This document shows positions 1 through 64,000 of a stretch of 64,000 nucleotides of DNA, in pieces. Positions within the stretch are counted from its first letter, which is position 1; every line of letters begins with the position of its first letter. The notes under the pieces are model-generated. The model was not told the origin of the DNA, did not search any database, and was given only the letters and a program-made list of their open reading frames with translations. The DNA comes from Terriglobia bacterium (GTDB lineage Bacteria; Acidobacteriota; Terriglobia; JAIQFV01). The DNA lies in NCBI GenBank assembly GCA_028716525.1, contig JAQUPQ010000011.1:1-64000 (forward strand). The letters run 5' to 3'. The translations under genes were made by a program, and so were the position numbers.

Positions 1-1564
1 CAATCGTGAACTGATTGTCAGCGGTTCGAGTGGTGAAACCGAGATAGGGCGCCGGCTTGTCTTTCTTTTCCTGCAACTCCAGACCCGCGTGGCTGAGAAA
101 CTGGTTCCAAGGAATCTCTTCCGTCCCGCGAACATAGCGATCAAAGAAATCTTTGAAACTGGGGTTTGCGGCGGAACCCTCCCGGGCCATCAATTCCACA
201 GCCGATTCAAATCCGGTTTTGTCGTCGAAGCCCGGCTGGGGTAATCCGTAAGTCTTGAAGAGATACCGGAACACATCGTCCAGGCTGCGGCGGTTTTCAG
301 TGCGCCACCGAAGCTCCAGATCAATCAACCAACCCAGCAATTCCCCCTTGTTGTAGTAATCGATGGTGGTATTGGGACTGTTGTCGTTTCGAGCCCAAGT
401 CTCCCAGCTTGACATCTCGGCGCTCATCAATTTCCGCCCGGGGTTATTCTGCAGAGTAGAGATCTGCTGCGCCAAATAATCAAAATAATCCTTGCGGCTC
501 CACAATCCCGAGCGCTTGAGCGAAAGGGCGGCAAAATAGCTGGTCATACCCTCCGAAACATACAAGTCGCGGGTATTTTGCTCTCGCGTGTAATCGAAGG
601 GACCCAAGATGTGCGGGCGAATGCGTTTGACGTTCCACAGATGGAAAAATTCGTGGGCGCACACAAAGAGGAAGCGCCGATATTCAGCCGGATTGGTAAA
701 CAGATATTTGGCCGCGCTGATGGAAGTGGAATTCAAATGCTCCAATCCCCCGCTGCCCCGGGCCCCGGCTCGAAGATGGAAGAAAAACGTGTAATCCGGA
801 TAGGGCGCGCCGCCGAACAGTCCCACCTCGGTGGTGACGATGCGTTTCACGTCGGCGACGATTTTTTGCGGATCCTGGTTGCCTTCCCCGTGAATAACGA
901 TGTGATAGGGCACGCGGTCCACTTCAAAGGAATACTCCTTGGCCTCCGGGCTGACCTCGAAGGGCGCATCCCCGAAGGTATCGTAATTTTCGGCGGTAAA
1001 CACATTGGGCCGGGATGTTTTCCGCATGGGGCTGAAAATGTTCCAACCGGCAGGGGCATCGATGGTCAGTTCGATGGGACCGGTGGCCGGATAAGGACTC
1101 TGCCCGATCAGATACATGAACAAGCTGGTTCCGGTAACCGTAGCGTGTGTGAGGTCGAGTTGCGTCATGCTAAATCCCATGCCCCGACCGGGGGCGGCGG
1201 GGCCGGCGTAAAACCTGTATTTCACGATCACGGTGGAATCGTCGCCCCGATTGACGCGCCATGTTTGTTTGTCGGTCTTTTCGAACGCCAGCGCCTTACC
1301 CGCTCCATCCGCGGCCGAGAATTCCTGAACATTTCGTTCATAGTTGCCGACGGCGTAGGCACCGGGACTCCACGCCGGCATGGCCACATCCAGTGTGGGG
1401 GTCTCGACGCCTTCAATGTTCATGGTCACTTCAAAAAGATGGTTCGCGGGTTGGGGCATCCGGACGGTGTACAACACGCGCGGCGCAGCAAACAGGGGTG
1501 TCAAGAAAACACAAACGCTTAACACTCCGGCAAAGAATTTCATGGCGGCATGGAAGGGCTTCAT
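1..1564 (-). CDS. M61 family (glycyl aminopeptidase-like) metallopeptidase, 3' end outside window
   Basis: Secreted zinc aminopeptidase of family M61, partial: the C-terminal end, where a PDZ domain usually lies, runs off the left edge. The ATG at 1564 is preceded by AAGGAG six bases upstream. A second ATG at 1543 starts a cleaner signal peptide (MKFFAGVLSVCVFLTPLFA). The N-terminal beta domain is followed by the catalytic motif CAHEFFHLWNVKRIRP near position 600. This matches the M61 signature HEFFHxWNxKRIRP: the two histidines bind zinc and the glutamate is catalytic. The YVSEGMTSYFA segment further on supplies the third zinc ligand (Glu). Family identity is secure; the substrate is not known. 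It is divergent from the hydrolase gene at 1839. Confidence 0.93.
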   Translation of the reverse strand, partial: MKPFHAAMKFFAGVLSVCVFLTPLFAAPRVLYTVRMPQPANHLFEVTMNIEGVETPTLDVAMPAWSPGAYAVGNYERNVQEFSAADGAGKALAFEKTDKQTWRVNRGDDSTVIVKYRFYAGPAAPGRGMGFSMTQLDLTHATVTGTSLFMYLIGQSPYPATGPIELTIDAPAGWNIFSPMRKTSRPNVFTAENYDTFGDAPFEVSPEAKEYSFEVDRVPYHIVIHGEGNQDPQKIVADVKRIVTTEVGLFGGAPYPDYTFFFHLRAGARGSGGLEHLNSTSISAAKYLFTNPAEYRRFLFVCAHEFFHLWNVKRIRPHILGPFDYTREQNTRDLYVSEGMTSYFAALSLKRSGLWSRKDYFDYLAQQISTLQNNPGRKLMSAEMSSWETWARNDNSPNTTIDYYNKGELLGWLIDLELRWRTENRRSLDDVFRYLFKTYGLPQPGFDDKTGFESAVELMAREGSAANPSFKDFFDRYVRGTEEIPWNQFLSHAGLELQEKKDKPAPYLGFTTRTADNQFTI

Positions 1565-1838
1565 GAAGATCTCCTTTGAAATTTGAAACAGGACGAATTT
1601 CCGAAGGTTTGTTATAGTATCGGCCTTTGCACATCCCCAGAGAACGATTGCGGGCTGTTTGATTGAAGGACAAGTGGCGCTTCGAACGGTGTGCTTTAAC
1701 CCAAGATGGCCGTCATGCTGGTTCAGCGGCGAATAGTACAGAACTACGAATCACAAATCCAGAAGGAAGTTCCGGGGCGCAAAGAGATGGAACGACGCGT
1801 TCGGCGACCCGGCCCTCCGGGCGAAGGAGTTTGATCAC

Positions 1839-2918
1839 ATGGTGAAATCTGAGCGGCGCATATTGCTCGGCCTTGTAATCATGCTGGGCCTTTTGATGAT
1901 CTGCCCGCCCCTGTGGGCTTCACAATTTTTCAACGTCGAAAAAGTGGCGGACGGAGTTTATGCCGCCATTGGTAAACCGGGTGTCGCGTCCAATGGAGCG
2001 TTCATCGTGACGGACGACGGGGTGGTCGTCGTGGATACTCATTTTCGACCTTCCTGGGCGCGTGATCTGATCACCGAAATCAAGAAAACGACCGACCAAC
2101 CGGTTCGGTACGTTATTAACACCCACTGGCACAACGATCACACCCAGGGCAACCAGGCCTACGCGGAGGCATTCCCCAAATACGTGGAATTTATCTCCTC
2201 CCACAATACCCGTGACGACATCATCCGCCTGGCCATCCCCTCCGTGAAACAGTCTTTGGAACAGGATGTCCCCAATGCCATTCAGCGTTTGCAGGGATTT
2301 CTGGACTCCGGAAAAGGTCCGGACGGCGCCGCATTGAGCGGCGATCGACGCGCTCAGATTCAGACCCAATTGGAATCCCAAAAGAGTTATCTGGAAGAAT
2401 TGAAGCACATGACCATCACGGTCCCGAACATGACCTTTGATCGCAGCTTGATCCTGCACAAGAAAGATAAGGAGATTCGCATCCTCTATTTTGGAAAAGG
2501 ACACACGCGCGGCGACGTGGTGGTGTACTTACCCAAGGAAAAAGTTCTCATCTCCGGCGATCTGCTTATTGGCGGCACGCCCTTCATGCGCGATGCCTAT
2601 CCCTTCGAATGGGCCCCGACCCTGGAGCAGATCGGTGGGTTGGATTTCGCTAAGGTGATCCCAGGTCATGGTCCCGTAGAAGACGGAAAGAATCAGCTGC
2701 AGCTTGAACTTCGCTACCTCAAAGATCTTGTGTCGACCGTTCAAGCGCAATTTGACGGCGGAAAGACCCCCTCTCTCGACGACGTCAAGAAGACCGCAGC
2801 GGCACAGCTTGTTGCCAAGTATGAAAAGGATTACGGCCCCAATTTTAAAACTGCAGTTCTGGGTAATATCGAACGTACTTACGCCGAGGCCAAAGGAGAT
2901 CTTAAGGACCCGCATTGA
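1839..2918 (+). CDS. Secreted metallo-beta-lactamase-fold hydrolase
   Basis: A 359-residue protein with an N-terminal hydrophobic signal segment (about residues 8-27, ending near LWAS), so probably periplasmic. The metal-binding motif HxHxDH is visible as H96-W-H98-N-D100-H101. Later ligands lie in GKGHTRGDVVVYLP and SGDLLIGG, and the last histidine in IPGHGPV. A helical insert (about residues 125-210) separates the two halves of the fold. GGAG lies nine bases before the ATG. The arrangement resembles the stand-alone periplasmic MBL hydrolases often annotated as SoxH or quinoprotein-relay type. Lactamase activity cannot be concluded from the motif, since thiolesterases and other hydrolases share it. 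Confidence 0.88.
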   Translation: MVKSERRILLGLVIMLGLLMICPPLWASQFFNVEKVADGVYAAIGKPGVASNGAFIVTDDGVVVVDTHFRPSWARDLITEIKKTTDQPVRYVINTHWHNDHTQGNQAYAEAFPKYVEFISSHNTRDDIIRLAIPSVKQSLEQDVPNAIQRLQGFLDSGKGPDGAALSGDRRAQIQTQLESQKSYLEELKHMTITVPNMTFDRSLILHKKDKEIRILYFGKGHTRGDVVVYLPKEKVLISGDLLIGGTPFMRDAYPFEWAPTLEQIGGLDFAKVIPGHGPVEDGKNQLQLELRYLKDLVSTVQAQFDGGKTPSLDDVKKTAAAQLVAKYEKDYGPNFKTAVLGNIERTYAEAKGDLKDPH

Positions 2919-3084
2919 AAGGTCATGGAGAGGCCTTCGAAATTACAAATGCGGCAAACGGGAGTCGATGGGATTCAGAATCAAATTTGGCAAATTGAAA
3001 CCCGGATCGCGCTATAATTCCCGGCGCGCTGAGGTGTAATCAATTCCCCGAGCTGTCGGATCGAGCCGGCAGCGATACACAGTC

Positions 3085-4077
3085 ATGCAACCGAAGACCA
3101 TTTCTGTATTGATCAAGCCAACCGGGCGGCATTGTGTTGTTGTGGGTGACGATGCATCGGCCGAAGAATGGGCGCAGTTCCTGATTGCGCACGATGCCCA
3201 TGTTCGACTCGTTCATCCACAAGTCAGCGAGGCCTTGAAGAAAGACACCCCTAGCCAGGCCCATCTGGAGGTTTTGGCGCGCGGATTTTTGCCGGAGGAC
3301 TTGGCGGATTGTGATCTGTTGATCGTGTGCCTTTCCGATGAAACGAGTTGCGAAACCATTGCCAAGTCGGCTGGCAAGGAACAGGGCTGGAGGACCTTCA
3401 CTCATTTTCCGGAAAAAGGAAATGTGTTCTTGCCTCAAGTGCTGGGATTGGAATCCTTGCAACTGCTCCTTCCGTTCAGCGCGGCCGCTCCCCCATCGAC
3501 CGAGAAGATTTCGCGTTCCTGGCATCGCTTTCTTCCGGAAGATTTCATCCGGCTCGTGCAATTCTTCAAAAAAATGGAGAAGAAGGTGGAGGCCGTCGTC
3601 CTCGACCGGAGGTATCGAGGAAAGGTATTTGATACCCTCTTCGAATCGCATCTGTCGCAACTACTCTGCGACGGCAAATGGGAAGCCGCTGAAGCCTTGG
3701 TCGACAAGGTGTTGCAATCGTTTGCACAGAATCCGGCGCGCCGGCAGCGCATCAGCCCCCGTGTCGGGGCACAATTCCATATTCAGTTTTTTGCTCAGGA
3801 GGCTGCACACACCGCCAAGATCTTCAATCTTTCACGCGATGGGGTGTTCATTGCAACACGCAGCTCTTTACCCAAGTTGACTCACGTCACCCACATAAAA
3901 TTTTCATTGCCTCATGGACTTGAGATAAAGGATGCCGAAGGTTTTGTGGTCTGGGAAAACAGCATGTTGAATCCCCAGGTCCCCATCTATCCCCCGGGTT
4001 TTGCCGTCATGTTCGATTCCTTGTCGCCTGAAAATGTGGCGGCCATCGATCGATACGTGGAAAGCCAATTGAAATGA
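3085..4077 (+). CDS. Siroheme synthase N-terminal-like (Met8/CysG) domain fused to a PilZ domain
   Basis: 330 residues in two parts. Residues 5-190 resemble the precorrin-2 dehydrogenase/sirohydrochlorin ferrochelatase part of CysG/Met8: a Rossmann strand VVVGDDASAEEWA (18-30), an Asp (D85) in LSDET where CysG has its catalytic Asp, and the FLPQVLG and FFKKMEKKVE segments of the dimerisation region. The glycine-rich NAD loop is degraded (GDD instead of GGG) and the NxxD motif is missing, so dehydrogenase activity is doubtful. Residues 215-330 form a PilZ domain with both c-di-GMP motifs, RxxxR (R222-ISP-R226) and NLSRDG (248-253). Inference: a sensor or effector joining tetrapyrrole or redox-cofactor binding to c-di-GMP. 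No strong ribosome-binding site is visible. Confidence 0.72.
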   Translation: MQPKTISVLIKPTGRHCVVVGDDASAEEWAQFLIAHDAHVRLVHPQVSEALKKDTPSQAHLEVLARGFLPEDLADCDLLIVCLSDETSCETIAKSAGKEQGWRTFTHFPEKGNVFLPQVLGLESLQLLLPFSAAAPPSTEKISRSWHRFLPEDFIRLVQFFKKMEKKVEAVVLDRRYRGKVFDTLFESHLSQLLCDGKWEAAEALVDKVLQSFAQNPARRQRISPRVGAQFHIQFFAQEAAHTAKIFNLSRDGVFIATRSSLPKLTHVTHIKFSLPHGLEIKDAEGFVVWENSMLNPQVPIYPPGFAVMFDSLSPENVAAIDRYVESQLK

Positions 4078-4080
4078 GGT

Positions 4081-4262
4081 AATGACATTTGAGATTTGGA
4101 TATTGCGAGATTTAAAAGCATTTGAGATTTGGATATTGCGAGATTGCGCGATTGAAAACTTTTGAGAGTTGCGAATGCGCGATTCAATGAACCCACCCGG
4201 TTATTGATAACGCCGCTTCAAATCGCGCAATCGCGAAATCACGCAATCTAAAATGTCTTCAA
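4081..4262. repeat. Intergenic repeat family A, tail-type copy
   Basis: The gap between the PilZ fusion gene and the dksA-like gene carries two near-identical direct copies of CATTTGAGATTTGGATATTG (at about 4085 and 4120), followed by GCGCGATT-type segments. The complementary form (AAATCGCGCAATCGCGAAATC) appears at about 4219-4245. The same tails flank the MITE-like copies at 24.1, 24.9 and 26.0 kb, but here the shared core is missing and is replaced by unrelated sequence containing GGTTATTGATAACG. Confidence 0.65.
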
Positions 4263-4353
4263 TCGCTCTGTTGTTTAAATATCCCGATATCTGTCACGTC
4301 CTTAAGCTGGTGCCGTGATCGCTGGTATTTTCTTCCCGGCGGACCCCCACAGC

Positions 4354-4381
4354 TTGACACGCTCGGGTTTTTATGTAGAAT
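4354..4381 (+). promoter_or_regulatory. Sigma-70-type promoter for the dksA-like gene
   Basis: A perfect -35 box TTGACA (4354-4359) and a TAGAAT -10 box (4376-4381) are separated by 16 bases, 33 bases before the start codon at 4415. Transcription would begin around 4388, giving a short leader that contains the AGGGAGG ribosome-binding site. Confidence 0.75.
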
Positions 4382-4414
4382 AGCTCCCTATTTTTAGGGA
4401 GGCAACCGAACTGA

Positions 4415-4771
4415 ATGGACAAAAAGCGTTTGGAGTACTACAAGAAGAAGCTCGAATCGAAGTACGCGGAGTTGACGCAAAACGTGTCAAAAGTCGAGCA
4501 TTATGGCCGCGAAGTGGATGAAGAACCCAGTCAGGACATTGCCGATAAAGCCTCGAATTCCTACGAAAAGGAATTCCTTTTCAGTTTAACCAATAACGAT
4601 CGCTTCGTGTTACAGTTGGTTCAGGAAGCCCTGGACCGGATCAAGAATGGTTCGTTTGGGCATTGCGTTTCTTGTGAAGAGGAAGTTCAGCAGAAACGTT
4701 TGGAAGCCGTTCCGTGGGCCCGACATTGCATTGAGTGTCAAGAAAAGCAGGAACAGGGACTGTTGACCTGA
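4415..4771 (+). CDS. DksA/TraR-type zinc-finger transcription factor
   Basis: 118 residues. An N-terminal coiled coil (about 1-35) leads into D41-I-A-D44-K-A, which matches the DxxDxA tip motif of DksA that reaches into the RNA polymerase secondary channel. The C-terminal zinc finger has four cysteines (C84, C87, C105, C108), as in classical DksA. The known role is to work with ppGpp on RNA polymerase and adjust rRNA and stress promoters; a RelA/SpoT protein is encoded about 4 kb away. The protein is shorter than E. coli DksA (151 residues), so a DksA-like paralogue is possible. AGGGAGG lies 12 bases before the ATG, and a good promoter precedes it. Confidence 0.87.
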   Translation: MDKKRLEYYKKKLESKYAELTQNVSKVEHYGREVDEEPSQDIADKASNSYEKEFLFSLTNNDRFVLQLVQEALDRIKNGSFGHCVSCEEEVQQKRLEAVPWARHCIECQEKQEQGLLT

Positions 4772-4891
4772 TAAATATCCTTGGACGGCAGGTCTTCCCG
4801 GCCACCGCCTCCTGCGAGTTTGTGGAGGGTCATCTTCGAGGAAGGTAGATCCATCAACGCTTTAACACTCCCCCGGAATTCGAGGAGTGGT

Positions 4892-5671
4892 TTGTTCTCC
4901 GCCGTCGCCGATTCTCTGGCCTCTCTTCTCTTCCCTTCTTATTGCGAACTGTGTCATCACCTCATCAGGCGTGCCACCGGTTCAACGCTTTGTGATTCCT
5001 GTTGGAATCAGATTCAACCCTGGATGGGGACCGTGTGTGCCCGTTGCGGAGAACCCCTGATCTCGCCGCAGGTGCCGGCGGATTGGGAATGCGGTCGATG
5101 TCGTCGTGCAGACACGCTATTCGATTTCTGCCGCTCCTTTGGCATTTATGATGGCACTTTGCGGGAAAGCATCCACCTTTTCAAATATGGCCATCGGACG
5201 CGATTGGGGAAGCGCTTCAGTGATCTTTTGATGGTTTTGTGGAACCGATGGCCGCAGTTGGCGGATGCGGATTTGGTTCTTCCAATGCCTTTGCACCGTC
5301 GCCGCAAACGGGAGCGTGGTTTCAATCAATCCGAGATCCTGGCGCAAGGTTTCGCCCGCCAAGTGGGAAAACCCTACGAGCCCCGGCTTTTCATCAGGAC
5401 TTTGCCGACTCCGTCTCAGACGGGGTTGAGCCGGCGCCAGCGGCGGTTGAACGTCGCCGGCGCCTTCGAGGTGCGGCACCCGGCCCGTTTGGAAGGCAAA
5501 GTGTGTCTGCTGATCGATGATGTCCTGACAACCGGGGCAACCTTAAATGAAGCCTCGACAGTCTTAAAACGCGGCGGGGCGCAGAAGGTTTTGGTTTTGA
5601 CTCTGGCTCGAGTCTCTCCGTTGGCAGCCCTTGGTTCGGAGAGGCATTCCCTCGAGCAGGATATTTTATGA
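4892..5671 (+). CDS. comF: ComF family protein (phosphoribosyltransferase fold)
   Basis: About 259 residues from the chosen start. The N-terminal zinc-finger region has two CxxC pairs (YCELCHH and CDSC) and a further CARCGEP/CGRC pair. The rest is a PRTase fold with the phosphoribosyl pyrophosphate loop [12 protein letters not shown] near the C-terminus, and [18 protein letters not shown], typical of ComFC/GntX. The family is known from DNA uptake in competent bacteria, though many members lack a proven role. I chose the TTG at 4892, which follows GAGGAG by four bases and gives the family's usual length. An in-frame TTG at 4781 would add 37 low-complexity residues. The stop overlaps the next start by four bases (ATGA). 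Confidence 0.86.
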
Positions 5672-6249
5672 CGGCCTCATTGGCGCACGACAGATCGCAT
5701 CACGATCCGGTTCCCCGCGAGAAACCGAGGCCCACGTTTCTCCATCTCCCGGTCTTGGTTTTGAACGCCACCTATGAGCCGATCAACATTTGCGCCGCCC
5801 GTCGGGCCTTGATCCTGGTACTGAAAGGCGTGGCCCGGACCGAAGAGGAACATGCCCGGATGGTGAAATCTCCGAGCACCTCCCTGCCCATTCCTTCCGT
5901 CATCCGGCTTCTGGAATTTCGGCATATTCCGCGGCAATCACGGGCTCTTTCCAGGAAGAATATCCTCATGCGCGATCGCAATACTTGTCAGTATTGTGGA
6001 AATATTTTTTCGCCCGGCGAGCTGACCCTGGATCACGTGGTTCCGCGTTCCCTCGGAGGCCCTTCCACTTGGGAAAACCTGGTGGCCTGTTGCAAGAGCT
6101 GCAACCACACGAAGGGAAATTCGACCCTGGGAGAATCAAATCTCAGCTTGATCCGGGAACCGCGGTCCTTCAATCTTCATACCAGCCGTCAATTGATGCG
6201 GATGATGGGCCACTCCGACGAGCAGTGGAGAAAATATCTTTTCTATTGA
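5668..6249 (+). CDS. HNH endonuclease family protein
   Basis: 193 residues. The C-terminal half holds a zinc-bound HNH nuclease core: CQYCG, then [13 protein letters not shown] with the catalytic His, then [11 protein letters not shown] with the second CxxC and the final His. The N-terminal half ([19 protein letters not shown]) is the conserved extension of stand-alone HNH proteins found in many bacteria with no known cellular target. Translation is probably coupled to comF through the ATGA overlap. A strong hairpin terminator follows 44 bases after the stop. It is not linked to any methylase, toxin or phage gene here, so a restriction or homing role has no support. Confidence 0.88.
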
Positions 6250-6292
6250 AGAAGTTCGCCTCAAACCCGATCGCAAAGTGAAGCCAACAAAA

Positions 6293-6322
6293 AAGCCCCG
6301 AACCGGTCGGGGCTTTCAATTT
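6293..6322. terminator. Bidirectional intrinsic terminator between convergent genes
   Basis: An 8-bp perfect stem, AAGCCCCG (6293-6300) and CGGGGCTT (6308-6315), with a 7-base loop. A T-rich tail follows on the plus side (TCAATTTTT) and an A-run precedes it (AAAAAA), so it can end transcripts from both the HNH gene and the convergent PpiC gene. Confidence 0.85.
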
Positions 6323-6341
6323 TTCAGAACTCCTTGGGAGA

Positions 6342-7367
6342 TTATTTCTTACCACTCGTGTACGATTGCCCGGCGCTCTCCAGGATCCGCTGGGCAAAAT
6401 AATTGACAATCTTGGCCTCGTTGCGCGCATCTTCGGAAAATGCCTGTTTCAACAGCCGGTCCTTCTGATCGATCAGATCATTGCGAATGGTCGATTGAAC
6501 CCGGGGGTCAGACATGTCATGTTGCCCGCCCTTTTCGATCTCGAACAACTTGATGATCCAGTAGCCTTCCTTGGTTTTGACGAGATCCGATGTCTCTCCG
6601 ACCTTCAAACCCGTGATGGCGGTGCGAATGGCGGGATCCCCTTTTTGAAGATCGGCGTTCGAGACGAAGGAAATCTGTCCGCCGGGAGAGTTCGCGGAGG
6701 CGTCATCGGATTGTTGCTGAGCGATGCTGGAAAAATCCTCTCCCGAACGGATTCGGTTCAGCACCGTTTGGGCTCTGGCCTTGAGCTGATTTTCGTCGGG
6801 AGCATTGGCCACCAGGACATGGGCCACGCGATACCCGGCCGGGAGATTGAAATCGCTCTTGTGCTTTTGATAATAATCCGCGATCTGGGCGTCGGTGATA
6901 TTGATCTTGGCGGTAATTTCCTTGTTGACCAGTTTGTCGAGCGTAATATTATCGCGGATTTCGCCCTTGAGTTCGTCCAGTGTGTAGGCCTGATCTTTCA
7001 GGGATTTCTGGAATTCTTCCTCGGTCATACGGCTTTTCATTTCCGTCAGACGATTTTCCACTTCCGTATCGGTAGCCGTCAGCCCGAGTTTGGCGGCCCG
7101 CTGCAAGAGAATCTCGTTGTTAATCAGATTCGTTAAGATCGTCAGCTTCATGACGTTGCTTTGATCCTCGGAATATTGTGCCGGCTGACCCTTGAGATTG
7201 CGCTGCATCACCCGATCCACTGCCGTCTCGGTAATTTGTTTTCCATTAACCACAGCCATGACGCCCGCCCCGGGCGCTCCCTTGCGGCTGCAACCCAAGC
7301 TGCATCCCATGATGGTCAACAAGAAAGCCATGCCGGCGAAGGCTCCTATGCACTTTACAAGTTTCAC
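6342..7367 (-). CDS. SurA/PpiC-type peptidyl-prolyl isomerase lipoprotein
   Basis: 341 residues from the GTG at 7367, which has AAGGAG seven bases upstream; longer in-frame starts lack this. The N-terminus is a lipoprotein signal (FLLTIMGC), so the mature protein is probably lipid-anchored facing the periplasm. Residues about 30-170 form the helical SurA-like chaperone part (MAVVNGKQITETAVDRV, then long amphipathic helices). Residues about 175-300 form a parvulin rotamase domain (YRVAHVLV, DFSSIAQQQSDD, GGQISFV, GYWIIKL). The known role of such proteins is folding of exported and outer-membrane proteins, which fits a window rich in secreted proteins. It could equally be a PrsA/PpiD-like foldase. 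Confidence 0.9.
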   Translation of the reverse strand: MKLVKCIGAFAGMAFLLTIMGCSLGCSRKGAPGAGVMAVVNGKQITETAVDRVMQRNLKGQPAQYSEDQSNVMKLTILTNLINNEILLQRAAKLGLTATDTEVENRLTEMKSRMTEEEFQKSLKDQAYTLDELKGEIRDNITLDKLVNKEITAKINITDAQIADYYQKHKSDFNLPAGYRVAHVLVANAPDENQLKARAQTVLNRIRSGEDFSSIAQQQSDDASANSPGGQISFVSNADLQKGDPAIRTAITGLKVGETSDLVKTKEGYWIIKLFEIEKGGQHDMSDPRVQSTIRNDLIDQKDRLLKQAFSEDARNEAKIVNYFAQRILESAGQSYTSGKK

Positions 7368-7532
7368 CCGTGTCTCCTTTTGAAACAGTCTATGCCCTGC
7401 CCTGACAGGATAAGACGCAAAACCGCCGCGTGATGTTACCACGCGCCATGCCCTTCATAAAGAAACTTTTAAGGCAAATACGCCGCAAACCCGGTCAATC
7501 TCCCTCCACTGCCTCGAAAATAGCTTTGGTAG

Positions 7533-7729
7533 CGCCGGCAGTTCTTTATGCCGGCGATTATCTGTCGCCCCTGGCGGGGCTGGGCGGTCTTATCCGTCCG
7601 CAAGATTGTCAGTCCAGTCCCCCGCGGGGGACTAGGCTATTGAAAATATCCCTTGCAGGGACCAGAAAACGGTCGCTTCAAGTGCTGGAGTTCATTTTCA
7701 TGTCCTTGGGTGCCCCGATCTATCGGGGC
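7533..7729. repeat. Cluster of short REP-like palindromes in a non-coding gap
   Basis: Four hairpin-forming palindromes lie in 200 bases: CGCCGGC/GCCGGCG (7533-7556), GCCCC/GGGGC (7567-7580), the perfect 18-base AGTCCCCCGCGGGGGACT (7616-7633) and GCCCCGAT-CT-ATCGGGGC (7712-7729). The last resembles the hairpin at 28779-28820. No credible reading frame crosses the gap 7368-8035. Confidence 0.55.
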
Positions 7730-7749
7730 ATGAGGAACTGCCTCGAAAA

Positions 7750-7850
7750 AGGGTGTCAGGTACCGGGGAGAGTCTTTTGCTCAGAAAACATCCGGAAGGT
7801 TCTCTGCGCCGTCTCGGCCCGCCGCGGCGGGTCTCTGCGGTGAACGGTCG
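7750..7850 (+). repeat. Intergenic repeat family B, copy 1
   Basis: A roughly 100-base non-coding block opens with GGTGTCAGGTACCGGGGAGA, passes through TTCTCTGCGC and ends in TCTCTGCGGTGAACGGTC. The same ordered landmarks occur at 26645-26756 (opposite strand) and 56597-56690. Spacing and sequence between landmarks differ, so the copies are old and decayed. Confidence 0.6.
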
Positions 7851-7972
7851 TCCAGAGACCGAATCATTTGTTTTCATGCTCCTGAGTGCCACCTCGGGGC
7901 ATGAGTTGCCGCTCTGAACCCGCGTCGAGCCCCCCACGTTTCTCGGTTCCGGGTCATCGCATCAGATTTTGG

Positions 7973-8002
7973 TTGTCAAGAAAACTTCTCCACCCCTATA
8001 AT
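7973..8002 (+). promoter_or_regulatory. Sigma-70-type promoter for rpmB
   Basis: TTGTCA (7973-7978) and a perfect TATAAT (7997-8002) are separated by 18 bases, 33 bases before the L28 start codon. Confidence 0.75.
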
Positions 8003-8035
8003 ATAGGGCTTTTGAACCCGAACGAAGGAGTCAGT

Positions 8036-8227
8036 ATGCCTCGATCCTGCGAAATCTGTGGAAAGAAACCTGTTTCAGGGAACAAAATCAGTCATGCCCA
8101 CAACTTGACGAAGCGGCGATGGCTGCCGAATTTGCATCGAGTTCATGCCGTGGTGGGTGGGGGTAATAAGTTCATCCGCGTCTGTACACGTTGCATCCGG
8201 TCTAATCGTGTCGTAAAGGCCGCGTAA
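8036..8227 (+). CDS. rpmB: 50S ribosomal protein L28 (bL28)
   Basis: 63 residues, the usual length for the zinc-binding form of bL28. It opens with [20 protein letters not shown] and continues [18 protein letters not shown] and CTRC (in [11 protein letters not shown]) supply the four cysteines of the C+ paralogue; zinc-free L28 paralogues, usually made in zinc shortage, lack them. The ATG follows GAAGGAG by five bases. The gene is monocistronic, with its own promoter, and no other ribosomal gene is nearby. Confidence 0.96.
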
Positions 8228-8341
8228 TTCCCCGCCCGAAGTCACTCCCCAGCCACTTGATGCAAAAGAGGCCACGCCCTGATCCCGCACGAGGATCACT
8301 CTATCATCAGGGTCTCTTTCCAGATTATCTCCAAGCCATTC

Positions 8342-8725
8342 CTAGGCCAGAGCAATGACGTCGATTTCTACGCGCCGGTCCCGGGGCAACCGGGCCACGG
8401 CGACCGTAGAACGCGCCGGAGGATTGTCTTTGAAGAATCGGGCATAAACTTCGTTCATGGCGGCAAATTCAGAGATGTCTACAAGAAAAACTGTGGTCTT
8501 GACAACCTTCTCGAGTCCCGTTCCCGCGGCTTTCAAGACGGCTTCCAGGTTTTTAAAGACCCGTTCGGTTTGAGCTGCGATGTCGCCTTCGATGGGCTGT
8601 TGTGTCTCAGGATCGAGGGCAATTTGACCGGAAGCGAAAACCCAGCCGTTGGCTCGGATGGCTTGGGAGTAAGGACCGATGGCTTTAGGCGCCCCGGTCG
8701 TTTGAACAACTTCTTTCATGGACAT
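8342..8725 (-). CDS. ridA: RidA family enamine/imine deaminase
   Basis: 127 residues, the normal family length. Motifs of the YjgF/YER057c/UK114 fold are clear: GAPKAIGPYSQAI near the N-terminus, FASGQIALDP, and VARLPRDRRVEIDVIAL at the C-terminus, where the family's conserved substrate-binding Arg lies. RidA hydrolyses reactive 2-aminoacrylate and related enamines made by PLP enzymes and so protects PLP enzymes such as transaminases. I chose the ATG at 8725 because GGAGG lies five bases upstream. It follows the RelA/SpoT gene by about 50 bases on the same strand, so co-transcription is likely. Confidence 0.94.
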   Translation of the reverse strand: MSMKEVVQTTGAPKAIGPYSQAIRANGWVFASGQIALDPETQQPIEGDIAAQTERVFKNLEAVLKAAGTGLEKVVKTTVFLVDISEFAAMNEVYARFFKDNPPARSTVAVARLPRDRRVEIDVIALA

Positions 8726-8776
8726 GAATCCCTCCAATAAATTCTGCGGGTGATAGAAAAGACGAACAAAACCAGG

Positions 8777-10966
8777 TCAATGAGCGGCGCTGGGAACTGA
8801 CGCTGCGGTCTTGGTAATCCGTTCCACTTCGAAGACTTGATCGATGCGTTTTAACGCGCCCATAAGTCTTTCCAAATGGCGCTTGTCGTTGATGTCGAGA
8901 GTCACTTCGATGGTGGCATTCTGATCGGGAAATGTTTTGGCCTCAATATTGCGGATATTGGATTTGCTGTCGGAGATCACGGCCGCGATTTCCGCCAGCA
9001 ACCCTTGTCGGTCCGCCCCGTGAATGGAGAGATGCACGGTGTAAGCCTCTTCCACCGTACCTTTCCATTCCACTTCAATTTTTCGGTCGGCGTCGTACAA
9101 GAGATTCTGGACGTTGGAACAATTCTTGGCGTGCACGGCAATGCCCTTGCCCCGCGTGATATAACCCACAATTTCTTCGCCGCGGATGGGGTTGCAGCAG
9201 CGCGCCCGATATACCAAAATTCCGTCGACCCCTTTGACCTCGATGGAATCGGAACTGGCAATTCCGAAAACTTTCTTGACCACGGAGGTCAACTTGGAGT
9301 CTTTTTGGGCGGTCAGCTCCGTGAACGTTTTTTCAGGAATCAACTTGGTCAGCAGGCTGCGCGTCACAATCTTGCCGTAGCCGATATGGGCGTAGAGATC
9401 CTCCAAGGAATGGCAGCCATACTCTGCGGCGATGGGCCCGATATCGATCTCGTCGATGACTTTCTTCAGATTGACGTTAAAATTGCGGGCTTCCTTTTCC
9501 AGCAGGCGTTTTCCGAGATCCATGGCGCGGTCGCGTTGCTGCACATTCAGCCAGTGGCGAATCTTGTTCCGGGCTTTCGAGGTCTTGACCGAGGACAGCC
9601 AATCCCGGCTCGGCATGTGGCCGGCTTGCGTGACAATCTCCACGATATCGCCGTTCCGCAGTTTGTACCGCAGAGGAACGATGCGTCCGTTCACCTTCGC
9701 TTGCACACATTGATTGCCGACGTCGGTGTGGATGGAATAAGCAAAATCAATGGGGGTGGCTTCGCGGGGCATAATCACCACCCGACCTTTGGGTGTGAAC
9801 GTATACACTTCTTCGGGGTAGAGATCAATCTTGAGGGTGGAAAGAAATTCGCCGGGATCCCGCATCTCCCTCTGCCACTCCACCAGCTGCCGCAACCAAT
9901 TGACCCGGCTGTCTTCGGTCTCGTCGACGGGCTTCCCCTCTTTGTATTTCCAATGCGCGGCGATTCCCTCCTCGGCGATACGATGCATCTCGTGGGTACG
10001 AATTTGCACTTCGAAAGCCTGCCCCGTGGTGCTGATGACGGAGGTGTGCAGCGATTGATAGAGATTGGGCCGCGGCATGGCAATATAATCTTTAATACGA
10101 CCCGGCACCGGGCGCCAGGTGTTGTGGATGATTCCCAAGGCGCCGTAACAATTCCGAACGGTGTCCGTCAAAATGCGGACCGCCAACAAGTCGTACACCT
10201 GGTCGAGCGTGACGTGCTGGCGTTTCATTTTTTGATAAATGCTGTAAATGCGTTTGACGCGCCCCTGCAACGTGACCGGGATGTCGTTCTCGCTCATCTT
10301 TTGCGCGATCTGAGCCTGCACTTCGGACAGAAATTCCTCGTTGACCTTGCGTTTCTTCTCCACTTGATCCTTCAGATCGCCATAGATGGACGGCTCCAAA
10401 AATCCAAACGCCAAGTCTTCAAGCTCTCCGCGGATCTTGCCCATGCCCAGGCGATGGGCGATGGGCCCGTAAATCTCCAGAGTCTCCTGGGCGATGCGTT
10501 TCTGTTTTTCTTCGGGAAGATGCTGCAGTGTCCGCATGTTGTGCAGGCGGTCGGCCAGCTTCACCAGCACGACCCGGATGTCGTCGACCATCGCCAGCAT
10601 CATTTTTCGGAAGTTCTCAGCCTGACGGGCCTCGGCGCTCGAAAACTCGATCTGGCTCATCTTGGTGACCCCATCGACCAGATGAGCGATCTCAGGTCCA
10701 AATTCCTCTTCAATGGTCTTCAAGGAGGCCGTGGTGTCTTCCACCACGTCGTGCAACAGGCCCACACACACGCACTTGGGGTCCAATTTCATCTCGGCCA
10801 GTGTCATGGCGACGGCCATGGGGTGCGTGAGGAAGGGATCACCGGAGGAGCGCTTCTGTCCTCGATGGCAGGAGGCCGCAAAATCATAGGCCCGCTCCAA
10901 CATCGAGAGGTCTTCGCCGGGTCGATACTCCCGGACCCTCGAAAGAATCTTTTCGACCGGTTTCAT
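8777..10966 (-). CDS. rel: RelA/SpoT family (p)ppGpp synthetase/hydrolase
   Basis: 729 residues, full-length long RSH. The N-terminal HD hydrolase domain is intact: CHRGQKRSSGDPFLTHP, H72-D73-x-x-E76-D77 and VKLADRLHNMRTL. The synthetase domain follows (about 230-400): YDLLAVRILTD, GRIKDYIAMPRPNLYQSLHT, FEVQIRTHEMHRIAEEGIA. Then come TGS (TPKGRVVIMPREATPIDFAY), helical and zinc-finger-like regions (RARCCNPIRGEEIVGYI) and a C-terminal ACT domain (HLSIHGADRQGLLAEIA). The intact HD residues point to a bifunctional Rel/SpoT enzyme rather than synthetase-only RelA. It makes and degrades the alarmone that acts with DksA-type proteins; a dksA-like gene lies 4 kb away. Confidence 0.96.
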   Translation of the reverse strand: MKPVEKILSRVREYRPGEDLSMLERAYDFAASCHRGQKRSSGDPFLTHPMAVAMTLAEMKLDPKCVCVGLLHDVVEDTTASLKTIEEEFGPEIAHLVDGVTKMSQIEFSSAEARQAENFRKMMLAMVDDIRVVLVKLADRLHNMRTLQHLPEEKQKRIAQETLEIYGPIAHRLGMGKIRGELEDLAFGFLEPSIYGDLKDQVEKKRKVNEEFLSEVQAQIAQKMSENDIPVTLQGRVKRIYSIYQKMKRQHVTLDQVYDLLAVRILTDTVRNCYGALGIIHNTWRPVPGRIKDYIAMPRPNLYQSLHTSVISTTGQAFEVQIRTHEMHRIAEEGIAAHWKYKEGKPVDETEDSRVNWLRQLVEWQREMRDPGEFLSTLKIDLYPEEVYTFTPKGRVVIMPREATPIDFAYSIHTDVGNQCVQAKVNGRIVPLRYKLRNGDIVEIVTQAGHMPSRDWLSSVKTSKARNKIRHWLNVQQRDRAMDLGKRLLEKEARNFNVNLKKVIDEIDIGPIAAEYGCHSLEDLYAHIGYGKIVTRSLLTKLIPEKTFTELTAQKDSKLTSVVKKVFGIASSDSIEVKGVDGILVYRARCCNPIRGEEIVGYITRGKGIAVHAKNCSNVQNLLYDADRKIEVEWKGTVEEAYTVHLSIHGADRQGLLAEIAAVISDSKSNIRNIEAKTFPDQNATIEVTLDINDKRHLERLMGALKRIDQVFEVERITKTAASVPSAAH

Positions 10967-11160
10967 CTCGTCATTATACGAAGTTTAATGCCGCTGCTCC
11001 AGCCTCGAATTGAAGACATCCGGAAAAACGGGCGCGTCCGGGTTTAGTGTGCGTGAGAATCGGGGACTTCCAAAAATAGTGTGCATCGTTCAAAAAATTT
11101 AAGAGTCCGAATCCAACCGTTCGCTTAAAGCCAGTCCGCCTTGTGCGGACGAGATGACCG

Positions 11161-11450
11161 TAGCCTGAGGCGCAAGCCTCAGGACCGAGCGGAGGCAGAG
11201 AAGGGTTAAGCCCCCTTGAGGGGGCGACAGAGAGTTATGGATAATTCATTTTTGAATTCTCTGACTGTTCTACTGAATTGCTCCGCGGTTGAGGGACCTC
11301 TGAATTTCATGGGGTGCTCCGATCTTCACTTGGACGGGCTGGCGAAGACCCCGAAATATTGCCTGGCCCATCCCTTGTCTGTCGCCCCCTCAAGGGGGCT
11401 AATTTCTCCATTGGTGATGCACCCATACCTGAGGCTTGCGCCTCAGGCTA
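11161..11450. repeat. Large imperfect inverted repeat in the gap after the TPR lipoprotein gene
   Basis: The gap 10967-11629 has no gene. The left arm (about 11160-11228) contains TAGCCTGAGGCGCAAGCCTC and GCCCCCTTGAGGGGGC. The right arm (about 11388-11450) carries the reverse complements in mirror order, with about 155 bases between. Each arm also contains its own perfect hairpins (GCCCCC-TTGA-GGGGGC, and CTGAGGC-GCAA-GCCTCAG), so a nested cruciform can be drawn. GCCCGAT-AA-ATCGGGC follows near 11465. Confidence 0.65.
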
Positions 11451-11561
11451 CGATTATTCCAGCCCGATAAATCGGGCTTGCAGCCAGGCAGGGATGATTC
11501 TGGAGCGCATCCACTATGGCACTGACTCTCTGCCGGATACGCACACCGAACCCCGAAGTGT

Positions 11562-11601
11562 CAAAAAACAAAAACCCCGACTCGCTCGTGGCGAATCGGG
11601 G
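11562..11601 (-). terminator. Intrinsic terminator of the tonB-exb-TPR block
   Basis: On the minus strand, an 11-bp stem with one mismatch (CCCCGATTCGC pairing with GCGAGTCGGGG, five-base loop) is followed by TTTTTGTTTTTTGA. It lies 29 bases after the stop of the TPR lipoprotein gene. Confidence 0.85.
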
Positions 11602-11629
11602 CGTGAAATACTCAACGAGGAACCTAACT

Positions 11630-12436
11630 CTATTGCGGCGTGACTTGGCCTGGAGTAGTTTGCTGTTCCTTCTTGAACTTAATGTCTTTGGCTTTTTGAA
11701 ACCACTTGTCGGCTTCGTTCAAATCGTTCTGACGGACATCAGCATCCGTCTCACAATCGGCTTTCTGGCGGTAGAGCAGATTGAGGTAAGCCATGGCATC
11801 GTCGTAATCCGGGTTCAATTGAACGGCCTTTTGAAGGGCTTCCAAACCATCGTCGATGATGGGCTGGTACTGTTGCGCAAAACCGTCGCGGTCCTTGGCC
11901 GGCAGTGGTTCTTTGGCGGCCAGGTTATTGAGCTTGTTGATGCGCAGCTCCTGATTGGCTTTGTAGGCCAACGTCCAGTCCACAACCCCGATGGAATAAT
12001 AGGGCTCGGGATTGTTGGGCTCCACTTCAGTTCGCTTCCTATACCACTTTTTGGCCTCCTCAAAATTGGCCATGTTGAAATAGATGGAAGCGATACCGGC
12101 GATACTGCTGGAGTTGTTCGGTTCGGCGGCCAACACATCTTGAAACGCCTTAATAGCCTGTTCCCCGACCTGCTTGTTCTCATCGGACTCCACGCCCGGA
12201 ACGTACTGCGTGGCATAAGCTGTGGCCAGGTACAAACGAGCGTTCATCAAACCAGGATCCAGATTGACGGCCTCTTTGAAGTAATCCACGGCAGCCTGAT
12301 ATCGTTGATCGCGATAAGCCCGCACACCCTTGTTGAGCCGGTCGCGCGCGCGCAGACGATTACAGGCGCCGGTGGTCAACAACAACCCGAGAATAAGCAA
12401 TATGATTGCTGCCAGTTTCCCTTTTCGAAGATTCAT
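11630..12436 (-). CDS. TPR-repeat lipoprotein
   Basis: 268 residues from the ATG at 12436, which has GGAGGGAG upstream. The lipobox TTGAC (ILGLLLTTGAC) predicts a lipid-anchored periplasmic protein. The rest is tetratricopeptide repeats: RLNKGVRAYRDQRYQAAVDY, AVNLDPGLMNARLYLATAYA, FQDVLAAEPNNSSSIAGIAS, RTEVEPNNPEPYYSIGVVDW and ALQKAVQLNPDYDDAMAYLN. It is the last gene of the tonB-exbB-exbD-exbD cluster and ends at a terminator. A scaffold role beside the Ton motor is an inference from position only. TPR lipoproteins also occur in outer-membrane assembly, which the neighbouring sec genes would fit. Confidence 0.88.
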   Translation of the reverse strand: MNLRKGKLAAIILLILGLLLTTGACNRLRARDRLNKGVRAYRDQRYQAAVDYFKEAVNLDPGLMNARLYLATAYATQYVPGVESDENKQVGEQAIKAFQDVLAAEPNNSSSIAGIASIYFNMANFEEAKKWYRKRTEVEPNNPEPYYSIGVVDWTLAYKANQELRINKLNNLAAKEPLPAKDRDGFAQQYQPIIDDGLEALQKAVQLNPDYDDAMAYLNLLYRQKADCETDADVRQNDLNEADKWFQKAKDIKFKKEQQTTPGQVTPQ

Positions 12437-12565
12437 CCTCGACTCCCTCCAATAGATTCGACCTTGAGATGGTACTGAGGACAACCGGTTGGATTTCGAG
12501 CAATGGCCGCAGCCTCCAGGGAGGTGCCGGCTGTCAGACGCGAGCCGCCCACCTCCGGTTCAGGC

Positions 12566-12991
12566 TTACTGGCCCAATAGTATCTTTTCCGTGATAAAGC
12601 CGATTTTGTCGACTCCGGCGCCCTTGGCGATATCGATGACCCGGATGACCCGATCCATTTGGATGGAGTCGTCGGCCCGAACAAACATCACCCGTTCGCT
12701 ACGCGTCTTAAAAATGTCATCCAGTCGGGGCCCCAACGCTTCCCAAGAGGTCGGCTCCTGATTAATTTTCAATGATCCATCCGCTTCAATGGTCACGGCC
12801 ACGGTTCGATTATCGGGGGCCGTTTGTTGTTTCTGGTCTTTGGGGGGTTGAGGCACCAAGGTGTCCAATCCCTTTGAAATAATCGGCGTGATCACCAGAA
12901 AGATAATAATCAGCACCAACAAGATGTCGATCATCGGCGTCATGTTGATGTCGGATTTCGGGCCATGTCCCGTACCCGCTGTCATTGCCAT
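12566..12991 (-). CDS. exbD: ExbD/TolR family biopolymer transport protein (second copy)
   Basis: 141 residues: a short cytoplasmic N-terminus, one transmembrane helix and a periplasmic domain. The helix carries the proton-pathway Asp in NMTPMIDILLVLIIIFLVIT, the hallmark of ExbD/TolR. The ending RVIRVIDIAKGAGVDKIGFI is the typical C-terminal fold. GGGAGG lies nine bases before the ATG. It lies 219 bases downstream of the other exbD, with no visible gene between. Two ExbD copies with one ExbB are common in delta-proteobacteria and Acidobacteria, where they may form mixed dimers or serve different TonB partners. Confidence 0.93.
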   Translation of the reverse strand: MAMTAGTGHGPKSDINMTPMIDILLVLIIIFLVITPIISKGLDTLVPQPPKDQKQQTAPDNRTVAVTIEADGSLKINQEPTSWEALGPRLDDIFKTRSERVMFVRADDSIQMDRVIRVIDIAKGAGVDKIGFITEKILLGQ

Positions 12992-13210
12992 GGGTCTGAC
13001 CTCCCGTGGTAAAAATCACTGCACCGGGCGGATTGTTCTCCTCCGTCCGGCCCCCTGCGCCGGGTATAAAAACGTGCTGTCCCGCACCGGGCGCAACACA
13101 CTTCTTTTGCGTTTCCTTCAAACCCGCGGAAAGGGTCTGGGAGACGCGTTCTCGATGCTCCAGCAATCTCGACCGCTGCGGCAAAATCTCGGACCGCCGG
13201 CGGCGGCCCG

Positions 13211-13690
13211 CTAAGGAGTGGAGGGCGGCGTTGAAGAGCTCGCACCACCGCGCCGCTCTTCTTCTTTTTCGGTAATCAAGCCCACCGCATCCACGCCCGC
13301 CGTGCGGACTTCGTCGACGACTGCAGAAACATCTCCGTACTTGGCCCGGCGATCGCTCTTAATGTAAACCGTTTTGTCGCCGGTTTTGCGATCCAGCAGG
13401 TCCTTCACCTTCTGCGCGATCTGGTCCCGTTTGATTTCGTCGGAGCCCATGAAAAAGCGCCCATCGCGATTGACGGCGATCAAAATAGCGTCGTCGCGGT
13501 CGGCCTCTTTCATCTCCCGCGGATTCTTGGCTTTTGCCAAATCCACCGAAACCCCGTGTTGGAGCATGGGCGTGACCACCATGAAAATGATCAACAGCAC
13601 CAACATGATGTCCACCATGGGGGTGACGTTGATGTCGCTCTTAACGCTGCTGGGCTTGTTCTCGCCTTCTGCCAGGAAGGACATAGTCAT
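13211..13690 (-). CDS. exbD: ExbD/TolR family biopolymer transport protein (first copy)
   Basis: 159 residues with the same layout as its neighbour: a single transmembrane helix with the essential Asp (INVTPMVDIMLVLLIIFM), then a periplasmic domain ending DVSAVVDEVRTAGVDAVGLI. A Ser/Pro-rich tail of about 12 residues (GGASSSTPPSTP) is extra. It starts 51 bases after the exbB stop and is surely co-transcribed. With ExbB it forms the inner-membrane proton channel that energises TonB. The two copies here differ clearly in sequence, so the duplication is not recent. Confidence 0.94.
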   Translation of the reverse strand: MTMSFLAEGENKPSSVKSDINVTPMVDIMLVLLIIFMVVTPMLQHGVSVDLAKAKNPREMKEADRDDAILIAVNRDGRFFMGSDEIKRDQIAQKVKDLLDRKTGDKTVYIKSDRRAKYGDVSAVVDEVRTAGVDAVGLITEKEEERRGGASSSTPPSTP

Positions 13691-13741
13691 TCTCCTCGAG
13701 GAACTCCAAAATAGGTGTCTTGAAACTTCGGGCGAAGGGGC

Positions 13742-14473
13742 TTATCGCTTTCCGCCGCGGCGCTTCAAGAAGAAGTCCACCAATTCCGAAGAGGAGTTGT
13801 CCATTTCGACGGCAAAGGCTTCCACCTTCCCCGTGAAATAGTTGAACGCCATCACCGCCGGAATCGCCACCAGCAAACCGAACGCGGTGGTCACCAAGGC
13901 TTCCGAAATACCCCCGGCCACGGCCGACAGACCGGTCGCCTTCTCGGTGGAGATTCCTTTGAATGCGTTGATGATGCCCACGACCGTTCCGAACAGACCG
14001 ACGAACGGCGCCACCGATCCGATGGTGGCCAGACCGGCCAATCCGCGCTTCAATTCCGCGTTCACAATCGCCGCCGAGCGTTGCAAAGCCCGCTTGGAAG
14101 ATTCAATTTCTTCTCCGGGAATCTCCGCGCTGGCTTGATGGGCTTCAAATTCTTGCAAACCGGTGATGAGCACCTTGGCGAGATGGCTCTTCTTGTTTTG
14201 TTCGCACACGCTGATGGCTTCCTCGATCTTCCCTTCCTTCAGGCAGCCGGCCACGGCGGGCGCGAATTCGCGCGACTGTTTTCGCGCCGACGAGTAGGTG
14301 AACCATCGGTCAATCATCACTCCGATGGACCAGGCCGACATGAAGAACAGGATGACGACAACACCCTTGGCGGGGATACCCATCTGCCTCCACATGGTCG
14401 GCAGGTCGAATCCCACTTCACCTTGGATGAGCAACAGCGCTAAGAGATTGAGTTTGGAGACAACGAAAAGCAT
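13742..14473 (-). CDS. exbB: ExbB/TolQ/MotA family proton channel protein
   Basis: 243 residues from the ATG at 14473, which follows AAGGAGGAAGG. Three transmembrane regions are visible: about 30-55 (GVVVILFFMSAWSIGVMIDR), 130-155 (LATIGSVAPFVGLFGTVVGI) and 175-200 (ALVTTAFGLLVAIPAVMAFN). The last two carry the ExbB/TolQ signatures APFVGLFGTVxGI and ISEALVTTAxGL. The cytoplasmic loop holds KSHLAKVLITGLQEF. In the known system a pentamer of ExbB around ExbD uses the proton gradient to drive TonB. Gene order tonB-exbB-exbD-exbD supports this over TolQ or MotA. Confidence 0.95.
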   Translation of the reverse strand: MLFVVSKLNLLALLLIQGEVGFDLPTMWRQMGIPAKGVVVILFFMSAWSIGVMIDRWFTYSSARKQSREFAPAVAGCLKEGKIEEAISVCEQNKKSHLAKVLITGLQEFEAHQASAEIPGEEIESSKRALQRSAAIVNAELKRGLAGLATIGSVAPFVGLFGTVVGIINAFKGISTEKATGLSAVAGGISEALVTTAFGLLVAIPAVMAFNYFTGKVEAFAVEMDNSSSELVDFFLKRRGGKR

Positions 14474-14602
14474 ATTGTTACCTTCCTCCTTGGGAAAGAT
14501 GAACTGACACTTGCTGGTTAACCTCAATCGCGGTATCCGCTTCTGCAGTCCGGGCTCTGTCCCTACGTTTTTCCGAGCCCGGCTTCGATCGGAAACCTGT
14601 TT

Positions 14603-15358
14603 CTAACCACCCGTCAACGAGAAATTCACGGTGATTGTGGTATCCACCTCCACCGGCTCGCCATTGAGTACTGTGGGGCGATAGCGCCACTGCCGCACCG
14701 CGTCCAACGCGGCCTGGATCAGCAAGGGATGTCCCGACACCACGGTGAGATTCTCCACGGTCCCCTGCTTCGAAATAATAGCAGCCAACACGACTGTTCC
14801 TTGAATGCGCGCCGACTTCGCCAGCGCCGGGTAAGAGGGTTTGGGCGCGCTGATCAAGTTGGCGGCCTGCACCTGGCCACCCACCCGGATACGCTGCACC
14901 GGTTTGGGAGCCTCGATCTTCGGCGGAGGAGGTGGAGGAGCCGCGGACTTCGAAATGATTCCACCCAATACCCCTTGCAGGGAACCGCCAATCGATCCGC
15001 CTTCCACGCCCCCCACCACACCACCCACGCTCGGTGGAGGAGGAGCATCCTCGACAATCTTGGCAATTTCCTTTGGAATTTCCTTGGGCGCGCGCAACTG
15101 GCCCTCGTCAATCTGGGACACAATCTTCTCCACCTTCACCATGGTCGCCGCCGGAGGTGGCGGAGGCGGGGGTGGAGGCGGAGGCGCCGTCAGCAAAAAG
15201 GTCAACAATTGTTGTTTGGGAAGAGCTTCCGTGTAAATCAGCGGTATCAGAACCAGGACCGCAATGACCACGGTGTGAATTGCCACCGAGAGAAAAACCG
15301 TAAGCGGTTTCTTTCCCTTCTGGGTGGCTCCTCCCGATTCCACAAGATCTTCAAACAT
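14603..15358 (-). CDS. tonB: Energy transducer TonB
   Basis: 251 residues. One N-terminal transmembrane helix (about 22-43, TVFLSVAIHTVVIAVLVLIP, with the His used by TonB), then a proline run at about 59-69, a glycine-rich linker (GGVVGGVEGGSIGGSLQG) and a second proline run. The C-terminal TonB domain spans about 170-248 (KPSYPALAKSARIQGTVVL to AALDAVRQWRYRPTVLNGEP). It links the ExbBD motor to outer-membrane receptors. A TonB-dependent receptor is encoded at 58548-61589. The 349-base stretch between this start and secF has no convincing gene and may be leader and promoter for the ton block. Confidence 0.94.
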   Translation of the reverse strand: MFEDLVESGGATQKGKKPLTVFLSVAIHTVVIAVLVLIPLIYTEALPKQQLLTFLLTAPPPPPPPPPPPAATMVKVEKIVSQIDEGQLRAPKEIPKEIAKIVEDAPPPPSVGGVVGGVEGGSIGGSLQGVLGGIISKSAAPPPPPPKIEAPKPVQRIRVGGQVQAANLISAPKPSYPALAKSARIQGTVVLAAIISKQGTVENLTVVSGHPLLIQAALDAVRQWRYRPTVLNGEPVEVDTTITVNFSLTGG

Positions 15359-15707
15359 GCCTTTCTCCTCCCTTCAAGACATCGGAGTGCGAATCCTCGA
15401 AACATCCAACGCGATGCTCCACGGAACTTCGCCGAGTTGCCGCAGGAAATGCTTGACCCAACCGAAGAACTTCTTTTCGACCTGTGTGGATTTGTATTCG
15501 TGCCTCGGAACCGACTTTGTGGAATCGTACGTGGCAAGCACAGCGGCATCGTGTACTCCAAAGTTCCTGCCGCTCCTTAAAAACAAATCCTAAAGCTTTT
15601 CACAGGGCCTTGTCAATCTTGATTCCTCTCCCTTTCTCCGTTCTCAGGGACCTTCTCCCGGAGCAAAATCCGCAACCGGTTTCAAGACCGCGCACGGCCC
15701 GCAAGCC

Positions 15708-16913
15708 CTAGGCCTTGGCCCCGGCCGCCAACTTCCCACCCCGGGCTTTTCGATTGCGGTACTCAATCCATCCCAGCACAATGGGCGACGCAATGGCAAT
15801 CGAGGAATACGTCCCGATCAGAATCCCCACCACCAAACAAAACGCAAAACCGTGTATCACTTCGCCGCCGAACAGGAACAACGACATGACCGTCACAAAG
15901 GTCAGTCCGGAAGTAAGGACCGTTCGGCTCAGGGTTTGGTTGATCGACAAATTCACGATCCGCGCCAACGGTTCCCGCCGCATCAATTTAATATTCTCAC
16001 GAATGCGGTCGAACACCACAATAGTGTCGTTCATAGAATAACCAATCAGCGTCAGCAGCGCTGCGATCACCGTCAACGTGATCTCTTTGTCGAACAGCGA
16101 GAAGAACCCGATCGTAATGATCACGTCGTGGAAAGTGGCCACCACCGCGCCCACCCCGTAAATGAGCTCAAAGCGAAACGCGATGTACACCAGCATTCCC
16201 GCCAGGGCGTATAACGAAGCCGAAAGCGCTTGTTTTCGAAGATCCCGCCCGACTTTCGGTCCGACCACCTCGGAGTTCTTGATGGCGAAGTCGGACAGAT
16301 AAAAATCGTTGCCCAAGGCATTGACCAAAGAGCGGCTGATTCCTGCGCCCGTGACCAGCTCATCCATCGAACTGACCAGGCCGCCGTGCCCATCCCGGTA
16401 CTGAACAATCTTGTCTGCGGCTTCCTTGTAATACCGGGCTGCTTCCGTGGAACCCTTGGACGCCGCCATCTTCAACGGATCCACCGCCGTCAACTGGTCC
16501 GTCAGAGTCTGCGCTCCTACATTGTTGAGATCCGTCTTGCTTTCGGCCGCCGAACTCGGAAATATCGTTTTCAGGGTCGCCAGAATATTCTGCCGACCAC
16601 TGTCGATCTCCTGCTGCGAGGACCCCGAAAGATCCAATCCGATCATAACCTCGTTCGCCGAAGCCAAACCGAATTGTTGGATCGAGTTCTCGCCTTTGAC
16701 GCGCCTCTTCAGCTCCGAGCGGATCTTTTCAATCGGTGGCGCCTGATTGAACTTCACATAGACGTTGGTTCCTCCACGGAAGTCAATCCCGTACCGCGGC
16801 CCCTTCTTGATGATCAGCGAAGTGATTCCCGCAATGCTCAGCACCAACGAGAGACCGATTAAGTGCCACTTCCACTTGAGAAAATCGAAATTGGGATTAT
16901 GGAAAAACTCCAT
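15708..16913 (-). CDS. secF: Protein translocase subunit SecF
   Basis: 401 residues from the ATG at 16913; GAAGGAG lies eleven bases upstream. TM1 (residues 18-38) is followed by the SecF motif GIDFRGGTNVYV. The C-terminal block of five helices holds DVIITIGFFSLFDKEITLTV, LTLIGYSMNDTIVVFDRIRE and QTLSRTVLTSG, all family signatures. The periplasmic region between TM1 and TM2 is about 190 residues, roughly 90 more than in E. coli SecF. The extra part (about 140-215) is helical and includes a helix-hairpin-helix-like stretch (SMDELVTGAGISRSLVNALG). SecF works with SecD and YajC to pull proteins across the membrane using the proton gradient. Confidence 0.96.
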   Translation of the reverse strand: MEFFHNPNFDFLKWKWHLIGLSLVLSIAGITSLIIKKGPRYGIDFRGGTNVYVKFNQAPPIEKIRSELKRRVKGENSIQQFGLASANEVMIGLDLSGSSQQEIDSGRQNILATLKTIFPSSAAESKTDLNNVGAQTLTDQLTAVDPLKMAASKGSTEAARYYKEAADKIVQYRDGHGGLVSSMDELVTGAGISRSLVNALGNDFYLSDFAIKNSEVVGPKVGRDLRKQALSASLYALAGMLVYIAFRFELIYGVGAVVATFHDVIITIGFFSLFDKEITLTVIAALLTLIGYSMNDTIVVFDRIRENIKLMRREPLARIVNLSINQTLSRTVLTSGLTFVTVMSLFLFGGEVIHGFAFCLVVGILIGTYSSIAIASPIVLGWIEYRNRKARGGKLAAGAKA

Positions 16914-17015
16914 CGACTTCAAAACTCCTTCGTCGGCGGACCTTCCGAATTCCGATCTCTCCATTACCTATAGACACCGATCGGATTCGGAAGTTCCAAA
17001 AGTTTCTTAAAGTTA

Positions 17016-18632
17016 TTAAATGCTCAGTGTGGCGTTGCGCTGCTTCCCACTGAGGTGATAATCAAAAATCAACCGCGAGACATACACCGCGGTAAACACG
17101 TTGGCCACCAACCCCACGGTCAGGGTGACCGCAAATCCTTTGACCGGGCCGGTTCCGAACAGAAACAGGAATAGGGCCGAAACCACCGTCGTGACGTGCG
17201 TATCGATGATGGTACGGAAGGCGTTTGAGAATCCGCGGTCCACAGCCGAGACCACCGCTTTGCCCAGGCGCAGTTCTTCCCGAATGCGCTCAAAAACCAG
17301 GACATTGGAGTCCACCGCCATGCCGATCGTCAGAATCACCCCGGCGATTCCCGGCAACGTCAGGGTGGCCCCAAAATAGGCCATCGCCGCCAGAAGAATA
17401 ATCAGATTGAAGAACAAGGCGGTTACGGCGTTCACACCCGAGAGTTTGTAATACACGATCATGAATACGACCACAACGACGAATCCCACCACGCTGGCCA
17501 CAATTCCCTGCCGGATGGAATCGTTGCCCAGTGAGGGTCCCACGATCTTCTTATCCAGGTAATTCAAGCTGGCAGGCAGGGCGCCGGACCGCAGAACCAA
17601 AGCCAATTCCTGGGCTTGGGCCTGCGTAAAGCTTCCCGTAATCTGGCCGGAATCGCTGATTTGACCTTGAATGACCGGCGCCGATTGAATTTTATGATCC
17701 AGAACGATGGCCAGCTGTTTGCCGATATTCTGTTGTGTAACCTGAGAAAATCGAATGGCGCCGGCATTATTCAATGTAAAGCCGACCGCCGGACGCCCGT
17801 TTTCGTCCAGTTGAGGTCGGGCATTTTTCAGGTCGCGCCCCGAGATGGAGGCCACACGATCCACAAAATACCATTGCTCTCCGGAAGGCTGACCGGGGGC
17901 ACTGCGTTCCACCGACTTTAACAACTCCTGGTCCGGCGGAATTTGCCCGCCCTTGGTGGCCAAAGCCGCCTCTCGCGTGACGTAAGGGCCATCATGAACC
18001 AGCTTCAATTCCAGAATGGCGGGTTGGCCGATCACGCGATCTACCTTTTCAGGATCATTCACGTTAGGCAACTGCACCAGCACCTCGTAGTCCCCGGTGG
18101 ATCGCTCTTCGATCACCGGCTCCGTCACTCCCAAGGCGTCAATGCGGTTCCGCAGGGTCTGCACGGTCTGTCGAACCGCTTCGGACCGGAGTTCCGATTC
18201 CACCGAGGGTTTCATGCTCAGGGTGGCCCCATTGGCTTCCCCGGCCAGGGACCCGATATCCCATGAACCGGAAAACTTTTCATTGATCAGGTCTCTGAAA
18301 TCCGCCAAGTGCGTGGCGTCCAAGCCCCGGATTTCGATGTGGTTCATGTCGCGTTTTCTTAAATCGGCCGAGGTGATCTGGCGGTCCAACAATTCGCTGT
18401 GCAAGGTCTCGATGGTCTGGTCGGTTTCGGCGTTGATGGCGTCGTCGGTAACCACCTGGATGATCAGATACGTGCCGCCCTTCAAATCCAATCCCAGGTG
18501 GATGCGCTCCGCGAAATTGTTTTTGATGGCCGTCCAAGAAATCGGGGTATTGGGGTATCCCGCAAACCCGTATACGCAGGCTACTATAATGATGGCGTAT
18601 ATGACAGCCTTGATCTTTTGATTCTTGTTCAT
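17016..18632 (-). CDS. secD: Protein translocase subunit SecD
   Basis: 538 residues, normal length for bacterial SecD. TM1 (about 7-25) is followed by HLGLDLKGGTYLIIQV, the SecD signature, then the periplasmic P1 domain (TLRNRIDALGVTEPVIEERS and GDYEVLVQLPNV). The C-terminal membrane block contains TLPGIAGVILTIGMAVDSNV, LVFERIREELRLGK and FRTIIDTHVTTVVSALFLFL. It lies between yajC (68 bases upstream) and secF (102 bases downstream) in the order conserved across bacteria. It assists export and release of proteins from SecYEG on the periplasmic side. Confidence 0.97.
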   Translation of the reverse strand: MNKNQKIKAVIYAIIIVACVYGFAGYPNTPISWTAIKNNFAERIHLGLDLKGGTYLIIQVVTDDAINAETDQTIETLHSELLDRQITSADLRKRDMNHIEIRGLDATHLADFRDLINEKFSGSWDIGSLAGEANGATLSMKPSVESELRSEAVRQTVQTLRNRIDALGVTEPVIEERSTGDYEVLVQLPNVNDPEKVDRVIGQPAILELKLVHDGPYVTREAALATKGGQIPPDQELLKSVERSAPGQPSGEQWYFVDRVASISGRDLKNARPQLDENGRPAVGFTLNNAGAIRFSQVTQQNIGKQLAIVLDHKIQSAPVIQGQISDSGQITGSFTQAQAQELALVLRSGALPASLNYLDKKIVGPSLGNDSIRQGIVASVVGFVVVVVFMIVYYKLSGVNAVTALFFNLIILLAAMAYFGATLTLPGIAGVILTIGMAVDSNVLVFERIREELRLGKAVVSAVDRGFSNAFRTIIDTHVTTVVSALFLFLFGTGPVKGFAVTLTVGLVANVFTAVYVSRLIFDYHLSGKQRNATLSI

Positions 18633-18700
18633 GTTCTTGTCATGCCTTCCGTTGAATATCTTTCGGGAGTGGCTTGTGTCGCAGCCTCAAACCTCGTCCT

Positions 18701-19024
18701 TTACTTCTCTGCGTCCTCGGGCGCCTGCAACCCCACCACGGCGCTTTTCAGAAGCCGCACCTTCACCTGATCGGCGATTCGAAGGGTGACGACATTGCCG
18801 TCCATCCCGGCTATCGTTCCGAGAATCCCGCTGGATGTTACCACTTTATCGCCGGTCTTAAGGCCTCCCAGCATCTCGCGCGTCTTTTTCTGCCGGCGCT
18901 GAGCCGGCAAGATCAAGAGAAAATAGAAAATAAATCCAATGGCGATAAGGGGAAGAAAGCCAATCAACGTGGAGCTTCCGCCAGGCGACGCTTGCGCCAG
19001 CAAACTCAGAAATGAACTATTCAA
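18701..19024 (-). CDS. yajC: Preprotein translocase subunit YajC
   Basis: 107 residues with one membrane helix (about 22-40, LIGFLPLIAIGFIFYFLLIL) followed by PAQRRQKKTREMLGGLKTGD and KVVTSSGILGTIAGMDG, the YajC signature. The apparent start is TTG at 19024; no in-frame ATG lies upstream of the helix. YajC associates with SecDF at SecYEG. Position between tgt and secD is the classic arrangement. A 128-base gap separates it from tgt. Confidence 0.95.
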   Translation of the reverse strand: MNSSFLSLLAQASPGGSSTLIGFLPLIAIGFIFYFLLILPAQRRQKKTREMLGGLKTGDKVVTSSGILGTIAGMDGNVVTLRIADQVKVRLLKSAVVGLQAPEDAEK

Positions 19025-19152
19025 AGGACCTACCTCAAGAAGATGGGATCGGGAATTTCAACAGGATAACTTGGGCTCTTGGTTGGTCGAAACTTCTGTG
19101 CGAAAACAGAAAGCAGAGCCAGCGGTTCCATTCAAACGGGTTGTCGCCTTGG

Positions 19153-20301
19153 TCAAAAATCTGAATCTCCCGCTTGTCTTCGCTCGTCGAGGAACTCTCT
19201 CGCAAATTCCTCGAAGCGAAAAGACGCAATAGATTGCCTGATCCGCTTCATGGTGTCAAGGTAAAAGTAGACATTGTGGTAGGTGTTCAGGACCGCCGAC
19301 ACGATTTCATTTTGATGAAACAAATGACGCAGATAGGCGCGGGAATAACGCCGACAGACGAAGCAGGCACATTGTTCATCGACGGGTTTTTCACTGCGTT
19401 TATGGGTCTCATTTTTTATGACCAGGTGACCCTGATGCGTAAACAGCCAGCCGTTGCGCGCATTGCGGGTCGGCAAGACGCAATCGAACATATCGATCCC
19501 CCGCCGGACTCCCTCGACCAAATCTTCCGGCGTCCCCGCCCCCATCAAATAGCGGGGGCGGTCCGCCGGCAATAGCGGCGCCGTGTAGTCGATGACGTCG
19601 AACATCTGGCTCTTGGACTCACCGACGCTCAATCCCCCAATGGCGTTCCCCGGCAAATCCAGTTCCAGCAGGCGATCGACGCTCTCTTTGCGGAGATCAG
19701 CAAACACGCTGCCCTGATTAATTCCAAAAAGAATCTGGTCGCGGCGTTGGCTTTCGTCCTGGCGCGCCTGGAAGTAATCGCGGCAACGTTCCGCCCAGCG
19801 CATCGTCAACAGCATGGACTGCTTGGCGTGTTCGTGCGAACAAGGAAACGGCGTGCATTCGTCGAAGCACATGAGGATGTCGGCCCCGAGGTTCATTTGG
19901 ACTTCCAGCGACCGTTCCGGGGTGAAGAAATGTGAAGAGCCATCCAGATGGGAACGAAACCGGACGCCCTCGTCGTGCACCTCCCGGAGTTCGCTCATCG
20001 AGAACACCTGATAGCCACCGCTGTCGGTCAGCAGGGCTCGCGGCCAGGACATGAAGGAATGCAGCCCTCCCAAATCGCGAATCAGATCATCGCCGGGACG
20101 CAGATACAGATGGTAGGTATTGGCCAGGAAGATCCGGACGTCCAACTCCTCCAGTTGCTCCTGGGTCAGGGCCTTGACCGTGGCGGAGGTCCCCACGGGC
20201 ATGAAGACCGGGGTATCGATTTCGGCGTGCGGTGTCGTCAAACGCCCGCACCGCGCCGCCCCGTCGGTCTGAAGCACCTCAAAGCAGAAAGAATTTGACA
20301 T
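19153..20301 (-). CDS. tgt: Queuine/preQ1 tRNA-guanine ribosyltransferase
   Basis: 382 residues, normal for bacterial Tgt. It exchanges guanine-34 of GUN-anticodon tRNAs for preQ1 on the way to queuosine. Key segments are visible: TPVFMPVGTSATVKALT, ANTYHLYLRPGDDLI, LLTDSGGYQVFSM with the general-acid Asp, IGGLSVGESK, LMGAGTPEDLVEGV, and FDCVLPTRNARNGW with the catalytic nucleophile Asp. The C-terminal zinc site is CACFVCRRYSRAYLRHLFH (three Cys and one His). It opens the tgt-yajC-secD-secF block. No other queuosine gene is in the window. Confidence 0.97.
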   Translation of the reverse strand: MSNSFCFEVLQTDGAARCGRLTTPHAEIDTPVFMPVGTSATVKALTQEQLEELDVRIFLANTYHLYLRPGDDLIRDLGGLHSFMSWPRALLTDSGGYQVFSMSELREVHDEGVRFRSHLDGSSHFFTPERSLEVQMNLGADILMCFDECTPFPCSHEHAKQSMLLTMRWAERCRDYFQARQDESQRRDQILFGINQGSVFADLRKESVDRLLELDLPGNAIGGLSVGESKSQMFDVIDYTAPLLPADRPRYLMGAGTPEDLVEGVRRGIDMFDCVLPTRNARNGWLFTHQGHLVIKNETHKRSEKPVDEQCACFVCRRYSRAYLRHLFHQNEIVSAVLNTYHNVYFYLDTMKRIRQSIASFRFEEFAREFLDERRQAGDSDF

Positions 20302-20374
20302 GTTCGTGGATGGGATCGACCTGCTCTACCGAAACTCAACATCGTTATTTGCGGCGTGTATTTTCGCACACTCC

Positions 20375-20412
20375 AAAAAAAGCGCTCCGTGGTGATGCCT
20401 CAAACGGAGCGC
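20375..20412 (-). terminator. Intrinsic terminator downstream of the Yip1-family gene
   Basis: On the minus strand GCGCTCCGT and ACGGAGCGC form a 9-bp perfect stem with a 13-base loop, followed by seven T residues. It lies about 35 bases after the Yip1-family stop and separates the oppD-oppF-yip1 unit from tgt. Confidence 0.85.
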
Positions 20413-20445
20413 CTCTTGGATTCATTCCAATGCGGTCGGGATCGT

Positions 20446-21183
20446 TTACCCCCGCCACGCAGCCCAGCCGACCACCGCACAGATCACCAGTATCCAAAGA
20501 ATGATGAGGGCGACGAGGGCTTTGGTTTGCGCCATGCCTTTCGAGATGGCCGCAATTCCAATCGACATCACCACGATGTACCACACGGTGAAGATGTCCA
20601 GCGATTTTCCCAGGGCATGCAGGGCTTTCTGGGCAGGATCAAAAAGAAACCCGAGATTGGATTGGACCACATCCGCGGGATTCCCGAACTCCGTGGGTTG
20701 TTTCGTAAACAGGATGGGAATCGCAATCAAACTTCGCACCACCCCGGTAATGGAAGCATAGACAGTCACACTGAACATTTTTTTATAGGTCGTCTCTGCG
20801 CCCATAATGAAACTGAAAATCATAAACAGCACGCCCGCCACGACCAGCGTTCCCACCGGGACGAATACAATAATGCTGATGTAACTGAAAATGACCGCAT
20901 ACTTGGCCGACCCCGCGAGCGCTTCGTCGGGCGGCGGCGTGCGCCCTGACTTCTCAATCTGGGCACGCAAGAGCTCCATGATGTCGGCATGAGACATGAA
21001 CACATAGGTGGCCGCCAGCGTCACGAGGACGATCAGGATCAACGGAATCAGCCAATCGGGTTTGCGATTAATGTCTTCAAAGGTGCTCTTGGGTGAAAAC
21101 AACACTCCCACAATTCGTTGTACCATGCTCTTGTTAGGTCCTTCGACGGGCGGTAATGTCGCCTCTTCGAGGTTTTGTGACAT
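20446..21183 (-). CDS. Yip1-domain membrane protein
   Basis: 245 residues with about five predicted membrane helices (LIPLILIVLVTLAATYVF, YISIIVFVPVGTLVVAGVLF, VTVYASITGVVRSLIAIPIL, FTVWYIVVMSIGIAAISKGM and ALVALIILWILVICAVVGWA). The start IVGVLFSPKSTFEDINRKPD is the typical opening of bacterial Yip1-family proteins of unknown function. AAGGAG lies seven bases before the ATG. It follows oppF by 34 bases on the same strand and ends at a terminator, so it is probably the last gene of that unit. No catalytic residues are apparent. Confidence 0.85.
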   Translation of the reverse strand: MSQNLEEATLPPVEGPNKSMVQRIVGVLFSPKSTFEDINRKPDWLIPLILIVLVTLAATYVFMSHADIMELLRAQIEKSGRTPPPDEALAGSAKYAVIFSYISIIVFVPVGTLVVAGVLFMIFSFIMGAETTYKKMFSVTVYASITGVVRSLIAIPILFTKQPTEFGNPADVVQSNLGFLFDPAQKALHALGKSLDIFTVWYIVVMSIGIAAISKGMAQTKALVALIILWILVICAVVGWAAWRG

Positions 21184-21217
21184 GATAATCTCCTTGAGAT
21201 AGATTCAGATTTTCAAA

Positions 21218-22222
21218 CTATTTCGCAGTGAGTTGAGCTGCCTCGTTTACCTTGAAACACGCACTCCAATGAGTCGCGGATAACGTTTCCACGGGCGGTT
21301 CGGCTTCCGCGCAATGCGCGTCGGCTATGGGGCAGCGAGGATGAAAGCGGCATCCGCTGGGTATCTTGACCGCCGACGGGATTTCTCCACGTAATACGAT
21401 ACGGCTGGATTTCGGTTTCGGGTCGGGAGGCAGCACCGCCGATAAAAGCACCCGCGTGTAAGGATGTCCGCTGTTTCTGAAGATCTCGTCGCGGCTGCCC
21501 ATTTCCACAATCTTGCCCAAGTACATCACGGCAATCCGATCACAAAGATGACTGACCACCGGCAGGCTGTGCGAAATGAACAAATAGGTCAGATGAAATT
21601 CCTCGCGAAGGTCCGCCAGCAAATTAATGATCTGAGCCTGAACCGAAACATCCAGCGAAGACACCGGTTCATCGGCCACCACAAACTTGGGCTTCAAGGC
21701 GATGGCTCGAGCAATGGCGATGCGCTGGCGTTGTCCGCCGCTGAATTCGTGAGGGTATCGGCCAAAGGCCTGGGGATCCAAACCGACCATTTGCAGTAAT
21801 TCCTCGACTCGACTACGAACCTCGGCCCGGCTGGAACATACTTTATGGACTTCGAACGGCTCCGCCAAAGCGGCGCCGATTCTCATGCGGGGATTCAGGG
21901 AAGAGTAAGGATCCTGAAAAATGATCTGCATGACACGGCGTTGTCGGCGCAACTCTTTTTCGCCCAAGGCCAGCCAATCCATCCCGTCAAACTGAATCTT
22001 TCCGGAGGTGGGCTCGATGAGACGCAGGATCAGCCGGGCGGCCGTCGATTTCCCGCATCCCGACTCACCCACCAGCCCGAAGACTTCCCCCGCGGGGATT
22101 GAAAACGAAATGCCATCCACCGCATGCACGAATTCCTTGGACTTCGCGAACCATCGGGTGGAGTCCGCAGGAAAATGCTTAATTAGATTTTCTACCTGAA
22201 GCAACGGCGTGGCCTGCGGCAT
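21218..22222 (-). CDS. oppF: Oligopeptide/dipeptide ABC transporter ATP-binding protein (OppF/DppF type)
   Basis: 334 residues from the ATG at 22222. Walker A is GLVGESGCGKSTAARLILRL, the signature motif is FSGGQRQRIAIARAIAL and Walker B is KFVVADEPVSSLDVSV. The C-terminal oligopeptide-transport extension is present, with cysteines in SGCRFHPRCPIADAHCAEAE. These resemble the C-terminal cysteine motif that binds an iron-sulfur cluster in some Opp/Dpp ATPases. It pairs with the OppD-type gene 38 bases upstream. Longer in-frame starts exist but would overlap oppD and lack a ribosome-binding site. No permease or binding protein is encoded in the window. Confidence 0.94.
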   Translation of the reverse strand: MPQATPLLQVENLIKHFPADSTRWFAKSKEFVHAVDGISFSIPAGEVFGLVGESGCGKSTAARLILRLIEPTSGKIQFDGMDWLALGEKELRRQRRVMQIIFQDPYSSLNPRMRIGAALAEPFEVHKVCSSRAEVRSRVEELLQMVGLDPQAFGRYPHEFSGGQRQRIAIARAIALKPKFVVADEPVSSLDVSVQAQIINLLADLREEFHLTYLFISHSLPVVSHLCDRIAVMYLGKIVEMGSRDEIFRNSGHPYTRVLLSAVLPPDPKPKSSRIVLRGEIPSAVKIPSGCRFHPRCPIADAHCAEAEPPVETLSATHWSACFKVNEAAQLTAK

Positions 22223-22259
22223 GCCCTTTTCTTCGCCTTTCGATCTCTTCAAACCCGGC

Positions 22260-23360
22260 TCATGTGGGTCGGCACAAAACACAGCGGGTTGAGTGATTTT
22301 TCCCGAGTGGATACAGCGGTGGATCAAAAGTCTTACATTCTTCCAGGCGCACCGCACAACGCGGTTCAAATTTGCATCCCACCGACAAATTCATCAGATT
22401 CGGTACGGAACCGGGAATCGCCTCCAATTTGCGAGTCGGCATTTCGCCGAGTGTCACTGTCGGCAACGATCGCAACAGCCCCTGGGTATATGGATGCCGG
22501 GGATTGGCAAAGAGTTCTTCGACCGGAGCGTGTTCGACAATCTTGCCGCAATACATGACCGCCACCTCATCGGCCACCGCCGCGATGACGCCGAGGTCGT
22601 GGGAGATGAACAGCATGGAAAGATCGTACTGGCCGCACATGGATTGGAGCAATTCCAGGATTTGCGCCTGCACGGTCACATCCAGCGCCGTCGTGGGTTC
22701 GTCGGCGATCAGCAGCTGCGGCCGGCACACCAGAGCCATCGCAATCATCACCCGCTGACGCAATCCCCCCGATAATTGGTGGGGATATTCTTTGGCGCGC
22801 CGCGCCGCATCCGGAATGGAAACGGCTTCCATCATGGCCACGGCGCGATCCCAGGACTCCTTGCGGGAAACCTTCTCATGCGCCCGCACGGCTTCGGCAA
22901 TCTGGTCCCCGGCGTTCAACACCGGGTTCAAGGCCGACGCCGGCTCTTGAAACACCATCGAAATTTCGGCGCCGCGGATACGGCGCATCCGGCGCTCGGA
23001 AATTTTCAGAAGATCAAGGGCGGGACGATCTTCCGATTCGCCCGGTCCCTTCTTCTTCGAACCCGCGTTATTCCTGGCCCGAAAAAGAACCGACCCCGAC
23101 TCTATTTCGGCAGGTGGCTGAAGCAGTCGCAGAATGGACAACGCCGTCACCGTCTTACCGCAACCGGATTCCCCGACGATGCCGAGCGTCCCTCGACTTG
23201 GAATTTCAAACGACACCCCGTCCACAGCGCGCAACCGCCCTCCGGCCACGTGGAAGACGGAATGTAAATCTGAAACTTGGAGCAGACTTGAGTCCATGAA
23301 ATCGAGCGAAGCGACAAGCGATTGAAAGGCCGAGGTCGGAGGTATCTTATCGCGAAACAT
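22260..23360 (-). CDS. oppD: Oligopeptide/dipeptide ABC transporter ATP-binding protein (OppD/DppD type)
   Basis: 366 residues. Walker A is GIVGESGCGKTVTALSILRL, the signature is LSGGLRQRVMIAMALVC and Walker B is QLLIADEPTTALDVTV. The C-terminal region has SVGCKFEPRCAVRLEECKTF, the cysteine motif of the Opp/Dpp family. An alternative start at 23297 gives a product closer to the family N-terminus but has no ribosome-binding site. The ATG at 23360 follows GCAGGAAGG. With OppF it would form the ATPase pair of a peptide or related importer whose membrane and binding subunits must be encoded elsewhere. Confidence 0.93.
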   Translation of the reverse strand: MFRDKIPPTSAFQSLVASLDFMDSSLLQVSDLHSVFHVAGGRLRAVDGVSFEIPSRGTLGIVGESGCGKTVTALSILRLLQPPAEIESGSVLFRARNNAGSKKKGPGESEDRPALDLLKISERRMRRIRGAEISMVFQEPASALNPVLNAGDQIAEAVRAHEKVSRKESWDRAVAMMEAVSIPDAARRAKEYPHQLSGGLRQRVMIAMALVCRPQLLIADEPTTALDVTVQAQILELLQSMCGQYDLSMLFISHDLGVIAAVADEVAVMYCGKIVEHAPVEELFANPRHPYTQGLLRSLPTVTLGEMPTRKLEAIPGSVPNLMNLSVGCKFEPRCAVRLEECKTFDPPLYPLGKNHSTRCVLCRPT

Positions 23361-23497
23361 CCTTCCTGCAACTATATTTTATGAAGCCGGATCGCATGCA
23401 AAACGCCCCTCAAGCGGGCTCACCTTCTCGCGCGGCCAAATATTTCTACAGAAAGGGAATTTTTTGTTAGAATGTTTTTGGGGGACAGATACGGCAC

Positions 23498-24046
23498 ATG
23501 GCCATCATCAACGCACAACCGAATCGTTTGGTTACAAATCCGAATCCGTTCGTGGAGCCAAGCACTGAATTTGGCGCCGGAGTGGTGACCACCACTTTCG
23601 ATAAGGTGGTCAACTGGGCCCGTAAATCTTCCATCTGGCCCATGACGTTCGGGCTGGCCTGCTGCGCCATCGAAATGATGGCGATGGGAGCCTCACGATA
23701 CGATATTGCGCGCTTTGGAGCGGAGGTCTTTCGAGGATCGCCCCGGCAATCGGATTTGATGATCGTCGCGGGACGTGTTTCCAAAAAAATGGCGCCCATC
23801 GTGAGACAACTCTACGATCAGATGCCGGAACCCAAGTGGGTCATTTCCATGGGAGTGTGTGCGACCGCCGGCGGAATCTTCAATAATTACGCCATCGTTC
23901 AAGGCGTCAATCAGATTGTTCCCGTCGACGTTTATATCCCCGGATGCCCGCCCCGCCCGGAACAACTCATCTACGGCATCATGAAGCTCCAAGAAAAAAT
24001 TGAGCGGCAAGTGGGGAGCTTCAAAGGCGCACTGCCCGGGCGGTAA
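23498..24046 (+). CDS. nuoB: NADH-quinone oxidoreductase subunit B
   Basis: 182 residues, normal for NuoB. The four cysteines of the terminal [4Fe-4S] cluster N2 are present: the adjacent pair in [20 protein letters not shown], one in [13 protein letters not shown] and one in [16 protein letters not shown]. The protein passes electrons to quinone at the junction of the peripheral and membrane arms of complex I. It stands alone here: no nuoA, nuoC, nuoD or other complex I gene is in the window. A TAGAAT (23468-23473) could be a -10 box, but no -35 is apparent. MITE-like repeats follow immediately. Confidence 0.95.
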
Positions 24047-24052
24047 AACGGC

Positions 24053-24250
24053 AGTCTATTCAGTCTGGTCAGTCCATCCAGTCAAAAACATTGGGGATTT
24101 TCATATTGCGCGATTTCGCGATTTGAGAACGTTCGAGTCGTTCACAATTCGGCCATTCTCCCAGCCACAGGCATTTGAAATTCTACAAATTTGATTTTCA
24201 ATTTGCGCAATCGCGCATTCTCAAATCTCAAATGCTTTTAATTCGCGCAA
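24053..24250. repeat. MITE-like repeat family A copy (left of the peroxiredoxin gene)
   Basis: Starts with decamer-like family C sequence (GTCTATTCAGTCTGGTCAG), then a tail, then the core from GCGCGATTTCGCGATTTGA at 24108. Bases 24107-24182 are identical, in the same direction, to 24874-24949 (76 bp). Bases 24078-24126 are the exact reverse complement of 24965-25013 (49 bp). The right terminal repeat is degenerate (CAATTTGCGCAATCGCGC). No gene in this stretch. Confidence 0.8.
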
Positions 24251-24269
24251 TCCCAAATCTCCAATGCTT

Positions 24270-24707
24270 CTATAGCATATCCAACACTTCTTGCGGGTGT
24301 TTTGCCGCGTCGACTTTAGAAAACGCTTTCAAAATCTTCCCATCCTCCCCAATCAAGTAGGAAATGCGCTTGGCGTATGAGTCCTTCGCAGATTCACAGG
24401 CGCCATAGACCTTGCCAATTTCTCGATTGGTGTCGCAAAGAAGTGGAAAGGGGAATTTGAATTTCTTGGCAAAAGCGGCGTTTTCTTCGACGGTATCAAA
24501 ACTTATCCCAAGAATCTTTGTGTTCTTAGTCTCAAAATCTCGGATTCGGTCCCGGAATCCGTTGCCTTCATTGGTTCAGCCGGGAGTATCTGCTTTGGGA
24601 TAAAACCACAGAACCACCTTCTTGCCCACGAAATCGCTCAAGGAAACCTCAGTGCCTTCATGCGTCTTGACCTTGAAATCAGGAGCCTTCTCACCTGGGG
24701 ATAACAT
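24270..24707 (-). CDS. bcp: Bcp/PrxQ-type peroxiredoxin with in-frame TGA (probable selenocysteine) at the catalytic site
   Basis: 145 residues if TGA at 24576-24578 is read as an amino acid. GGAGGG lies four bases before the ATG. The protein follows Bcp: MLSPGEKAPDFKVKTHEG, then VVLWFYPKADTPG, then codon 44 = TGA exactly where Bcp has its peroxidatic Cys (PGCT), then TNEGNGFRDRIRDFE, ILGISFDTVEEN and RISYLIGEDGKI, to a TAG stop. T41 and R114 of the active site are kept. The resolving Cys five residues on is Asn49; Cys91 and Cys104 remain. Peroxiredoxins reduce hydroperoxides with thiol electrons. A hairpin fitting a bacterial SECIS follows the TGA. Alternative: a nonsense mutation or sequencing error, unlikely given its exact position and the open frame beyond. 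Confidence 0.8.
24541..24561 (-). promoter_or_regulatory. Candidate bacterial SECIS hairpin
   Basis: In the mRNA sense (minus strand) CGGATTC pairs perfectly with GAATCCG around a 7-base loop CGGGACC, starting 14 bases after the TGA. The loop therefore begins about 21 bases from the TGA and has G in its second position. Both fit the published bacterial SECIS consensus (loop 16-37 bases from UGA, G among the first two loop bases). The hairpin lies inside the coding sequence, as bacterial SECIS elements do. Confidence 0.65.
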
Positions 24708-24834
24708 GCGTCCCTCCACTGGTTCAGAGTTGAATTTATTTGCTGAGATGGAAGAGATTATACGTGGAACGGTATCGCGGGGAAAGAAATTCTTCAAAGC
24801 CATCAACTCTGGGGGATTGACGACCTCAAAACAT

Positions 24835-25023
24835 TTGATATTTCGCGAGTCAAAAGCAATTGAGATTTGGGAATGCGCGATTTCGCGATTTGAGAACGTT
24901 CGAGTCGTTCACAATTCGGCCATTCTCCCAGCCACAGGCATTTGAAATTTTACAAATTTGGTTTTCAAATCGCGAAATCGCGCAATATGAAAATCCCCAA
25001 TGTTTTTGACTGGACAGACTGAA
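24835..25023. repeat. MITE-like repeat family A copy with intact terminal inverted repeats
   Basis: The unit 24875-24983 (109 bp) begins GCGCGATTTCGCGATTTGA and ends TCAAATCGCGAAATCGCGC, perfect 19-bp terminal inverted repeats, around a core also found at 24.1 and 26.0 kb. Left tail: CAATTGAGATTTGGGAATGC. Right tail: CAATATGAAAATCCCC, then family C sequence GACTGGACAGACTG. The stretch between the peroxiredoxin and truA genes holds no gene. Confidence 0.82.
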
Positions 25024-25031
25024 AGATCCTC

Positions 25032-25877
25032 TCAGTAAATCACCCGCTCCAAGAACAGCCCAAAGGGCGGCGCCGTCCATTCCGCGGGCTGGGGCGAAAC
25101 TGTATCAAAGTAGGATCTGAACTGCTCCAAGGAACAGCGGCCGGCATTGATTTCGACCATCGTGCCGACCAAACGCCGCACCATCTTCCACAGAAAGCGG
25201 TCGGCGCGAATGTGAAAGGTAACCATCTTCGCAAAACAAGGCCGCGTTATTTTAATCTCCCGCCAATCGCATTCGTCTATGGTGCATTTGAACGACCGGT
25301 CTTCTTCCTCGTCGGGATCACAAAAGGATCGAAAATTGTGCTTTCCGACCACGCACCGCGCAGCTTCCTGAAGCACGGCCAGTTTTAATTCCCGGCGCAC
25401 ACACCAGGCATGACGACGGAGAAACGGCGAATACTCGGGCACCAGCTGGTAGCGGTAGACCCTGGCTCGGGCATTATGGCGGGCATGAAAATTCAAAGGC
25501 GCAAATTCCGCCTGAAGAATGGTGACGTCGGCCGGCAAGGCCGCATTCAACTCTCGCCGGATCTTTTCAACCGACCATAACTGGGGATTTTCGTCGCCAT
25601 CGGCTGCTGAGACCGGGGTCCGCAGCAGCGGAATGTCGCGGCCCGATTGGACATGTCGGGGACTCGGTGGATCACCGTGCAGCACCACGTTGACCACTTG
25701 TCCCTCGGCATGAACTCCCCGGTCCGTTCGGCCGGCAGCGACAATCCGCGGATGTTCTTTCATGACATCGGCGAAAGCCAGCGCCAGCGCCCCTTGCACG
25801 GTTCGCACATTCTTCTGTATCTGCCATCCGTAAAACCGGCTGCCCTCGTAAGTGAGTGTAAGTTTGAGATTGCGCAT
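25032..25877 (-). CDS. truA: tRNA pseudouridine synthase A
   Basis: 281 residues. It converts uridines 38-40 in the tRNA anticodon arm to pseudouridine. The catalytic Asp lies in AAGRTDRGVHAEGQV. Other TruA signatures are LTYEGSRFYGWQIQKNVRTV at the N-terminus, NFHARHNARARVYRYQL in the middle, GKHNFRSFC, and DRFLWKMVRRLVGTMVEINA near the end. An unusual insert of about 30 residues (around residues 70-100, PPSPRHVQSGRDIPLLRTP) follows the first RNA-binding strand and makes this protein longer than E. coli TruA (270). Family A repeats lie on both sides, so no operon partner is evident. Confidence 0.95.
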   Translation of the reverse strand: MRNLKLTLTYEGSRFYGWQIQKNVRTVQGALALAFADVMKEHPRIVAAGRTDRGVHAEGQVVNVVLHGDPPSPRHVQSGRDIPLLRTPVSAADGDENPQLWSVEKIRRELNAALPADVTILQAEFAPLNFHARHNARARVYRYQLVPEYSPFLRRHAWCVRRELKLAVLQEAARCVVGKHNFRSFCDPDEEEDRSFKCTIDECDWREIKITRPCFAKMVTFHIRADRFLWKMVRRLVGTMVEINAGRCSLEQFRSYFDTVSPQPAEWTAPPFGLFLERVIY

Positions 25878-25879
25878 AA

Positions 25880-26180
25880 AAGCTGGTCTGTCCTGTCTAT
25901 TCAGTCTATCTCGAGGTCCGCGCTCTCTGCGGGGCGGTCAATTCGGTCTATCCAGTCAGGAACATTTGAGATTTCGCGATTGCGAGAATGCGCGATTTGA
26001 ATCAATTCGAGTCGTTCGCAATTCTGCCATTTCCCCAGCTACAGATATTTGAAATTCTGCAAATTTGCTTTTCAATTCACGCAATCGCGCAATATGAAAA
26101 TCTGAAATGTCTTTAATTCGAGCATTCCCAAATCTCAAGCGTTCTTGACTCGAGCAATCACCAAATCGCGAAATATGTTA
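25880..26180. repeat. Repeat family C followed by a diverged family A copy
   Basis: The stretch 25878-26182 has no gene. It opens with family C decamer-like sequence (CTGTCCTGTCTATTCAGTC and CGGTCTATCCAGTC). It then holds a diverged family A unit from GCGCGATTTGAATCAATTCG (about 25992) to TCAATTCACGCAATCGCGC, whose core (TTCGAGTCGTTCGCAATTC, CAGCTACAG, ATTTGAAATTCTGCAAATTT) aligns with the two copies near 24.1 and 24.9 kb. Tails of CATTCCCAAATCTCAAGC type follow. Confidence 0.75.
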
Positions 26181-26182
26181 TT

Positions 26183-26470
26183 TCAACCGTCTGTCTTCAA
26201 TCTCACGATGGTGGCTCCCCAGCCACCTGCTTCCGGACGAGCATCCTTGAAGTTTTCGACCAAGGCATGTTTCTCTAAAGTCGACCGCACTATTTCACGC
26301 TGCACTCCAGTCCCGCGACCGTGAATGATGCGGACTTCGCGAAAGCCTTTCTTGTGCGCTTCGATCAGGTATTCTGCGACGACCGCCCGGGTTTCCTTGG
26401 GTGAAAACGTGTGAAGATCGATCCAGTCCTCGATGGGAATATGAACGCCATCTCCCGCTTCATCGGCCAT
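26183..26470 (-). CDS. Stand-alone Smr-domain protein
   Basis: 95 residues forming one Smr domain, as found at the C-terminus of MutS2. The three signature blocks are IDLHTFSPKETRAVVAEYL (the DLH motif), VRIIHGRGTGVQREIV (the HGxG motif) and GGWGATIVRLK at the end. Smr domains are nucleases or RNA/DNA binders; single-domain forms are common and mostly uncharacterised, although some cleave RNA on stalled ribosomes. No mutS2 partner is nearby. The ATG is preceded by sequence without a clear ribosome-binding site, and family C repeats begin within ten bases upstream. Confidence 0.9.
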   Translation of the reverse strand: MADEAGDGVHIPIEDWIDLHTFSPKETRAVVAEYLIEAHKKGFREVRIIHGRGTGVQREIVRSTLEKHALVENFKDARPEAGGWGATIVRLKTDG

Positions 26471-26476
26471 GGGAAT

Positions 26477-26818
26477 TTGGTCTGTCCGGTCTCTCTGGTC
26501 TATTCAGTCTGTCTGGTCTATTCGGTCTGTTCAGTCATTTTAGTCTATTCTGTCTATCTCGAGGATCGTACAATTTAAGGAGCATGTAGCAGTAGCTCAT
26601 GGACCGTAGTGTACCCAGGAGCAAGAAAATGATTTGGGGTTTGGAGGGCCGTTTACCGCGGAGACGCTGAGGTCGCCGAGGTTGCGCAGAGAATCCTCCA
26701 GCTATTTCGTAACAAAGAACTTTTCCTGGCACCTGACACCCGGCACCCGACACCTATTTTCGGAGCGACTGAACAAACCGAATAGACTGAATAGACCGGA
26801 CAGACTGAACAGACCGTT
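26477..26818. repeat. Gap with inverted family C decamer arrays and family B copy 2
   Basis: The gap between the Smr and mutase genes has no gene. Bases 26479-26561 are a degenerate run of about 10-base units such as GTCTATTCAG, GTCTGTCTGG and GTCTATTCGG. Bases 26768-26816 carry the same units on the other strand. Between them, 26645-26756 is family B in reverse: read on the minus strand it runs GGTGTCAGGTGCC, GATTCTCTGCGC, then TCTCCGCGGTAAACGGCC. Confidence 0.7.
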
Positions 26819-28411
26819 CTATACCACGACCGCCTCTTTGTACTCCCCAAACACCCGGCGGAAGACGTCTGATATTTCGCCGAGCGTGGCATAGGCCTCA
26901 ACGGCATTCAGGATGAAGGGCAACACATTTTCATGGAGATCGCGGGCTGCCGTTTCCAGCCGGTTCAAGGACGATTGAACCCGCGAGTTATCCCGTTCCC
27001 GGCGTACCGCCGCCAGGTTTCTTTTCTGTTGTTCTTCAATCGTCGGATCAATTCTCAAAATGGGAATGGAGGTATCCTCGGCGGTGATGAACTCGTTGAC
27101 CCCGACGACGACGTGCTCCTTCGTCTCGATGGCCCGCTGGTATTCATACGCCGATTCCTGGATCTCTTTCTGAACGAATCCCGACTCGATGGCCTGCAGC
27201 ATGCCTCCCATTTTCTCGATTCGGTCAATATATTCCTGAGCCCGGCGTTCAATCTCCGCCGTCATCGACTCGATGAGGAATGATCCGCCCACCGGGTCGA
27301 CGGTATTCGCCACCCCGGTTTCCTGCGCGATAATCTGTTGCGTCCGCAGCGCCAGCAGCGCAGCCTCTTCCGTCGGCAAGGCCAAGGCTTCGTCGCGGGA
27401 ATTGGTATGCAGTGACTGGGCGCCCCCCAACACGGCGGCCAAGGCCTGCAACGACACCCGGACAATATTATTATCCGGTTGCTGTGCGGTTAGAGTTGCA
27501 CCCGACGTCTGGGCATGAAAGCGGAGCATGCAGGACTTGGGATTCTTGGCTTTAAATCGATCCCGCATAATCCTGGCCCACAACCTCCGGGCCGTTCGAA
27601 ACTTGGCAATTTCCTCCAAAAAATCATTGTGGGCATTGAAGAAGAACGACAGGCGCGGGGCAAACTGGTCCACGTCCAGCCCGGCTTCCAAGGCCGCGGT
27701 TACATACGTTATTCCATTCATGAGCGTGAATGCGACTTCCTGGACGGCCGAGGATCCGGCCTCACGAATGTGATATCCGCTGATGGAAATGCTGTTCCAC
27801 TCGGGCAATTGACGCGAACAAAATTCGAAGATGTTGGTGACAAGCCGCAGGGAGTGTCGTGGAGGATAAATATAGGTCCCGCGAGCGATGTATTCTTTCA
27901 GGATGTCGTTCTGCACGGTGCCGGAAAGCTTTTCCAGGGGCACGCCTTGTTTCTTGGCCACCGCGACATAGAGGCACAATAGAATCGCCGCCGTGGAATT
28001 AATGGTCATGGACGTGGAAACGCGGTCCAAGGGTATGCCCTCGAACAGAGTCTCCATATCGCGGAGCGAATCAATGGCCACCCCGACCTTGCCGACCTCT
28101 CCTTCCGCCAAAGGATGATCGGAATCCAGTCCGATCTGAGTGGGCAAATCGAAAGCCACCGACAAGCCCTTCTGTCCCTGACTCAGCAGGAATTTGTAAC
28201 GGCGGTTGGATTCGGCGGCGGTGCCGAATCCGGCATACTGTCGCATCGTCCACAGTCGGCCGCGATACATCGTGGGTTGAATTCCCCGCGTGAATGGAAA
28301 TTCGCCCGGCGCCTCCGGAGACCCCCCTGCCACCTTCAAATCCGCAGGTGTGTAAAAGGGTTTGATCTCGAGGTGAGAAGTGGTTTCGAATTTCTTTCCG
28401 TGTTTGCTCAT
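26819..28411 (-). CDS. Acyl-CoA mutase large subunit (methylmalonyl-CoA mutase type, N-terminal subunit)
   Basis: 530 residues, covering only the substrate-binding TIM barrel of B12-dependent acyl-CoA mutases. Conserved blocks are clear: YPFTRGI-like [107 protein letters not shown] and [20 protein letters not shown]. The B12-binding domain is missing, so a separate small subunit must be encoded elsewhere. Tyr in RQYAGF argues for methylmalonyl-CoA over isobutyryl-CoA, but the position matching Arg207 of the Propionibacterium enzyme is not Arg (TYVTAA), as in many two-subunit mutases. Substrate is therefore open. Start chosen at ATG 28411; no good ribosome-binding site is visible. Confidence 0.9.
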
Positions 28412-28454
28412 AGAAACCAATATGGCCTATGCAATAACTAAAGGACTGAATCGC

Positions 28455-28721
28455 TCATTTTAACGATTGATTCTTCCGTACCATTCCGGCGCGAATAAAC
28501 GACGCGGCGGCAAAAGCCAGTAGCAACACGGCAAACGCTGCCGTCCCGTAAAATCGGATTTGGGTGGACAAGACCTCGGCCGTCAGTTGGCGATACTCCT
28601 TCCATGCCGCCAACGCAGCGCTGACGCCCAAAAGGGCAAAAAACAGTCCCACCAACTGATGAAAAATAATTTGAAGAGATTGCCAAAGCGTTCGGAATGA
28701 TCGCAGAAGAATTCTAAGCAT
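28455..28721 (-). CDS. Small two-helix membrane protein, function unknown
   Basis: 88 residues from the ATG at 28721. Two hydrophobic helices are visible (IIFHQLVGLFFALLGVSAAL and YGTAAFAVLLLAFAAASFIR) separated by a charged loop (WKEYRQLTAEVLSTQI). It ends 43 bases before the mutase start on the same strand, so it may be the first gene of that transcript. I do not recognise a family. The amphipathic N-terminus MLRILLRSFRTLWQSLQIIF could lie along the membrane. Longer in-frame starts run into a non-hydrophobic segment and are less likely. Confidence 0.55.
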   Translation of the reverse strand: MLRILLRSFRTLWQSLQIIFHQLVGLFFALLGVSAALAAWKEYRQLTAEVLSTQIRFYGTAAFAVLLLAFAAASFIRAGMVRKNQSLK

Positions 28722-28778
28722 CGCGGGTATGTTAGGTTCAATCCACGGCGAAGTCAATTATGCGATCTGCGTTCACAC

Positions 28779-28820
28779 GGGGTGGCGCACACCCCGATAG
28801 ATCGGGGTATGCGCCACCCC
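28779..28820. repeat. Long near-perfect palindrome
   Basis: Two 20-base arms, GGGGTGGCGCACACCCCGAT (28779-28798) and ATCGGGGTATGCGCCACCCC (28801-28820), pair with one C/T difference across a 2-base spacer. The central CCCCGATAGATCGGGG is the reverse complement of the hairpin centre at 7713-7728. The rest of the gap 28722-29058 shows nothing else recognisable. Confidence 0.7.
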
Positions 28821-29058
28821 ACGATTGTCCCGGGCTGGACACCGTTGTTTTTGAATTCAAACATTGAATCCAGGTCTTTTCAATTGACAGTCACTTTGAC
28901 CACTATCTGGTTAGGCTGCTAAGATTGCCTTGTTTGCTTTAGACTCGTAGCAGCCCAATATGGATTAATTCTTAGTTAGACGGCGGGAGATACATCTTGC
29001 TGACAACGCCCCAAATGAAGGCTGAATACCTTGTGCAGGGCGCTCTCCGGAGCAAGTG

Positions 29059-29442
29059 ATGCCTAAATCGGAAGCAATTGAACTTGGTGTGTTAGTTTCC
29101 ACTTTAGCGGGGCTATGTGTATCGGTCCCCGCTGTTTGGTGGCTCTCTCATCGAGGGAGGGGCGCAAATCTCGGACATTGGCGACACTTACTATTTCGTT
29201 GCGGTCAGTTCGGAAACACCATTTCGCTCGTCGTGGTCCTTGTTTTTCTCGCGCACAGTCAACTCATTATGCACGGGATAACGAAATATGTGGATTATCC
29301 TTTCCTTCATTTATTGGCATTTAGTCTCGCTACCATCATCTTTGGTGCCTTCGGGAGAGGAGGTTCACGAATCCTGGTTATGATGAACGGAATGGCGTTG
29401 ACCATTCTATGGTATTTGTTTGGGCTGGCGAACAGCCCCTAG
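29059..29442 (+). CDS. Hypothetical membrane protein with atypical codon use
   Basis: 127 residues with about four hydrophobic helices (LGVLVSTLAGLCVSVPAVWW, GNTISLVVVLVFLAHSQLIM, FLHLLAFSLATIIFGAFG and RILVMMNGMALTILWYLFGL). I do not recognise the family. GGAG lies six bases before the ATG at 29059; a GTG immediately upstream (29056) is a possible alternative. Third codon positions are clearly richer in A and T than in the flanking genes, and a long palindrome lies upstream, so acquisition by transfer is possible. It does not share an operon with neighbours. Confidence 0.5.
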   Translation: MPKSEAIELGVLVSTLAGLCVSVPAVWWLSHRGRGANLGHWRHLLFRCGQFGNTISLVVVLVFLAHSQLIMHGITKYVDYPFLHLLAFSLATIIFGAFGRGGSRILVMMNGMALTILWYLFGLANSP

Positions 29443-29570
29443 TCGATCTGTGAGAACGTCGGCTCGTCGTAGCAAGTACGAAAATGACGGGGTGGCGCCC
29501 GTTGACTTCAGCGGTTGGCGAGCAGTAGTATTTTTCCGGATATGGAAAACGAAATCAAGAAGGTGCCCGA

Positions 29571-29897
29571 GTGGAAATCGACGACACACTAAAAGAACGA
29601 ATTCAGGGATTAGGCGCAGCCCTCAGCACGGCTTTGACGGAATCGCCCGGCATCGCTGAAGCCATCGGATCCATCCGTGAACGGGGATACGAAGTTGCCC
29701 TGGTCTTGGAAGCGACCATCGGACTCAGCCGGAATTCCGGCGAAGCGTCAACGCTGCCTGAGGAGTCCCATCCCGGAGGCAAAACCGAGGAAATGGAAAT
29801 CAAGTTCACGGCATCCGATCGCCAATTTTTGCGGTCGCTTCGCATCAAACTGGATGAGGGTGCACGGACGGATCTTTCAGGCACGAAAAACGAATGA
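29571..29897 (+). CDS. Hypothetical protein, first gene of a two-gene unit
   Basis: 108 residues from GTG with AGAAGG seven bases upstream. The first half is helical (TLKERIQGLGAALSTALTES and IAEAIGSIRERGYEVALVLE), followed by a Ser/Glu/Gly linker and a second helical block (FTASDRQFLRSLRIKLDEGA). There is no signal peptide or membrane segment. I recognise no family. Its stop overlaps the next start by four bases (ATGA), so the two are translated together. Confidence 0.6.
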   Translation: MEIDDTLKERIQGLGAALSTALTESPGIAEAIGSIRERGYEVALVLEATIGLSRNSGEASTLPEESHPGGKTEEMEIKFTASDRQFLRSLRIKLDEGARTDLSGTKNE

Positions 29898-30244
29898 AAC
29901 CTTCGAAACCAAGCTCCGGCCCATCCTGGCAGATCTTTGCAATCGCGGCCGTCCTTCTCACGGCTTCTGCTGCGATCTATTCTCCGCCCTCGGCACTGGC
30001 CCAATCTCTCCCCCGGGCCAAGCATGCCCGTGTCGGCAAACGTTACGACACTTTCAAAGGAAACGTCCTCGTCTTTACGGCTCGAGCGATTACGGTACGG
30101 GATGAAAAGAATATGAATTTGGTCCGGACGTTTTCATTTGATTCCAAACTGTTGCCCAAAATGCAGAAGCGCCACTATAAATGGGGCGACAAAGTCAAAG
30201 TGAAATATATTCGCGGCACCGACACCGCCGTCAAGATCCACTAA
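29894..30244 (+). CDS. Small secreted protein, function unknown
   Basis: 116 residues with a signal peptide (about 1-37, IFAIAAVLLTASAAIYSPPS, ending at SALAQS). The mature part is a short beta-rich domain (FKGNVLVFTARAITVRD, VRTFSFDSKLLPKM, WGDKVKVKYIRGTDTAVKIH) that looks like a small beta barrel of the OB or SH3 kind. Such modest periplasmic domains are common in Acidobacteria and have no assigned function. It is coupled to the upstream gene by a four-base overlap. Confidence 0.65.
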   Translation: MKPSKPSSGPSWQIFAIAAVLLTASAAIYSPPSALAQSLPRAKHARVGKRYDTFKGNVLVFTARAITVRDEKNMNLVRTFSFDSKLLPKMQKRHYKWGDKVKVKYIRGTDTAVKIH

Positions 30245-30331
30245 CCCCCGCCCCGTCAAGTCGAGAGAACTCCCCGTAGTGATCAAATCCCATCCCGTTC
30301 CTTGAAATCATCCCAATCATTTCGAGGTAAA

Positions 30332-31789
30332 ATGATCTTGCGTCCCGGCTTTCATTCGGGCGCAGAAACTTTCACCATGGAAAGATTCATTCAAAAAGGC
30401 CCGGCGCATTGGATCATCAACCCCAAGCTCACAGGTGGAAAAGAAATCCCCGCCATCGCCAATGAAAATATTCTGAAAACCATCACCGATCGCGTCATTG
30501 AGCAAGCCTCCAATACCGCCAATGCCGAGGGCGTTGAAAGTGTGGTGTTGAATCCTGATGCGCATGAGGGCTACGGCGCGCCGATCGGCTGTGTGGTGGT
30601 CACCTCCAAAACGCTCATGCCGGGCCCGGTGGGATTCGATATCAGTTGTTCAATGAGCTTTCTGCAAACCAACCTGGAGCCGGCGGAGGTTCAGGACCGG
30701 CGGGTCCGACGGACGTTGATTCAGGAAATCGAAAAGCGCATCGCTTTGGGCGCCGGATCGAAGCCGGCGCCGCTCCAGAAAAGAGTTTCCAGAAACGATT
30801 TCAACGAGATCATTGCCCGGGGAGCCGAAGCTACGGACCTGTTGAGGCGGTTCGAGGTCGATCTCACCTGGGGTCAAAACCTGGAGCGGAAATGGTTGGA
30901 AGCCGACCCTTCGGTCATCAGCTCTCGTGCCATCGATCGCGGTTTCGACCAAATCGGGTCGTTGGGCGGCGGCAACCATTTCATTGAAATGGAAACCAGC
31001 GAAATCGTGGACCCCGAGCTGGCGCGACATTTCGGCATCACCCCGCACGTGGTCCTTATTTCGCATTGCGGCTCGCGGGGATTCGGCCATCAGATCGCCA
31101 CGGAATTTTTCAGGCAGCTCGAACACGAGTTCAAATCAAAAGGAAAAGCTTTTCCAGGTAACGATCGCGAGTTGGTGTTCTGCTATCGCGACACGGAGAT
31201 CGGCGAGCGCTATTGGAAATCCGTGGGGTGTGGCGCGAATTTCGCAATTGTCAATCACCTCTTCATCAACACGGCGCTGCGCGATGCGCTGCGGACGCTC
31301 TTCCCCGAGGTTCAGTGTCATCTGGTCTACCTCATCTCCCACAACCTGGTGCAACCGGAAATTTTGGGTCGCCAAACCAAATTCATTCATCGCAAGGGGG
31401 CCACACGCGCCTTGCCGCCCGGTCACCCCTTGATGCAAGGAACCAAATTCGAGTCCACCGGACACCCGGCATTAGTCCCCGGCTCGGCTGCGGCGGGATC
31501 CACCCTGTTTGTGGCCGACAAAAATTCTTATCTCACGCACCATTCCGTAAACCACGGCGCGGGGAGAGCCATGGGGCGAAACCAGGCGCGACGCGTGTTG
31601 ATCCAGAAGGAAGTGGATGAGCAGATGGATCGGAATGATGTGCTGTTCAACTCTCGTCATTACCCCATCGACGAGTCGCCGGCGGCTTATAAGAATTACG
31701 AGGACGTCATCAACTCCATTCTCGAGGCACGGCTGGCGCGCATCGTATCTCGACACCGCCCGCTCATGGTCCTCAAGGGCAACGACTAG
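30332..31789 (+). CDS. RtcB family protein (RNA ligase-like)
   Basis: 485 residues from the ATG at 30332, which has GAGG four bases upstream; ATG 30377 is an alternative. RtcB joins RNA 2',3'-cyclic phosphate or 3'-phosphate ends to 5'-hydroxyls using GTP and Mn2+. Recognisable blocks are NPDAHEGYGAPIGCVV, GFDISCSM (canonical DIGCG, metal-binding Asp and Cys kept), IGSLGGGNHFIEM, SHCGSRGFGHQIA (canonical HSGSRG), SHNLVQPE, VPGSAAAGSTLFV and SVNHGAGRAMGRNQARR, which contains the His that forms the GMP adduct. Several motifs differ from canonical RtcB, so this is a divergent paralogue and its ligase activity is uncertain. No archease or RtcA gene is adjacent. Confidence 0.85.
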   Translation: MILRPGFHSGAETFTMERFIQKGPAHWIINPKLTGGKEIPAIANENILKTITDRVIEQASNTANAEGVESVVLNPDAHEGYGAPIGCVVVTSKTLMPGPVGFDISCSMSFLQTNLEPAEVQDRRVRRTLIQEIEKRIALGAGSKPAPLQKRVSRNDFNEIIARGAEATDLLRRFEVDLTWGQNLERKWLEADPSVISSRAIDRGFDQIGSLGGGNHFIEMETSEIVDPELARHFGITPHVVLISHCGSRGFGHQIATEFFRQLEHEFKSKGKAFPGNDRELVFCYRDTEIGERYWKSVGCGANFAIVNHLFINTALRDALRTLFPEVQCHLVYLISHNLVQPEILGRQTKFIHRKGATRALPPGHPLMQGTKFESTGHPALVPGSAAAGSTLFVADKNSYLTHHSVNHGAGRAMGRNQARRVLIQKEVDEQMDRNDVLFNSRHYPIDESPAAYKNYEDVINSILEARLARIVSRHRPLMVLKGND

Positions 31790-31920
31790 TTTTGCATGGG
31801 TTTTTGCTTGACGATTGATCTTCCAGGAGTCTACAAACTACCCCTCGGGCTGAGGAGGCTTAGCCTGAATGAGTGGTGGTCTAGGATCCCCTGCCGATGA
31901 CCCGACAAGGAGGCAAAATT

Positions 31921-34900
31921 TTGAGCCGAAGATCAGGCTTTCTCATTGCGATTGGATGCGCACTTATATTTTCAATTGCCGAATCAGATTGGAATCGTCA
32001 TTTCATTTCTTCAACACCGTTGCTGGCCCAGAATTTGAAGTCTCCGCTCGAGACGCCACCCTCCAAAGACTCCGGATCGGCGAGCGCACCGGCCTCTCAA
32101 AATCAAAATTCTCAGGACGGCCAAAAACGGCCGTTAAGGTCTGTGAACGGCAACGACGCATTGCCCGGCGATGATCTGGATGGTCCGGATGCCATCATGG
32201 CGCGGGTCCGTTGGTATCTTCAGCGCCACGGCGACAACGGAATAATCGATGCGGAGCGTCGCCTCAAGATGGTTCGTGAAGAATACGTCAAGCGCCTGGC
32301 GGACGAAGCTAAACGAAATATCCAGGGCACAATTGGCGGAATCAATTGGGTCTCGATTGGCCCATCCAATGGAGCCGGGCGAATGACCGCGGTCGCTCCC
32401 CATCCCACGGTTTCCGGGACACTTTATGTCGGAGCCGCAGGGGGCGGCGTTTGGAAAACCACAGATGGCGGAAGCACCTGGACGCCGCTGACCGATTTCA
32501 TTAATGACCTGTCGGTCGGGGCTTTGGCGGTCGCACCCAGCGACCCCAACACCATCTATTTGGGTTCCGGCGAAGGCGGATACGCTGTGGACTTCATTAC
32601 GGGCATAGGCCTCCTGAAATCCACGGATGGAGGCAACACCTGGCAATTGCCGAGCTCGGTGGTGGCACCAATGTTCTATCGCATATTGGTAAATCCCGGC
32701 AACGCTCAAGAATTTGTGATCGGCACCAATCGAGGAGCGCTCCGTTCCTCGGACGGGGGCACCACGTTCACCAATGTCATTTCCTCTTCCACTTATGGCG
32801 ACGTCACCGACATGGTTCGAAGTTCGGCCGATCCGCAAACTCTGTTCGCCGCCACTTGGGATCGTTTTAATTGGTGCGCGCACTCGGCAACATGCTCCAT
32901 GAGCTCACCCAAAATTCTAAAGTCTACCGATGGCGGCCAGACGTGGACGGAAAAAAGCGCCGGACTTCCCGTGTCTACACCCACCCAGCATGTCAGCCGG
33001 ATGGCCTTGGCTATCAGCCCATCAAATCCCTCCATCCTTTATGTGGCCATGAACCTTGGGGTCTCGACCACCGGCGGCACGGCTCATATTTTCAAATCCA
33101 ACGACGGCGGTGAAACCTGGACTGATCTGACCTCCGTCTCTAATAACTCCGATGTCACCATCAGGACATACATGACTCTTCAGGATTGGTACGACAACAC
33201 CCTCGTCGTATCACCCACTAATCCCGATATCGTCCTGGCCGGCGGAGTGGGGATCATTCGCACTCTCAATGGCGGCGCCAACTGGTCTCGACCGCCTTTG
33301 TCGGGAGCCAGTGTTCATGTGGATCAACACGATTTCCGCTATCAAGGATCAGTTCTTTACTTCGCAAACGATGGAGGAATCTGGTCTTCTCCGGACAATG
33401 GAAATACTTCGACCGATCGAAACACGGGATTGGTGACTCGGCAGTATTATTCCATGGCGCTCGATCCAAACAATCCCAACCGTGTGTTTGCCGGCGCACA
33501 AGATAATGGAACGGGACAACGCAACGACACCGGCGGAACGCTTTGGACGGCCGTCATCGGCGGAGACGGATTTCAGTGTGCTGTGAATCCCAACGTTCCT
33601 GATTTTGCCTATGGGACAATCCAGGGAGATCTTGTTTTACGGTCCAAAAGTGCCGGATCGGGTTCGTTTTCAAGCATCAGGCCGGCCTTTCCCACCACTG
33701 AGCCACTCCCCTTCTTTTCTGTGCTCTCAATAGATCCCAATCAACCTTCAACCATTTACACTGGAACCTCCAGAGTATGGCAATCCACCAATGGTGGTGA
33801 CAGTTGGACACCTTTGCCGACCACTTCAAATGACGGCTCAAGTTGGGGCACCAGCGTTGTGGATCAGGTGGTTGTGCCAAAAGGAAACAGCTCGACGATT
33901 GTGGTCAACCGAACCACTTCGATCTTTCGATCCTCTGACGGGGGATCCAGTTGGGCCAAGATTTCCAACGGGCTCCCGTGTTGCATCAATAACGTTGAAT
34001 TGGATCCGCAAAATTCCAACATTATCTATGCGGCCATGGCGGGAACCACCGGGACTCGCCTGTGGCAATCCACGAACGGCGGTTCCACCTGGACAGCCCG
34101 GGATTCCGGCTTGCCGTCCTTCCCCACGCAGGTGGTCCGTGTGGATCCCACCGATTCCAACGATCTTTTTGCAGGAACGGACGTGGGTGTGTACCGATCC
34201 ATGGATGCCGGGCAAACGTGGCACAGTTTTGGAAATGGATTGCCCAATTCCTCCGCCCACGACCTTCGAATCACCAGCGATGGATCCATGCTCCGGACCG
34301 TGACCCATGGCCGCGGAGCCTGGGAACTCCAAATTCCCAGCTCGGGTAATCATCCTCCCACCGCGGCGATCTCTTCTCCGTTGGGAACACAGAATTTTAA
34401 CAAGGGAACCACATTGAATTTCACGGGAATGGTTTCTGATCCGGATGCAGGAGATAATGTTTCTGCATCCTGGACCTTTACGGACAATTGGCAGGTCACA
34501 CCGACGGTTGTCGGGACCGCCAATGCATCCCACACGTTCAGTAATGCCGGGGTCGCTCGAATAGCGCTGACCGCCATCGACAATCATGGCGCCTACGGAT
34601 CCTCTTCATTGTTGGCCAACGTTCATGAGTCCTTTGAATCCTGTTCCACCCCGTTGGTAATTCCCGGTAGCGGCCCGTTCCCCTTCTCCCTAACCACTTC
34701 CAACGAGGTGGCCTCAAGAAACGCAGGCGACCCCACGACTTCTTGCGTGTCGGTTACGGGACATCCACTGTGGTTAGAATTCACTCCCTCGGTAACGGCC
34801 AACTACAACTTCAACACCTGCGGGACCAATGTGGACACGGTGCTGTCGGTGTGGACTGGGAACGCCTGCGGTCCCTACACCGCCATTTCCGGGGCTTGCA

Positions 34901-36435
34901 ACGATGACGCCGGTTCGGGATCCTCATGTCAAGGAACAACAGCCTCGAATTTAACGGTGCATTTGAATTCGGGGCAGAGAGTGCGTGTTTTGGTCAACAG
35001 TTTCGGCACCTCACCTGGCGGTGTCATGCCGCTCAACTTGAAACGGTCTCCTGCGCCACTCGACGTGACTGTACCGTCGAGCTCGGCGATTTCAACCTCA
35101 ACCGCCAATCTGACGCCGCTTTCAATTACCTATGGAGCTTTGACAGCGACAAATAAGAGCGGCACCCACTCTTCGTTGTCTTCTGATCCGGTGGCCTTGG
35201 CGATCTTTTCATTAACCCAAGGTGGAACGCTTGTGACCGAGGCCGCAGTTCCAGGAGCCACACCCGGCAACAACGCGCGTGTGTTTGTGGATTATGACGC
35301 TTCGAAAGGTCGGGACAGCGGCATTGCCGTGGTCAACCCCAACAGCACGCCGCTTACTATCAATGTAACCGCCATTAGCAGCACCGGGACCTCGGTCCCT
35401 TGTACCGCCCTTCAAGTTCCCGCTCAGGGACATGCCGCCCGATTTGCCAGCGAATTCTGTTCCTTGACGAGCCCCTTCCTGGGCTCTCTGAATTTTTCAG
35501 CAAGCGCTCCCTTTGCCGCCGTGAATTTGCGGTCTGCGGCTAACACGCACGGTCAGCCGCTCTTCAGCGGCCTGCCGGTGATCGATCCCACCGCGGTGCC
35601 GACGGGGTCAAGTCTCATTTTCTCGCAGATTGCAGATGGAGGAGGCTTGGCTACACAGATTCTATTGATGAACACAAGCGGGACAGCAATCTCAGGGACC
35701 ATTGCCTTCTTTAACACCAGCGGGAATCCGGTTTCACTGGATTTTGGTCCACCTAATCCCGTCCAGGTCCTCAATTACAACATCGTATCCAATGGCGTGG
35801 CGAAATTCTCAACCACGGGGCTCAGTTCGACCATCAACGTAGCCTACGCGGTGGTGACACCGACGGTGGGACAGTTGCCCGCAGGCGCCGCCATCTTTGG
35901 GTCCGGCACTTTTGAGGCCGGTGTGCTGAATGCGGTTCCCACCACCCATGCGCGACTCTATATCGAAAGAGCTGCATCGCCTTTGCTTCGCGACACCGGG
36001 ATCGCCATGGTGAATCACAACGGTTCACCGGCGACGGCCAACCTTCAATTTGTCAGCTTGGATGGAACCTTCAACGTTTCGACGACTCTACACGTTCCAG
36101 CCAACGGCAAGATCGTGCAGTTTATCGAGCAGATCTCAGACCTCAGTAGTATCCCGGCGAATATCCAGGGTGTTCTGACCATGACCAGTGACCAGCCGCT
36201 GGCGGTCATTACGCTGCGGCAAACGAACAATCAGGTGGGAGACCTTTTGCTTTCAACACTGCCGGTGGCGGACCTCAACACAACGTCGCTGGCCCCCTTG
36301 TTCCTTCCGCAAATCGCTGACGGCGCGGGATTCCAAACTCAACTGATCTTTCTGAACACCACCGCCTCCTCGATGAGTATCCACGTGGACTTCATCGACG
36401 ACAACGGGAACCTGGTGGGAGTACTGCTTTTGTGA
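31921..36435 (+). CDS. Giant secreted beta-propeller (BNR/VPS10-like) protein with PKD-like domain and shared C-terminal module
   Basis: 1504 residues. I chose TTG 31921 because a perfect AAGGAGG lies seven bases upstream; ATG 31897 lacks one. A signal segment (RRSGFLIAIGCALIFSIAES) is followed by a linker. Next come about 700 residues of BNR/Asp-box repeats (WKTTDGGSTWTPL, LKSTDGGNTWQL, FKSNDGGETWTDL, WQSTNGGSTWTA), the sortilin/xyloglucanase-type propeller. A PKD-like domain follows (PPTAAISSPLG to LTAIDNHGAYG), then a Cys-bearing pre-peptidase-like domain. The last about 440 residues form a module shared with the gene at 53195-56425. Substrate and function unknown; surface or extracellular location is likely. 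A terminator follows. Confidence 0.85.
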   Translation: MSRRSGFLIAIGCALIFSIAESDWNRHFISSTPLLAQNLKSPLETPPSKDSGSASAPASQNQNSQDGQKRPLRSVNGNDALPGDDLDGPDAIMARVRWYLQRHGDNGIIDAERRLKMVREEYVKRLADEAKRNIQGTIGGINWVSIGPSNGAGRMTAVAPHPTVSGTLYVGAAGGGVWKTTDGGSTWTPLTDFINDLSVGALAVAPSDPNTIYLGSGEGGYAVDFITGIGLLKSTDGGNTWQLPSSVVAPMFYRILVNPGNAQEFVIGTNRGALRSSDGGTTFTNVISSSTYGDVTDMVRSSADPQTLFAATWDRFNWCAHSATCSMSSPKILKSTDGGQTWTEKSAGLPVSTPTQHVSRMALAISPSNPSILYVAMNLGVSTTGGTAHIFKSNDGGETWTDLTSVSNNSDVTIRTYMTLQDWYDNTLVVSPTNPDIVLAGGVGIIRTLNGGANWSRPPLSGASVHVDQHDFRYQGSVLYFANDGGIWSSPDNGNTSTDRNTGLVTRQYYSMALDPNNPNRVFAGAQDNGTGQRNDTGGTLWTAVIGGDGFQCAVNPNVPDFAYGTIQGDLVLRSKSAGSGSFSSIRPAFPTTEPLPFFSVLSIDPNQPSTIYTGTSRVWQSTNGGDSWTPLPTTSNDGSSWGTSVVDQVVVPKGNSSTIVVNRTTSIFRSSDGGSSWAKISNGLPCCINNVELDPQNSNIIYAAMAGTTGTRLWQSTNGGSTWTARDSGLPSFPTQVVRVDPTDSNDLFAGTDVGVYRSMDAGQTWHSFGNGLPNSSAHDLRITSDGSMLRTVTHGRGAWELQIPSSGNHPPTAAISSPLGTQNFNKGTTLNFTGMVSDPDAGDNVSASWTFTDNWQVTPTVVGTANASHTFSNAGVARIALTAIDNHGAYGSSSLLANVHESFESCSTPLVIPGSGPFPFSLTTSNEVASRNAGDPTTSCVSVTGHPLWLEFTPSVTANYNFNTCGTNVDTVLSVWTGNACGPYTAISGACNDDAGSGSSCQGTTASNLTVHLNSGQRVRVLVNSFGTSPGGVMPLNLKRSPAPLDVTVPSSSAISTSTANLTPLSITYGALTATNKSGTHSSLSSDPVALAIFSLTQGGTLVTEAAVPGATPGNNARVFVDYDASKGRDSGIAVVNPNSTPLTINVTAISSTGTSVPCTALQVPAQGHAARFASEFCSLTSPFLGSLNFSASAPFAAVNLRSAANTHGQPLFSGLPVIDPTAVPTGSSLIFSQIADGGGLATQILLMNTSGTAISGTIAFFNTSGNPVSLDFGPPNPVQVLNYNIVSNGVAKFSTTGLSSTINVAYAVVTPTVGQLPAGAAIFGSGTFEAGVLNAVPTTHARLYIERAASPLLRDTGIAMVNHNGSPATANLQFVSLDGTFNVSTTLHVPANGKIVQFIEQISDLSSIPANIQGVLTMTSDQPLAVITLRQTNNQVGDLLLSTLPVADLNTTSLAPLFLPQIADGAGFQTQLIFLNTTASSMSIHVDFIDDNGNLVGVLLL

Positions 36436-36483
36436 GGTAGAAAAAATGGGGGTTCCGAATAGGAAACCCCTAGTGGTTCTGAT

Positions 36484-36517
36484 GCCCGCCCTCGCATTTC
36501 GAAGGCGGGCTTTTTTT
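36484..36517 (+). terminator. Intrinsic terminator of the giant propeller gene
   Basis: GCCCGCC (36484-36490) and GGCGGGC (36504-36510), with an extra TCG/CGA pairing inside, form a stem directly followed by seven T residues. It lies about 50 bases after the stop codon and may also serve the convergent DJ-1/PfpI gene. Confidence 0.88.
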
Positions 36518-36626
36518 CGCGAACAAGATTCCTTGCGGGATGACAGGATTTTTCGAGCCGCCGGCTTCGTCCCCTCATTCAACCCGCTGGGGGCACCGGA
36601 ACATCGGGAATGTAACCGGCTCTCTT

Positions 36627-37193
36627 TTATGCCGTGGCCTTCCGGCTGGCGGAAATTGCTGCCAGCTTTTCAATGAGGGCTTCGCCGAACTTTCTAGCCG
36701 CTTCCGGATTTTCACCGGTAATCACATTCCCATCTTGAGTCACAGCCTCGCCGGTATACGTCGCCCCGGCTTTTTCGAATTCCTTGATGGACTCCGGAGT
36801 CTTGTAAACCGTGGCTCGGCGGCCTTTCAACACGCCAGCCCGTGCCAGAACGGCGCCTGAAAGACAAATGGCGGCTGTTGGTTTCTGGACCGTGTACAAC
36901 TCCCGAATGAGAGCATGCAAAACGCTATCACCCCAGAGATACTGGGGCGATCCCATTCCGCCCACCACAATAATGGCGTCGTAATCCACGGCACGGGCTT
37001 CGGAGATCAGCAGATCCGGCCGCACTTTCACACCCAACATGCCTTGGCATTCCATCTTGGATCGGCTGGCCACGTCGACCCGGGCGCCTTCCAGCTCCAA
37101 CATCTGACGCGGCACCAGCAACTCTTCGTCCCGGAACTGATCGGGGGCAATCACCATTAACACTCTCTTGCCTGAAAGTTTCTTAGTATCCAT
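36627..37193 (-). CDS. DJ-1/PfpI family protein
   Basis: 188 residues with the class I glutamine-amidotransferase-like fold. The nucleophile elbow is AAICLSGAVLARAGV (the Cys) and the conserved Glu lies in QFRDEELLVPRQMLELEGA. IIVVGGMGSPQYLWGD and ATVYKTPESIKEFEKAGA match the PfpI/DJ-1 core, and DGNVITGENPEAARKFGEAL matches the end. Members act as intracellular peptidases, deglycases or chaperones; the exact activity cannot be told from motifs. It lies alone, convergent with the giant propeller gene. Confidence 0.9.
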   Translation of the reverse strand: MDTKKLSGKRVLMVIAPDQFRDEELLVPRQMLELEGARVDVASRSKMECQGMLGVKVRPDLLISEARAVDYDAIIVVGGMGSPQYLWGDSVLHALIRELYTVQKPTAAICLSGAVLARAGVLKGRRATVYKTPESIKEFEKAGATYTGEAVTQDGNVITGENPEAARKFGEALIEKLAAISASRKATA

Positions 37194-37371
37194 GGGAAAT
37201 TCTCCTGTCGAAACAGAGCCTCTCCAAACTGCTCCTGACCAAAATTATACCTCCGGCCGGGAGACATGGATGTGTTTTTAACTTGAGAGCGCCTGGAAGA
37301 ATATGGCTAGTCGGGTGCCGGCAAGAAGCCGGCAACTGGAGGAAAATTTGCAGTCGACCCCAATTCACAAA

Positions 37372-38001
37372 TCACTTCTTCAAACACACGGCAACGCCGT
37401 CTCGAATCGGCAAAATGGTGGTGTAAAGTTGTTTCGAGGAATAAATGAGGCGGTTGAATTGCCGGATGCGGCGCGTCCAGGCATCGGGTTTGGGCCGCGC
37501 CACTCGCCCACTCCACAACACATTGTCGGTGATAAAGAGCCCGCCCGAGCGGACACGCGGGACCGCCACTTTGAAAACATCGGGATAATAATGCTTGTCG
37601 ACGTCGTTGAAAATGATGTCGAATTTCCCTTTCACGTCCTGGATTAAGTCCAGCGAGTTGCCGACCAGGATATGGACACGCTGCGCAACGCCGGCCCGTT
37701 TGAAATATCCCTCTGCTTCTTTAGCGTTCTTGGGATCTCCGTCAGAATAATAGACCTCGCCGTCTTCACCCACCGCCCGCGCCCACCACAGCGTGGAATA
37801 ACCAATGGCGGAACCCATTTCAAATATGCGCTTGGCCTGAGTGGCCTTGGCCAACTGAAACAAAAAACGAGCCACGGCGGGACCCACGATGGGGATGGAC
37901 CGTCGTTTCGCTTGCGTTTCCATTTCCTTGACAACCGCGTCTCGCGGCGGCAGCACCTTGTACATATATGATTCCACATCAGCGCGTGTGATTCCGTTCA
38001 T
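37372..38001 (-). CDS. Class I SAM-dependent O-methyltransferase (family 3, caffeoyl-CoA OMT-like)
   Basis: 209 residues from the ATG at 38001, which has GAGAGG seven bases upstream. Motif I is FEMGSAIGYSTLWWARAV, followed by EVYYSDGDPKNAKEAEGYF. FDIIFNDVDKHYYPDVFKVA contains the metal-binding Asp residues of the family, and GGLFITDNVLWSGRV and RDGVAVCLKK complete the fold. Bacterial relatives include catechol-type methyltransferases and TrmR, which methylates wobble uridine in tRNA. Those two options cannot be separated here. It follows the TPR gene by 43 bases, with a hairpin between. Confidence 0.9.
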   Translation of the reverse strand: MNGITRADVESYMYKVLPPRDAVVKEMETQAKRRSIPIVGPAVARFLFQLAKATQAKRIFEMGSAIGYSTLWWARAVGEDGEVYYSDGDPKNAKEAEGYFKRAGVAQRVHILVGNSLDLIQDVKGKFDIIFNDVDKHYYPDVFKVAVPRVRSGGLFITDNVLWSGRVARPKPDAWTRRIRQFNRLIYSSKQLYTTILPIRDGVAVCLKK

Positions 38002-38028
38002 CGTCAGTCCTCTCAAAAAACAGAGTGT

Positions 38029-38048
38029 TTAGGCGGAGATCCGCCTAA
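38029..38048 (-). terminator. Hairpin overlapping the TPR stop codon
   Basis: TTAGGCGG (38029-38036) and CCGCCTAA (38041-38048) form an 8-bp perfect stem with a 4-base loop across the TPR stop codon. On the minus strand a T6 run follows after eight bases, so it may act as a weak or leaky terminator before the O-methyltransferase gene. Confidence 0.45.
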
Positions 38049-38533
38049 TTGATCAATCGTTTCACTTTTTCCAGAGCCCGCCGGGCCGGTTCGTAATCGG
38101 GCGTAATTTGCAGCGCCTTTTCAAAGCTTTCCCGCGCACGCGTGTACATTTCCTTGGCAAGGTAAATCCGACCGAGATTGCAATAGGGAAAGTGGTACGC
38201 GTCATAACGTTTCGCTTCCAACGCTTTCCGCAGCCATTGCATGGCTTCATCGAGGCGGTTCAATTCGATCAAGTAAGCGCCGATATCGTTGTAGGGATTC
38301 CCAAAATCCGGATCCACCTGGATGGCGCGTTTGCACTCTTCAATGGCATCTTCCATCCGGCCTTGAAAACTGTAGGTCCATCCCAAAAACGTGTGAGCCT
38401 CGGCCGTCGGAAACGTCTCGATGGAAGCCCGATACAAATCTTCGGCCTCGTCGAGAGAACCCGACATTTGTTTGTCATAAGCTTCGCGAAATAACTCGAG
38501 AGCTCGCGCCATCGCCTCGTCATCGTTTGTCAT
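38045..38533 (-). CDS. TPR-repeat protein
   Basis: 162 residues from the ATG at 38533, which follows GGAGGTCTCC. It is almost entirely tetratricopeptide repeats: ALELFREAYDKQMSGSLDEA, YRASIETFPTAEAHTFLGWT, CKRAIQVDPDFGNPYNDIGA, LRKALEAKRYDAYHFPYCNL and FEKALQITPDYEPARRALEK. There is no signal peptide or membrane helix, so it is probably a cytoplasmic protein-protein interaction adaptor. Its partner is unknown. The O-methyltransferase gene follows on the same strand. Confidence 0.88.
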   Translation of the reverse strand: MTNDDEAMARALELFREAYDKQMSGSLDEAEDLYRASIETFPTAEAHTFLGWTYSFQGRMEDAIEECKRAIQVDPDFGNPYNDIGAYLIELNRLDEAMQWLRKALEAKRYDAYHFPYCNLGRIYLAKEMYTRARESFEKALQITPDYEPARRALEKVKRLIN

Positions 38534-38616
38534 GGAGACCTCCATCTTATCCGAATGCCTGAATAATTTGAAGCCGTCTGTTGAAAAATTACTTGTAAAA
38601 AGTTGTTTCCCCCAAA

Positions 38617-38645
38617 TTGAACCCCTGTGAAAAACAGGCTAGAAT
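38617..38645 (+). promoter_or_regulatory. Candidate promoter for the thioredoxin-like gene
   Basis: TTGAAC (38617-38622) and TAGAAT (38640-38645) are separated by 17 bases, about 93 bases before the start codon at 38739. TAGAAT is also the -10 box of the dksA-like promoter in this window. Confidence 0.5.
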
Positions 38646-38738
38646 CCGCTTTCACTTTTGAAGACCGAAGAGTCGCCGCGGGGATCCTTCCACATGAAGA
38701 CAGGGCTTCATTTGATTCTTTTGTAAAAGGACTTTCTG

Positions 38739-39347
38739 ATGATTAACAATTGCGAAACCTACCGCATACAGCGGCAAACCTGGAGGAGCGCTTGGCGGGC
38801 AGCTCTCCTGATCGCCTTCTTGTGCTCCATGGCGGGGCGAGCCCTGGCCCAAGACAGCGAGCCGGATGCGACGGGTCCACCCGCTGAATCCGCTTCGGCT
38901 GCAACCACAAGCGCCTCCCGCGTGGCCGCGGTTCCGCTCATTGACGGAAAGAGATTTCATGAATTGCTGAATCGAATGAAAGGCAAGGTGGTGGTGGTCA
39001 ACATGTGGGCGACCTGGTGTGTCCCCTGCCGACAGGAGTTTCCTGGCCTGGTGGAGCTTTATCACAATTACAAGACCAAGGGGCTGGAGGTCATCGCCAT
39101 CGCCAACGACGACGTCCAAAATCTCGACGATGTCAAAGATTTCATCAAAACCAACAAAGCCGATTTCAAGACCTTCATTGCCGACCCCAAAGATCTGGGT
39201 GGGCTGCACGAAGCGGTTTCGCCTCATTGGACGGGCGGACTGCCCTCCAGTTTCTTGTTTGACCGCGACGGGGAATTGAAGAAGACCGTCATGGGCGGGC
39301 GCAGCCTGCAAGAGTTTGAGGAGTTGCTGAAACCCTTGCTCCGGTAG
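38739..39347 (+). CDS. TlpA/ResA-like periplasmic thioredoxin
   Basis: 202 residues. A signal peptide or anchor (about 18-38, AWRAALLIAFLCSMAGRALA) is followed by an Ala/Ser-rich linker and a thioredoxin fold. The redox motif is WATWCVPCRQEFPGL (CVPC), with VVVVNMWA before it and the cis-Pro in TGGLPSSFLFDRDGEL. Such proteins reduce disulfides in the periplasm, for example for cytochrome c or copper-centre assembly, but no such gene is adjacent. AAGGA precedes the ATG. The 295-base stretch that follows shows no gene or repeat that I can recognise. Confidence 0.9.
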   Translation: MINNCETYRIQRQTWRSAWRAALLIAFLCSMAGRALAQDSEPDATGPPAESASAATTSASRVAAVPLIDGKRFHELLNRMKGKVVVVNMWATWCVPCRQEFPGLVELYHNYKTKGLEVIAIANDDVQNLDDVKDFIKTNKADFKTFIADPKDLGGLHEAVSPHWTGGLPSSFLFDRDGELKKTVMGGRSLQEFEELLKPLLR

Positions 39348-39642
39348 GCCGGCGGACCTCCCCGCTCAGCAACGGGCCGACCCGCATTTTGAGGAATAAA
39401 GAGTCCCCTGCTGAATTACCCGGTTCAAGATTCAAAACCCCATTCCTCTAAATAAAATCCTCCTCAAAACCCAAGTCCCAAACTTCAGCCTGAAGTAAAA
39501 TGAAGATCTCAACAACGCCGCCTTTTTGAAATTAGGATTTTGTCCGGTATTGGAAATTTGGAATTTATTGAAATTCGATTGACGCGACGACCCTTAATAC
39601 GGAGCCGATGCGCCATCCCGCAGGCTCTGGTAGGATGCCTTT

Positions 39643-40302
39643 ATGAACAGCAAAGAATTTGTCGAAGAACTCCACGCCGCCAACCAGAAACTTCTTGATC
39701 GCCTCCGTTCGACGGAGGAGCTTTCGTCGGGCCCGGAGGCCGGAATGTCGATACGGAATTTGCTCAAGATCGCGATGAAGAATGAAATTGAAGCCACCGA
39801 GCTAGCGGCGTTGTGGATGCCCACGACCGAAACCATCGACATCAAAATGGCATGGGCGCGACAGGTAGGTGATGAGGCCAAGCACTACCGTCTGATTCAG
39901 GACCGCCTGAGGCAGTTGGGAGAGCCCATCGATCACTTCAATCCGCTGGCGAAAGGTTACACGGCTCTGTTCAAATTTCTCAGCATGTTGCACGGCACGG
40001 TGGATCGCATTGCCGCTGCTCAATTCACGCGAGAGGCCATTGCGGTGGTCAAGAACGAGCAATTCATCGCGCTGTGCGAAGCCAAAGGCGATCCTGAAAC
40101 GGCTCGCTTATATCGCGAAATTATTCAACCCGACGAACGATTTCATTTCGAGCTCGGCCGGAACCTGCTTGAGAAATATGCCACCACCGACGAATTGCAG
40201 ACCAGCGCCCGCATGACCGCCCGGCAAACCCTGGAACTCGCCGAAGAATTGCAGGGTCTGATCTTCCAGGAAACCGGCGTCCATCACGCTCCGGGATGTT
40301 GA
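39643..40302 (+). CDS. Ferritin-like diiron protein
   Basis: 219 residues, nearly all alpha-helical. Two ExxH pairs and two further Glu residues fit a four-helix diiron site: MKNEIEATELAALW, GDEAKHYRLIQDRL (ExxH), REAIAVVKNEQFIALCEA, and PDERFHFELGRNLLEKY (ExxH). This is the ligand order of ferritin-like, rubrerythrin-like proteins. Activity (iron storage, peroxide reduction or oxygenation) is not predictable. The C-terminus ETGVHHAPGC carries two His and a Cys. It is 47 bases upstream of a GlcG/HbpS-like gene, whose family binds haem, so a role in iron or oxidative stress is plausible. Confidence 0.75.
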   Translation: MNSKEFVEELHAANQKLLDRLRSTEELSSGPEAGMSIRNLLKIAMKNEIEATELAALWMPTTETIDIKMAWARQVGDEAKHYRLIQDRLRQLGEPIDHFNPLAKGYTALFKFLSMLHGTVDRIAAAQFTREAIAVVKNEQFIALCEAKGDPETARLYREIIQPDERFHFELGRNLLEKYATTDELQTSARMTARQTLELAEELQGLIFQETGVHHAPGC

Positions 40303-40349
40303 ACGCCTTTTCCTGATTCGCCCATTCGATTCTCTGTTGGAGGTAGCTC

Positions 40350-40784
40350 GTGATCACTGTCCCGAAACTCACGATTGAAGATGCCCGAATCATCATGGAT
40401 GCTGCCGTGCGCAAATCCAGGGAAATAGCCGTTCCCATGGATATTGCCATCGTCGATGAGGGCGGGCATCTGCTCCTGTTTCAGCGCCTGGACGGAGCCA
40501 AGATTACTTCCATTCAAATTTCCATCGACAAGGCCTTCACCGCTGCCGGGACTCGTCGCCCCACGCACGAGTACTCGAAGACGGCTGGACCCGGAGGTCC
40601 GGCATTTGGCCTTCACACCAGCCATCAAGGCCGCTTTTCTATCGTCGGCGGCGGCGTTCCCATTGTTGTAAACGGCGCCGTCGTGGGAGCGGTGGGATGC
40701 AGCTCGGGCACGGCGGAGCAAGATCGCGAGGTGGCCGAAACCGCCATCCAAGTCTTCACGAATCAGCTACCCAAGAATTTATAA
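40350..40784 (+). CDS. GlcG/HbpS family protein (haem-binding-like)
   Basis: 144 residues from GTG with GGAGGT five bases upstream. Family blocks are LTIEDARIIMDAAVRKSREI, PMDIAIVDEGGHLLLFQRLD, ISIDKAFTAAGTRRPTHEY, GGGVPIVVNGAVVGAVGCSS and GTAEQDREVAETAIQVF. The fold is that of HbpS, a haem-binding protein, and GlcG of the glycolate locus; many members also sit beside cobalamin or propanediol genes. The neighbouring ferritin-like gene suggests an iron or haem function, but this is positional inference. Confidence 0.88.
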   Translation: MITVPKLTIEDARIIMDAAVRKSREIAVPMDIAIVDEGGHLLLFQRLDGAKITSIQISIDKAFTAAGTRRPTHEYSKTAGPGGPAFGLHTSHQGRFSIVGGGVPIVVNGAVVGAVGCSSGTAEQDREVAETAIQVFTNQLPKNL

Positions 40785-40893
40785 AATCCATTCCCTCGGG
40801 CTGACCGATGGAGATCTCAGGCCACCGTGCCCGATGAACCTGAACAATGAGCAGCCGCGGCAAATTTCCAAGGCCGCAACAAATCAAATTCGT

Positions 40894-40899
40894 TATAAT
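40894..40899 (+). promoter_or_regulatory. Perfect -10 box upstream of ygfZ
   Basis: TATAAT lies 18 bases before the ATG at 40918. No convincing -35 element is seen at the usual distance. The leader would be only about 10-12 bases and has no clear ribosome-binding site. Confidence 0.4.
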
Positions 40900-40917
40900 G
40901 ATGCGCTTTAAACATTC

Positions 40918-42051
40918 ATGTCCTCTAATCTGCGCATGGCCACAACCAGTCCTCTAATCGACCTTGAAAAATCAGCGGGAGCAAAATTTGTGGAGGTCGC
41001 CCTACCGGGTCCGGCAGGCCAATCGGGCGCTGCCAGGATTGCCTCGGCTTTCTCCACGCTCGAAGAAGAGTGTCGCGCCGTTCGCGAAGCCGTGGGATTG
41101 ATGGATCTGTGTCAGCGCGGAAAGATCGAAATCACCGGCCCCGATCGTGTTCGATTTTTGAACGGACAGGTCACCAACGATGTTAAGAAACTGGCGCCCG
41201 GAAGAGGGTGTTACGCCTGTGCGCTCGATTACAAAGGCGCGCTCGTGGGTGATATGAAAATCTATGCCCACCCGGATTGTCTTTTGATGGACACTTCGGA
41301 GGCTGCGTCCGGAAAGCTGCTCGATCATTTCATTCGATTTGCCATCTCCGACGAAGTTGAGATTATGGATAAAAGCCCGGACATCGCTCACCTCGCACTG
41401 CACGGTCCCGCGGCGCCGCCCTTGCTGAACAAACTTACCGGGCGCGATCTGAGTTCGCTCCGACACCTTGAATTCACTAACGAATTGATCGCCGGCGGAC
41501 CTGTGGAAGTGTCGCGACAAGATTATTTGGGCGAAGCGGGGTTCGATCTGATAACTCCGAGTGCGCACGCAGGTGCCGTGTGGCAGAGTTGTTTCGCCGA
41601 GGGATCAGCGTGGGGACTTCGACCGGTAGGATACGAGGCCTTCAATGTTCTGAGAATAGAAGCGGGTACTCCGATTTTCGGAATTGACATGACGGAAGAG
41701 CATCTGCCCCTGGAGGCGAACTTGATGTCGGCCATATCCACCGACAAAGGATGTTACACCGGACAAGAGGTGGTCGCTCGAATTATGAATCGGGGGCATG
41801 TGAATCGACTCCTGTGCGGATTGGCGCTTGAGGGTTCCCGAATTCCATCCCGCGGCGAGAAAATTTTCAGCGGCGGGAAGGTGGTGGGCGAAATCACGAG
41901 CGCGGCATACTCGCCGACGCTTCATCAGGTCATCGCTTTGGGATACATTCCCAGCACAAAATCCCAACCGGGCGAAAGATTTTATGTCGGGGAGGCGGAT
42001 TCATCCGTTTCAGCAGTTGTGGCCGCACTGCCGTTTTATCCGGGAAACTGA
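40918..42051 (+). CDS. ygfZ: YgfZ/GcvT-domain folate-binding protein
   Basis: 377 residues. The YgfZ signature is intact in STDKGCYTGQEVVARIMNRG (KGCYxGQE), including the redox-active Cys. Other family blocks are VRFLNGQVTNDVKKLAPGRG, GLRPVGYEAFNVLRIEAGTP and FGIDMTEEHLPLEANL. YgfZ/IBA57 helps mature certain [4Fe-4S] enzymes, such as MiaB, in a folate-dependent way. The first about 35 residues are poorly conserved; in-frame ATG codons at 40918 and 40936 are both possible starts. GcvT (aminomethyltransferase) is less likely because the YgfZ motif is complete. Confidence 0.92.
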   Translation: MSSNLRMATTSPLIDLEKSAGAKFVEVALPGPAGQSGAARIASAFSTLEEECRAVREAVGLMDLCQRGKIEITGPDRVRFLNGQVTNDVKKLAPGRGCYACALDYKGALVGDMKIYAHPDCLLMDTSEAASGKLLDHFIRFAISDEVEIMDKSPDIAHLALHGPAAPPLLNKLTGRDLSSLRHLEFTNELIAGGPVEVSRQDYLGEAGFDLITPSAHAGAVWQSCFAEGSAWGLRPVGYEAFNVLRIEAGTPIFGIDMTEEHLPLEANLMSAISTDKGCYTGQEVVARIMNRGHVNRLLCGLALEGSRIPSRGEKIFSGGKVVGEITSAAYSPTLHQVIALGYIPSTKSQPGERFYVGEADSSVSAVVAALPFYPGN

Positions 42052-42077
42052 CAAACTGATTACGCCGGGAAGTTCCG

Positions 42078-43271
42078 ATGTTCATGAAGAAACACTTTTC
42101 TCTTTTCACAATTTTTCTGATTGTCTTCACGGACCTGTTGGGTTTCGGAATCGTCATTCCCTATTTGCCCTCCTACGCAAAGAAAGTCTTTGCCGCCGGT
42201 GATTTCAAAGTCGGCCTGTTGATGGCCAGTTTTTCTTTCATGCAATTTTTGTTTGCGCCGATCTGGGGAGGTCTCTCCGATCGCATCGGCCGCCGCCCCA
42301 TCCTGGTTTTGAGCTTGAGTGCAGCCAGCGTGTCCTACTGGATTTTGGGAATCGCGCCCACCCTGGGAATACTCTTTCTTTCGCGGCTTCTAGCCGGAGC
42401 GGCGGCAGCCAATATTTCGACAGCTCAGGCGGTGATCAGCGATACCACCACGCCGGAAAACCGCGCCAAGGGCATGGGCATGATCGGCGCGGCTTTTGGG
42501 CTGGGATTCATATTCGGTCCCGCCATCGGGGGAGCGTTGAGCCATTGGAGTTACTCGCTGCCGGCATATTTTGGATGCGGACTTTCGGCCTTGGCCATGG
42601 TCCTCACCCTCATTGTGCTGCCGGAAACCTTGAAGCCGGGATCGACACCCCATGTGAAACGCTCTGCCGGACCCAAAGCCATTGTGCGAGCCTTCAGCCA
42701 TCCCCATCTCAGTGTTCTGTTCGCCATCTTTTTTCTGTTCACCTTTGTCTTCTCCTGTTATGAAACGACTTTCCCTCTGTTGGCCATTCAAAAATTTCTA
42801 TACAGCCCGGCGCAGATCGGATTTTGGTTCGCCTATGTGGGCGTTCTGACGGCGATTATTCAAGGCGGACTGATTGGCCGGCTGGCCAAGAAATGGGGCG
42901 AAAGAAAGCTGATCATGGCCGGCTTGACGTTGACGGTTATCGGGACCTTGTTCATTCCTTTTGCAACGGGCGGTATGACGCTAGCCTCTATTCTTTTGGC
43001 TCTGGCATTAGGGAGCGGAATCACCAGCCCCTCGCTGTCGAGTTTCATTTCCCTCTCGGCCGGCTCGGGTGAACAAGGCGGCGTTCTCGGGATGTCGCAG
43101 TCTCTTTCAAGTTTGGCCCGTATCCTCGGCCCGGTGTGGGGCGGATTAACGATGCAGCGCTGGGGATTTCAGTTTCCCTACGTGAGCTGCGCCGTCATTC
43201 TGGCCATCGGTCTGGCCTTTGGAACACGATTGCTTCAAGGCGGAGCGACCCCTCAAGAATCCCCCGATTGA
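42078..43271 (+). CDS. MFS efflux transporter (TetA-like)
   Basis: 397 residues with about twelve membrane helices. The MFS motif A is present between TM2 and TM3 (GGLSDRIGRRPILVL), and DLLGFGIVIPYLPSYAKK in TM1 is typical of the tetracycline and multidrug drug:H+ antiporter branch. Further blocks are LLAGAAAANISTAQAVISD and GMGMIGAAFGLGFIFGPAIG. The ATG is 26 bases after the ygfZ stop and may be coupled to it. The substrate cannot be inferred from sequence; the similarity to TetA does not show tetracycline transport. Confidence 0.9.
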   Translation: MFMKKHFSLFTIFLIVFTDLLGFGIVIPYLPSYAKKVFAAGDFKVGLLMASFSFMQFLFAPIWGGLSDRIGRRPILVLSLSAASVSYWILGIAPTLGILFLSRLLAGAAAANISTAQAVISDTTTPENRAKGMGMIGAAFGLGFIFGPAIGGALSHWSYSLPAYFGCGLSALAMVLTLIVLPETLKPGSTPHVKRSAGPKAIVRAFSHPHLSVLFAIFFLFTFVFSCYETTFPLLAIQKFLYSPAQIGFWFAYVGVLTAIIQGGLIGRLAKKWGERKLIMAGLTLTVIGTLFIPFATGGMTLASILLALALGSGITSPSLSSFISLSAGSGEQGGVLGMSQSLSSLARILGPVWGGLTMQRWGFQFPYVSCAVILAIGLAFGTRLLQGGATPQESPD

Positions 43272-43430
43272 CTGTTTGCATTTTTTTGCATTCCCCCGGA
43301 TTTCGGTTTGCGTTAGAATCTAATTTCGCTCAACTACGATTTGGAAGTCTGGTTTGTTCCAGCCGATCTACCGACAAACCTCCCGGTTTGATTTCGCTTT
43401 GACCGGGATGGCTTCGCAAAGGAGCGTTCT

Positions 43431-44075
43431 ATGCCCGAGGAAAAGTCCCCTCAATCGACATCCGAAAAATTCACTTTGTCGCGGCGCGAGTTTGTCGCGA
43501 CGGTTGGCGGCGCTGCCGCCACATCGGCCGTTCTTTCTACGGTTGATCTGGGGGTTCTCGAAACGCCCGTTTTCGCCGCGGAGACACCCCCGGTCGACAA
43601 ATTCCATTCCCTGATCACGCTCCGGGTCAACGGAGACACACACCGCCTGGTGATCGACAATCGCGCCACCTTGGCCGACGTCCTTCGGACAGAACTGGGA
43701 CTGACGGGAACCAAGATCGGCTGCTCCCGCGGCGAATGCGGCGCCTGCACCGTCATCATGGACGGCCGGGCCGTGTATTCCTGCTCCATCTTGGCCGTCG
43801 ATGCTCAGCATGGAAAGATCGAAACGATTGAGGGGATGGCTGTGGGAGGTCGATTGCATCCTCTGCAGCAGGCTTTTCTCGATCACGACGCCATGCAATG
43901 CGGATTTTGTATCCCGGGTCAGCTCATGGCCCTGAAGGCCGCCCTGGATCGCAACCCCAATCTTTCCCGCGAGGAATTGCGATACGCCATTTCGGGCAAC
44001 ATCTGCCGCTGTGGTTGTTATGCCAACATCATCGACGCGGCGGAACAGGCCCGTCCGGTGATGAAAAAGGTGTGA
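43431..44075 (+). CDS. Molybdenum hydroxylase small subunit, [2Fe-2S] (PaoA/YagT-like), Tat-exported
   Basis: 214 residues. A twin-arginine signal (TLSRREFVATVGGAAATSAV) predicts export of the folded complex. The plant-type ferredoxin cluster is GCSRGECGACTVIMDGRAVYSC, and the second cluster is CGFCIPGQ plus NICRCGCYANI, giving the eight cysteines of this subunit family. It passes electrons from the Mo site to FAD. Gene order here is small-large-medium, unlike E. coli paoABC (small-medium-large), but the Tat signal and subunit set match that periplasmic aldehyde oxidoreductase. A TAGAAT (43314-43319) could be a -10 box. Confidence 0.93.
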   Translation: MPEEKSPQSTSEKFTLSRREFVATVGGAAATSAVLSTVDLGVLETPVFAAETPPVDKFHSLITLRVNGDTHRLVIDNRATLADVLRTELGLTGTKIGCSRGECGACTVIMDGRAVYSCSILAVDAQHGKIETIEGMAVGGRLHPLQQAFLDHDAMQCGFCIPGQLMALKAALDRNPNLSREELRYAISGNICRCGCYANIIDAAEQARPVMKKV

Positions 44076-44150
44076 AGTTCATGAGGCGCCCGCTGCAAGG
44101 CAGGAACAAGCCGCAGAAGGTTATCGTTCAGTAAACGGAGGGTCACGAAA

Positions 44151-46517
44151 ATGGTCGACGACGAAAAAAACCAAAAGCCCACCGGCGATCAAGAATACGA
44201 GGACACGGTCGTCAACATCGAAGGCCGTCGCGTAACGGTTCGTACGCGAAAAGTCCCGCCTTTGCCTGACTGGACGGAAACCGAAATCGTGGGCAAAGCG
44301 CTCCCCCGCGTGGATGGTATCGACAAAATCACCGGCCGCGCCAAGTACACGTACGACATTCAGGTTCCCTATATGCTCTACGCCGTGGCTGTGCGCAGTC
44401 CTCATCCCCACGCCCGGGTCAAGAACATCTCTGCAGACAAGGCGCTGGCCGCGCCCGGTGTTCATGGCGTAATGCTTCCCCAGGATGTTGCAAGTTACAC
44501 CACCGCCGGCTTACCCCTGCTCACACTCAATCCGAAATACACCGGTGAAGAAATTGCAGTGGTCGCTGCCGAAACCGAACTTCAAGCCGAGGATGCGGCC
44601 CGCTTGGTCAAGGTCGAATACGAAGAGCTTCCCTTCGTGATGGACGCGGAGCTTTCCAAGAGTGATAAGTCGCCCGTGAAATTTTTTCCCGAAGGCAATT
44701 TCATCGGTGGCGGGTTTGGTCGCCATCCCATCGGGAAGCCGTCGGTCTATTCGCGCGGCGATGTTGAACAGGGTTTCAAGGACTCCGATCAGGTGTTTGA
44801 GGAAACTTTTACTACTCAGCCGCAACAACATTCCTGCATGGAAGTTCATGGAACACTGGCGCAGTGGGATGATGATCAACTGACCGTTTGGGAATCCACA
44901 CAAGGGGTTTATGGCGTTCAAGAAGAAATCGCTCGGGTGTTCAAGATTCCGCTGAGCTCGATTCGAGTCATCGGCACCCACATGGGCGGAGGTTTCGGCA
45001 GTAAAGGCGGCGCCGGCAAGCAAACGGCTCTAGCGGTGATGATGGCGAAGCGTACGCGTCGGCCCGTCAAAATGATGTTGTCGCGGCATGAAGATTACAT
45101 GGGCGTGTATCGGCCGGCTTCAACCCAATATTTCAAGATCGGAGTCAAGAACGACGGCCGGCTGATGGCCATTCAGCTCAAAACCATCAATCCCGTGGGC
45201 GCTTATCAATCCGGGGCCAATTGGGGAAGCTGCGCCGCCATGACCACTGAAATGTATGCCTGCCCCAATGTTCACACTGAAGAATACGCGGTCTTCACCA
45301 ATGCGCCGACACCTTCAGCGATGCGCGGCCCGGGCAATACGCAGAACGCCTGGGGGCTGGAGCAAATGATGGACCTCATCGCATACAAACTGAATCTGGA
45401 TCCCATTGAGGTGCGCAACCGGAATGACGTTAAGGTCGATCAGGTCACGAACGAGCCGTACGCCAGCAAGGGGCTGGCAGAATGCTACAAGATGGGAGCA
45501 GAGAAATTCTCCTGGGAAGAGAAGCGGCGTCGCCGCAATGATCCGGCCGGCACGAAGAAGCATGGCGTTGGCGTGGCGTCTCAAATTTGGGGCGGGGGTG
45601 GCGGGCCGCCCGCCACGGCCATCGTCAAAATCAACCAGGACGGATCCGTCAATCTGCTCACAGGAGCCGCTGACATCGGCACGGGAACTCGAACGGTGCT
45701 ATCACAGATTTGTGCCGAAGAGTTGGGCGTTCCCGTGAACCGGATCCACGTGACCAATGCGGATACGGAAACGACGCCTTATACCCTGCCGAGCTACGGA
45801 TCCATCACGCTGGCTTCAAGCGGCCCGGCCGTGCGCTCCGCCGCCAATGACGCCAAGAAACAGCTTTTTGATCTGGCGGCCGGCTCACTGGGTGTCAAAC
45901 CCGATGAACTGAGCTCCAAGGATGGTTTCATCTTCGTCACCCGCCAACCCGACAAACGAATGAAATTTGAATCCGCCGCGGCGGGAATGCCGGAGCGGGA
46001 CTTGGTGGGCCGGGGCTATCGCGGGCCGAATCCTAAAGGTCAGGCTCTGAATGCCTTCGGGGCACAATTTTGCGAGGTAGAGGTCGACACCCAAACCGGA
46101 GAAGTGCGAGTCTTGAAGTTTGTGGCCGCGCACGATTCCGGACGGGTGATCAATCCCCATACCTTCGCCAGCCAAGTGAAAGGCGGCATTACCATGGGAA
46201 CAGGATACGCGCTCTCGGAGCGACGATTGATTGATGGCAACACCGGAATTCCCGTGGCCGCCAGCATGCTGGAGTATCGTCCGCCTACATCGCTGGATGC
46301 ACCCATCGACATCGAAGTCTACAGCGTGGATGTTCCTTACAAAGCCAATAATATCGGGGCCAAGGGAGTAGGCGAGCCGCCCCTGATTGCTACCGCCCCG
46401 GCCATCGCCAATGCGGTATTTAATGCCGTGGGAGTGAGGATCTATTCCAATCCCATAACACCTGAAAAGATCATGCTGGCTTTGAGGGATGGAAAGACAG
46501 CCAAGCAGACCGCTTGA
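44151..46517 (+). CDS. Molybdenum hydroxylase large subunit, molybdopterin-binding (xanthine dehydrogenase family)
   Basis: 788 residues. Two-part Mo-cofactor enzyme: the substrate half (GKALPRVDGIDKITGRAKYT, SPHPHARVKNI) and the Mo-binding half with THMGGGFGSKGGAGKQTALA, SAMRGPGNTQNAWGLEQMMD and the catalytic Glu in GAKGVGEPPLIATAPAIANA. The family hydroxylates aldehydes or N-heterocycles using water. GGAGGG precedes the ATG. It has no signal of its own, so it is presumably carried across by the Tat signal on the small subunit. Motifs fit aldehyde oxidoreductases better than CO dehydrogenase (no CSFR loop seen). The substrate is not determined. Confidence 0.94.
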   Translation: MVDDEKNQKPTGDQEYEDTVVNIEGRRVTVRTRKVPPLPDWTETEIVGKALPRVDGIDKITGRAKYTYDIQVPYMLYAVAVRSPHPHARVKNISADKALAAPGVHGVMLPQDVASYTTAGLPLLTLNPKYTGEEIAVVAAETELQAEDAARLVKVEYEELPFVMDAELSKSDKSPVKFFPEGNFIGGGFGRHPIGKPSVYSRGDVEQGFKDSDQVFEETFTTQPQQHSCMEVHGTLAQWDDDQLTVWESTQGVYGVQEEIARVFKIPLSSIRVIGTHMGGGFGSKGGAGKQTALAVMMAKRTRRPVKMMLSRHEDYMGVYRPASTQYFKIGVKNDGRLMAIQLKTINPVGAYQSGANWGSCAAMTTEMYACPNVHTEEYAVFTNAPTPSAMRGPGNTQNAWGLEQMMDLIAYKLNLDPIEVRNRNDVKVDQVTNEPYASKGLAECYKMGAEKFSWEEKRRRRNDPAGTKKHGVGVASQIWGGGGGPPATAIVKINQDGSVNLLTGAADIGTGTRTVLSQICAEELGVPVNRIHVTNADTETTPYTLPSYGSITLASSGPAVRSAANDAKKQLFDLAAGSLGVKPDELSSKDGFIFVTRQPDKRMKFESAAAGMPERDLVGRGYRGPNPKGQALNAFGAQFCEVEVDTQTGEVRVLKFVAAHDSGRVINPHTFASQVKGGITMGTGYALSERRLIDGNTGIPVAASMLEYRPPTSLDAPIDIEVYSVDVPYKANNIGAKGVGEPPLIATAPAIANAVFNAVGVRIYSNPITPEKIMLALRDGKTAKQTA

Positions 46518-46585
46518 ATGAAATGGATGACCCCGTTTGATCTTTAAAAATTTGTGTGACGATTTGTAACAAGAGGGAGTTGGCC

Positions 46586-47560
46586 ATGAGAGCTTTTGAG
46601 TTTCATCCCGCACACCAAATTTCAGACGCGATTCGATCTCTGGACGAAGCCAACGGCAACGCGCGCATCTGTGCCGGCGGAACCGACCTTCTCAGCCGCT
46701 TGAAGGACGACGTGGACAATCCCGAGCGTTTGGTGTGCATCCGCACATTGCCCGACCTGCGGTACATCCGCAACGATAAAGACGGTGTCCGGATTGGGGC
46801 ACTCACAACCTTGTCAACCATTGAAGAGGATGCCTATGTGCAGAAGCAGCTCCCCCTGCTTCATCAAGCCCTCCAAGTGACGGCGGCTCCTCAGATTCGA
46901 AACCAAGCCACGATGGGCGGCTCCATTTGTCAGCGTCCCCGATGCTGGTATCTGCGGGGACCGTTTGATTGCCTACGAAAGGGCGGCAAGGAATGCTTTG
47001 CAGTTTACGGTGAAAACAAGTACCACGCCATTCTGGGCGGACACCTGTGCTACATCGTTCATCCGTCCGATTCGGCCACGGCCCTGGTGGCGTTAAATGC
47101 TTCGGTGAAAATCCACGGCTCCAAAGGCGAAAAGACCGTGCCCATTGAAAAGTTCTTTGTCGGTCCTGAAGTCAATATCCTCAAGGAAAACATTCTGGAG
47201 GACGACGAGATTATCACGGAGGTGTTCATTCCCCATCCCGCTCCGGGCTGCCGGGGCGCCTTCAACAAATCTCGTGAACGTCAATCCTATGATTTCGCGC
47301 TGGCCTCGGCTGCTGTGCAATGCCGAATGTCCCGGGGCGTGTGCGAGGATGTGCGTGTGGTTTTAGGCGGAGTGGCGCCGATTCCCTGGCGGTCTCGAGA
47401 AGCCGAAGCGGTGGTCCGCGGGAAGAAATTGTCTGCGGCAACCATTCGGGAAGCTTCCGAAGCGGCCTTGCGAAACGCCAAGCCCCTGACCCAAAATGAT
47501 TACAAGGTGGATTTGACGAAACTTCTGCTCACCAAATCCTTTCAGCAAGTTTCTATATGA
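46586..47560 (+). CDS. Molybdenum hydroxylase FAD-binding subunit (PaoB/YagS-like)
   Basis: 324 residues from the ATG at 46586, preceded by GAGGGAG. FAD-binding segments are ICAGGTDLLSRLKDDVDNPE, RIGALTTLSTIEED and IRNQATMGGSICQRPRCWYL. It keeps cysteines in QRPRCWYLRG, PFDCLRK, GGKECFAVYG and GGHLCYIVHP, which resemble those of the extra [4Fe-4S] cluster in E. coli PaoB; CO dehydrogenase medium subunits lack this. The C-terminal CO-dehydrogenase flavoprotein domain follows (VLGGVAPIPWRSREAEAVV). It starts 68 bases after the large subunit and completes the operon. No XdhC-like or PaoD-like maturation gene is present next to it. Confidence 0.93.
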   Translation: MRAFEFHPAHQISDAIRSLDEANGNARICAGGTDLLSRLKDDVDNPERLVCIRTLPDLRYIRNDKDGVRIGALTTLSTIEEDAYVQKQLPLLHQALQVTAAPQIRNQATMGGSICQRPRCWYLRGPFDCLRKGGKECFAVYGENKYHAILGGHLCYIVHPSDSATALVALNASVKIHGSKGEKTVPIEKFFVGPEVNILKENILEDDEIITEVFIPHPAPGCRGAFNKSRERQSYDFALASAAVQCRMSRGVCEDVRVVLGGVAPIPWRSREAEAVVRGKKLSAATIREASEAALRNAKPLTQNDYKVDLTKLLLTKSFQQVSI

Positions 47561-47701
47561 TGGGTAGACCCGCCGAGCGTTCTTTCTCGGCGGGCAGGTC
47601 CCGCATAAATGACCTCCGTCAAATTTTGATTCATTCCGGAATCACCCAACATCACCCGGCGAGAAATGCCTTCGCCGGGCCTACCCGCGAAGCTCGGCTC
47701 G

Positions 47702-47710
47702 TGTTATAAT
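47702..47710 (+). promoter_or_regulatory. Extended -10 promoter element
   Basis: TGTTATAAT is a perfect extended -10 (TGn-TATAAT) 24 bases before the ATG at 47735. No -35 match is needed for this promoter type and none is evident. Confidence 0.5.
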
Positions 47711-47734
47711 CCGCCTCTTTTTACGGTCCCGAAA

Positions 47735-48013
47735 ATGCCCAGCAAGAAGAAGGACAAGAAGCAGCAACTCTCCACCGACCGGCGCGACTTCCTGAAGAAC
47801 TTTTTCAAGAAGGGCAAGCCCTTGGTCGCCGGGGTGGTGACAAAGCCGCTCTCAAAGTTTGTGCCCGACAATGCCGGAGAGACGCCAACTTCGGCTGTCC
47901 GGAGACGCGCCGCCCGACAAGCGGAGACCATCGCCGAAGATCTCCGCAAAGAGTTTGAAAAGACACACGAAGACTTCTTGAAAGACAATCCTGATTTTTT
48001 TGACAACATTTAA
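47735..48013 (+). CDS. Small charged protein with RRDFLK motif, function unknown
   Basis: 92 residues. The start DKKQQLSTDRRDFLKNFFKK contains a twin-arginine-like RRDFLK, but the following segment (GKPLVAGVVTKPLSKFV) is only weakly hydrophobic and ends in no clear cleavage site. The rest is a charged helix (RRAARQAETIAEDLRKEFEK). I recognise no family. It follows the exported molybdenum hydroxylase operon by 174 bases but has its own extended -10 element, so a link to that enzyme is only a possibility. Confidence 0.6.
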   Translation: MPSKKKDKKQQLSTDRRDFLKNFFKKGKPLVAGVVTKPLSKFVPDNAGETPTSAVRRRAARQAETIAEDLRKEFEKTHEDFLKDNPDFFDNI

Positions 48014-48127
48014 AGGGAGGATTCATTTCTTGGTGCCGTTCGAGAGAGAACCTGTTGTCTCGCCTGAGGCCCGCCATCCTTTGCTTGCAGACGGCCAAGC
48101 CTGGAGACACGGGAGGTTGACGAGCCC

Positions 48128-49084
48128 ATGAAAGTGCGCATCCTTCACCATGACAATTGCTTTGACGGCGCGTGCTCGGCCGCGGTTTTTACGCGATTCT
48201 TTCTCGAAAAGATCGATCCGCTCGCCGAAATCTGCTATACCGGCCTGACTCACAAGTCGGAAAAACAATTTAACGAATCGTTGTTCGACGGCGATCAGAA
48301 CGTCATCGTCGATTTCAAATACTGCCCCTCGCCGCGATTGACCTGGTGGTTTGACCACCACAAAAGCGCCTTCCTCACCAAAGAAGACGAGGACCATTTT
48401 CGCTGGGACCGCTCCGGAAAAAAATTCGTCAATCCGGATTTCAAGTCCTGCACCAAATTGATTGCCACCGTCCTCGCGGAGCACTTTGCTTTCAATTCCA
48501 ACGGGCTATGTGACCTGGTTTATTGGGCCGACATCATCGACGGGGCGCAATATCCGGACGCCAAGACGGCCGTTGAAATGCAGGAGCCGGCCATGAAGTT
48601 GACGCTGCTCATCGAATCCAACCGCGATCCTCACTTGATTCCCCAATTGATTCGCGATTTCTCGAAACGTCCCCTGGTTGATATGGCGGCTCAATACTGC
48701 ACCGGCGAGCACTATGCCCAAATTCTGGCTAAACACCAGTTGGCGATCGAGGTGATCGGGAAACGGGCCCAGCTCCGGGACGGGGTGGTTTACTTCGATC
48801 TCAGTGATACGGGCATTGAGGGATATAACAAATTCATTCCCTATTATCTTCATCCCGAATGTGTGTACACGGTCAGCGTCCTTTCCACACCGCAGCGGGC
48901 CAAGGTTTCGGTCGGATCCAATCCCTGGAACCAAGCCCGTCGCCGCCATAACCTTGCAGAAATCTGCGAACGATACGGCGGAGGTGGGCACGCTCAAGTG
49001 GCGGCCATCTCCTTCCCCACCTGCGACCTTGACAGCGCGAAAAAGGCCGCCTCTCAAATTGTCGAGGAATTGCAGGAGAGTTAA
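48128..49084 (+). CDS. DHH/DHHA1 family phosphoesterase
   Basis: 318 residues. N-terminal DHH domain: ILHHDNCFDGACSAAVFTRF with metal-binding His and Asp, NVIVDFKYCP, and the DHH triad in WWFDHHKSAF. C-terminal DHHA1 domain: VGSNPWNQ and ICERYGGGGHAQVAAIS (the GGGH substrate motif). Members cleave phosphodiesters or phosphoanhydrides, including RecJ, NrnA (nanoRNase and pAp phosphatase) and c-di-AMP hydrolases. Which of these applies cannot be read here. The gap 49085-49473 downstream shows no gene, promoter or repeat that I can support. Confidence 0.9.
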   Translation: MKVRILHHDNCFDGACSAAVFTRFFLEKIDPLAEICYTGLTHKSEKQFNESLFDGDQNVIVDFKYCPSPRLTWWFDHHKSAFLTKEDEDHFRWDRSGKKFVNPDFKSCTKLIATVLAEHFAFNSNGLCDLVYWADIIDGAQYPDAKTAVEMQEPAMKLTLLIESNRDPHLIPQLIRDFSKRPLVDMAAQYCTGEHYAQILAKHQLAIEVIGKRAQLRDGVVYFDLSDTGIEGYNKFIPYYLHPECVYTVSVLSTPQRAKVSVGSNPWNQARRRHNLAEICERYGGGGHAQVAAISFPTCDLDSAKKAASQIVEELQES

Positions 49085-49473
49085 TCCCCCCGTTCACCCG
49101 TGTTCCTGTTGATCCCGGAAAAACACAACTTTTTACAATCTTCCTGTGGACTTAAAGGTAACCTGAATTCAAACTTCACTTTCCAATGGAGTAGGCAAAG
49201 AGCAACATGAGTTTTGCCCCCAAGAGCGGTGACGAAAGTTAGAATCGCGTATCAAGCCGGATCGATTCGTGATAACTTTCCGGGTGAAATATATTCGGCC
49301 CTACAAGCACATCGGCCCCGTAAGCAAGACACATGCGGCACGCAAGCAGAGGAGTAATCTCTTTGCTTCACTTCTCTAGTGTGGCGTGAAGCAAACCATG
49401 GGGCGCTTGCGAGATCATAAATTTCTCGTCAGCGCATGAAACTTCAGAGGCGAACGACGCCGACTGGATAAAG

Positions 49474-50742
49474 ATGCAAAACAACAACAAACACGTGGTC
49501 ATAACAGGAATTGGAGCCGTCAGCCCCAATGGAATCGGGAGAGAGCCTTTCTGGGAGAGCACTCAAAAGGGCGTCAGTGGAGTTCAATCCATTTCCCTGT
49601 TTGATCCCTCCCACTTGTCAGCCCAAATTGCCGGAGAAGTCAAAAACTTTGACGGGGACGAGTTTTTAAAATTCAAAGATCGCCCTCACGTGTCCCGGGT
49701 CGTGCCGTTGGCACTGGCGGCATCCGACGAGGCGCTGCGCGATGCGGGCGTGGACGTCGAAGCATTGTCCATGGCTGAAAAACGTCGGATCGGTGTCATG
49801 CTGGGAACCGGCGGAGGGTCGGTGGAGTTCACTGAAGAGATGTATCGCCTATATTACACCGGCCAAGCCAAACGTATTTCTGTGTACACCATTCCCTCCT
49901 CGACCATCGGAACGCTGGCCAGCGAAATTTCCATGCATTTTGGCTTGCGGGGATTGAGCCATGTGGTCTCCACCGGGTGTACCTCCTCCACCGATGCCCT
50001 GGGCCATGCGGAGCTGATGATCAAAGCGGGCATGGTGGATTCTTTCGTGGTGGGAGGTGCGGATGCGCCTATTGCTCCGCTCATCATGGGCGCCTTTTGT
50101 TTGATGCGCATCTTGACCTCCTCGTGGAACCACGATCCGCAGCGCGGTTCGAGGCCCTTCACGCGTAATCGCGACGGCTTTGTTTTGGGCGAAGGTGCTT
50201 GGATGTTCTTCCTGGAGGAATTGGAACATGCCCGTCGGCGGGGCGCCAGAATTTATGGTGAGTTGGCCGGTTACGGATCGACCTGCGACGCCTATCACCG
50301 GGTCCGTATGGATGAAAGCGGTGAGGAGCCGGCCCGCGCTATGGCCATGGCCCTGGATGATGCCGCCCTTTCAAAGGACCAGGTGGATTACATCAACCTT
50401 CACGGCACCTCCACGCTTCTCAACGATCGCATCGAGACCCGTGCCGTCAAATTGTGCTTTGGTAAAAAGGCCGACTCCATTCCGGGCTCGGCTTTGAAAT
50501 CCTTGATCGGCCATCCCCAAGGCGCCTGTGGCGCGGCGGGAATCGCCGCCACGTTATTGGCCATGCGGGATGAGGTGCTTCCCCCCACGATTAATCTCGA
50601 CGACCCGGACGAGGAGTGCGATCTCGATTACGTCCCCGATATCGGGCGGCACAAGGAGATCGGCGTGGCGTTGTGCAATTGCATTGCCTTCGGATCAAAA
50701 AACTCGGCCCTGGTTTTGAAACACATGAATGGAACCTCCTGA
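49474..50742 (+). CDS. Beta-ketoacyl-ACP synthase II-like ketosynthase
   Basis: 422 residues, the full thiolase-fold length. The Cys-His-His triad is intact: VVSTGCTSSTDALGHAELM (Cys), INLHGTSTLLNDRIET (His) and LKSLIGHPQGACGAAGIAAT (His), with NCIAFGSKNSALVLK at the end. The motif GTSTLLND departs from the usual GTSTPLND. It could act in fatty acid synthesis, but no acyl carrier protein, fabG or fabH is nearby. It heads a tight three-gene unit with a methyltransferase and a flavoprotein, more like a small specialised polyketide or lipid pathway. Confidence 0.92.
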   Translation: MQNNNKHVVITGIGAVSPNGIGREPFWESTQKGVSGVQSISLFDPSHLSAQIAGEVKNFDGDEFLKFKDRPHVSRVVPLALAASDEALRDAGVDVEALSMAEKRRIGVMLGTGGGSVEFTEEMYRLYYTGQAKRISVYTIPSSTIGTLASEISMHFGLRGLSHVVSTGCTSSTDALGHAELMIKAGMVDSFVVGGADAPIAPLIMGAFCLMRILTSSWNHDPQRGSRPFTRNRDGFVLGEGAWMFFLEELEHARRRGARIYGELAGYGSTCDAYHRVRMDESGEEPARAMAMALDDAALSKDQVDYINLHGTSTLLNDRIETRAVKLCFGKKADSIPGSALKSLIGHPQGACGAAGIAATLLAMRDEVLPPTINLDDPDEECDLDYVPDIGRHKEIGVALCNCIAFGSKNSALVLKHMNGTS

Positions 50743-50763
50743 GCCCTCCATTGGAAACTGGTT

Positions 50764-51501
50764 ATGATGTCGCTGCTGCGACCGAAACGCATTCGTCATG
50801 AGGAAATGCTCGATGCCGACTTGGGAACGCCCCAAGAAGTCGAGCAAAGCCTCAAAGATCTGCGCCGTATCAACCGTTATTTGAACGGGTATCGCAGCAG
50901 TCTCCGCCCGATACAGATCCACGTTCGCCGGCATTCCCTCCCGCGGTTTTCCCTGCTCGATGTGGCCACGGGCAGCGCTGATTTTCCTTTGGCGGCGGCC
51001 CGTTGGGCCCGCAGCGCCGGAGTTCAGAGCACCATCGTGGGATTGGACTACAACCGGCGCCACCTGGATTTTGCGCGGACGGATTTGAATCAGTTCCCCG
51101 AGGTCCGGCTGGTGACCGCTGACTTTCGACATGTTCCCTTTCGCCCGGCCTCATTTGATTTTGTGAACGCTTCCATGTTTCTGCACCACCTCCGCGATGA
51201 AGAGGTTTCGGGATTCCTCAACACGCTTTTTTCAATCGCCCGAGTGGGCGTGATCATCAACGATCTGGAACGCCACTGGATTCCCTATCTCTTCCTCAAA
51301 TTGGTGCAACCGATTTTTGCCCGGGGACGCATCACGCGCTTCGATGCCTTCACCTCGCTGCGGCAAGGTTTCACGTCACAAGAGCTTCAAGCCTTTGCCC
51401 GGGCATCGGGATTTGGGAATTTTTGGGTGAAGAAATTTGCACCCTACCGATGGACCTTGTGGATTTCGAAGAACGGCACAGCCCGGGAGAGCCACCCATG
51501 A
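50764..51501 (+). CDS. SAM-dependent methyltransferase
   Basis: 245 residues. Motif I is LLDVATGSADFPLAAARWA, motif II region STIVGLDYNRRHLDFARTDL, and VRLVTADFRHVPFRPASFDF leads to FVNASMFLHHLRDEEVSGFL, the class I methyltransferase pattern of UbiE/type 11 enzymes. The C-terminal part (LKLVQPIFARGRITRFDAFT) may bind the acceptor. It begins 21 bases after the ketosynthase stop, and its stop overlaps the next start (ATGA). The substrate is probably the product of the ketosynthase; this is inference from gene order. Confidence 0.88.
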   Translation: MMSLLRPKRIRHEEMLDADLGTPQEVEQSLKDLRRINRYLNGYRSSLRPIQIHVRRHSLPRFSLLDVATGSADFPLAAARWARSAGVQSTIVGLDYNRRHLDFARTDLNQFPEVRLVTADFRHVPFRPASFDFVNASMFLHHLRDEEVSGFLNTLFSIARVGVIINDLERHWIPYLFLKLVQPIFARGRITRFDAFTSLRQGFTSQELQAFARASGFGNFWVKKFAPYRWTLWISKNGTARESHP

Positions 51502-52655
51502 AATACGATGTCGCCGTGGTGGGCGCTGGTCCGGCCGGAAGCGCTTCGGCGATCCTGCTGTCACGCCTGGGTTTTCGTGTAGCGCTTTTGGAGCGCCAGT
51601 CTTTTCCCCCCGACAAGGTGTGCGGCGAATTTCTTTCGGCCGAGGGAATCGACGATCTGCAGCAACTGGGTATCGCTTCTACCTTGGAAACTCTCCACCC
51701 TGAGATCATCCGGCAGTCCCACATCACATTTCCGAAAGGAAGATCTCTCAGGATAAATCTTGAGAATTCAGGCTGGGGATTGAGTCGTCGCGCGCTCGAT
51801 ACGGCTCTGTTTCAAAACGCCATGGAAAACCAAGTTCAGTGTATGGCACGAACGGCCGTGCTGCGCGTGGAGGGAAATTTGAGATCGGGTTACCGGCTGT
51901 ATCTTCGACGCGAGCGGGGTTTTGAGGAGAAGATGGAGGCCCGGGCGGTCCTCGCAGCCACGGGCCGATGGTCTAACCTGCCTGAAAAATCCGACCGTCA
52001 ACACGCCGCGAGTCCACAGAGACGTTTTATCGGAATCAAAGCCCATTTTCGAGGAGCCCCTGATTTTCGCCGTACGGTGGAATTGCACTTTTTCGCAGGA
52101 GGTTATTGCGGATTAAATCGAGTCGAGCGCGACGAAGTTAATTTGTGCGCCCTATTGGAGGAGGATTTCGCAACCCCGTTCAGCCGCGATTGGAATACTC
52201 TTCTGAGTGCCATGGCCCGGGAAAACCATCATTTAAAAGACCGCCTGGAATGCCTGCGACGGTGCTCGGATTTTGTTCTGACCAGCCCGGTCCTCTTCGG
52301 CAAAGGAAAACCGGTGGCGGATGAAATGTTGGTGGTTGGGGATGCCTCACGATTCCTGGATCCCTTTAGTGGGGACGGCATTGCCGGCGCCATACGCTCC
52401 GCCCGTTTGGCCGCGTCGGCGCTGCGGCGTTTTTTCTCAGGAAGTCAAACGGCCGAAGAAGTTCAAGCGGAATACGTTCGCTCTTATCAAAAGGAATTCC
52501 ACCATCGGTTCTTCTTTTCGAATCTGGTCCGGCGGTCCTTAACTTTGGGATGGACGCCTTCCCTGTTCACGGCTCTTGAAAGGCGTCTACCGGTTTTGGG
52601 TCGCTGGGTGGTGTCGCATACGCGCGGAAAATATTTGGGCGCAAAGACCGTTTGA
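51498..52655 (+). CDS. FAD-dependent oxidoreductase, geranylgeranyl reductase-like
   Basis: 385 residues from the ATG at 51498, coupled to the methyltransferase by an ATGA overlap. The FAD motif is DVAVVGAGPAGSASAILLSR (GxGxxG), then VALLERQSFPPDKVCGEFLS, whose DKVCGE is the hallmark of geranylgeranyl-reductase and related flavoproteins. The second FAD motif is MLVVGDASRFLDPFSGDGIA. Relatives reduce isoprenoid double bonds or hydroxylate and halogenate aromatic polyketides. Together with the ketosynthase and methyltransferase it suggests a three-step modification pathway for an unknown acyl or polyketide product. Confidence 0.9.
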   Translation: MKYDVAVVGAGPAGSASAILLSRLGFRVALLERQSFPPDKVCGEFLSAEGIDDLQQLGIASTLETLHPEIIRQSHITFPKGRSLRINLENSGWGLSRRALDTALFQNAMENQVQCMARTAVLRVEGNLRSGYRLYLRRERGFEEKMEARAVLAATGRWSNLPEKSDRQHAASPQRRFIGIKAHFRGAPDFRRTVELHFFAGGYCGLNRVERDEVNLCALLEEDFATPFSRDWNTLLSAMARENHHLKDRLECLRRCSDFVLTSPVLFGKGKPVADEMLVVGDASRFLDPFSGDGIAGAIRSARLAASALRRFFSGSQTAEEVQAEYVRSYQKEFHHRFFFSNLVRRSLTLGWTPSLFTALERRLPVLGRWVVSHTRGKYLGAKTV

Positions 52656-52733
52656 TCACCTCAATTGGCAGTGCGCTGCGGTGGCGCATGCGCGGTGGCG
52701 TGACCACAACACTTTACAGCGGGCTCTCAATCT

Positions 52734-53039
52734 TCAGTTTTCTTCGGAATCGGGTTTGGATACGTGGGATGGAGGTTCCAAATTGGTTCCTTCAGGCTCA
52801 TTGAATTTCAAACTGCCTTCCGCACTGTCATACACGGCGTGGGTGACATGCCCTTCCGGACAATGGTAGGTGGCATGAACCAGAGTGCCGCCGATGCCTA
52901 ATCCCGAGAGGTCAATCGCCTCTGCTTCAATAAACTGCTCGGCGATTTCGGCCGTCGACATGCACACGCGGCATGCAATCTTGGCCGGTGCCTGAGGCCT
53001 CTCGGTTTTGTCCTGGTTGGAATTCATGCGCCGATCCAT
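52734..53039 (-). CDS. Small cysteine-containing protein, function unknown
   Basis: 101 residues (an in-frame ATG at 53027 is an alternative start). Possible metal ligands are CRVCMS near residue 23 and YHCPEGHVTHAVY near residue 60. The latter looks like half of a zinc ribbon (CPxGH). The middle stretch is acidic and Leu/Gly-rich (AEAIDLSGLGIGGTLVHA); no membrane segment is seen. I do not recognise the family. It is convergent with the flavoprotein gene. Confidence 0.5.
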   Translation of the reverse strand: MDRRMNSNQDKTERPQAPAKIACRVCMSTAEIAEQFIEAEAIDLSGLGIGGTLVHATYHCPEGHVTHAVYDSAEGSLKFNEPEGTNLEPPSHVSKPDSEEN

Positions 53040-53194
53040 GGGTCCATTGAGCCGATTCAGCTTGGGTAGGCCCGCCGGGCGGTCTTTGCCGCCGGAGACG
53101 CCGGCGTTAGATCAACTTCTTTCGAACCCTACTGCATTACCCGGCGAAAAAAAACGTTCACCGGGCCCACCAGAACAATGGCTTTGCAATCCCC

Positions 53195-56100
53195 TCAGTT
53201 GAAGGGAACCAGCACTTGCTGGCCGCTGTCATTCAAGAATGAAATGGCGACGGTCCCCGAGCTGGAAGTTGTATTAATCGAAATGATCTGTGTCGTAAAA
53301 CCTCCACCATTCACAATCTGCGGGATGATCCCATTCGGAACGGGGGGATTATTCAAGTCAGCCACCGGCAAGGTTGAAAACAGATTGTCGCCTCGCTGGT
53401 TGACGGTCAATCGCAACGTGACCGGTGAGATGGGAACGTTGCTGGTGATGTTCAATACCCCTTGAAAATCAGCCGGGACCGGCGGAGAGGCCGAAGCGAA
53501 AATCTGTTCGATGAACTTGGCCAGATGTCCATTGGCCGGCAGGTTCGCGGTTGTGGTTTGGTTATAGGAGCCATCAAAGCTGACCACGTTGAACGTTACG
53601 GTCGCCGGTGTGGAAGGGCCGTTGGCATTCACAACAGCCACTCCGGTGTCTCGAACCAGGGGAGAAGAGTCGCGCTCAATGTAGACCCGAGCGGAGGTCG
53701 TCTTGGGCGCATTCAAGACCCCGGCTTGCGATGCCAGCCCGCCGGAACTGTTGTTGGAAGCAAACACCGCCGCTCCCGAGGGCAGCGCACCACTGGTCGA
53801 AACCACCAGCGCATAGGCCACCTTGAGGCTCCCCAAACCGGTTGTAGAGAACTTCACCATGCCATTCGCCGGGATGGAATAGGTGAGCGAGCTTCGCACC
53901 CCCAACGGACTGCCGAAATCCAACGAAATGGCATTTCCATTGTCATCCGCAAATGAGATTGTTCCACTGATCAGAGACCCCGTGGTGTTCATCAGAAGAA
54001 TCTGTGTGGGCGTGCCCCCGCCATCGACGATTTGCGAAAACACCAAACTGCCGCTGCTGGATGGCGTCACCGTGAGATCGGCCACCGGCAGGGCGCTGAA
54101 GATCTGCTCTCCATGGGTATTGTTGGCCGTGCGCAAATTGACGGCCGCGAACGGGGAGACGGAGCTAAATGTGATGGTTCCCAGAAACGGGCTGGTGAGA
54201 CCCGCGCAGCCCAGCTGGTTGACGAAGAGCGCGATGTGTCCGTGACCCGCAATCGGTTGACTGGAGCAAGCCGAGGAGGTGGCTCCGTCCATTGTCGTCA
54301 ACAACACATTAACAGTGATCGGATTCCCTCCTGCGTTCACCAGAGCTACTCCGCTGTTCTTCCCGCTGGCCTGATCATAATCCACGAAGATTCGTGCCGA
54401 GGTCGTAGTGCCGCTGGCCGGAATACCGGCTTCCGTGACAAGCACGTTATTTTGTGTCAAGGCAAAGATAGCCAACGTTACGGGGTCCGAGAGGGTCGTC
54501 GAGCCCACCTGACCATAGCTGACCGAGAGAGTACCGGCGCCTGTCGAAGTGCGTGAAAATCCCGTGCTCGCCGGCAGACTCTGCGTTAGCGCTGCGGGAA
54601 TCAAAGTGGTGTCGACTGAACCCAGTCCTCCTGTGGCAGTGGAAAAAAAACTTTGCCACCCTTGGCGAAAGGTGTCGATTTTGGATAAATCCCCAGCCGA
54701 CGGGGTCGTACCTTTCTGAACCAGCAAAACCCAGGCCTGGCGGAAACTGTGCGGAGAGCTCGCGGACGACGGATTTCGCGTGCCGTTGGCTGTGATGATG
54801 TCATTGATGGAAACATTATGACGTGTGCCTTGGAACGTGGGTGAATTTGTGTCCGGAGCGGAGCTGTTCACCTTGCCGGTGCCCGAGGGATTGAAGACCG
54901 CAAAACTATCCTGGACTTGGGACGGAGGCAGCAAACCCATGAGATACTGATCGAAATCGCTGTAGTGGCTGGTGTTTTGACTCGTGTTGACCGTGAAAGT
55001 TCCATTCAAGTTGTCGGTGAGAGCATTTCCTTCCATCACAGAACCCTTGGAATTAAAGAAGTAGCTCCAGTGCGCGCACTGCCGGCCCAGAATCGAATTT
55101 GAAAACGAAGGATCATTGCACACGGCTTCGGGAATATCATCGAAGGCCATCCAGCGGTGCCCAAACTCCTGACCCATCACTTCCACGGGACTGTTCGTCC
55201 CGAGAAAATGGGGAGTGTTGGGATCCAGAGGGAAATTGCCCAATGAACCCATATTGAGATAACTTTCCAATTTAGCCGGACTTCCAAAGCTGAAATTGGA
55301 ATCATCAAATATGCCCAGAGATCCCAATCCCCGAACACTGTTTCGGACATTGATCTCAAATGCGAAGGCGTTTCCCAAGTTCACCGGAAAGTTGGCGAAC
55401 ACGGTAATAAAGTTGTAGTCATCACCGTGGGTCTGGTAAAAAGCCCGAGCCAGCTCTTTATCAGAAAAGACTTGATTGAGCGTAAAAAACTCAAAGATGG
55501 CCCCTGATTCATTGGTGGGACTTGTCAAATGGGTGTAGTCCACGTTTGCAGGGGGAATTCCCTGATTATTGCCCGGCGCGATGCCGACTACGGCGGTCGT
55601 GGAATCTGCTCCCCCGGCGGGGGAAGAGATGCCATTGTATGAAAACTCAATGGCGCCGTTGGCGTGAAGGATGACTTCAAACGTGTAGTGATCTCGATTG
55701 GAAGCGGTGCACACATCCTGAAATCGAGACACATCGCTGTACAAAACGATGAAGCGATCGCTCTTCTGAAGCGTGCTGACTGAACCTCCGCAGGGGGGAA
55801 GGAGATCGGTAAAAAAGGGAGCGATACGAGGTTGCAGGTTCAGGAATCGGACGATATCTCGATCATCACTGGTGGCATCAGGTCCTGTGAAGGTCAAATG
55901 GCCGTCGGAACCCACCCAAACATTATTGTAAGTCTGCCCAAAAAATGTGAACGTAAATCCGGGAGCAAAGGAAACCTGGGTGGCATCGTCATCACCCAAT
56001 GAAGGAGCGGCAGGAAAGCTTCCGGGCACAATTGTAGATCCGGTTGCCACATCAAAATTCGGGGCGATTTTACTGACCAAATAGGTTGAGCCGTTGGGCG

Positions 56101-56425
56101 TGTACAAGATATTGCTATGGTCAAAGTCATAGCTGTTGATAGGGAAAACGATGAGCCCGTTATCTTCAATCACCGCAATATTCCCCATGTCGGCGTTCAA
56201 AGCATCCCTCTTGAACGATACATGTGGGCCCAACCGCCGGTATGACATGTCTTGCTCCCGGCGCTGAGACCGGATCGAGGTCACGGGATAGCTCTCATCC
56301 ACGAACACCCTTTCTCCGGACGGCTGCACGGGCGGTTTGGGATTCTTGGATTTTGAAAATACCGGTAACGGCACACTCAATACACAAAAAACAAAAAACG
56401 CCACCACACCTTTTCTAACCTTCAT
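53195..56425 (-). CDS. Giant secreted protein with peptidase-like QEFGH motif and shared C-terminal module
   Basis: 1076 residues. Signal peptide: MKVRKGVVAFFVFCVLSVPL, ending near VFSKS. Residues about 90-320 are a beta-rich, NIDO-like region (FAPGFTFTFFGQTYNNVWVG, PRIAPFFTDLLPPCGG). Residues about 330-630 contain VEVMGQEFGHRWMAFDD, which looks like a zinc-peptidase helix (HExxH) with Gln replacing the first His. Similar variants occur in related acidobacterial proteins as I recall them. The last about 445 residues (from LSVSYGQVG) match the C-terminal module of the protein at 31921-36435 and contain repeats ending ADL, TQILLMNT and so on. AAGGAGAAGAAGG precedes the ATG. Probably extracellular or surface-bound; activity unproven. 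Confidence 0.82.
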   Translation of the reverse strand: MKVRKGVVAFFVFCVLSVPLPVFSKSKNPKPPVQPSGERVFVDESYPVTSIRSQRREQDMSYRRLGPHVSFKRDALNADMGNIAVIEDNGLIVFPINSYDFDHSNILYTPNGSTYLVSKIAPNFDVATGSTIVPGSFPAAPSLGDDDATQVSFAPGFTFTFFGQTYNNVWVGSDGHLTFTGPDATSDDRDIVRFLNLQPRIAPFFTDLLPPCGGSVSTLQKSDRFIVLYSDVSRFQDVCTASNRDHYTFEVILHANGAIEFSYNGISSPAGGADSTTAVVGIAPGNNQGIPPANVDYTHLTSPTNESGAIFEFFTLNQVFSDKELARAFYQTHGDDYNFITVFANFPVNLGNAFAFEINVRNSVRGLGSLGIFDDSNFSFGSPAKLESYLNMGSLGNFPLDPNTPHFLGTNSPVEVMGQEFGHRWMAFDDIPEAVCNDPSFSNSILGRQCAHWSYFFNSKGSVMEGNALTDNLNGTFTVNTSQNTSHYSDFDQYLMGLLPPSQVQDSFAVFNPSGTGKVNSSAPDTNSPTFQGTRHNVSINDIITANGTRNPSSASSPHSFRQAWVLLVQKGTTPSAGDLSKIDTFRQGWQSFFSTATGGLGSVDTTLIPAALTQSLPASTGFSRTSTGAGTLSVSYGQVGSTTLSDPVTLAIFALTQNNVLVTEAGIPASGTTTSARIFVDYDQASGKNSGVALVNAGGNPITVNVLLTTMDGATSSACSSQPIAGHGHIALFVNQLGCAGLTSPFLGTITFSSVSPFAAVNLRTANNTHGEQIFSALPVADLTVTPSSSGSLVFSQIVDGGGTPTQILLMNTTGSLISGTISFADDNGNAISLDFGSPLGVRSSLTYSIPANGMVKFSTTGLGSLKVAYALVVSTSGALPSGAAVFASNNSSGGLASQAGVLNAPKTTSARVYIERDSSPLVRDTGVAVVNANGPSTPATVTFNVVSFDGSYNQTTTANLPANGHLAKFIEQIFASASPPVPADFQGVLNITSNVPISPVTLRLTVNQRGDNLFSTLPVADLNNPPVPNGIIPQIVNGGGFTTQIISINTTSSSGTVAISFLNDSGQQVLVPFN

Positions 56426-56596
56426 CCTTCTTCTCCTTACTGGTTAAACCGTTGTAAAAACCCTGCTCGGCTCGTTCTCGGTGGTCCGAAGTTGAATCTC
56501 CGAAATGGGTTTCAATCCCTTGGAATTGAATTGGCTTTTAAAGACGCCCTTGCTTTGATGCTTGAACAAATTCTCCAGGTTGCTGCCTCAAAAACA

Positions 56597-56690
56597 GGTG
56601 CCGGGTATCGGGTGTCAGGGGGAGGAACCGCTCCGAAATAAAACGACGGTTTCTCTGCGCACTCCGCGCCCCGGCGGTGAACGGTCATTC
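56597..56690 (+). repeat. Intergenic repeat family B, copy 3
   Basis: The non-coding gap 56426-56727 contains GTGCCGGGTATCGGGTGTCAG, then TTTCTCTGCGC, then CCGGCGGTGAACGGTC, the same landmarks in the same order as 7750-7850. Nothing else recognisable is present in this gap. Confidence 0.55.
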
Positions 56691-56727
56691 CGGTAATCCG
56701 ACCTCAAAAACTCAAACGCGTCGATCT

Positions 56728-57717
56728 TCAGTCTTGATGCTCCTGCCACACCAAACGTGCGGCCCCCAGCAGCCCGGCCTTGTCGATCAGGCGCGACTGC
56801 ACAATGGGGAGGCGCTCGGCTCGATACACATAGGATCGAGCAAAGGCTTCTTTCTTCATGGAAGGCGAAAACATTTTCCAGGCATTTGCAGCTCCACCGG
56901 CAATGATGAATTTCTGGAGATCCAAAATCGTTGTCAAGTTGGCGACGGCCAAGCCTAGCGCCCGACCAGCCAGCTGAAACACCCGCCGCGCCGCCGGATC
57001 GCCTTGCTCCGCAATCCGGCACACGTCGAAAGCGCTGGCGTTTTTCTTTTTAGCGAACAGCTTCCGCAGCGGCTCCGACTCGCCTCGTTCCCCCGCCCAG
57101 TGTGCCCGCCGCACCATCCAGGGAGCGGCTGCGATCGTTTCTAAACATCCGCGGGTCCCGCAGTTGCACAGTTCTCCGTCAGGATCGACCACCATGTGAC
57201 CTGCTTCCGAAGCAATTCCACGCGTACCGCTCCAAATCTTGCCGCGCAAAACGATGCCGCAACCCACGCCGGTGCCCAGCGTGAAGAGGCAGGCATTCTC
57301 AACATCCCGAGCCGCACCCTTCCACACTTCCCCGAGAGCGGCCACATTGGCATCATTATCAATAATCACGGGGACCGGTAGGCGTCCTTCCATCTTGCGC
57401 TTGAATGGAAAATTTCCTCGGCCCGGAAAATTGGGTGATTCGTGCAATTCGCGATTGTAATAAACCAGCCCCGGCACACCCACTCCCACGCCGACGCAAC
57501 GTCCGGCCTTGCGGGAGGCGATGATTTTTATAATGAGATCGCACATGCGCCGGACCACGTCATCCCGTCCCCGTTCCACCCGGGTGGGAATGCGTCGCTC
57601 TTCAAGAATGCGCCCTCGGGAATCCACGGCAGCCACCCGCATGTTGGTGCCACCCAGATCGACACTCACGGCATAGTCCATTCGGGAAGCTTTTTCGTCG
57701 CGATGTAAAGTCTTCAT
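56728..57717 (-). CDS. ROK family sugar kinase (glucokinase-like)
   Basis: 329 residues from the ATG at 57717; ATG 57681 is a shorter alternative that starts directly at the ATP site. ATP-binding motif: VSVDLGGTNMRVAAVDSRG. Sugar-binding and catalytic region: IIDNDANVAALGEVWKGAA and FTLGTGVGCGIVLRGKIW. ROK zinc site: SEAGHMVVDPDGELC plus NCGTRGCLETIAA. No DNA-binding domain is present, so it is a kinase rather than a NagC/Mlc-type repressor. Glucose is the likeliest substrate but N-acetylhexosamines are possible. It begins 23 bases after the flavin reductase gene on the same strand. Confidence 0.92.
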   Translation of the reverse strand: MKTLHRDEKASRMDYAVSVDLGGTNMRVAAVDSRGRILEERRIPTRVERGRDDVVRRMCDLIIKIIASRKAGRCVGVGVGVPGLVYYNRELHESPNFPGRGNFPFKRKMEGRLPVPVIIDNDANVAALGEVWKGAARDVENACLFTLGTGVGCGIVLRGKIWSGTRGIASEAGHMVVDPDGELCNCGTRGCLETIAAAPWMVRRAHWAGERGESEPLRKLFAKKKNASAFDVCRIAEQGDPAARRVFQLAGRALGLAVANLTTILDLQKFIIAGGAANAWKMFSPSMKKEAFARSYVYRAERLPIVQSRLIDKAGLLGAARLVWQEHQD

Positions 57718-57740
57718 GTGCAGTTTCTCTCGGGGAATGT

Positions 57741-58208
57741 TCAAAAAATCTTTCCGTTGCGATACACGGCGGGGTTCACCTCTCGCAACACCGCCCCGTC
57801 GACCACCTCACCCACCATGACCAAGTGGCTGCCCACCACGGAATGCGACACCAACTTGCAATCCAGATAAGCAATGGCATCGGAAAGAATCGGTGCTCCG
57901 GTCACGCGGCTGTGAGTCGACAGTCCGATAAACTTGTCGGCTTCTTTGGAAGTAACTCGGCCCATGGCATAAGCTAGATCTTTATGCTCGGGCGCCAGGA
58001 CGTTAATGGCGAATATACCACTCCGCAGCAACAGCTGAGTTGTGGCGCTATCAGGCGTCAGCCCCAGAATCACGTGGATGGGGTCCTTGGAAATCTGAGA
58101 AACCCACACCGCGGTCATGCCGCTGCGCTCTTCCGCCATCTGAGTGGTGACGAGATACACCCCGTAAGTGAAGGAATAAACAGCCTGTTTGGCTTCTTCC
58201 AAACTCAC
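57741..58208 (-). CDS. Flavin reductase-like (FMN-binding split barrel) protein
   Basis: 155 residues from GTG, with AGGAGAGG upstream. The FMN split-barrel pattern is visible: FTYGVYLVTTQMAEERSGMT, VSQISKDPIHVILGLTPDS, FAINVLAPEHKDLAYAMGRV and SHSVVGSHLVMVGEVVDGAV. Members supply reduced FMN to partner monooxygenases or act as flavin-containing NAD(P)H reductases. The downstream ROK kinase is an odd partner; no monooxygenase lies within 4 kb. The gap 58209-58547 holds the terminator below and nothing else that I recognise. Confidence 0.9.
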   Translation of the reverse strand: MSLEEAKQAVYSFTYGVYLVTTQMAEERSGMTAVWVSQISKDPIHVILGLTPDSATTQLLLRSGIFAINVLAPEHKDLAYAMGRVTSKEADKFIGLSTHSRVTGAPILSDAIAYLDCKLVSHSVVGSHLVMVGEVVDGAVLREVNPAVYRNGKIF

Positions 58209-58483
58209 GCGCTTTTTCCTCTCCTTGTCCCCAGGGACAGCGAAGAAATTCCACGGAATTCAAATCGAGCATTTTAACCCATTTTCGGGAAAGCGGGGGC
58301 TGAATTTTTGATTGCAAACCGGCGGAAAGCGTTCGAAGAGTGGTGCGATCCGGAGCCGGGATCACAGCGCGCGAAGCCGAGATGGGGGCACTCAGCTGAA
58401 GCCCTCTTCATCGGGCAACACTAGGATCGAAGTTTGGCCTTAAAAAACTGCGCCCACATGTTAGTCGGGAGGTGATGTCTCTG

Positions 58484-58521
58484 ACCAAAAAAAGGGCCGA
58501 TCCCCCGCCGGGGATCGGCCC
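58484..58521 (-). terminator. Intrinsic terminator of the TonB-dependent receptor gene
   Basis: GGGCCGATCCCC (58494-58505) and GGGGATCGGCCC (58510-58521) form a 12-bp perfect stem with a 4-base loop; on the minus strand a T7 run follows immediately. It lies 27 bases after the receptor stop. Confidence 0.92.
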
Positions 58522-58547
58522 ATACTTCAATTTTCAAATCACGGGCG

Positions 58548-61500
58548 TTAAAAGATAAACTCGATGCCCAACTCGCCGGAGAATGAGTGTGGAACGGTTA
58601 CTCCGCTTGACGTGATGAAATTGATTGGCTGACGGAATGAGGCATCTCGGATGTTGCCGTCAAAATTGTTTCCAAAGTTGGCCCGGTTGGTCACGTCGAA
58701 CATCTGCCAAATCAGGTTCAGCCTCTTGCTTTCACCCAACCGAATGGACTTGCTGACCCGCGTATCGAGCTGAAAGAACGCCTGCCCCCGCACGTTGTCG
58801 AACCCCGACTGCATGCAGGTTCCCGCTGCCAGGCAGGCGCGCAAGGTCGAAGCGCTGGCACTGGCGAAGGCCAGGAAATTCGTCGGGTCGCTGGGTGGAA
58901 CAAAAGCGTGGGCGTTGCCGCGACCGGTTCCCCAACCAAACACGTCGATACCCTGAATGGCGGTATACGGTCGGGCAGAAGCAAGCTGCATGATCGGCGA
59001 GATTTGAAATCCCCAGGGGAGATCCAACACGCCGCTCAAGACCCAGCGATGGCGTTCATCATTGGGGGTTGGACCGAGATCCCAGGCGCCAAAGATGTGG
59101 TTAAAGTCGGTCGGGCGATTCCGGAAGGCTGCTGTGTTTCCATTGTAGGCCAATGCCCGGGATAGGACGTAGTTGGTGTTCAGCGTGAAGTGGTGTGTCA
59201 TGCGCTTCCGGTAAGAGATATTCAATCCATCGTAGCGCGAACGGCCCACCGATTGCTCCACATCAACACGGCTCAACACCGGAACCCCCGCTGCAGCAAA
59301 CGCGGCACTCAACGGCCGAGCCCCGCCGTTGGCCGCTATCTTTGGATTGGCGTTAAAGGTCTTCGATTCGCGCAGCCCGAGTTCGTGAATATATTCCACT
59401 TCCACCACGGAAGTCGGCGTCAACTCGAACGAATAACCCATGTTCCACTGTTGCGAGTAAGGGTTGTGATAATCCGGATCCATCAGCCGACCTGTGGAGC
59501 CCGGCGGAAGTGAAGTCGGCGGAGGCGGATTGATCGGCAGAGGATCTATACCAAACCTCCAGTTCGACAGTTTGATACCGGTTCCGGGGACTATGTCGGC
59601 ATTGGGGTCGCCCAGACCTGCACTGGCAATACTGAGCGTCACCGCAAAGACAGTCGGATTGATCTGTTGGATCATGAAAAGTGGAATGTTCAGAAATGTC
59701 TGGCCATAATAGATGCCGTACCCGCCTCGCAGGGTTTGCTTCCCATTCCCCGTGATGTCCCAGGCAAATCCCACTCGGGGACTGAAGTCCTTGTTGTCAT
59801 CTTTTGGCAATCGCGCCGCGTAAGGATTGTTGATGGCTTTCAACTCCTGGAAGGTCCGGTTCAACGGCTGGGCATTGGTTCCGATGAGATTGAAGTCTTT
59901 GTCCCAGCGCAGTCCCAGGTTGACCGTGAGGTTTCTCGTCACCTTCCAGTCGTCCTGGAAGTACATGCCGAACATCTTCGCTCCACCCTGAAGATTGAAG
60001 TACGGGTTCCCTGAAGTGTTAGACATTCCGATCACCGCGCCAGGGGTCGCAAAACCCTGGGGGTACAAGGTCTTGTTGGAAGTGATCACGCTGGGGAGGT
60101 CCAGAAAATCAATTTCCAGCGTGGGATTGAACTCGAAGAATCCACCCAGGGTCGGCTCCCAGAGATAATCAAATCCGGTTTTGAAATTGTGTTTACCGTG
60201 AATGATGGACAAGTCATCCCGGAACTGCCACTTTCTTTGATAAGACTGCTGCGGCACGTTGGTGTTGGTGCCAAAAGTGATTCCGCCTGGAAACGTCACT
60301 GTCGGAACTTTCTTGTCCGTATCAATCACGTTGTTCCAGTACTGGAAGCCGGCCGTAAAGTTGTTGACGAGGTTCGTGGAGATCACCGAATTGAGGGTGA
60401 GACTGGCCAGTTGCAGCGCGTTGGTGGTGAAGTTCCCGGCCGTAAGATCGTTCGTTTGAGTGGATTGATCATTCAGACCGCGGTTGGTCTGCTGGCTGAA
60501 TGCGAGGTTGATCGTGTTGTTCTGATTAATGTGGTGATCGATGCGCGCATTCCAGCGCCAGTCGCGATAAGGCGTGGGAATCAAGGCGACGGGCTGGGCT
60601 CCCAAGCTCGTGACCAACGAGAGCTCGGCAAACGCCTGGGCGGTCACTGGAATGTTGGTGTTTTCACGTTGACGCTCCAGCGAGAAGAAGAAGAAGTCCT
60701 TGTCCTTCCGGATAGGACCGCCAATACTGCCCCCGAACTGTTGCCGGCTGAACGGCGGCTTGGCATTGCCTGCTTGAATAGAGAAAAAGTCGTTGGCGTT
60801 CAGCCGCTCGTTCCTTTCAAACAGAAATCCGTATCCATGGAATTGGTTGCCTCCAGACTTGGTGATGACATTGACCGCCGCCCCCTCACTGCGTCCGTTG
60901 GCCGCCGAAAAGCGCTGGGTGCTGATAATAAATTCCTGCACAGCGCCCAATGGAAGCTGCATGACTGGCCCGCCAACGGTGTTGTCCTTGTCATCGATAC
61001 CGTTCACCGTTACATTGACGTTGCGTCCGCTGGAACCATTGATTCCGAAAACCGCGATGCGGTTTTTAGTGGGATCATAGGAATCCACTGGCTTGGCGCC
61101 AGGCGCCAAAATGGCCAGATTGGCAAAGTCACGCCCATTCAAAGGCAAATTCTGCACCTCTTGTGGCGTGATGTTCTGACTGACCGAGCTGCTCGTAGAA
61201 TCGATCAGCGGTGCTTCTTCCGTCACGGTGATGGTTTGACTTTCCGCACCGGGGGACATCGTAAAATCAATGTCGGCGGTTTGGCCGACCAATAACTGCA
61301 CATTGTCAGAGGTGATCGTCGCGAATCCTTTCATCGTCACCTTGATGGCATAGAGACCCGCCGGCAATAGGTCAATGCGGTAGGTCCCGGTCCCATCCGT
61401 GATCGCACTGCGGCTTGCCCCCGTTGCTTTTTCAGTCACTGTTATCTGGACACCCGGAATGACCGCCTTGGTTTGGTCGTACACCACTCCCGTCACGGAT

Positions 61501-61589
61501 GTTCGCGCCGTCGCCTGGGCAAAAGCCAAGGCCCCCATGCCGACGAGCACCATCATCGTGAGACACGCCCGTGCCATAAACGTCCTCAT
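58548..61589 (-). CDS. Oar-like TonB-dependent outer-membrane receptor
   Basis: 1013 residues from the ATG at 61589, which follows AAGGAGGG. Signal peptide (MARACLTMMVLVGMGALAFA), then a carboxypeptidase-regulatory domain (TSVTGVVYDQTKAVIPGVQI, GTYRIDLLPAGLYAIKVTMK). The plug follows (SSVSQNITPQEVQNLPLNGR and DFANLAILAPG), then NVNVTVNGIDDKDNTVGGPV. A long beta barrel ends in the aromatic signature GELGIEFIF. This is the receptor type abundant in Acidobacteria and Myxococcus (Oar), used for large polysaccharide or peptide substrates. The TonB-ExbBD motor is encoded at 12.5-15.4 kb. No SusD-like or hydrolase partner is adjacent. Confidence 0.94.
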   Translation of the reverse strand: MRTFMARACLTMMVLVGMGALAFAQATARTSVTGVVYDQTKAVIPGVQITVTEKATGASRSAITDGTGTYRIDLLPAGLYAIKVTMKGFATITSDNVQLLVGQTADIDFTMSPGAESQTITVTEEAPLIDSTSSSVSQNITPQEVQNLPLNGRDFANLAILAPGAKPVDSYDPTKNRIAVFGINGSSGRNVNVTVNGIDDKDNTVGGPVMQLPLGAVQEFIISTQRFSAANGRSEGAAVNVITKSGGNQFHGYGFLFERNERLNANDFFSIQAGNAKPPFSRQQFGGSIGGPIRKDKDFFFFSLERQRENTNIPVTAQAFAELSLVTSLGAQPVALIPTPYRDWRWNARIDHHINQNNTINLAFSQQTNRGLNDQSTQTNDLTAGNFTTNALQLASLTLNSVISTNLVNNFTAGFQYWNNVIDTDKKVPTVTFPGGITFGTNTNVPQQSYQRKWQFRDDLSIIHGKHNFKTGFDYLWEPTLGGFFEFNPTLEIDFLDLPSVITSNKTLYPQGFATPGAVIGMSNTSGNPYFNLQGGAKMFGMYFQDDWKVTRNLTVNLGLRWDKDFNLIGTNAQPLNRTFQELKAINNPYAARLPKDDNKDFSPRVGFAWDITGNGKQTLRGGYGIYYGQTFLNIPLFMIQQINPTVFAVTLSIASAGLGDPNADIVPGTGIKLSNWRFGIDPLPINPPPPTSLPPGSTGRLMDPDYHNPYSQQWNMGYSFELTPTSVVEVEYIHELGLRESKTFNANPKIAANGGARPLSAAFAAAGVPVLSRVDVEQSVGRSRYDGLNISYRKRMTHHFTLNTNYVLSRALAYNGNTAAFRNRPTDFNHIFGAWDLGPTPNDERHRWVLSGVLDLPWGFQISPIMQLASARPYTAIQGIDVFGWGTGRGNAHAFVPPSDPTNFLAFASASASTLRACLAAGTCMQSGFDNVRGQAFFQLDTRVSKSIRLGESKRLNLIWQMFDVTNRANFGNNFDGNIRDASFRQPINFITSSGVTVPHSFSGELGIEFIF

Positions 61590-62312
61590 ATTCCCTCCTT
61601 GGACAAAAATGAATTTTCCTCCCCCCAAGGATTTGTCTCCACCCATAACTCCCGCATTGTTATGGAACTCATGAATTCAAAAGATAGTCCCTGCCTTGGG
61701 GTCAATTCCTAACCTCGATAAAATCTCGATTAGGCCGTTTCTGATTTTTACAAGTTCATCCAACTTCAAAAGGAGATGGGATAAATCCGCAGAAGGACAT
61801 GCACTGGGAATGTAAGACTCGCCACCCTCAGGAATAATCCTGACAGGAGTCGGTTCGGACAAATTTGAATTACGGGATCAAGGAAACGCCTTCGCGCAAC
61901 CCTTCCAAAGGCATCCTCAGGACAGCCACCTTATATGAACGCAACCCCTCGCAACCCACAAAATCCAAAACACATAGAACATCGAATTGGATTCAATCAC
62001 ACAAGAATTAGAGCCTTGCGTTGCGGTCAATAACACAATTCCAACAATGATTTCGCAAATTACTCTCCCCTTTTCCTTCTGTCAAGAAGAAATTAGACCT
62101 GTATTGTCCGGTTGGTGCAGCGATTGTTTTGGGTGTGAAATGAAAAACCGTAGGGGGCGAGTTCTATCGAAGAACTTCTATCTTCTTTCAGAACAGTGTG
62201 GCTGCGGGCCAGTGGTACGTAATCCGGCAAAGATCGACGCAGGTTATTCTTCGGGAAGGGTCACCTCAATAAAACTTCTCCACCGGATTCCTAATCGGCA
62301 GGCCCTCAAACA
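61590..62312. other. Non-coding gap upstream of the receptor gene
   Basis: 723 bases without a gene I can support. Short open frames on either strand (for example 61677-61862 minus and 61987-62316 plus) start with TTG, lack ribosome-binding sites and have third-codon-position composition unlike the flanking genes. The part next to 61590 presumably holds the receptor's leader and promoter. No clear -35/-10 pair, repeat or hairpin was seen. Confidence 0.5.
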
Positions 62313-62615
62313 CTAATCCGCCAGGAAGAATCGGGAAGGAACACTGGCGACGTTCTTGGCCCGATGTGGAGTGCCCTCGGGAATCTCAAAAGCTTCGCCG
62401 GACTTGATGCGCAGCTTTTCCTCGGGCGTCTCAAATTCAATTTCACCGTCCAAAACCAGCCCAATATGACCCCGGGCGCACCACTCCTCGTGTTTCGCAT
62501 CGACTGCATATTGAACCAGGCGAAACCGGGATCCATCCGATTCAAAACCTTTCTGAGTAATTCCCGGGGAAGTTTCATTCCAATCCAACTGGAAAAACTG
62601 AAAACTCTTTATCAT
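62313..62615 (-). CDS. Small cupin-domain protein
   Basis: 100 residues from the ATG at 62615, which has TGGAGG upstream. A single cupin barrel: EEWCARGHIGLVLDGEIEFE for motif 1 and LRIKSGEAFEIPEGTPHRAK for motif 2. The C-terminal His of motif 2 is kept, but motif 1 is ARGHIG rather than the usual two-His form, so metal binding may be weak or altered. Small cupins act as isomerases, dioxygenases or ligand binders; the role here is unknown. It stands alone. Confidence 0.8.
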   Translation of the reverse strand: MIKSFQFFQLDWNETSPGITQKGFESDGSRFRLVQYAVDAKHEEWCARGHIGLVLDGEIEFETPEEKLRIKSGEAFEIPEGTPHRAKNVASVPSRFFLAD

Positions 62616-62789
62616 AAAAGAAAGCCTCCACCTGATTTTCAACCCTCAAGACCTGCAGTGAACTGGAGATTAGGTGAATCCCCAAGTATGAATCTCGCTA
62701 CCCCATCATAATCTATGGACGTAGTTTCCGCCAACTGGGTTCATTTTATTTAGTGAATCCCTTTATTGACCGACGCGCCTTCAAAAAGA

Positions 62790-64000
62790 TCAGGGCTTCT
62801 TCCACTGAACCGCTCCAATGTCGCCCAAAGCTTTCAAATATTCCCGGACCCACTCCAACGGGATGGGTCCGAACTCCGCGGAGACAAAGTCGCGTATTTC
62901 CTGAACCGTCCGTTTCCCATTGACGGCGTTCAGCATTTCATAAGCATAATCGTCTGCACCGGCTCGGCGGAACGGTGCGATATCTTTTTGGAGCTCGCTG
63001 AACCGGGAAAAAAGCTTCAAGGCGCTGGTTTTTTCCGCCCCAAAACGATCAGCCAGAAAACTGTATCCAAAGACCGACATGGGTCCGGGCGGACCGGATC
63101 GAACCGGCACTTCCCCTTCGGAGGCTGTCCCGTCCAGCTGATTCATAAAGTTGTCGATCTCATCCTCATTAATACCCGCCCAAATGGAGAGATTGTGCGT
63201 GAAGGATGAAAGATCCAAACGCGAAACCTGCTCATCACCAATAAAACTGCGCAGCGAAATCAATGTGGCCCGTTCGCGCCGCACCAAATATCGCGTGAAA
63301 TTGTCCATTTCCTGGAATGAACTTTTCAAATCCAGCTGGGCCGCCATTTTGGCTTGGTCCGAGAATCGACCTTGGGAATCGGCCATTCGTCGTTTGGCAT
63401 GAGCGATGATTTCCGAAGTCACTTCCGCGGAATTGGAGGCGTCCAGATTTGCCAAAAAATAACCGCTGGCGGCCGCCACGATGACCGCGCCCTTGAGTTT
63501 GGTGGCATCGATTTGTTCGATCGAATCCTGATTGGTGTGAATGAACCGATCCGGCCAATCATTCAAATAAATGGAAGGGATGCGGTACGAACCTTCGTCA
63601 TAGATCTGATGATCGCTCCCGGAGGTGAAGTCCGACACCTCCAGATTCAGAGCTTCTCTTGTTCCCTCGTTTGAGAACACGGCGAAGCGCGCGTCACCGG
63701 TGGAGGCATACTGGACGCTAAGGTCGCGGATGTATTCCGCAAAATCCTGGGCGACATCATTAATGAACGAAGGAATGGAATCCGGCGTTCGCGTAACATG
63801 AAAGATGGCCTTGGTTTTGTCTTGTGAGCCGCCCACCATGTCCAAATGGATGGCCGCTTTCATCTTGGAAAGCAGGTCGGGATGAGCGCTCAGAAAAATC
63901 TGCGTTCCTTCAATTTCGGGCGGCCATACAAAACGGAGGGTCCGTCTGGGCGGAGGCAGGAGATGATCGGCCACCAGTTTGTTCATCACCCGGGCGACCT
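62790..64000 (-). CDS. M28-family-like peptidase, N-terminal part outside window
   Basis: Partial: the frame stays open to the right edge, so only the last about 403 residues are present. RTLRFVWPPEIEGTQIF matches the catalytic Glu region of M28 aminopeptidases, HLDMVGG supplies a zinc-binding Asp, and RFIHTNQDSIEQID carries the final zinc-binding His, with SGSDHQIYDEGSYRIPSIYL between. About 200 further residues follow, ending in a winged-helix-like segment (GKRTVQEIRDFVSAEFGPIP), as in DUF4910-type aminopeptidases. The signal peptide and first zinc ligands would lie beyond 64000. Confidence 0.85.
   Translation of the reverse strand, partial: VARVMNKLVADHLLPPPRRTLRFVWPPEIEGTQIFLSAHPDLLSKMKAAIHLDMVGGSQDKTKAIFHVTRTPDSIPSFINDVAQDFAEYIRDLSVQYASTGDARFAVFSNEGTREALNLEVSDFTSGSDHQIYDEGSYRIPSIYLNDWPDRFIHTNQDSIEQIDATKLKGAVIVAAASGYFLANLDASNSAEVTSEIIAHAKRRMADSQGRFSDQAKMAAQLDLKSSFQEMDNFTRYLVRRERATLISLRSFIGDEQVSRLDLSSFTHNLSIWAGINEDEIDNFMNQLDGTASEGEVPVRSGPPGPMSVFGYSFLADRFGAEKTSALKLFSRFSELQKDIAPFRRAGADDYAYEMLNAVNGKRTVQEIRDFVSAEFGPIPLEWVREYLKALGDIGAVQWKKP

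Follow-up and report, generated by a model that had tools for sequence, protein, structure and literature searches.

The window analysed here, a 64,000-nt stretch of a Terriglobia bacterium genome, contains two large, open and complete reading frames, ORF A and ORF B, whose products end in a common C-terminal tail (Table 1). In ORF A a signal-peptide-like N-terminus is followed by a Sortilin/BNR propeller, a PKD domain (Pfam assignments) and the tail. In ORF B a signal-peptide-like N-terminus and an N-terminal region without Pfam match precede it. Residues 1028-1501 of ORF A align by blastp with residues 594-1073 of ORF B over 489 columns (49% identity, 407 bits, E 1e-125), which bears out the claim of a first-pass annotation that the two protein ends align. 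The motifs quoted there are found in both tails, and the shared C-terminal module of about 445 residues described there stands, although at 458 and 463 aa it is slightly longer; the second protein is encoded on the minus strand, which corrects the earlier record. No relationship between the two N-terminal regions was detected by blastp, in agreement with the same annotation, and the propeller of ORF A is real, but the label “peptidase-like” for the N-terminus of ORF B is backed by no Pfam or NCBIfam match.

Table 1. Positions in the window of the two carrier genes, their tails and the parts of each tail.
Feature	Position	Strand	Remarks
ORF A	31897..36435	+	1512 aa counted from ATG
Tail A (ORF A)	35059..36432	+	458 aa, two tandem units
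Tail A, half-lobe 3b of split fourth lobe	35059..35271	+	71 aa, ends ...TLVTEAAVPGATPGN
Tail A, lobe 2, unit 1	35272..35610	+	begins NARVFVDYD; lobe type aligning with ASRT
Tail A, complete internal lobe 3	35611..35946	+	begins SLIFSQIADGGG; crosses unit boundary
Tail A, lobe 2, unit 2	35947..36291	+	begins HARLYIERAASPLLRDTG
Tail A, half-lobe 3a	36292..36432	+	47 aa, protein end; strands lost in model without 35059-35271
ORF B	53195..56425	-	1076 aa
Tail B (ORF B)	53198..54586	-	463 aa, two tandem units
Tail B, half-lobe 3b	54401-54586	-	
Tail B, lobe 2	54050-54400	-	
Tail B, lobe 3	53696-54049	-	
Tail B, lobe 2'	53339-53695	-	
Tail B, half-lobe 3a	53198-53338	-	

Elsewhere in the window, the intergenic region 24054-26815 holds three 157-nt direct repeats (78-80% identical) together with inverted copies of them; 9-nt units of the GTCTATTCA/GTCTGTTCR type form arrays there on both strands. 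A dispersed repeat family is represented at 7506-7905, which is 78-90% identical to stretches in four other contigs (L033, L040, L046 and L047), some of them inverted. An Oar-like TonB-dependent outer-membrane protein with a CarboxypepD_reg domain is encoded at 58548-61646 on the minus strand, with a ROK-family gene (56728-57744) nearby.

The tail is covered by no family in Pfam, NCBIfam or PHROGs and has no significant sequence match in the PDB; a phmmer match to the surface antigen 8t7k was rejected as weak (E 0.23). The first-pass annotation had named an already defined domain as the finding that would speak against its view. No database family covers the tail, although its lobes fall distantly within a described superfamily (see below).

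Searching all 104 contigs (4.2 Mb) of this soil bacterium's genome returned 42 tail matches, which correspond to about 20 ORFs with complete tails plus contig-end fragments. The N-terminal partners within this genome include propellers of the Sortilin/BNR, NHL, SBBP and FG-GAP types, as well as a kumamolisin activation domain, M12B reprolysin, leucine-rich repeats, TIG, Lcl_C and an endonuclease/phosphatase with a lamin tail; in one contig-end fragment a GH44 domain is joined to the start of the tail. The N-terminus of one carrier (L043) we read, from its repeats, as a probable beta-helix, where Pfam gives FG-GAP and BACON. The tail is exchanged between N-termini: of 51 nearest tail pairs from the same genome, only 18 are joined to homologous N-termini, and tail and remainder of the carrier have had partly separate histories. 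Two contigs share identical 127-bp ends in tail genes (L045/L049); these ends resemble assembly k-mer overlaps and are not counted here as a sign of recent gene conversion. Downstream of tail genes, two contigs share a 291-bp stretch of 93% identity (L033 12208-12498 and L044 8649-8939). Plasmids and phages were also searched, and no tail was found in them.

Nineteen of 41 genomes (own genome and relatives) carry the tail, with 18 to 51 matches per genome in the own family and in one other family of the same class. Across the phylum sample the tail was matched in 57 of 396 genomes, often by incomplete units or by units in another arrangement; scoring covered only about four candidates per genome, so that per-genome counts are lower bounds and absences tentative. 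Named records with the tail are from Acidobacteria/Terriglobia, plus one contig of a Bacteroidetes MAG (CTSoil_037, L054). This MAG has SprA, and the contig with its tail gene is 5.7 kb long; the record may reflect horizontal transfer or contamination.

Each tail is built from two tandem units of about 230 residues, each with two lobe types, and not from the “two to three internal repeats” noted earlier. The order within a unit is 3b, lobe 2, 3a, where 3a together with the following 3b makes up lobe 3. The tail consequently opens with a half-lobe 3b and closes with the complementary half-lobe 3a, and has four lobes in all: lobe 2, lobe 3, lobe 2' and a split fourth lobe 3' with its halves at opposite ends of the tail. 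When the two ends of tail A are joined as 3a-3b, the product aligns along its whole length with the internal lobe 3 at about 32% identity; lobe 3 and lobe 2 are weakly similar to each other (E 0.0077). Among complete tails at sampled loci of relatives, 78 of 81 have exactly two units, a count biased towards two by a sampling that favoured complete two-unit matches. A stop codon follows within 10 residues of the tail end in 77 of the same 81, and the sampling did not favour this C-terminal position. The TGxA motif is strongly conserved, and LRxxxN is kept in more than 94% of tails.

Structure prediction, which the first-pass annotation had proposed, returned ASRT-like lobes with AlphaFold2 and Foldseek. 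The AlphaFold2 model of the tail (19 own-genome tails) reached a pLDDT of 90.6 and a pTM of 0.88, with both ends near 90. Foldseek of the whole tail against the PDB gave one meaningful match, the ASRT protein TM1070 of T. maritima (1nc7; probability 1.00, TMt 0.70). Birnavirus capsid matches, which ranked above 1nc7 by E-value, were rejected as jelly-roll noise (TM about 0.1, probability at most 0.54). A model without the first 71 residues (3b) retains most of the fold; half-lobe 3a loses the strands that it has in the full model (E425-432, E439-446), and its pLDDT drops from about 90 to about 82. With this deletion model 1nc7 becomes the first Foldseek match, and the Anabaena ASRT structures 2ii7-2iia reach a TMt of 0.85 at probability 1.00. 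Because removal of 3b costs 3a its strands and confidence, the models suggest that the two half-lobes pair, a result that would be the same for pairing within a chain and between molecules. An ASRT-like fold with closure by the split lobe is predicted with good support, and the tail is probably a pseudo-tetramer in which a single chain closes on itself.

In the literature searched, one paper alone was relevant to the tail, namely that of De Souza, Iyer and Aravind (PMC2739507), who in 2009 defined the ASRAH superfamily from ASRT. According to these authors the superfamily is marked by two conserved residues, an Asn that ends strand 2 and a Trp that begins strand 1; its secreted members are found as dyads or tetrads, and its sugar binding is a prediction. 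The evidence that connects the tail to this superfamily is of several kinds. Lobe 2 aligns with ASRT in hhalign (E 4.7e-5, 87 columns, probability 68% without secondary structure). Lobe 3 alone is not significant against ASRT by sequence (E 0.076), and its membership therefore rests on the fold prediction and its weak similarity to lobe 2. A bridge protein from another acidobacterial genome (L147) matches the profile of the tail unit at 8.8e-21 and, slightly below the curated cut-offs, both ASRT (2e-4) and DUF5719 (2e-5). DUF5719 (PF18986) is likewise matched by a second bridge protein, L149, and by L046, the latter above its cut-off and also matching the tail unit. L046 (7446-8336, own genome) encodes a stand-alone, secreted-looking protein of 297 aa with little beyond one tail unit. 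All 74 tails compared have the strand-2 Asn in lobe 3 and in the first-unit lobe 2, whereas the other two lobes have it in only 40 and 31 of the 74. Like the secreted tetrads, the tail has four lobes if the split lobe is counted.

Other hallmarks of the superfamily and of ASRT are absent. The tail consensus has ARxFxD / xFPQxADGGG without the Trp, and the pocket signature of ASRT, SHEshChhN, corresponds to (D/N)TGxAxxN, so that the pocket His and Cys are replaced by Asp/Asn and Ala. PF07100 (Pfam) does not recognise the 19 tails, with a best E of 0.3 in one of the 19, and none of the 19 reaches the gathering score of PF18986. Given the profile match of lobe 2 to ASRT, the L147 bridge and the presence of the Asn, set against the missing Trp and pocket residues, we file the tail as a new, divergent ASRAH family outside PF07100 and PF18986.

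Among its closest known counterparts is ASRT itself (PF07100; TM1070 1nc7, Anabaena 2ii7-2iia), the founder of ASRAH, with which it has the beta-sandwich fold and a fourfold assembly in common. ASRT is intracellular, single-domain and homotetrameric, whereas the tail is presumably extracellular and carries four lobes in one chain, the fourth of them split, without the pocket His/Cys and the conserved Trp. DUF5719, which is probably the actinobacterial surface-lipoprotein family treated in PMC2739507, is similarly secreted with ASRAH-type lobes in multiples; the tails differ in being C-terminal modules on many unrelated proteins rather than a lipoprotein of their own.

With moderate confidence, we propose that the tail is a mobile, ASRAH-lobed C-terminal module, closed on itself by its split lobe, which binds polysaccharide and so anchors its carrier. 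Four ASRAH beta-sandwich lobes would lie in one chain, 3b opening and 3a closing the tail, and the two halves of lobe 3' would most likely pair within that chain, so that one polypeptide would form a compact equivalent of the ASRT homotetramer. The carriers would leave the cytoplasm through Sec by means of their signal peptide and then cross the outer membrane, probably by the type II route; GspD is present in the genome. Once outside, the tail would most likely bind polysaccharide of the cell surface, of an exopolysaccharide matrix or of the soil substrate, and would thereby hold the N-terminal enzyme or propeller in place. During its history it has been copied repeatedly onto unrelated secreted proteins.

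Export of the carriers agrees with a hydrophobic N-terminal segment in 69 of 83 tail carriers compared with 97 of 335 control ORFs, as judged by a crude heuristic (not SignalP) and with non-genes among the controls; the occurrence in non-secreted proteins that the first-pass annotation had named as contrary evidence is thus not the pattern found. That annotation had suggested an anchoring, secretion or adhesion domain. A common C-terminal tail on about 20 carriers, with lobes of a predicted sugar-binding superfamily, suits this view in part, but the secretion function has become less likely. A rival reading is a sorting signal recognised by a dedicated machine for secretion or attachment at the outer membrane, in the manner of the C-terminal domain of type IX cargo. 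The position at the extreme C-terminus in those 77 of 81 tails would suit it, as would the presence of the tail on tens of secreted cargoes of one genome that are otherwise unrelated. The type IX domains (TIGR04183, TIGR04131) are also beta-sandwiches at the C-termini of many secreted proteins. SprA, the translocon of the type IX system, is however absent from the own genome and from one tail-rich relative, both searched with a model that gave 2e-268 in a Bacteroidetes positive control, which makes a type IX tag less likely. The T9SS C-terminal domain models in NCBIfam do not match the tail, and no exosortase was found in the genome, so that sorting by either system is without support. At 458 aa the tail is far larger than the type IX domains of about 80 residues and, to our knowledge, than known sorting signals in general. 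In addition, four proteins from another family of the class (L123, L125, L127 and L134) carry the two-unit tail N-terminally or mid-protein, preceding other domains. We consider a sorting signal improbable.

A structural cap or spacer, in which the lobes would shield or stabilise the C-terminal end of their carrier without binding any ligand, appears equally improbable: the loss of the ASRT pocket residues would suit it, but the relatives of the tail are predicted sugar binders (PMC2739507). The conservation of TGxA and LRxxxN and the near-constant four-lobe make-up also exceed what a spacer would seem to need. Quite improbable, finally, is a polymerisation module, with the 3b of each carrier pairing with the 3a of a neighbour to form head-to-tail fibres or a surface lattice. 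The split of the fourth lobe between the tail ends, the need of 3a for 3b in the model and the precedents for donor-strand type assembly elsewhere would suit it, but the confident single-chain prediction with both ends near 90 favours closure within the chain, and in most carriers a large N-terminal region directly precedes 3b.

If the polysaccharide anchor is extended further, the split-lobe ASRAH pseudo-tetramer might be a general localisation tag of some Acidobacteriota, with a dedicated partner in the surface polysaccharide or outer membrane; it would place tens of unrelated secreted proteins in each genome, much as the type IX domain does in Bacteroidota; we regard this wider version as unlikely, if conceivable.

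Soil is rich in Acidobacteriota, whose large secreted proteins are in many cases without assigned function. One previously undescribed tail accounts for about 20 such proteins in the present genome, and related genomes yield as many as about 50 profile matches to it. As far as the literature searched shows, ASRAH function has rested on prediction since 2009, and a single-chain tetramer with a split lobe would be a new architecture for the superfamily. If the tail is indeed a glycan anchor, it would offer a testable handle on how enzymes are retained at the cell surface or in the matrix.
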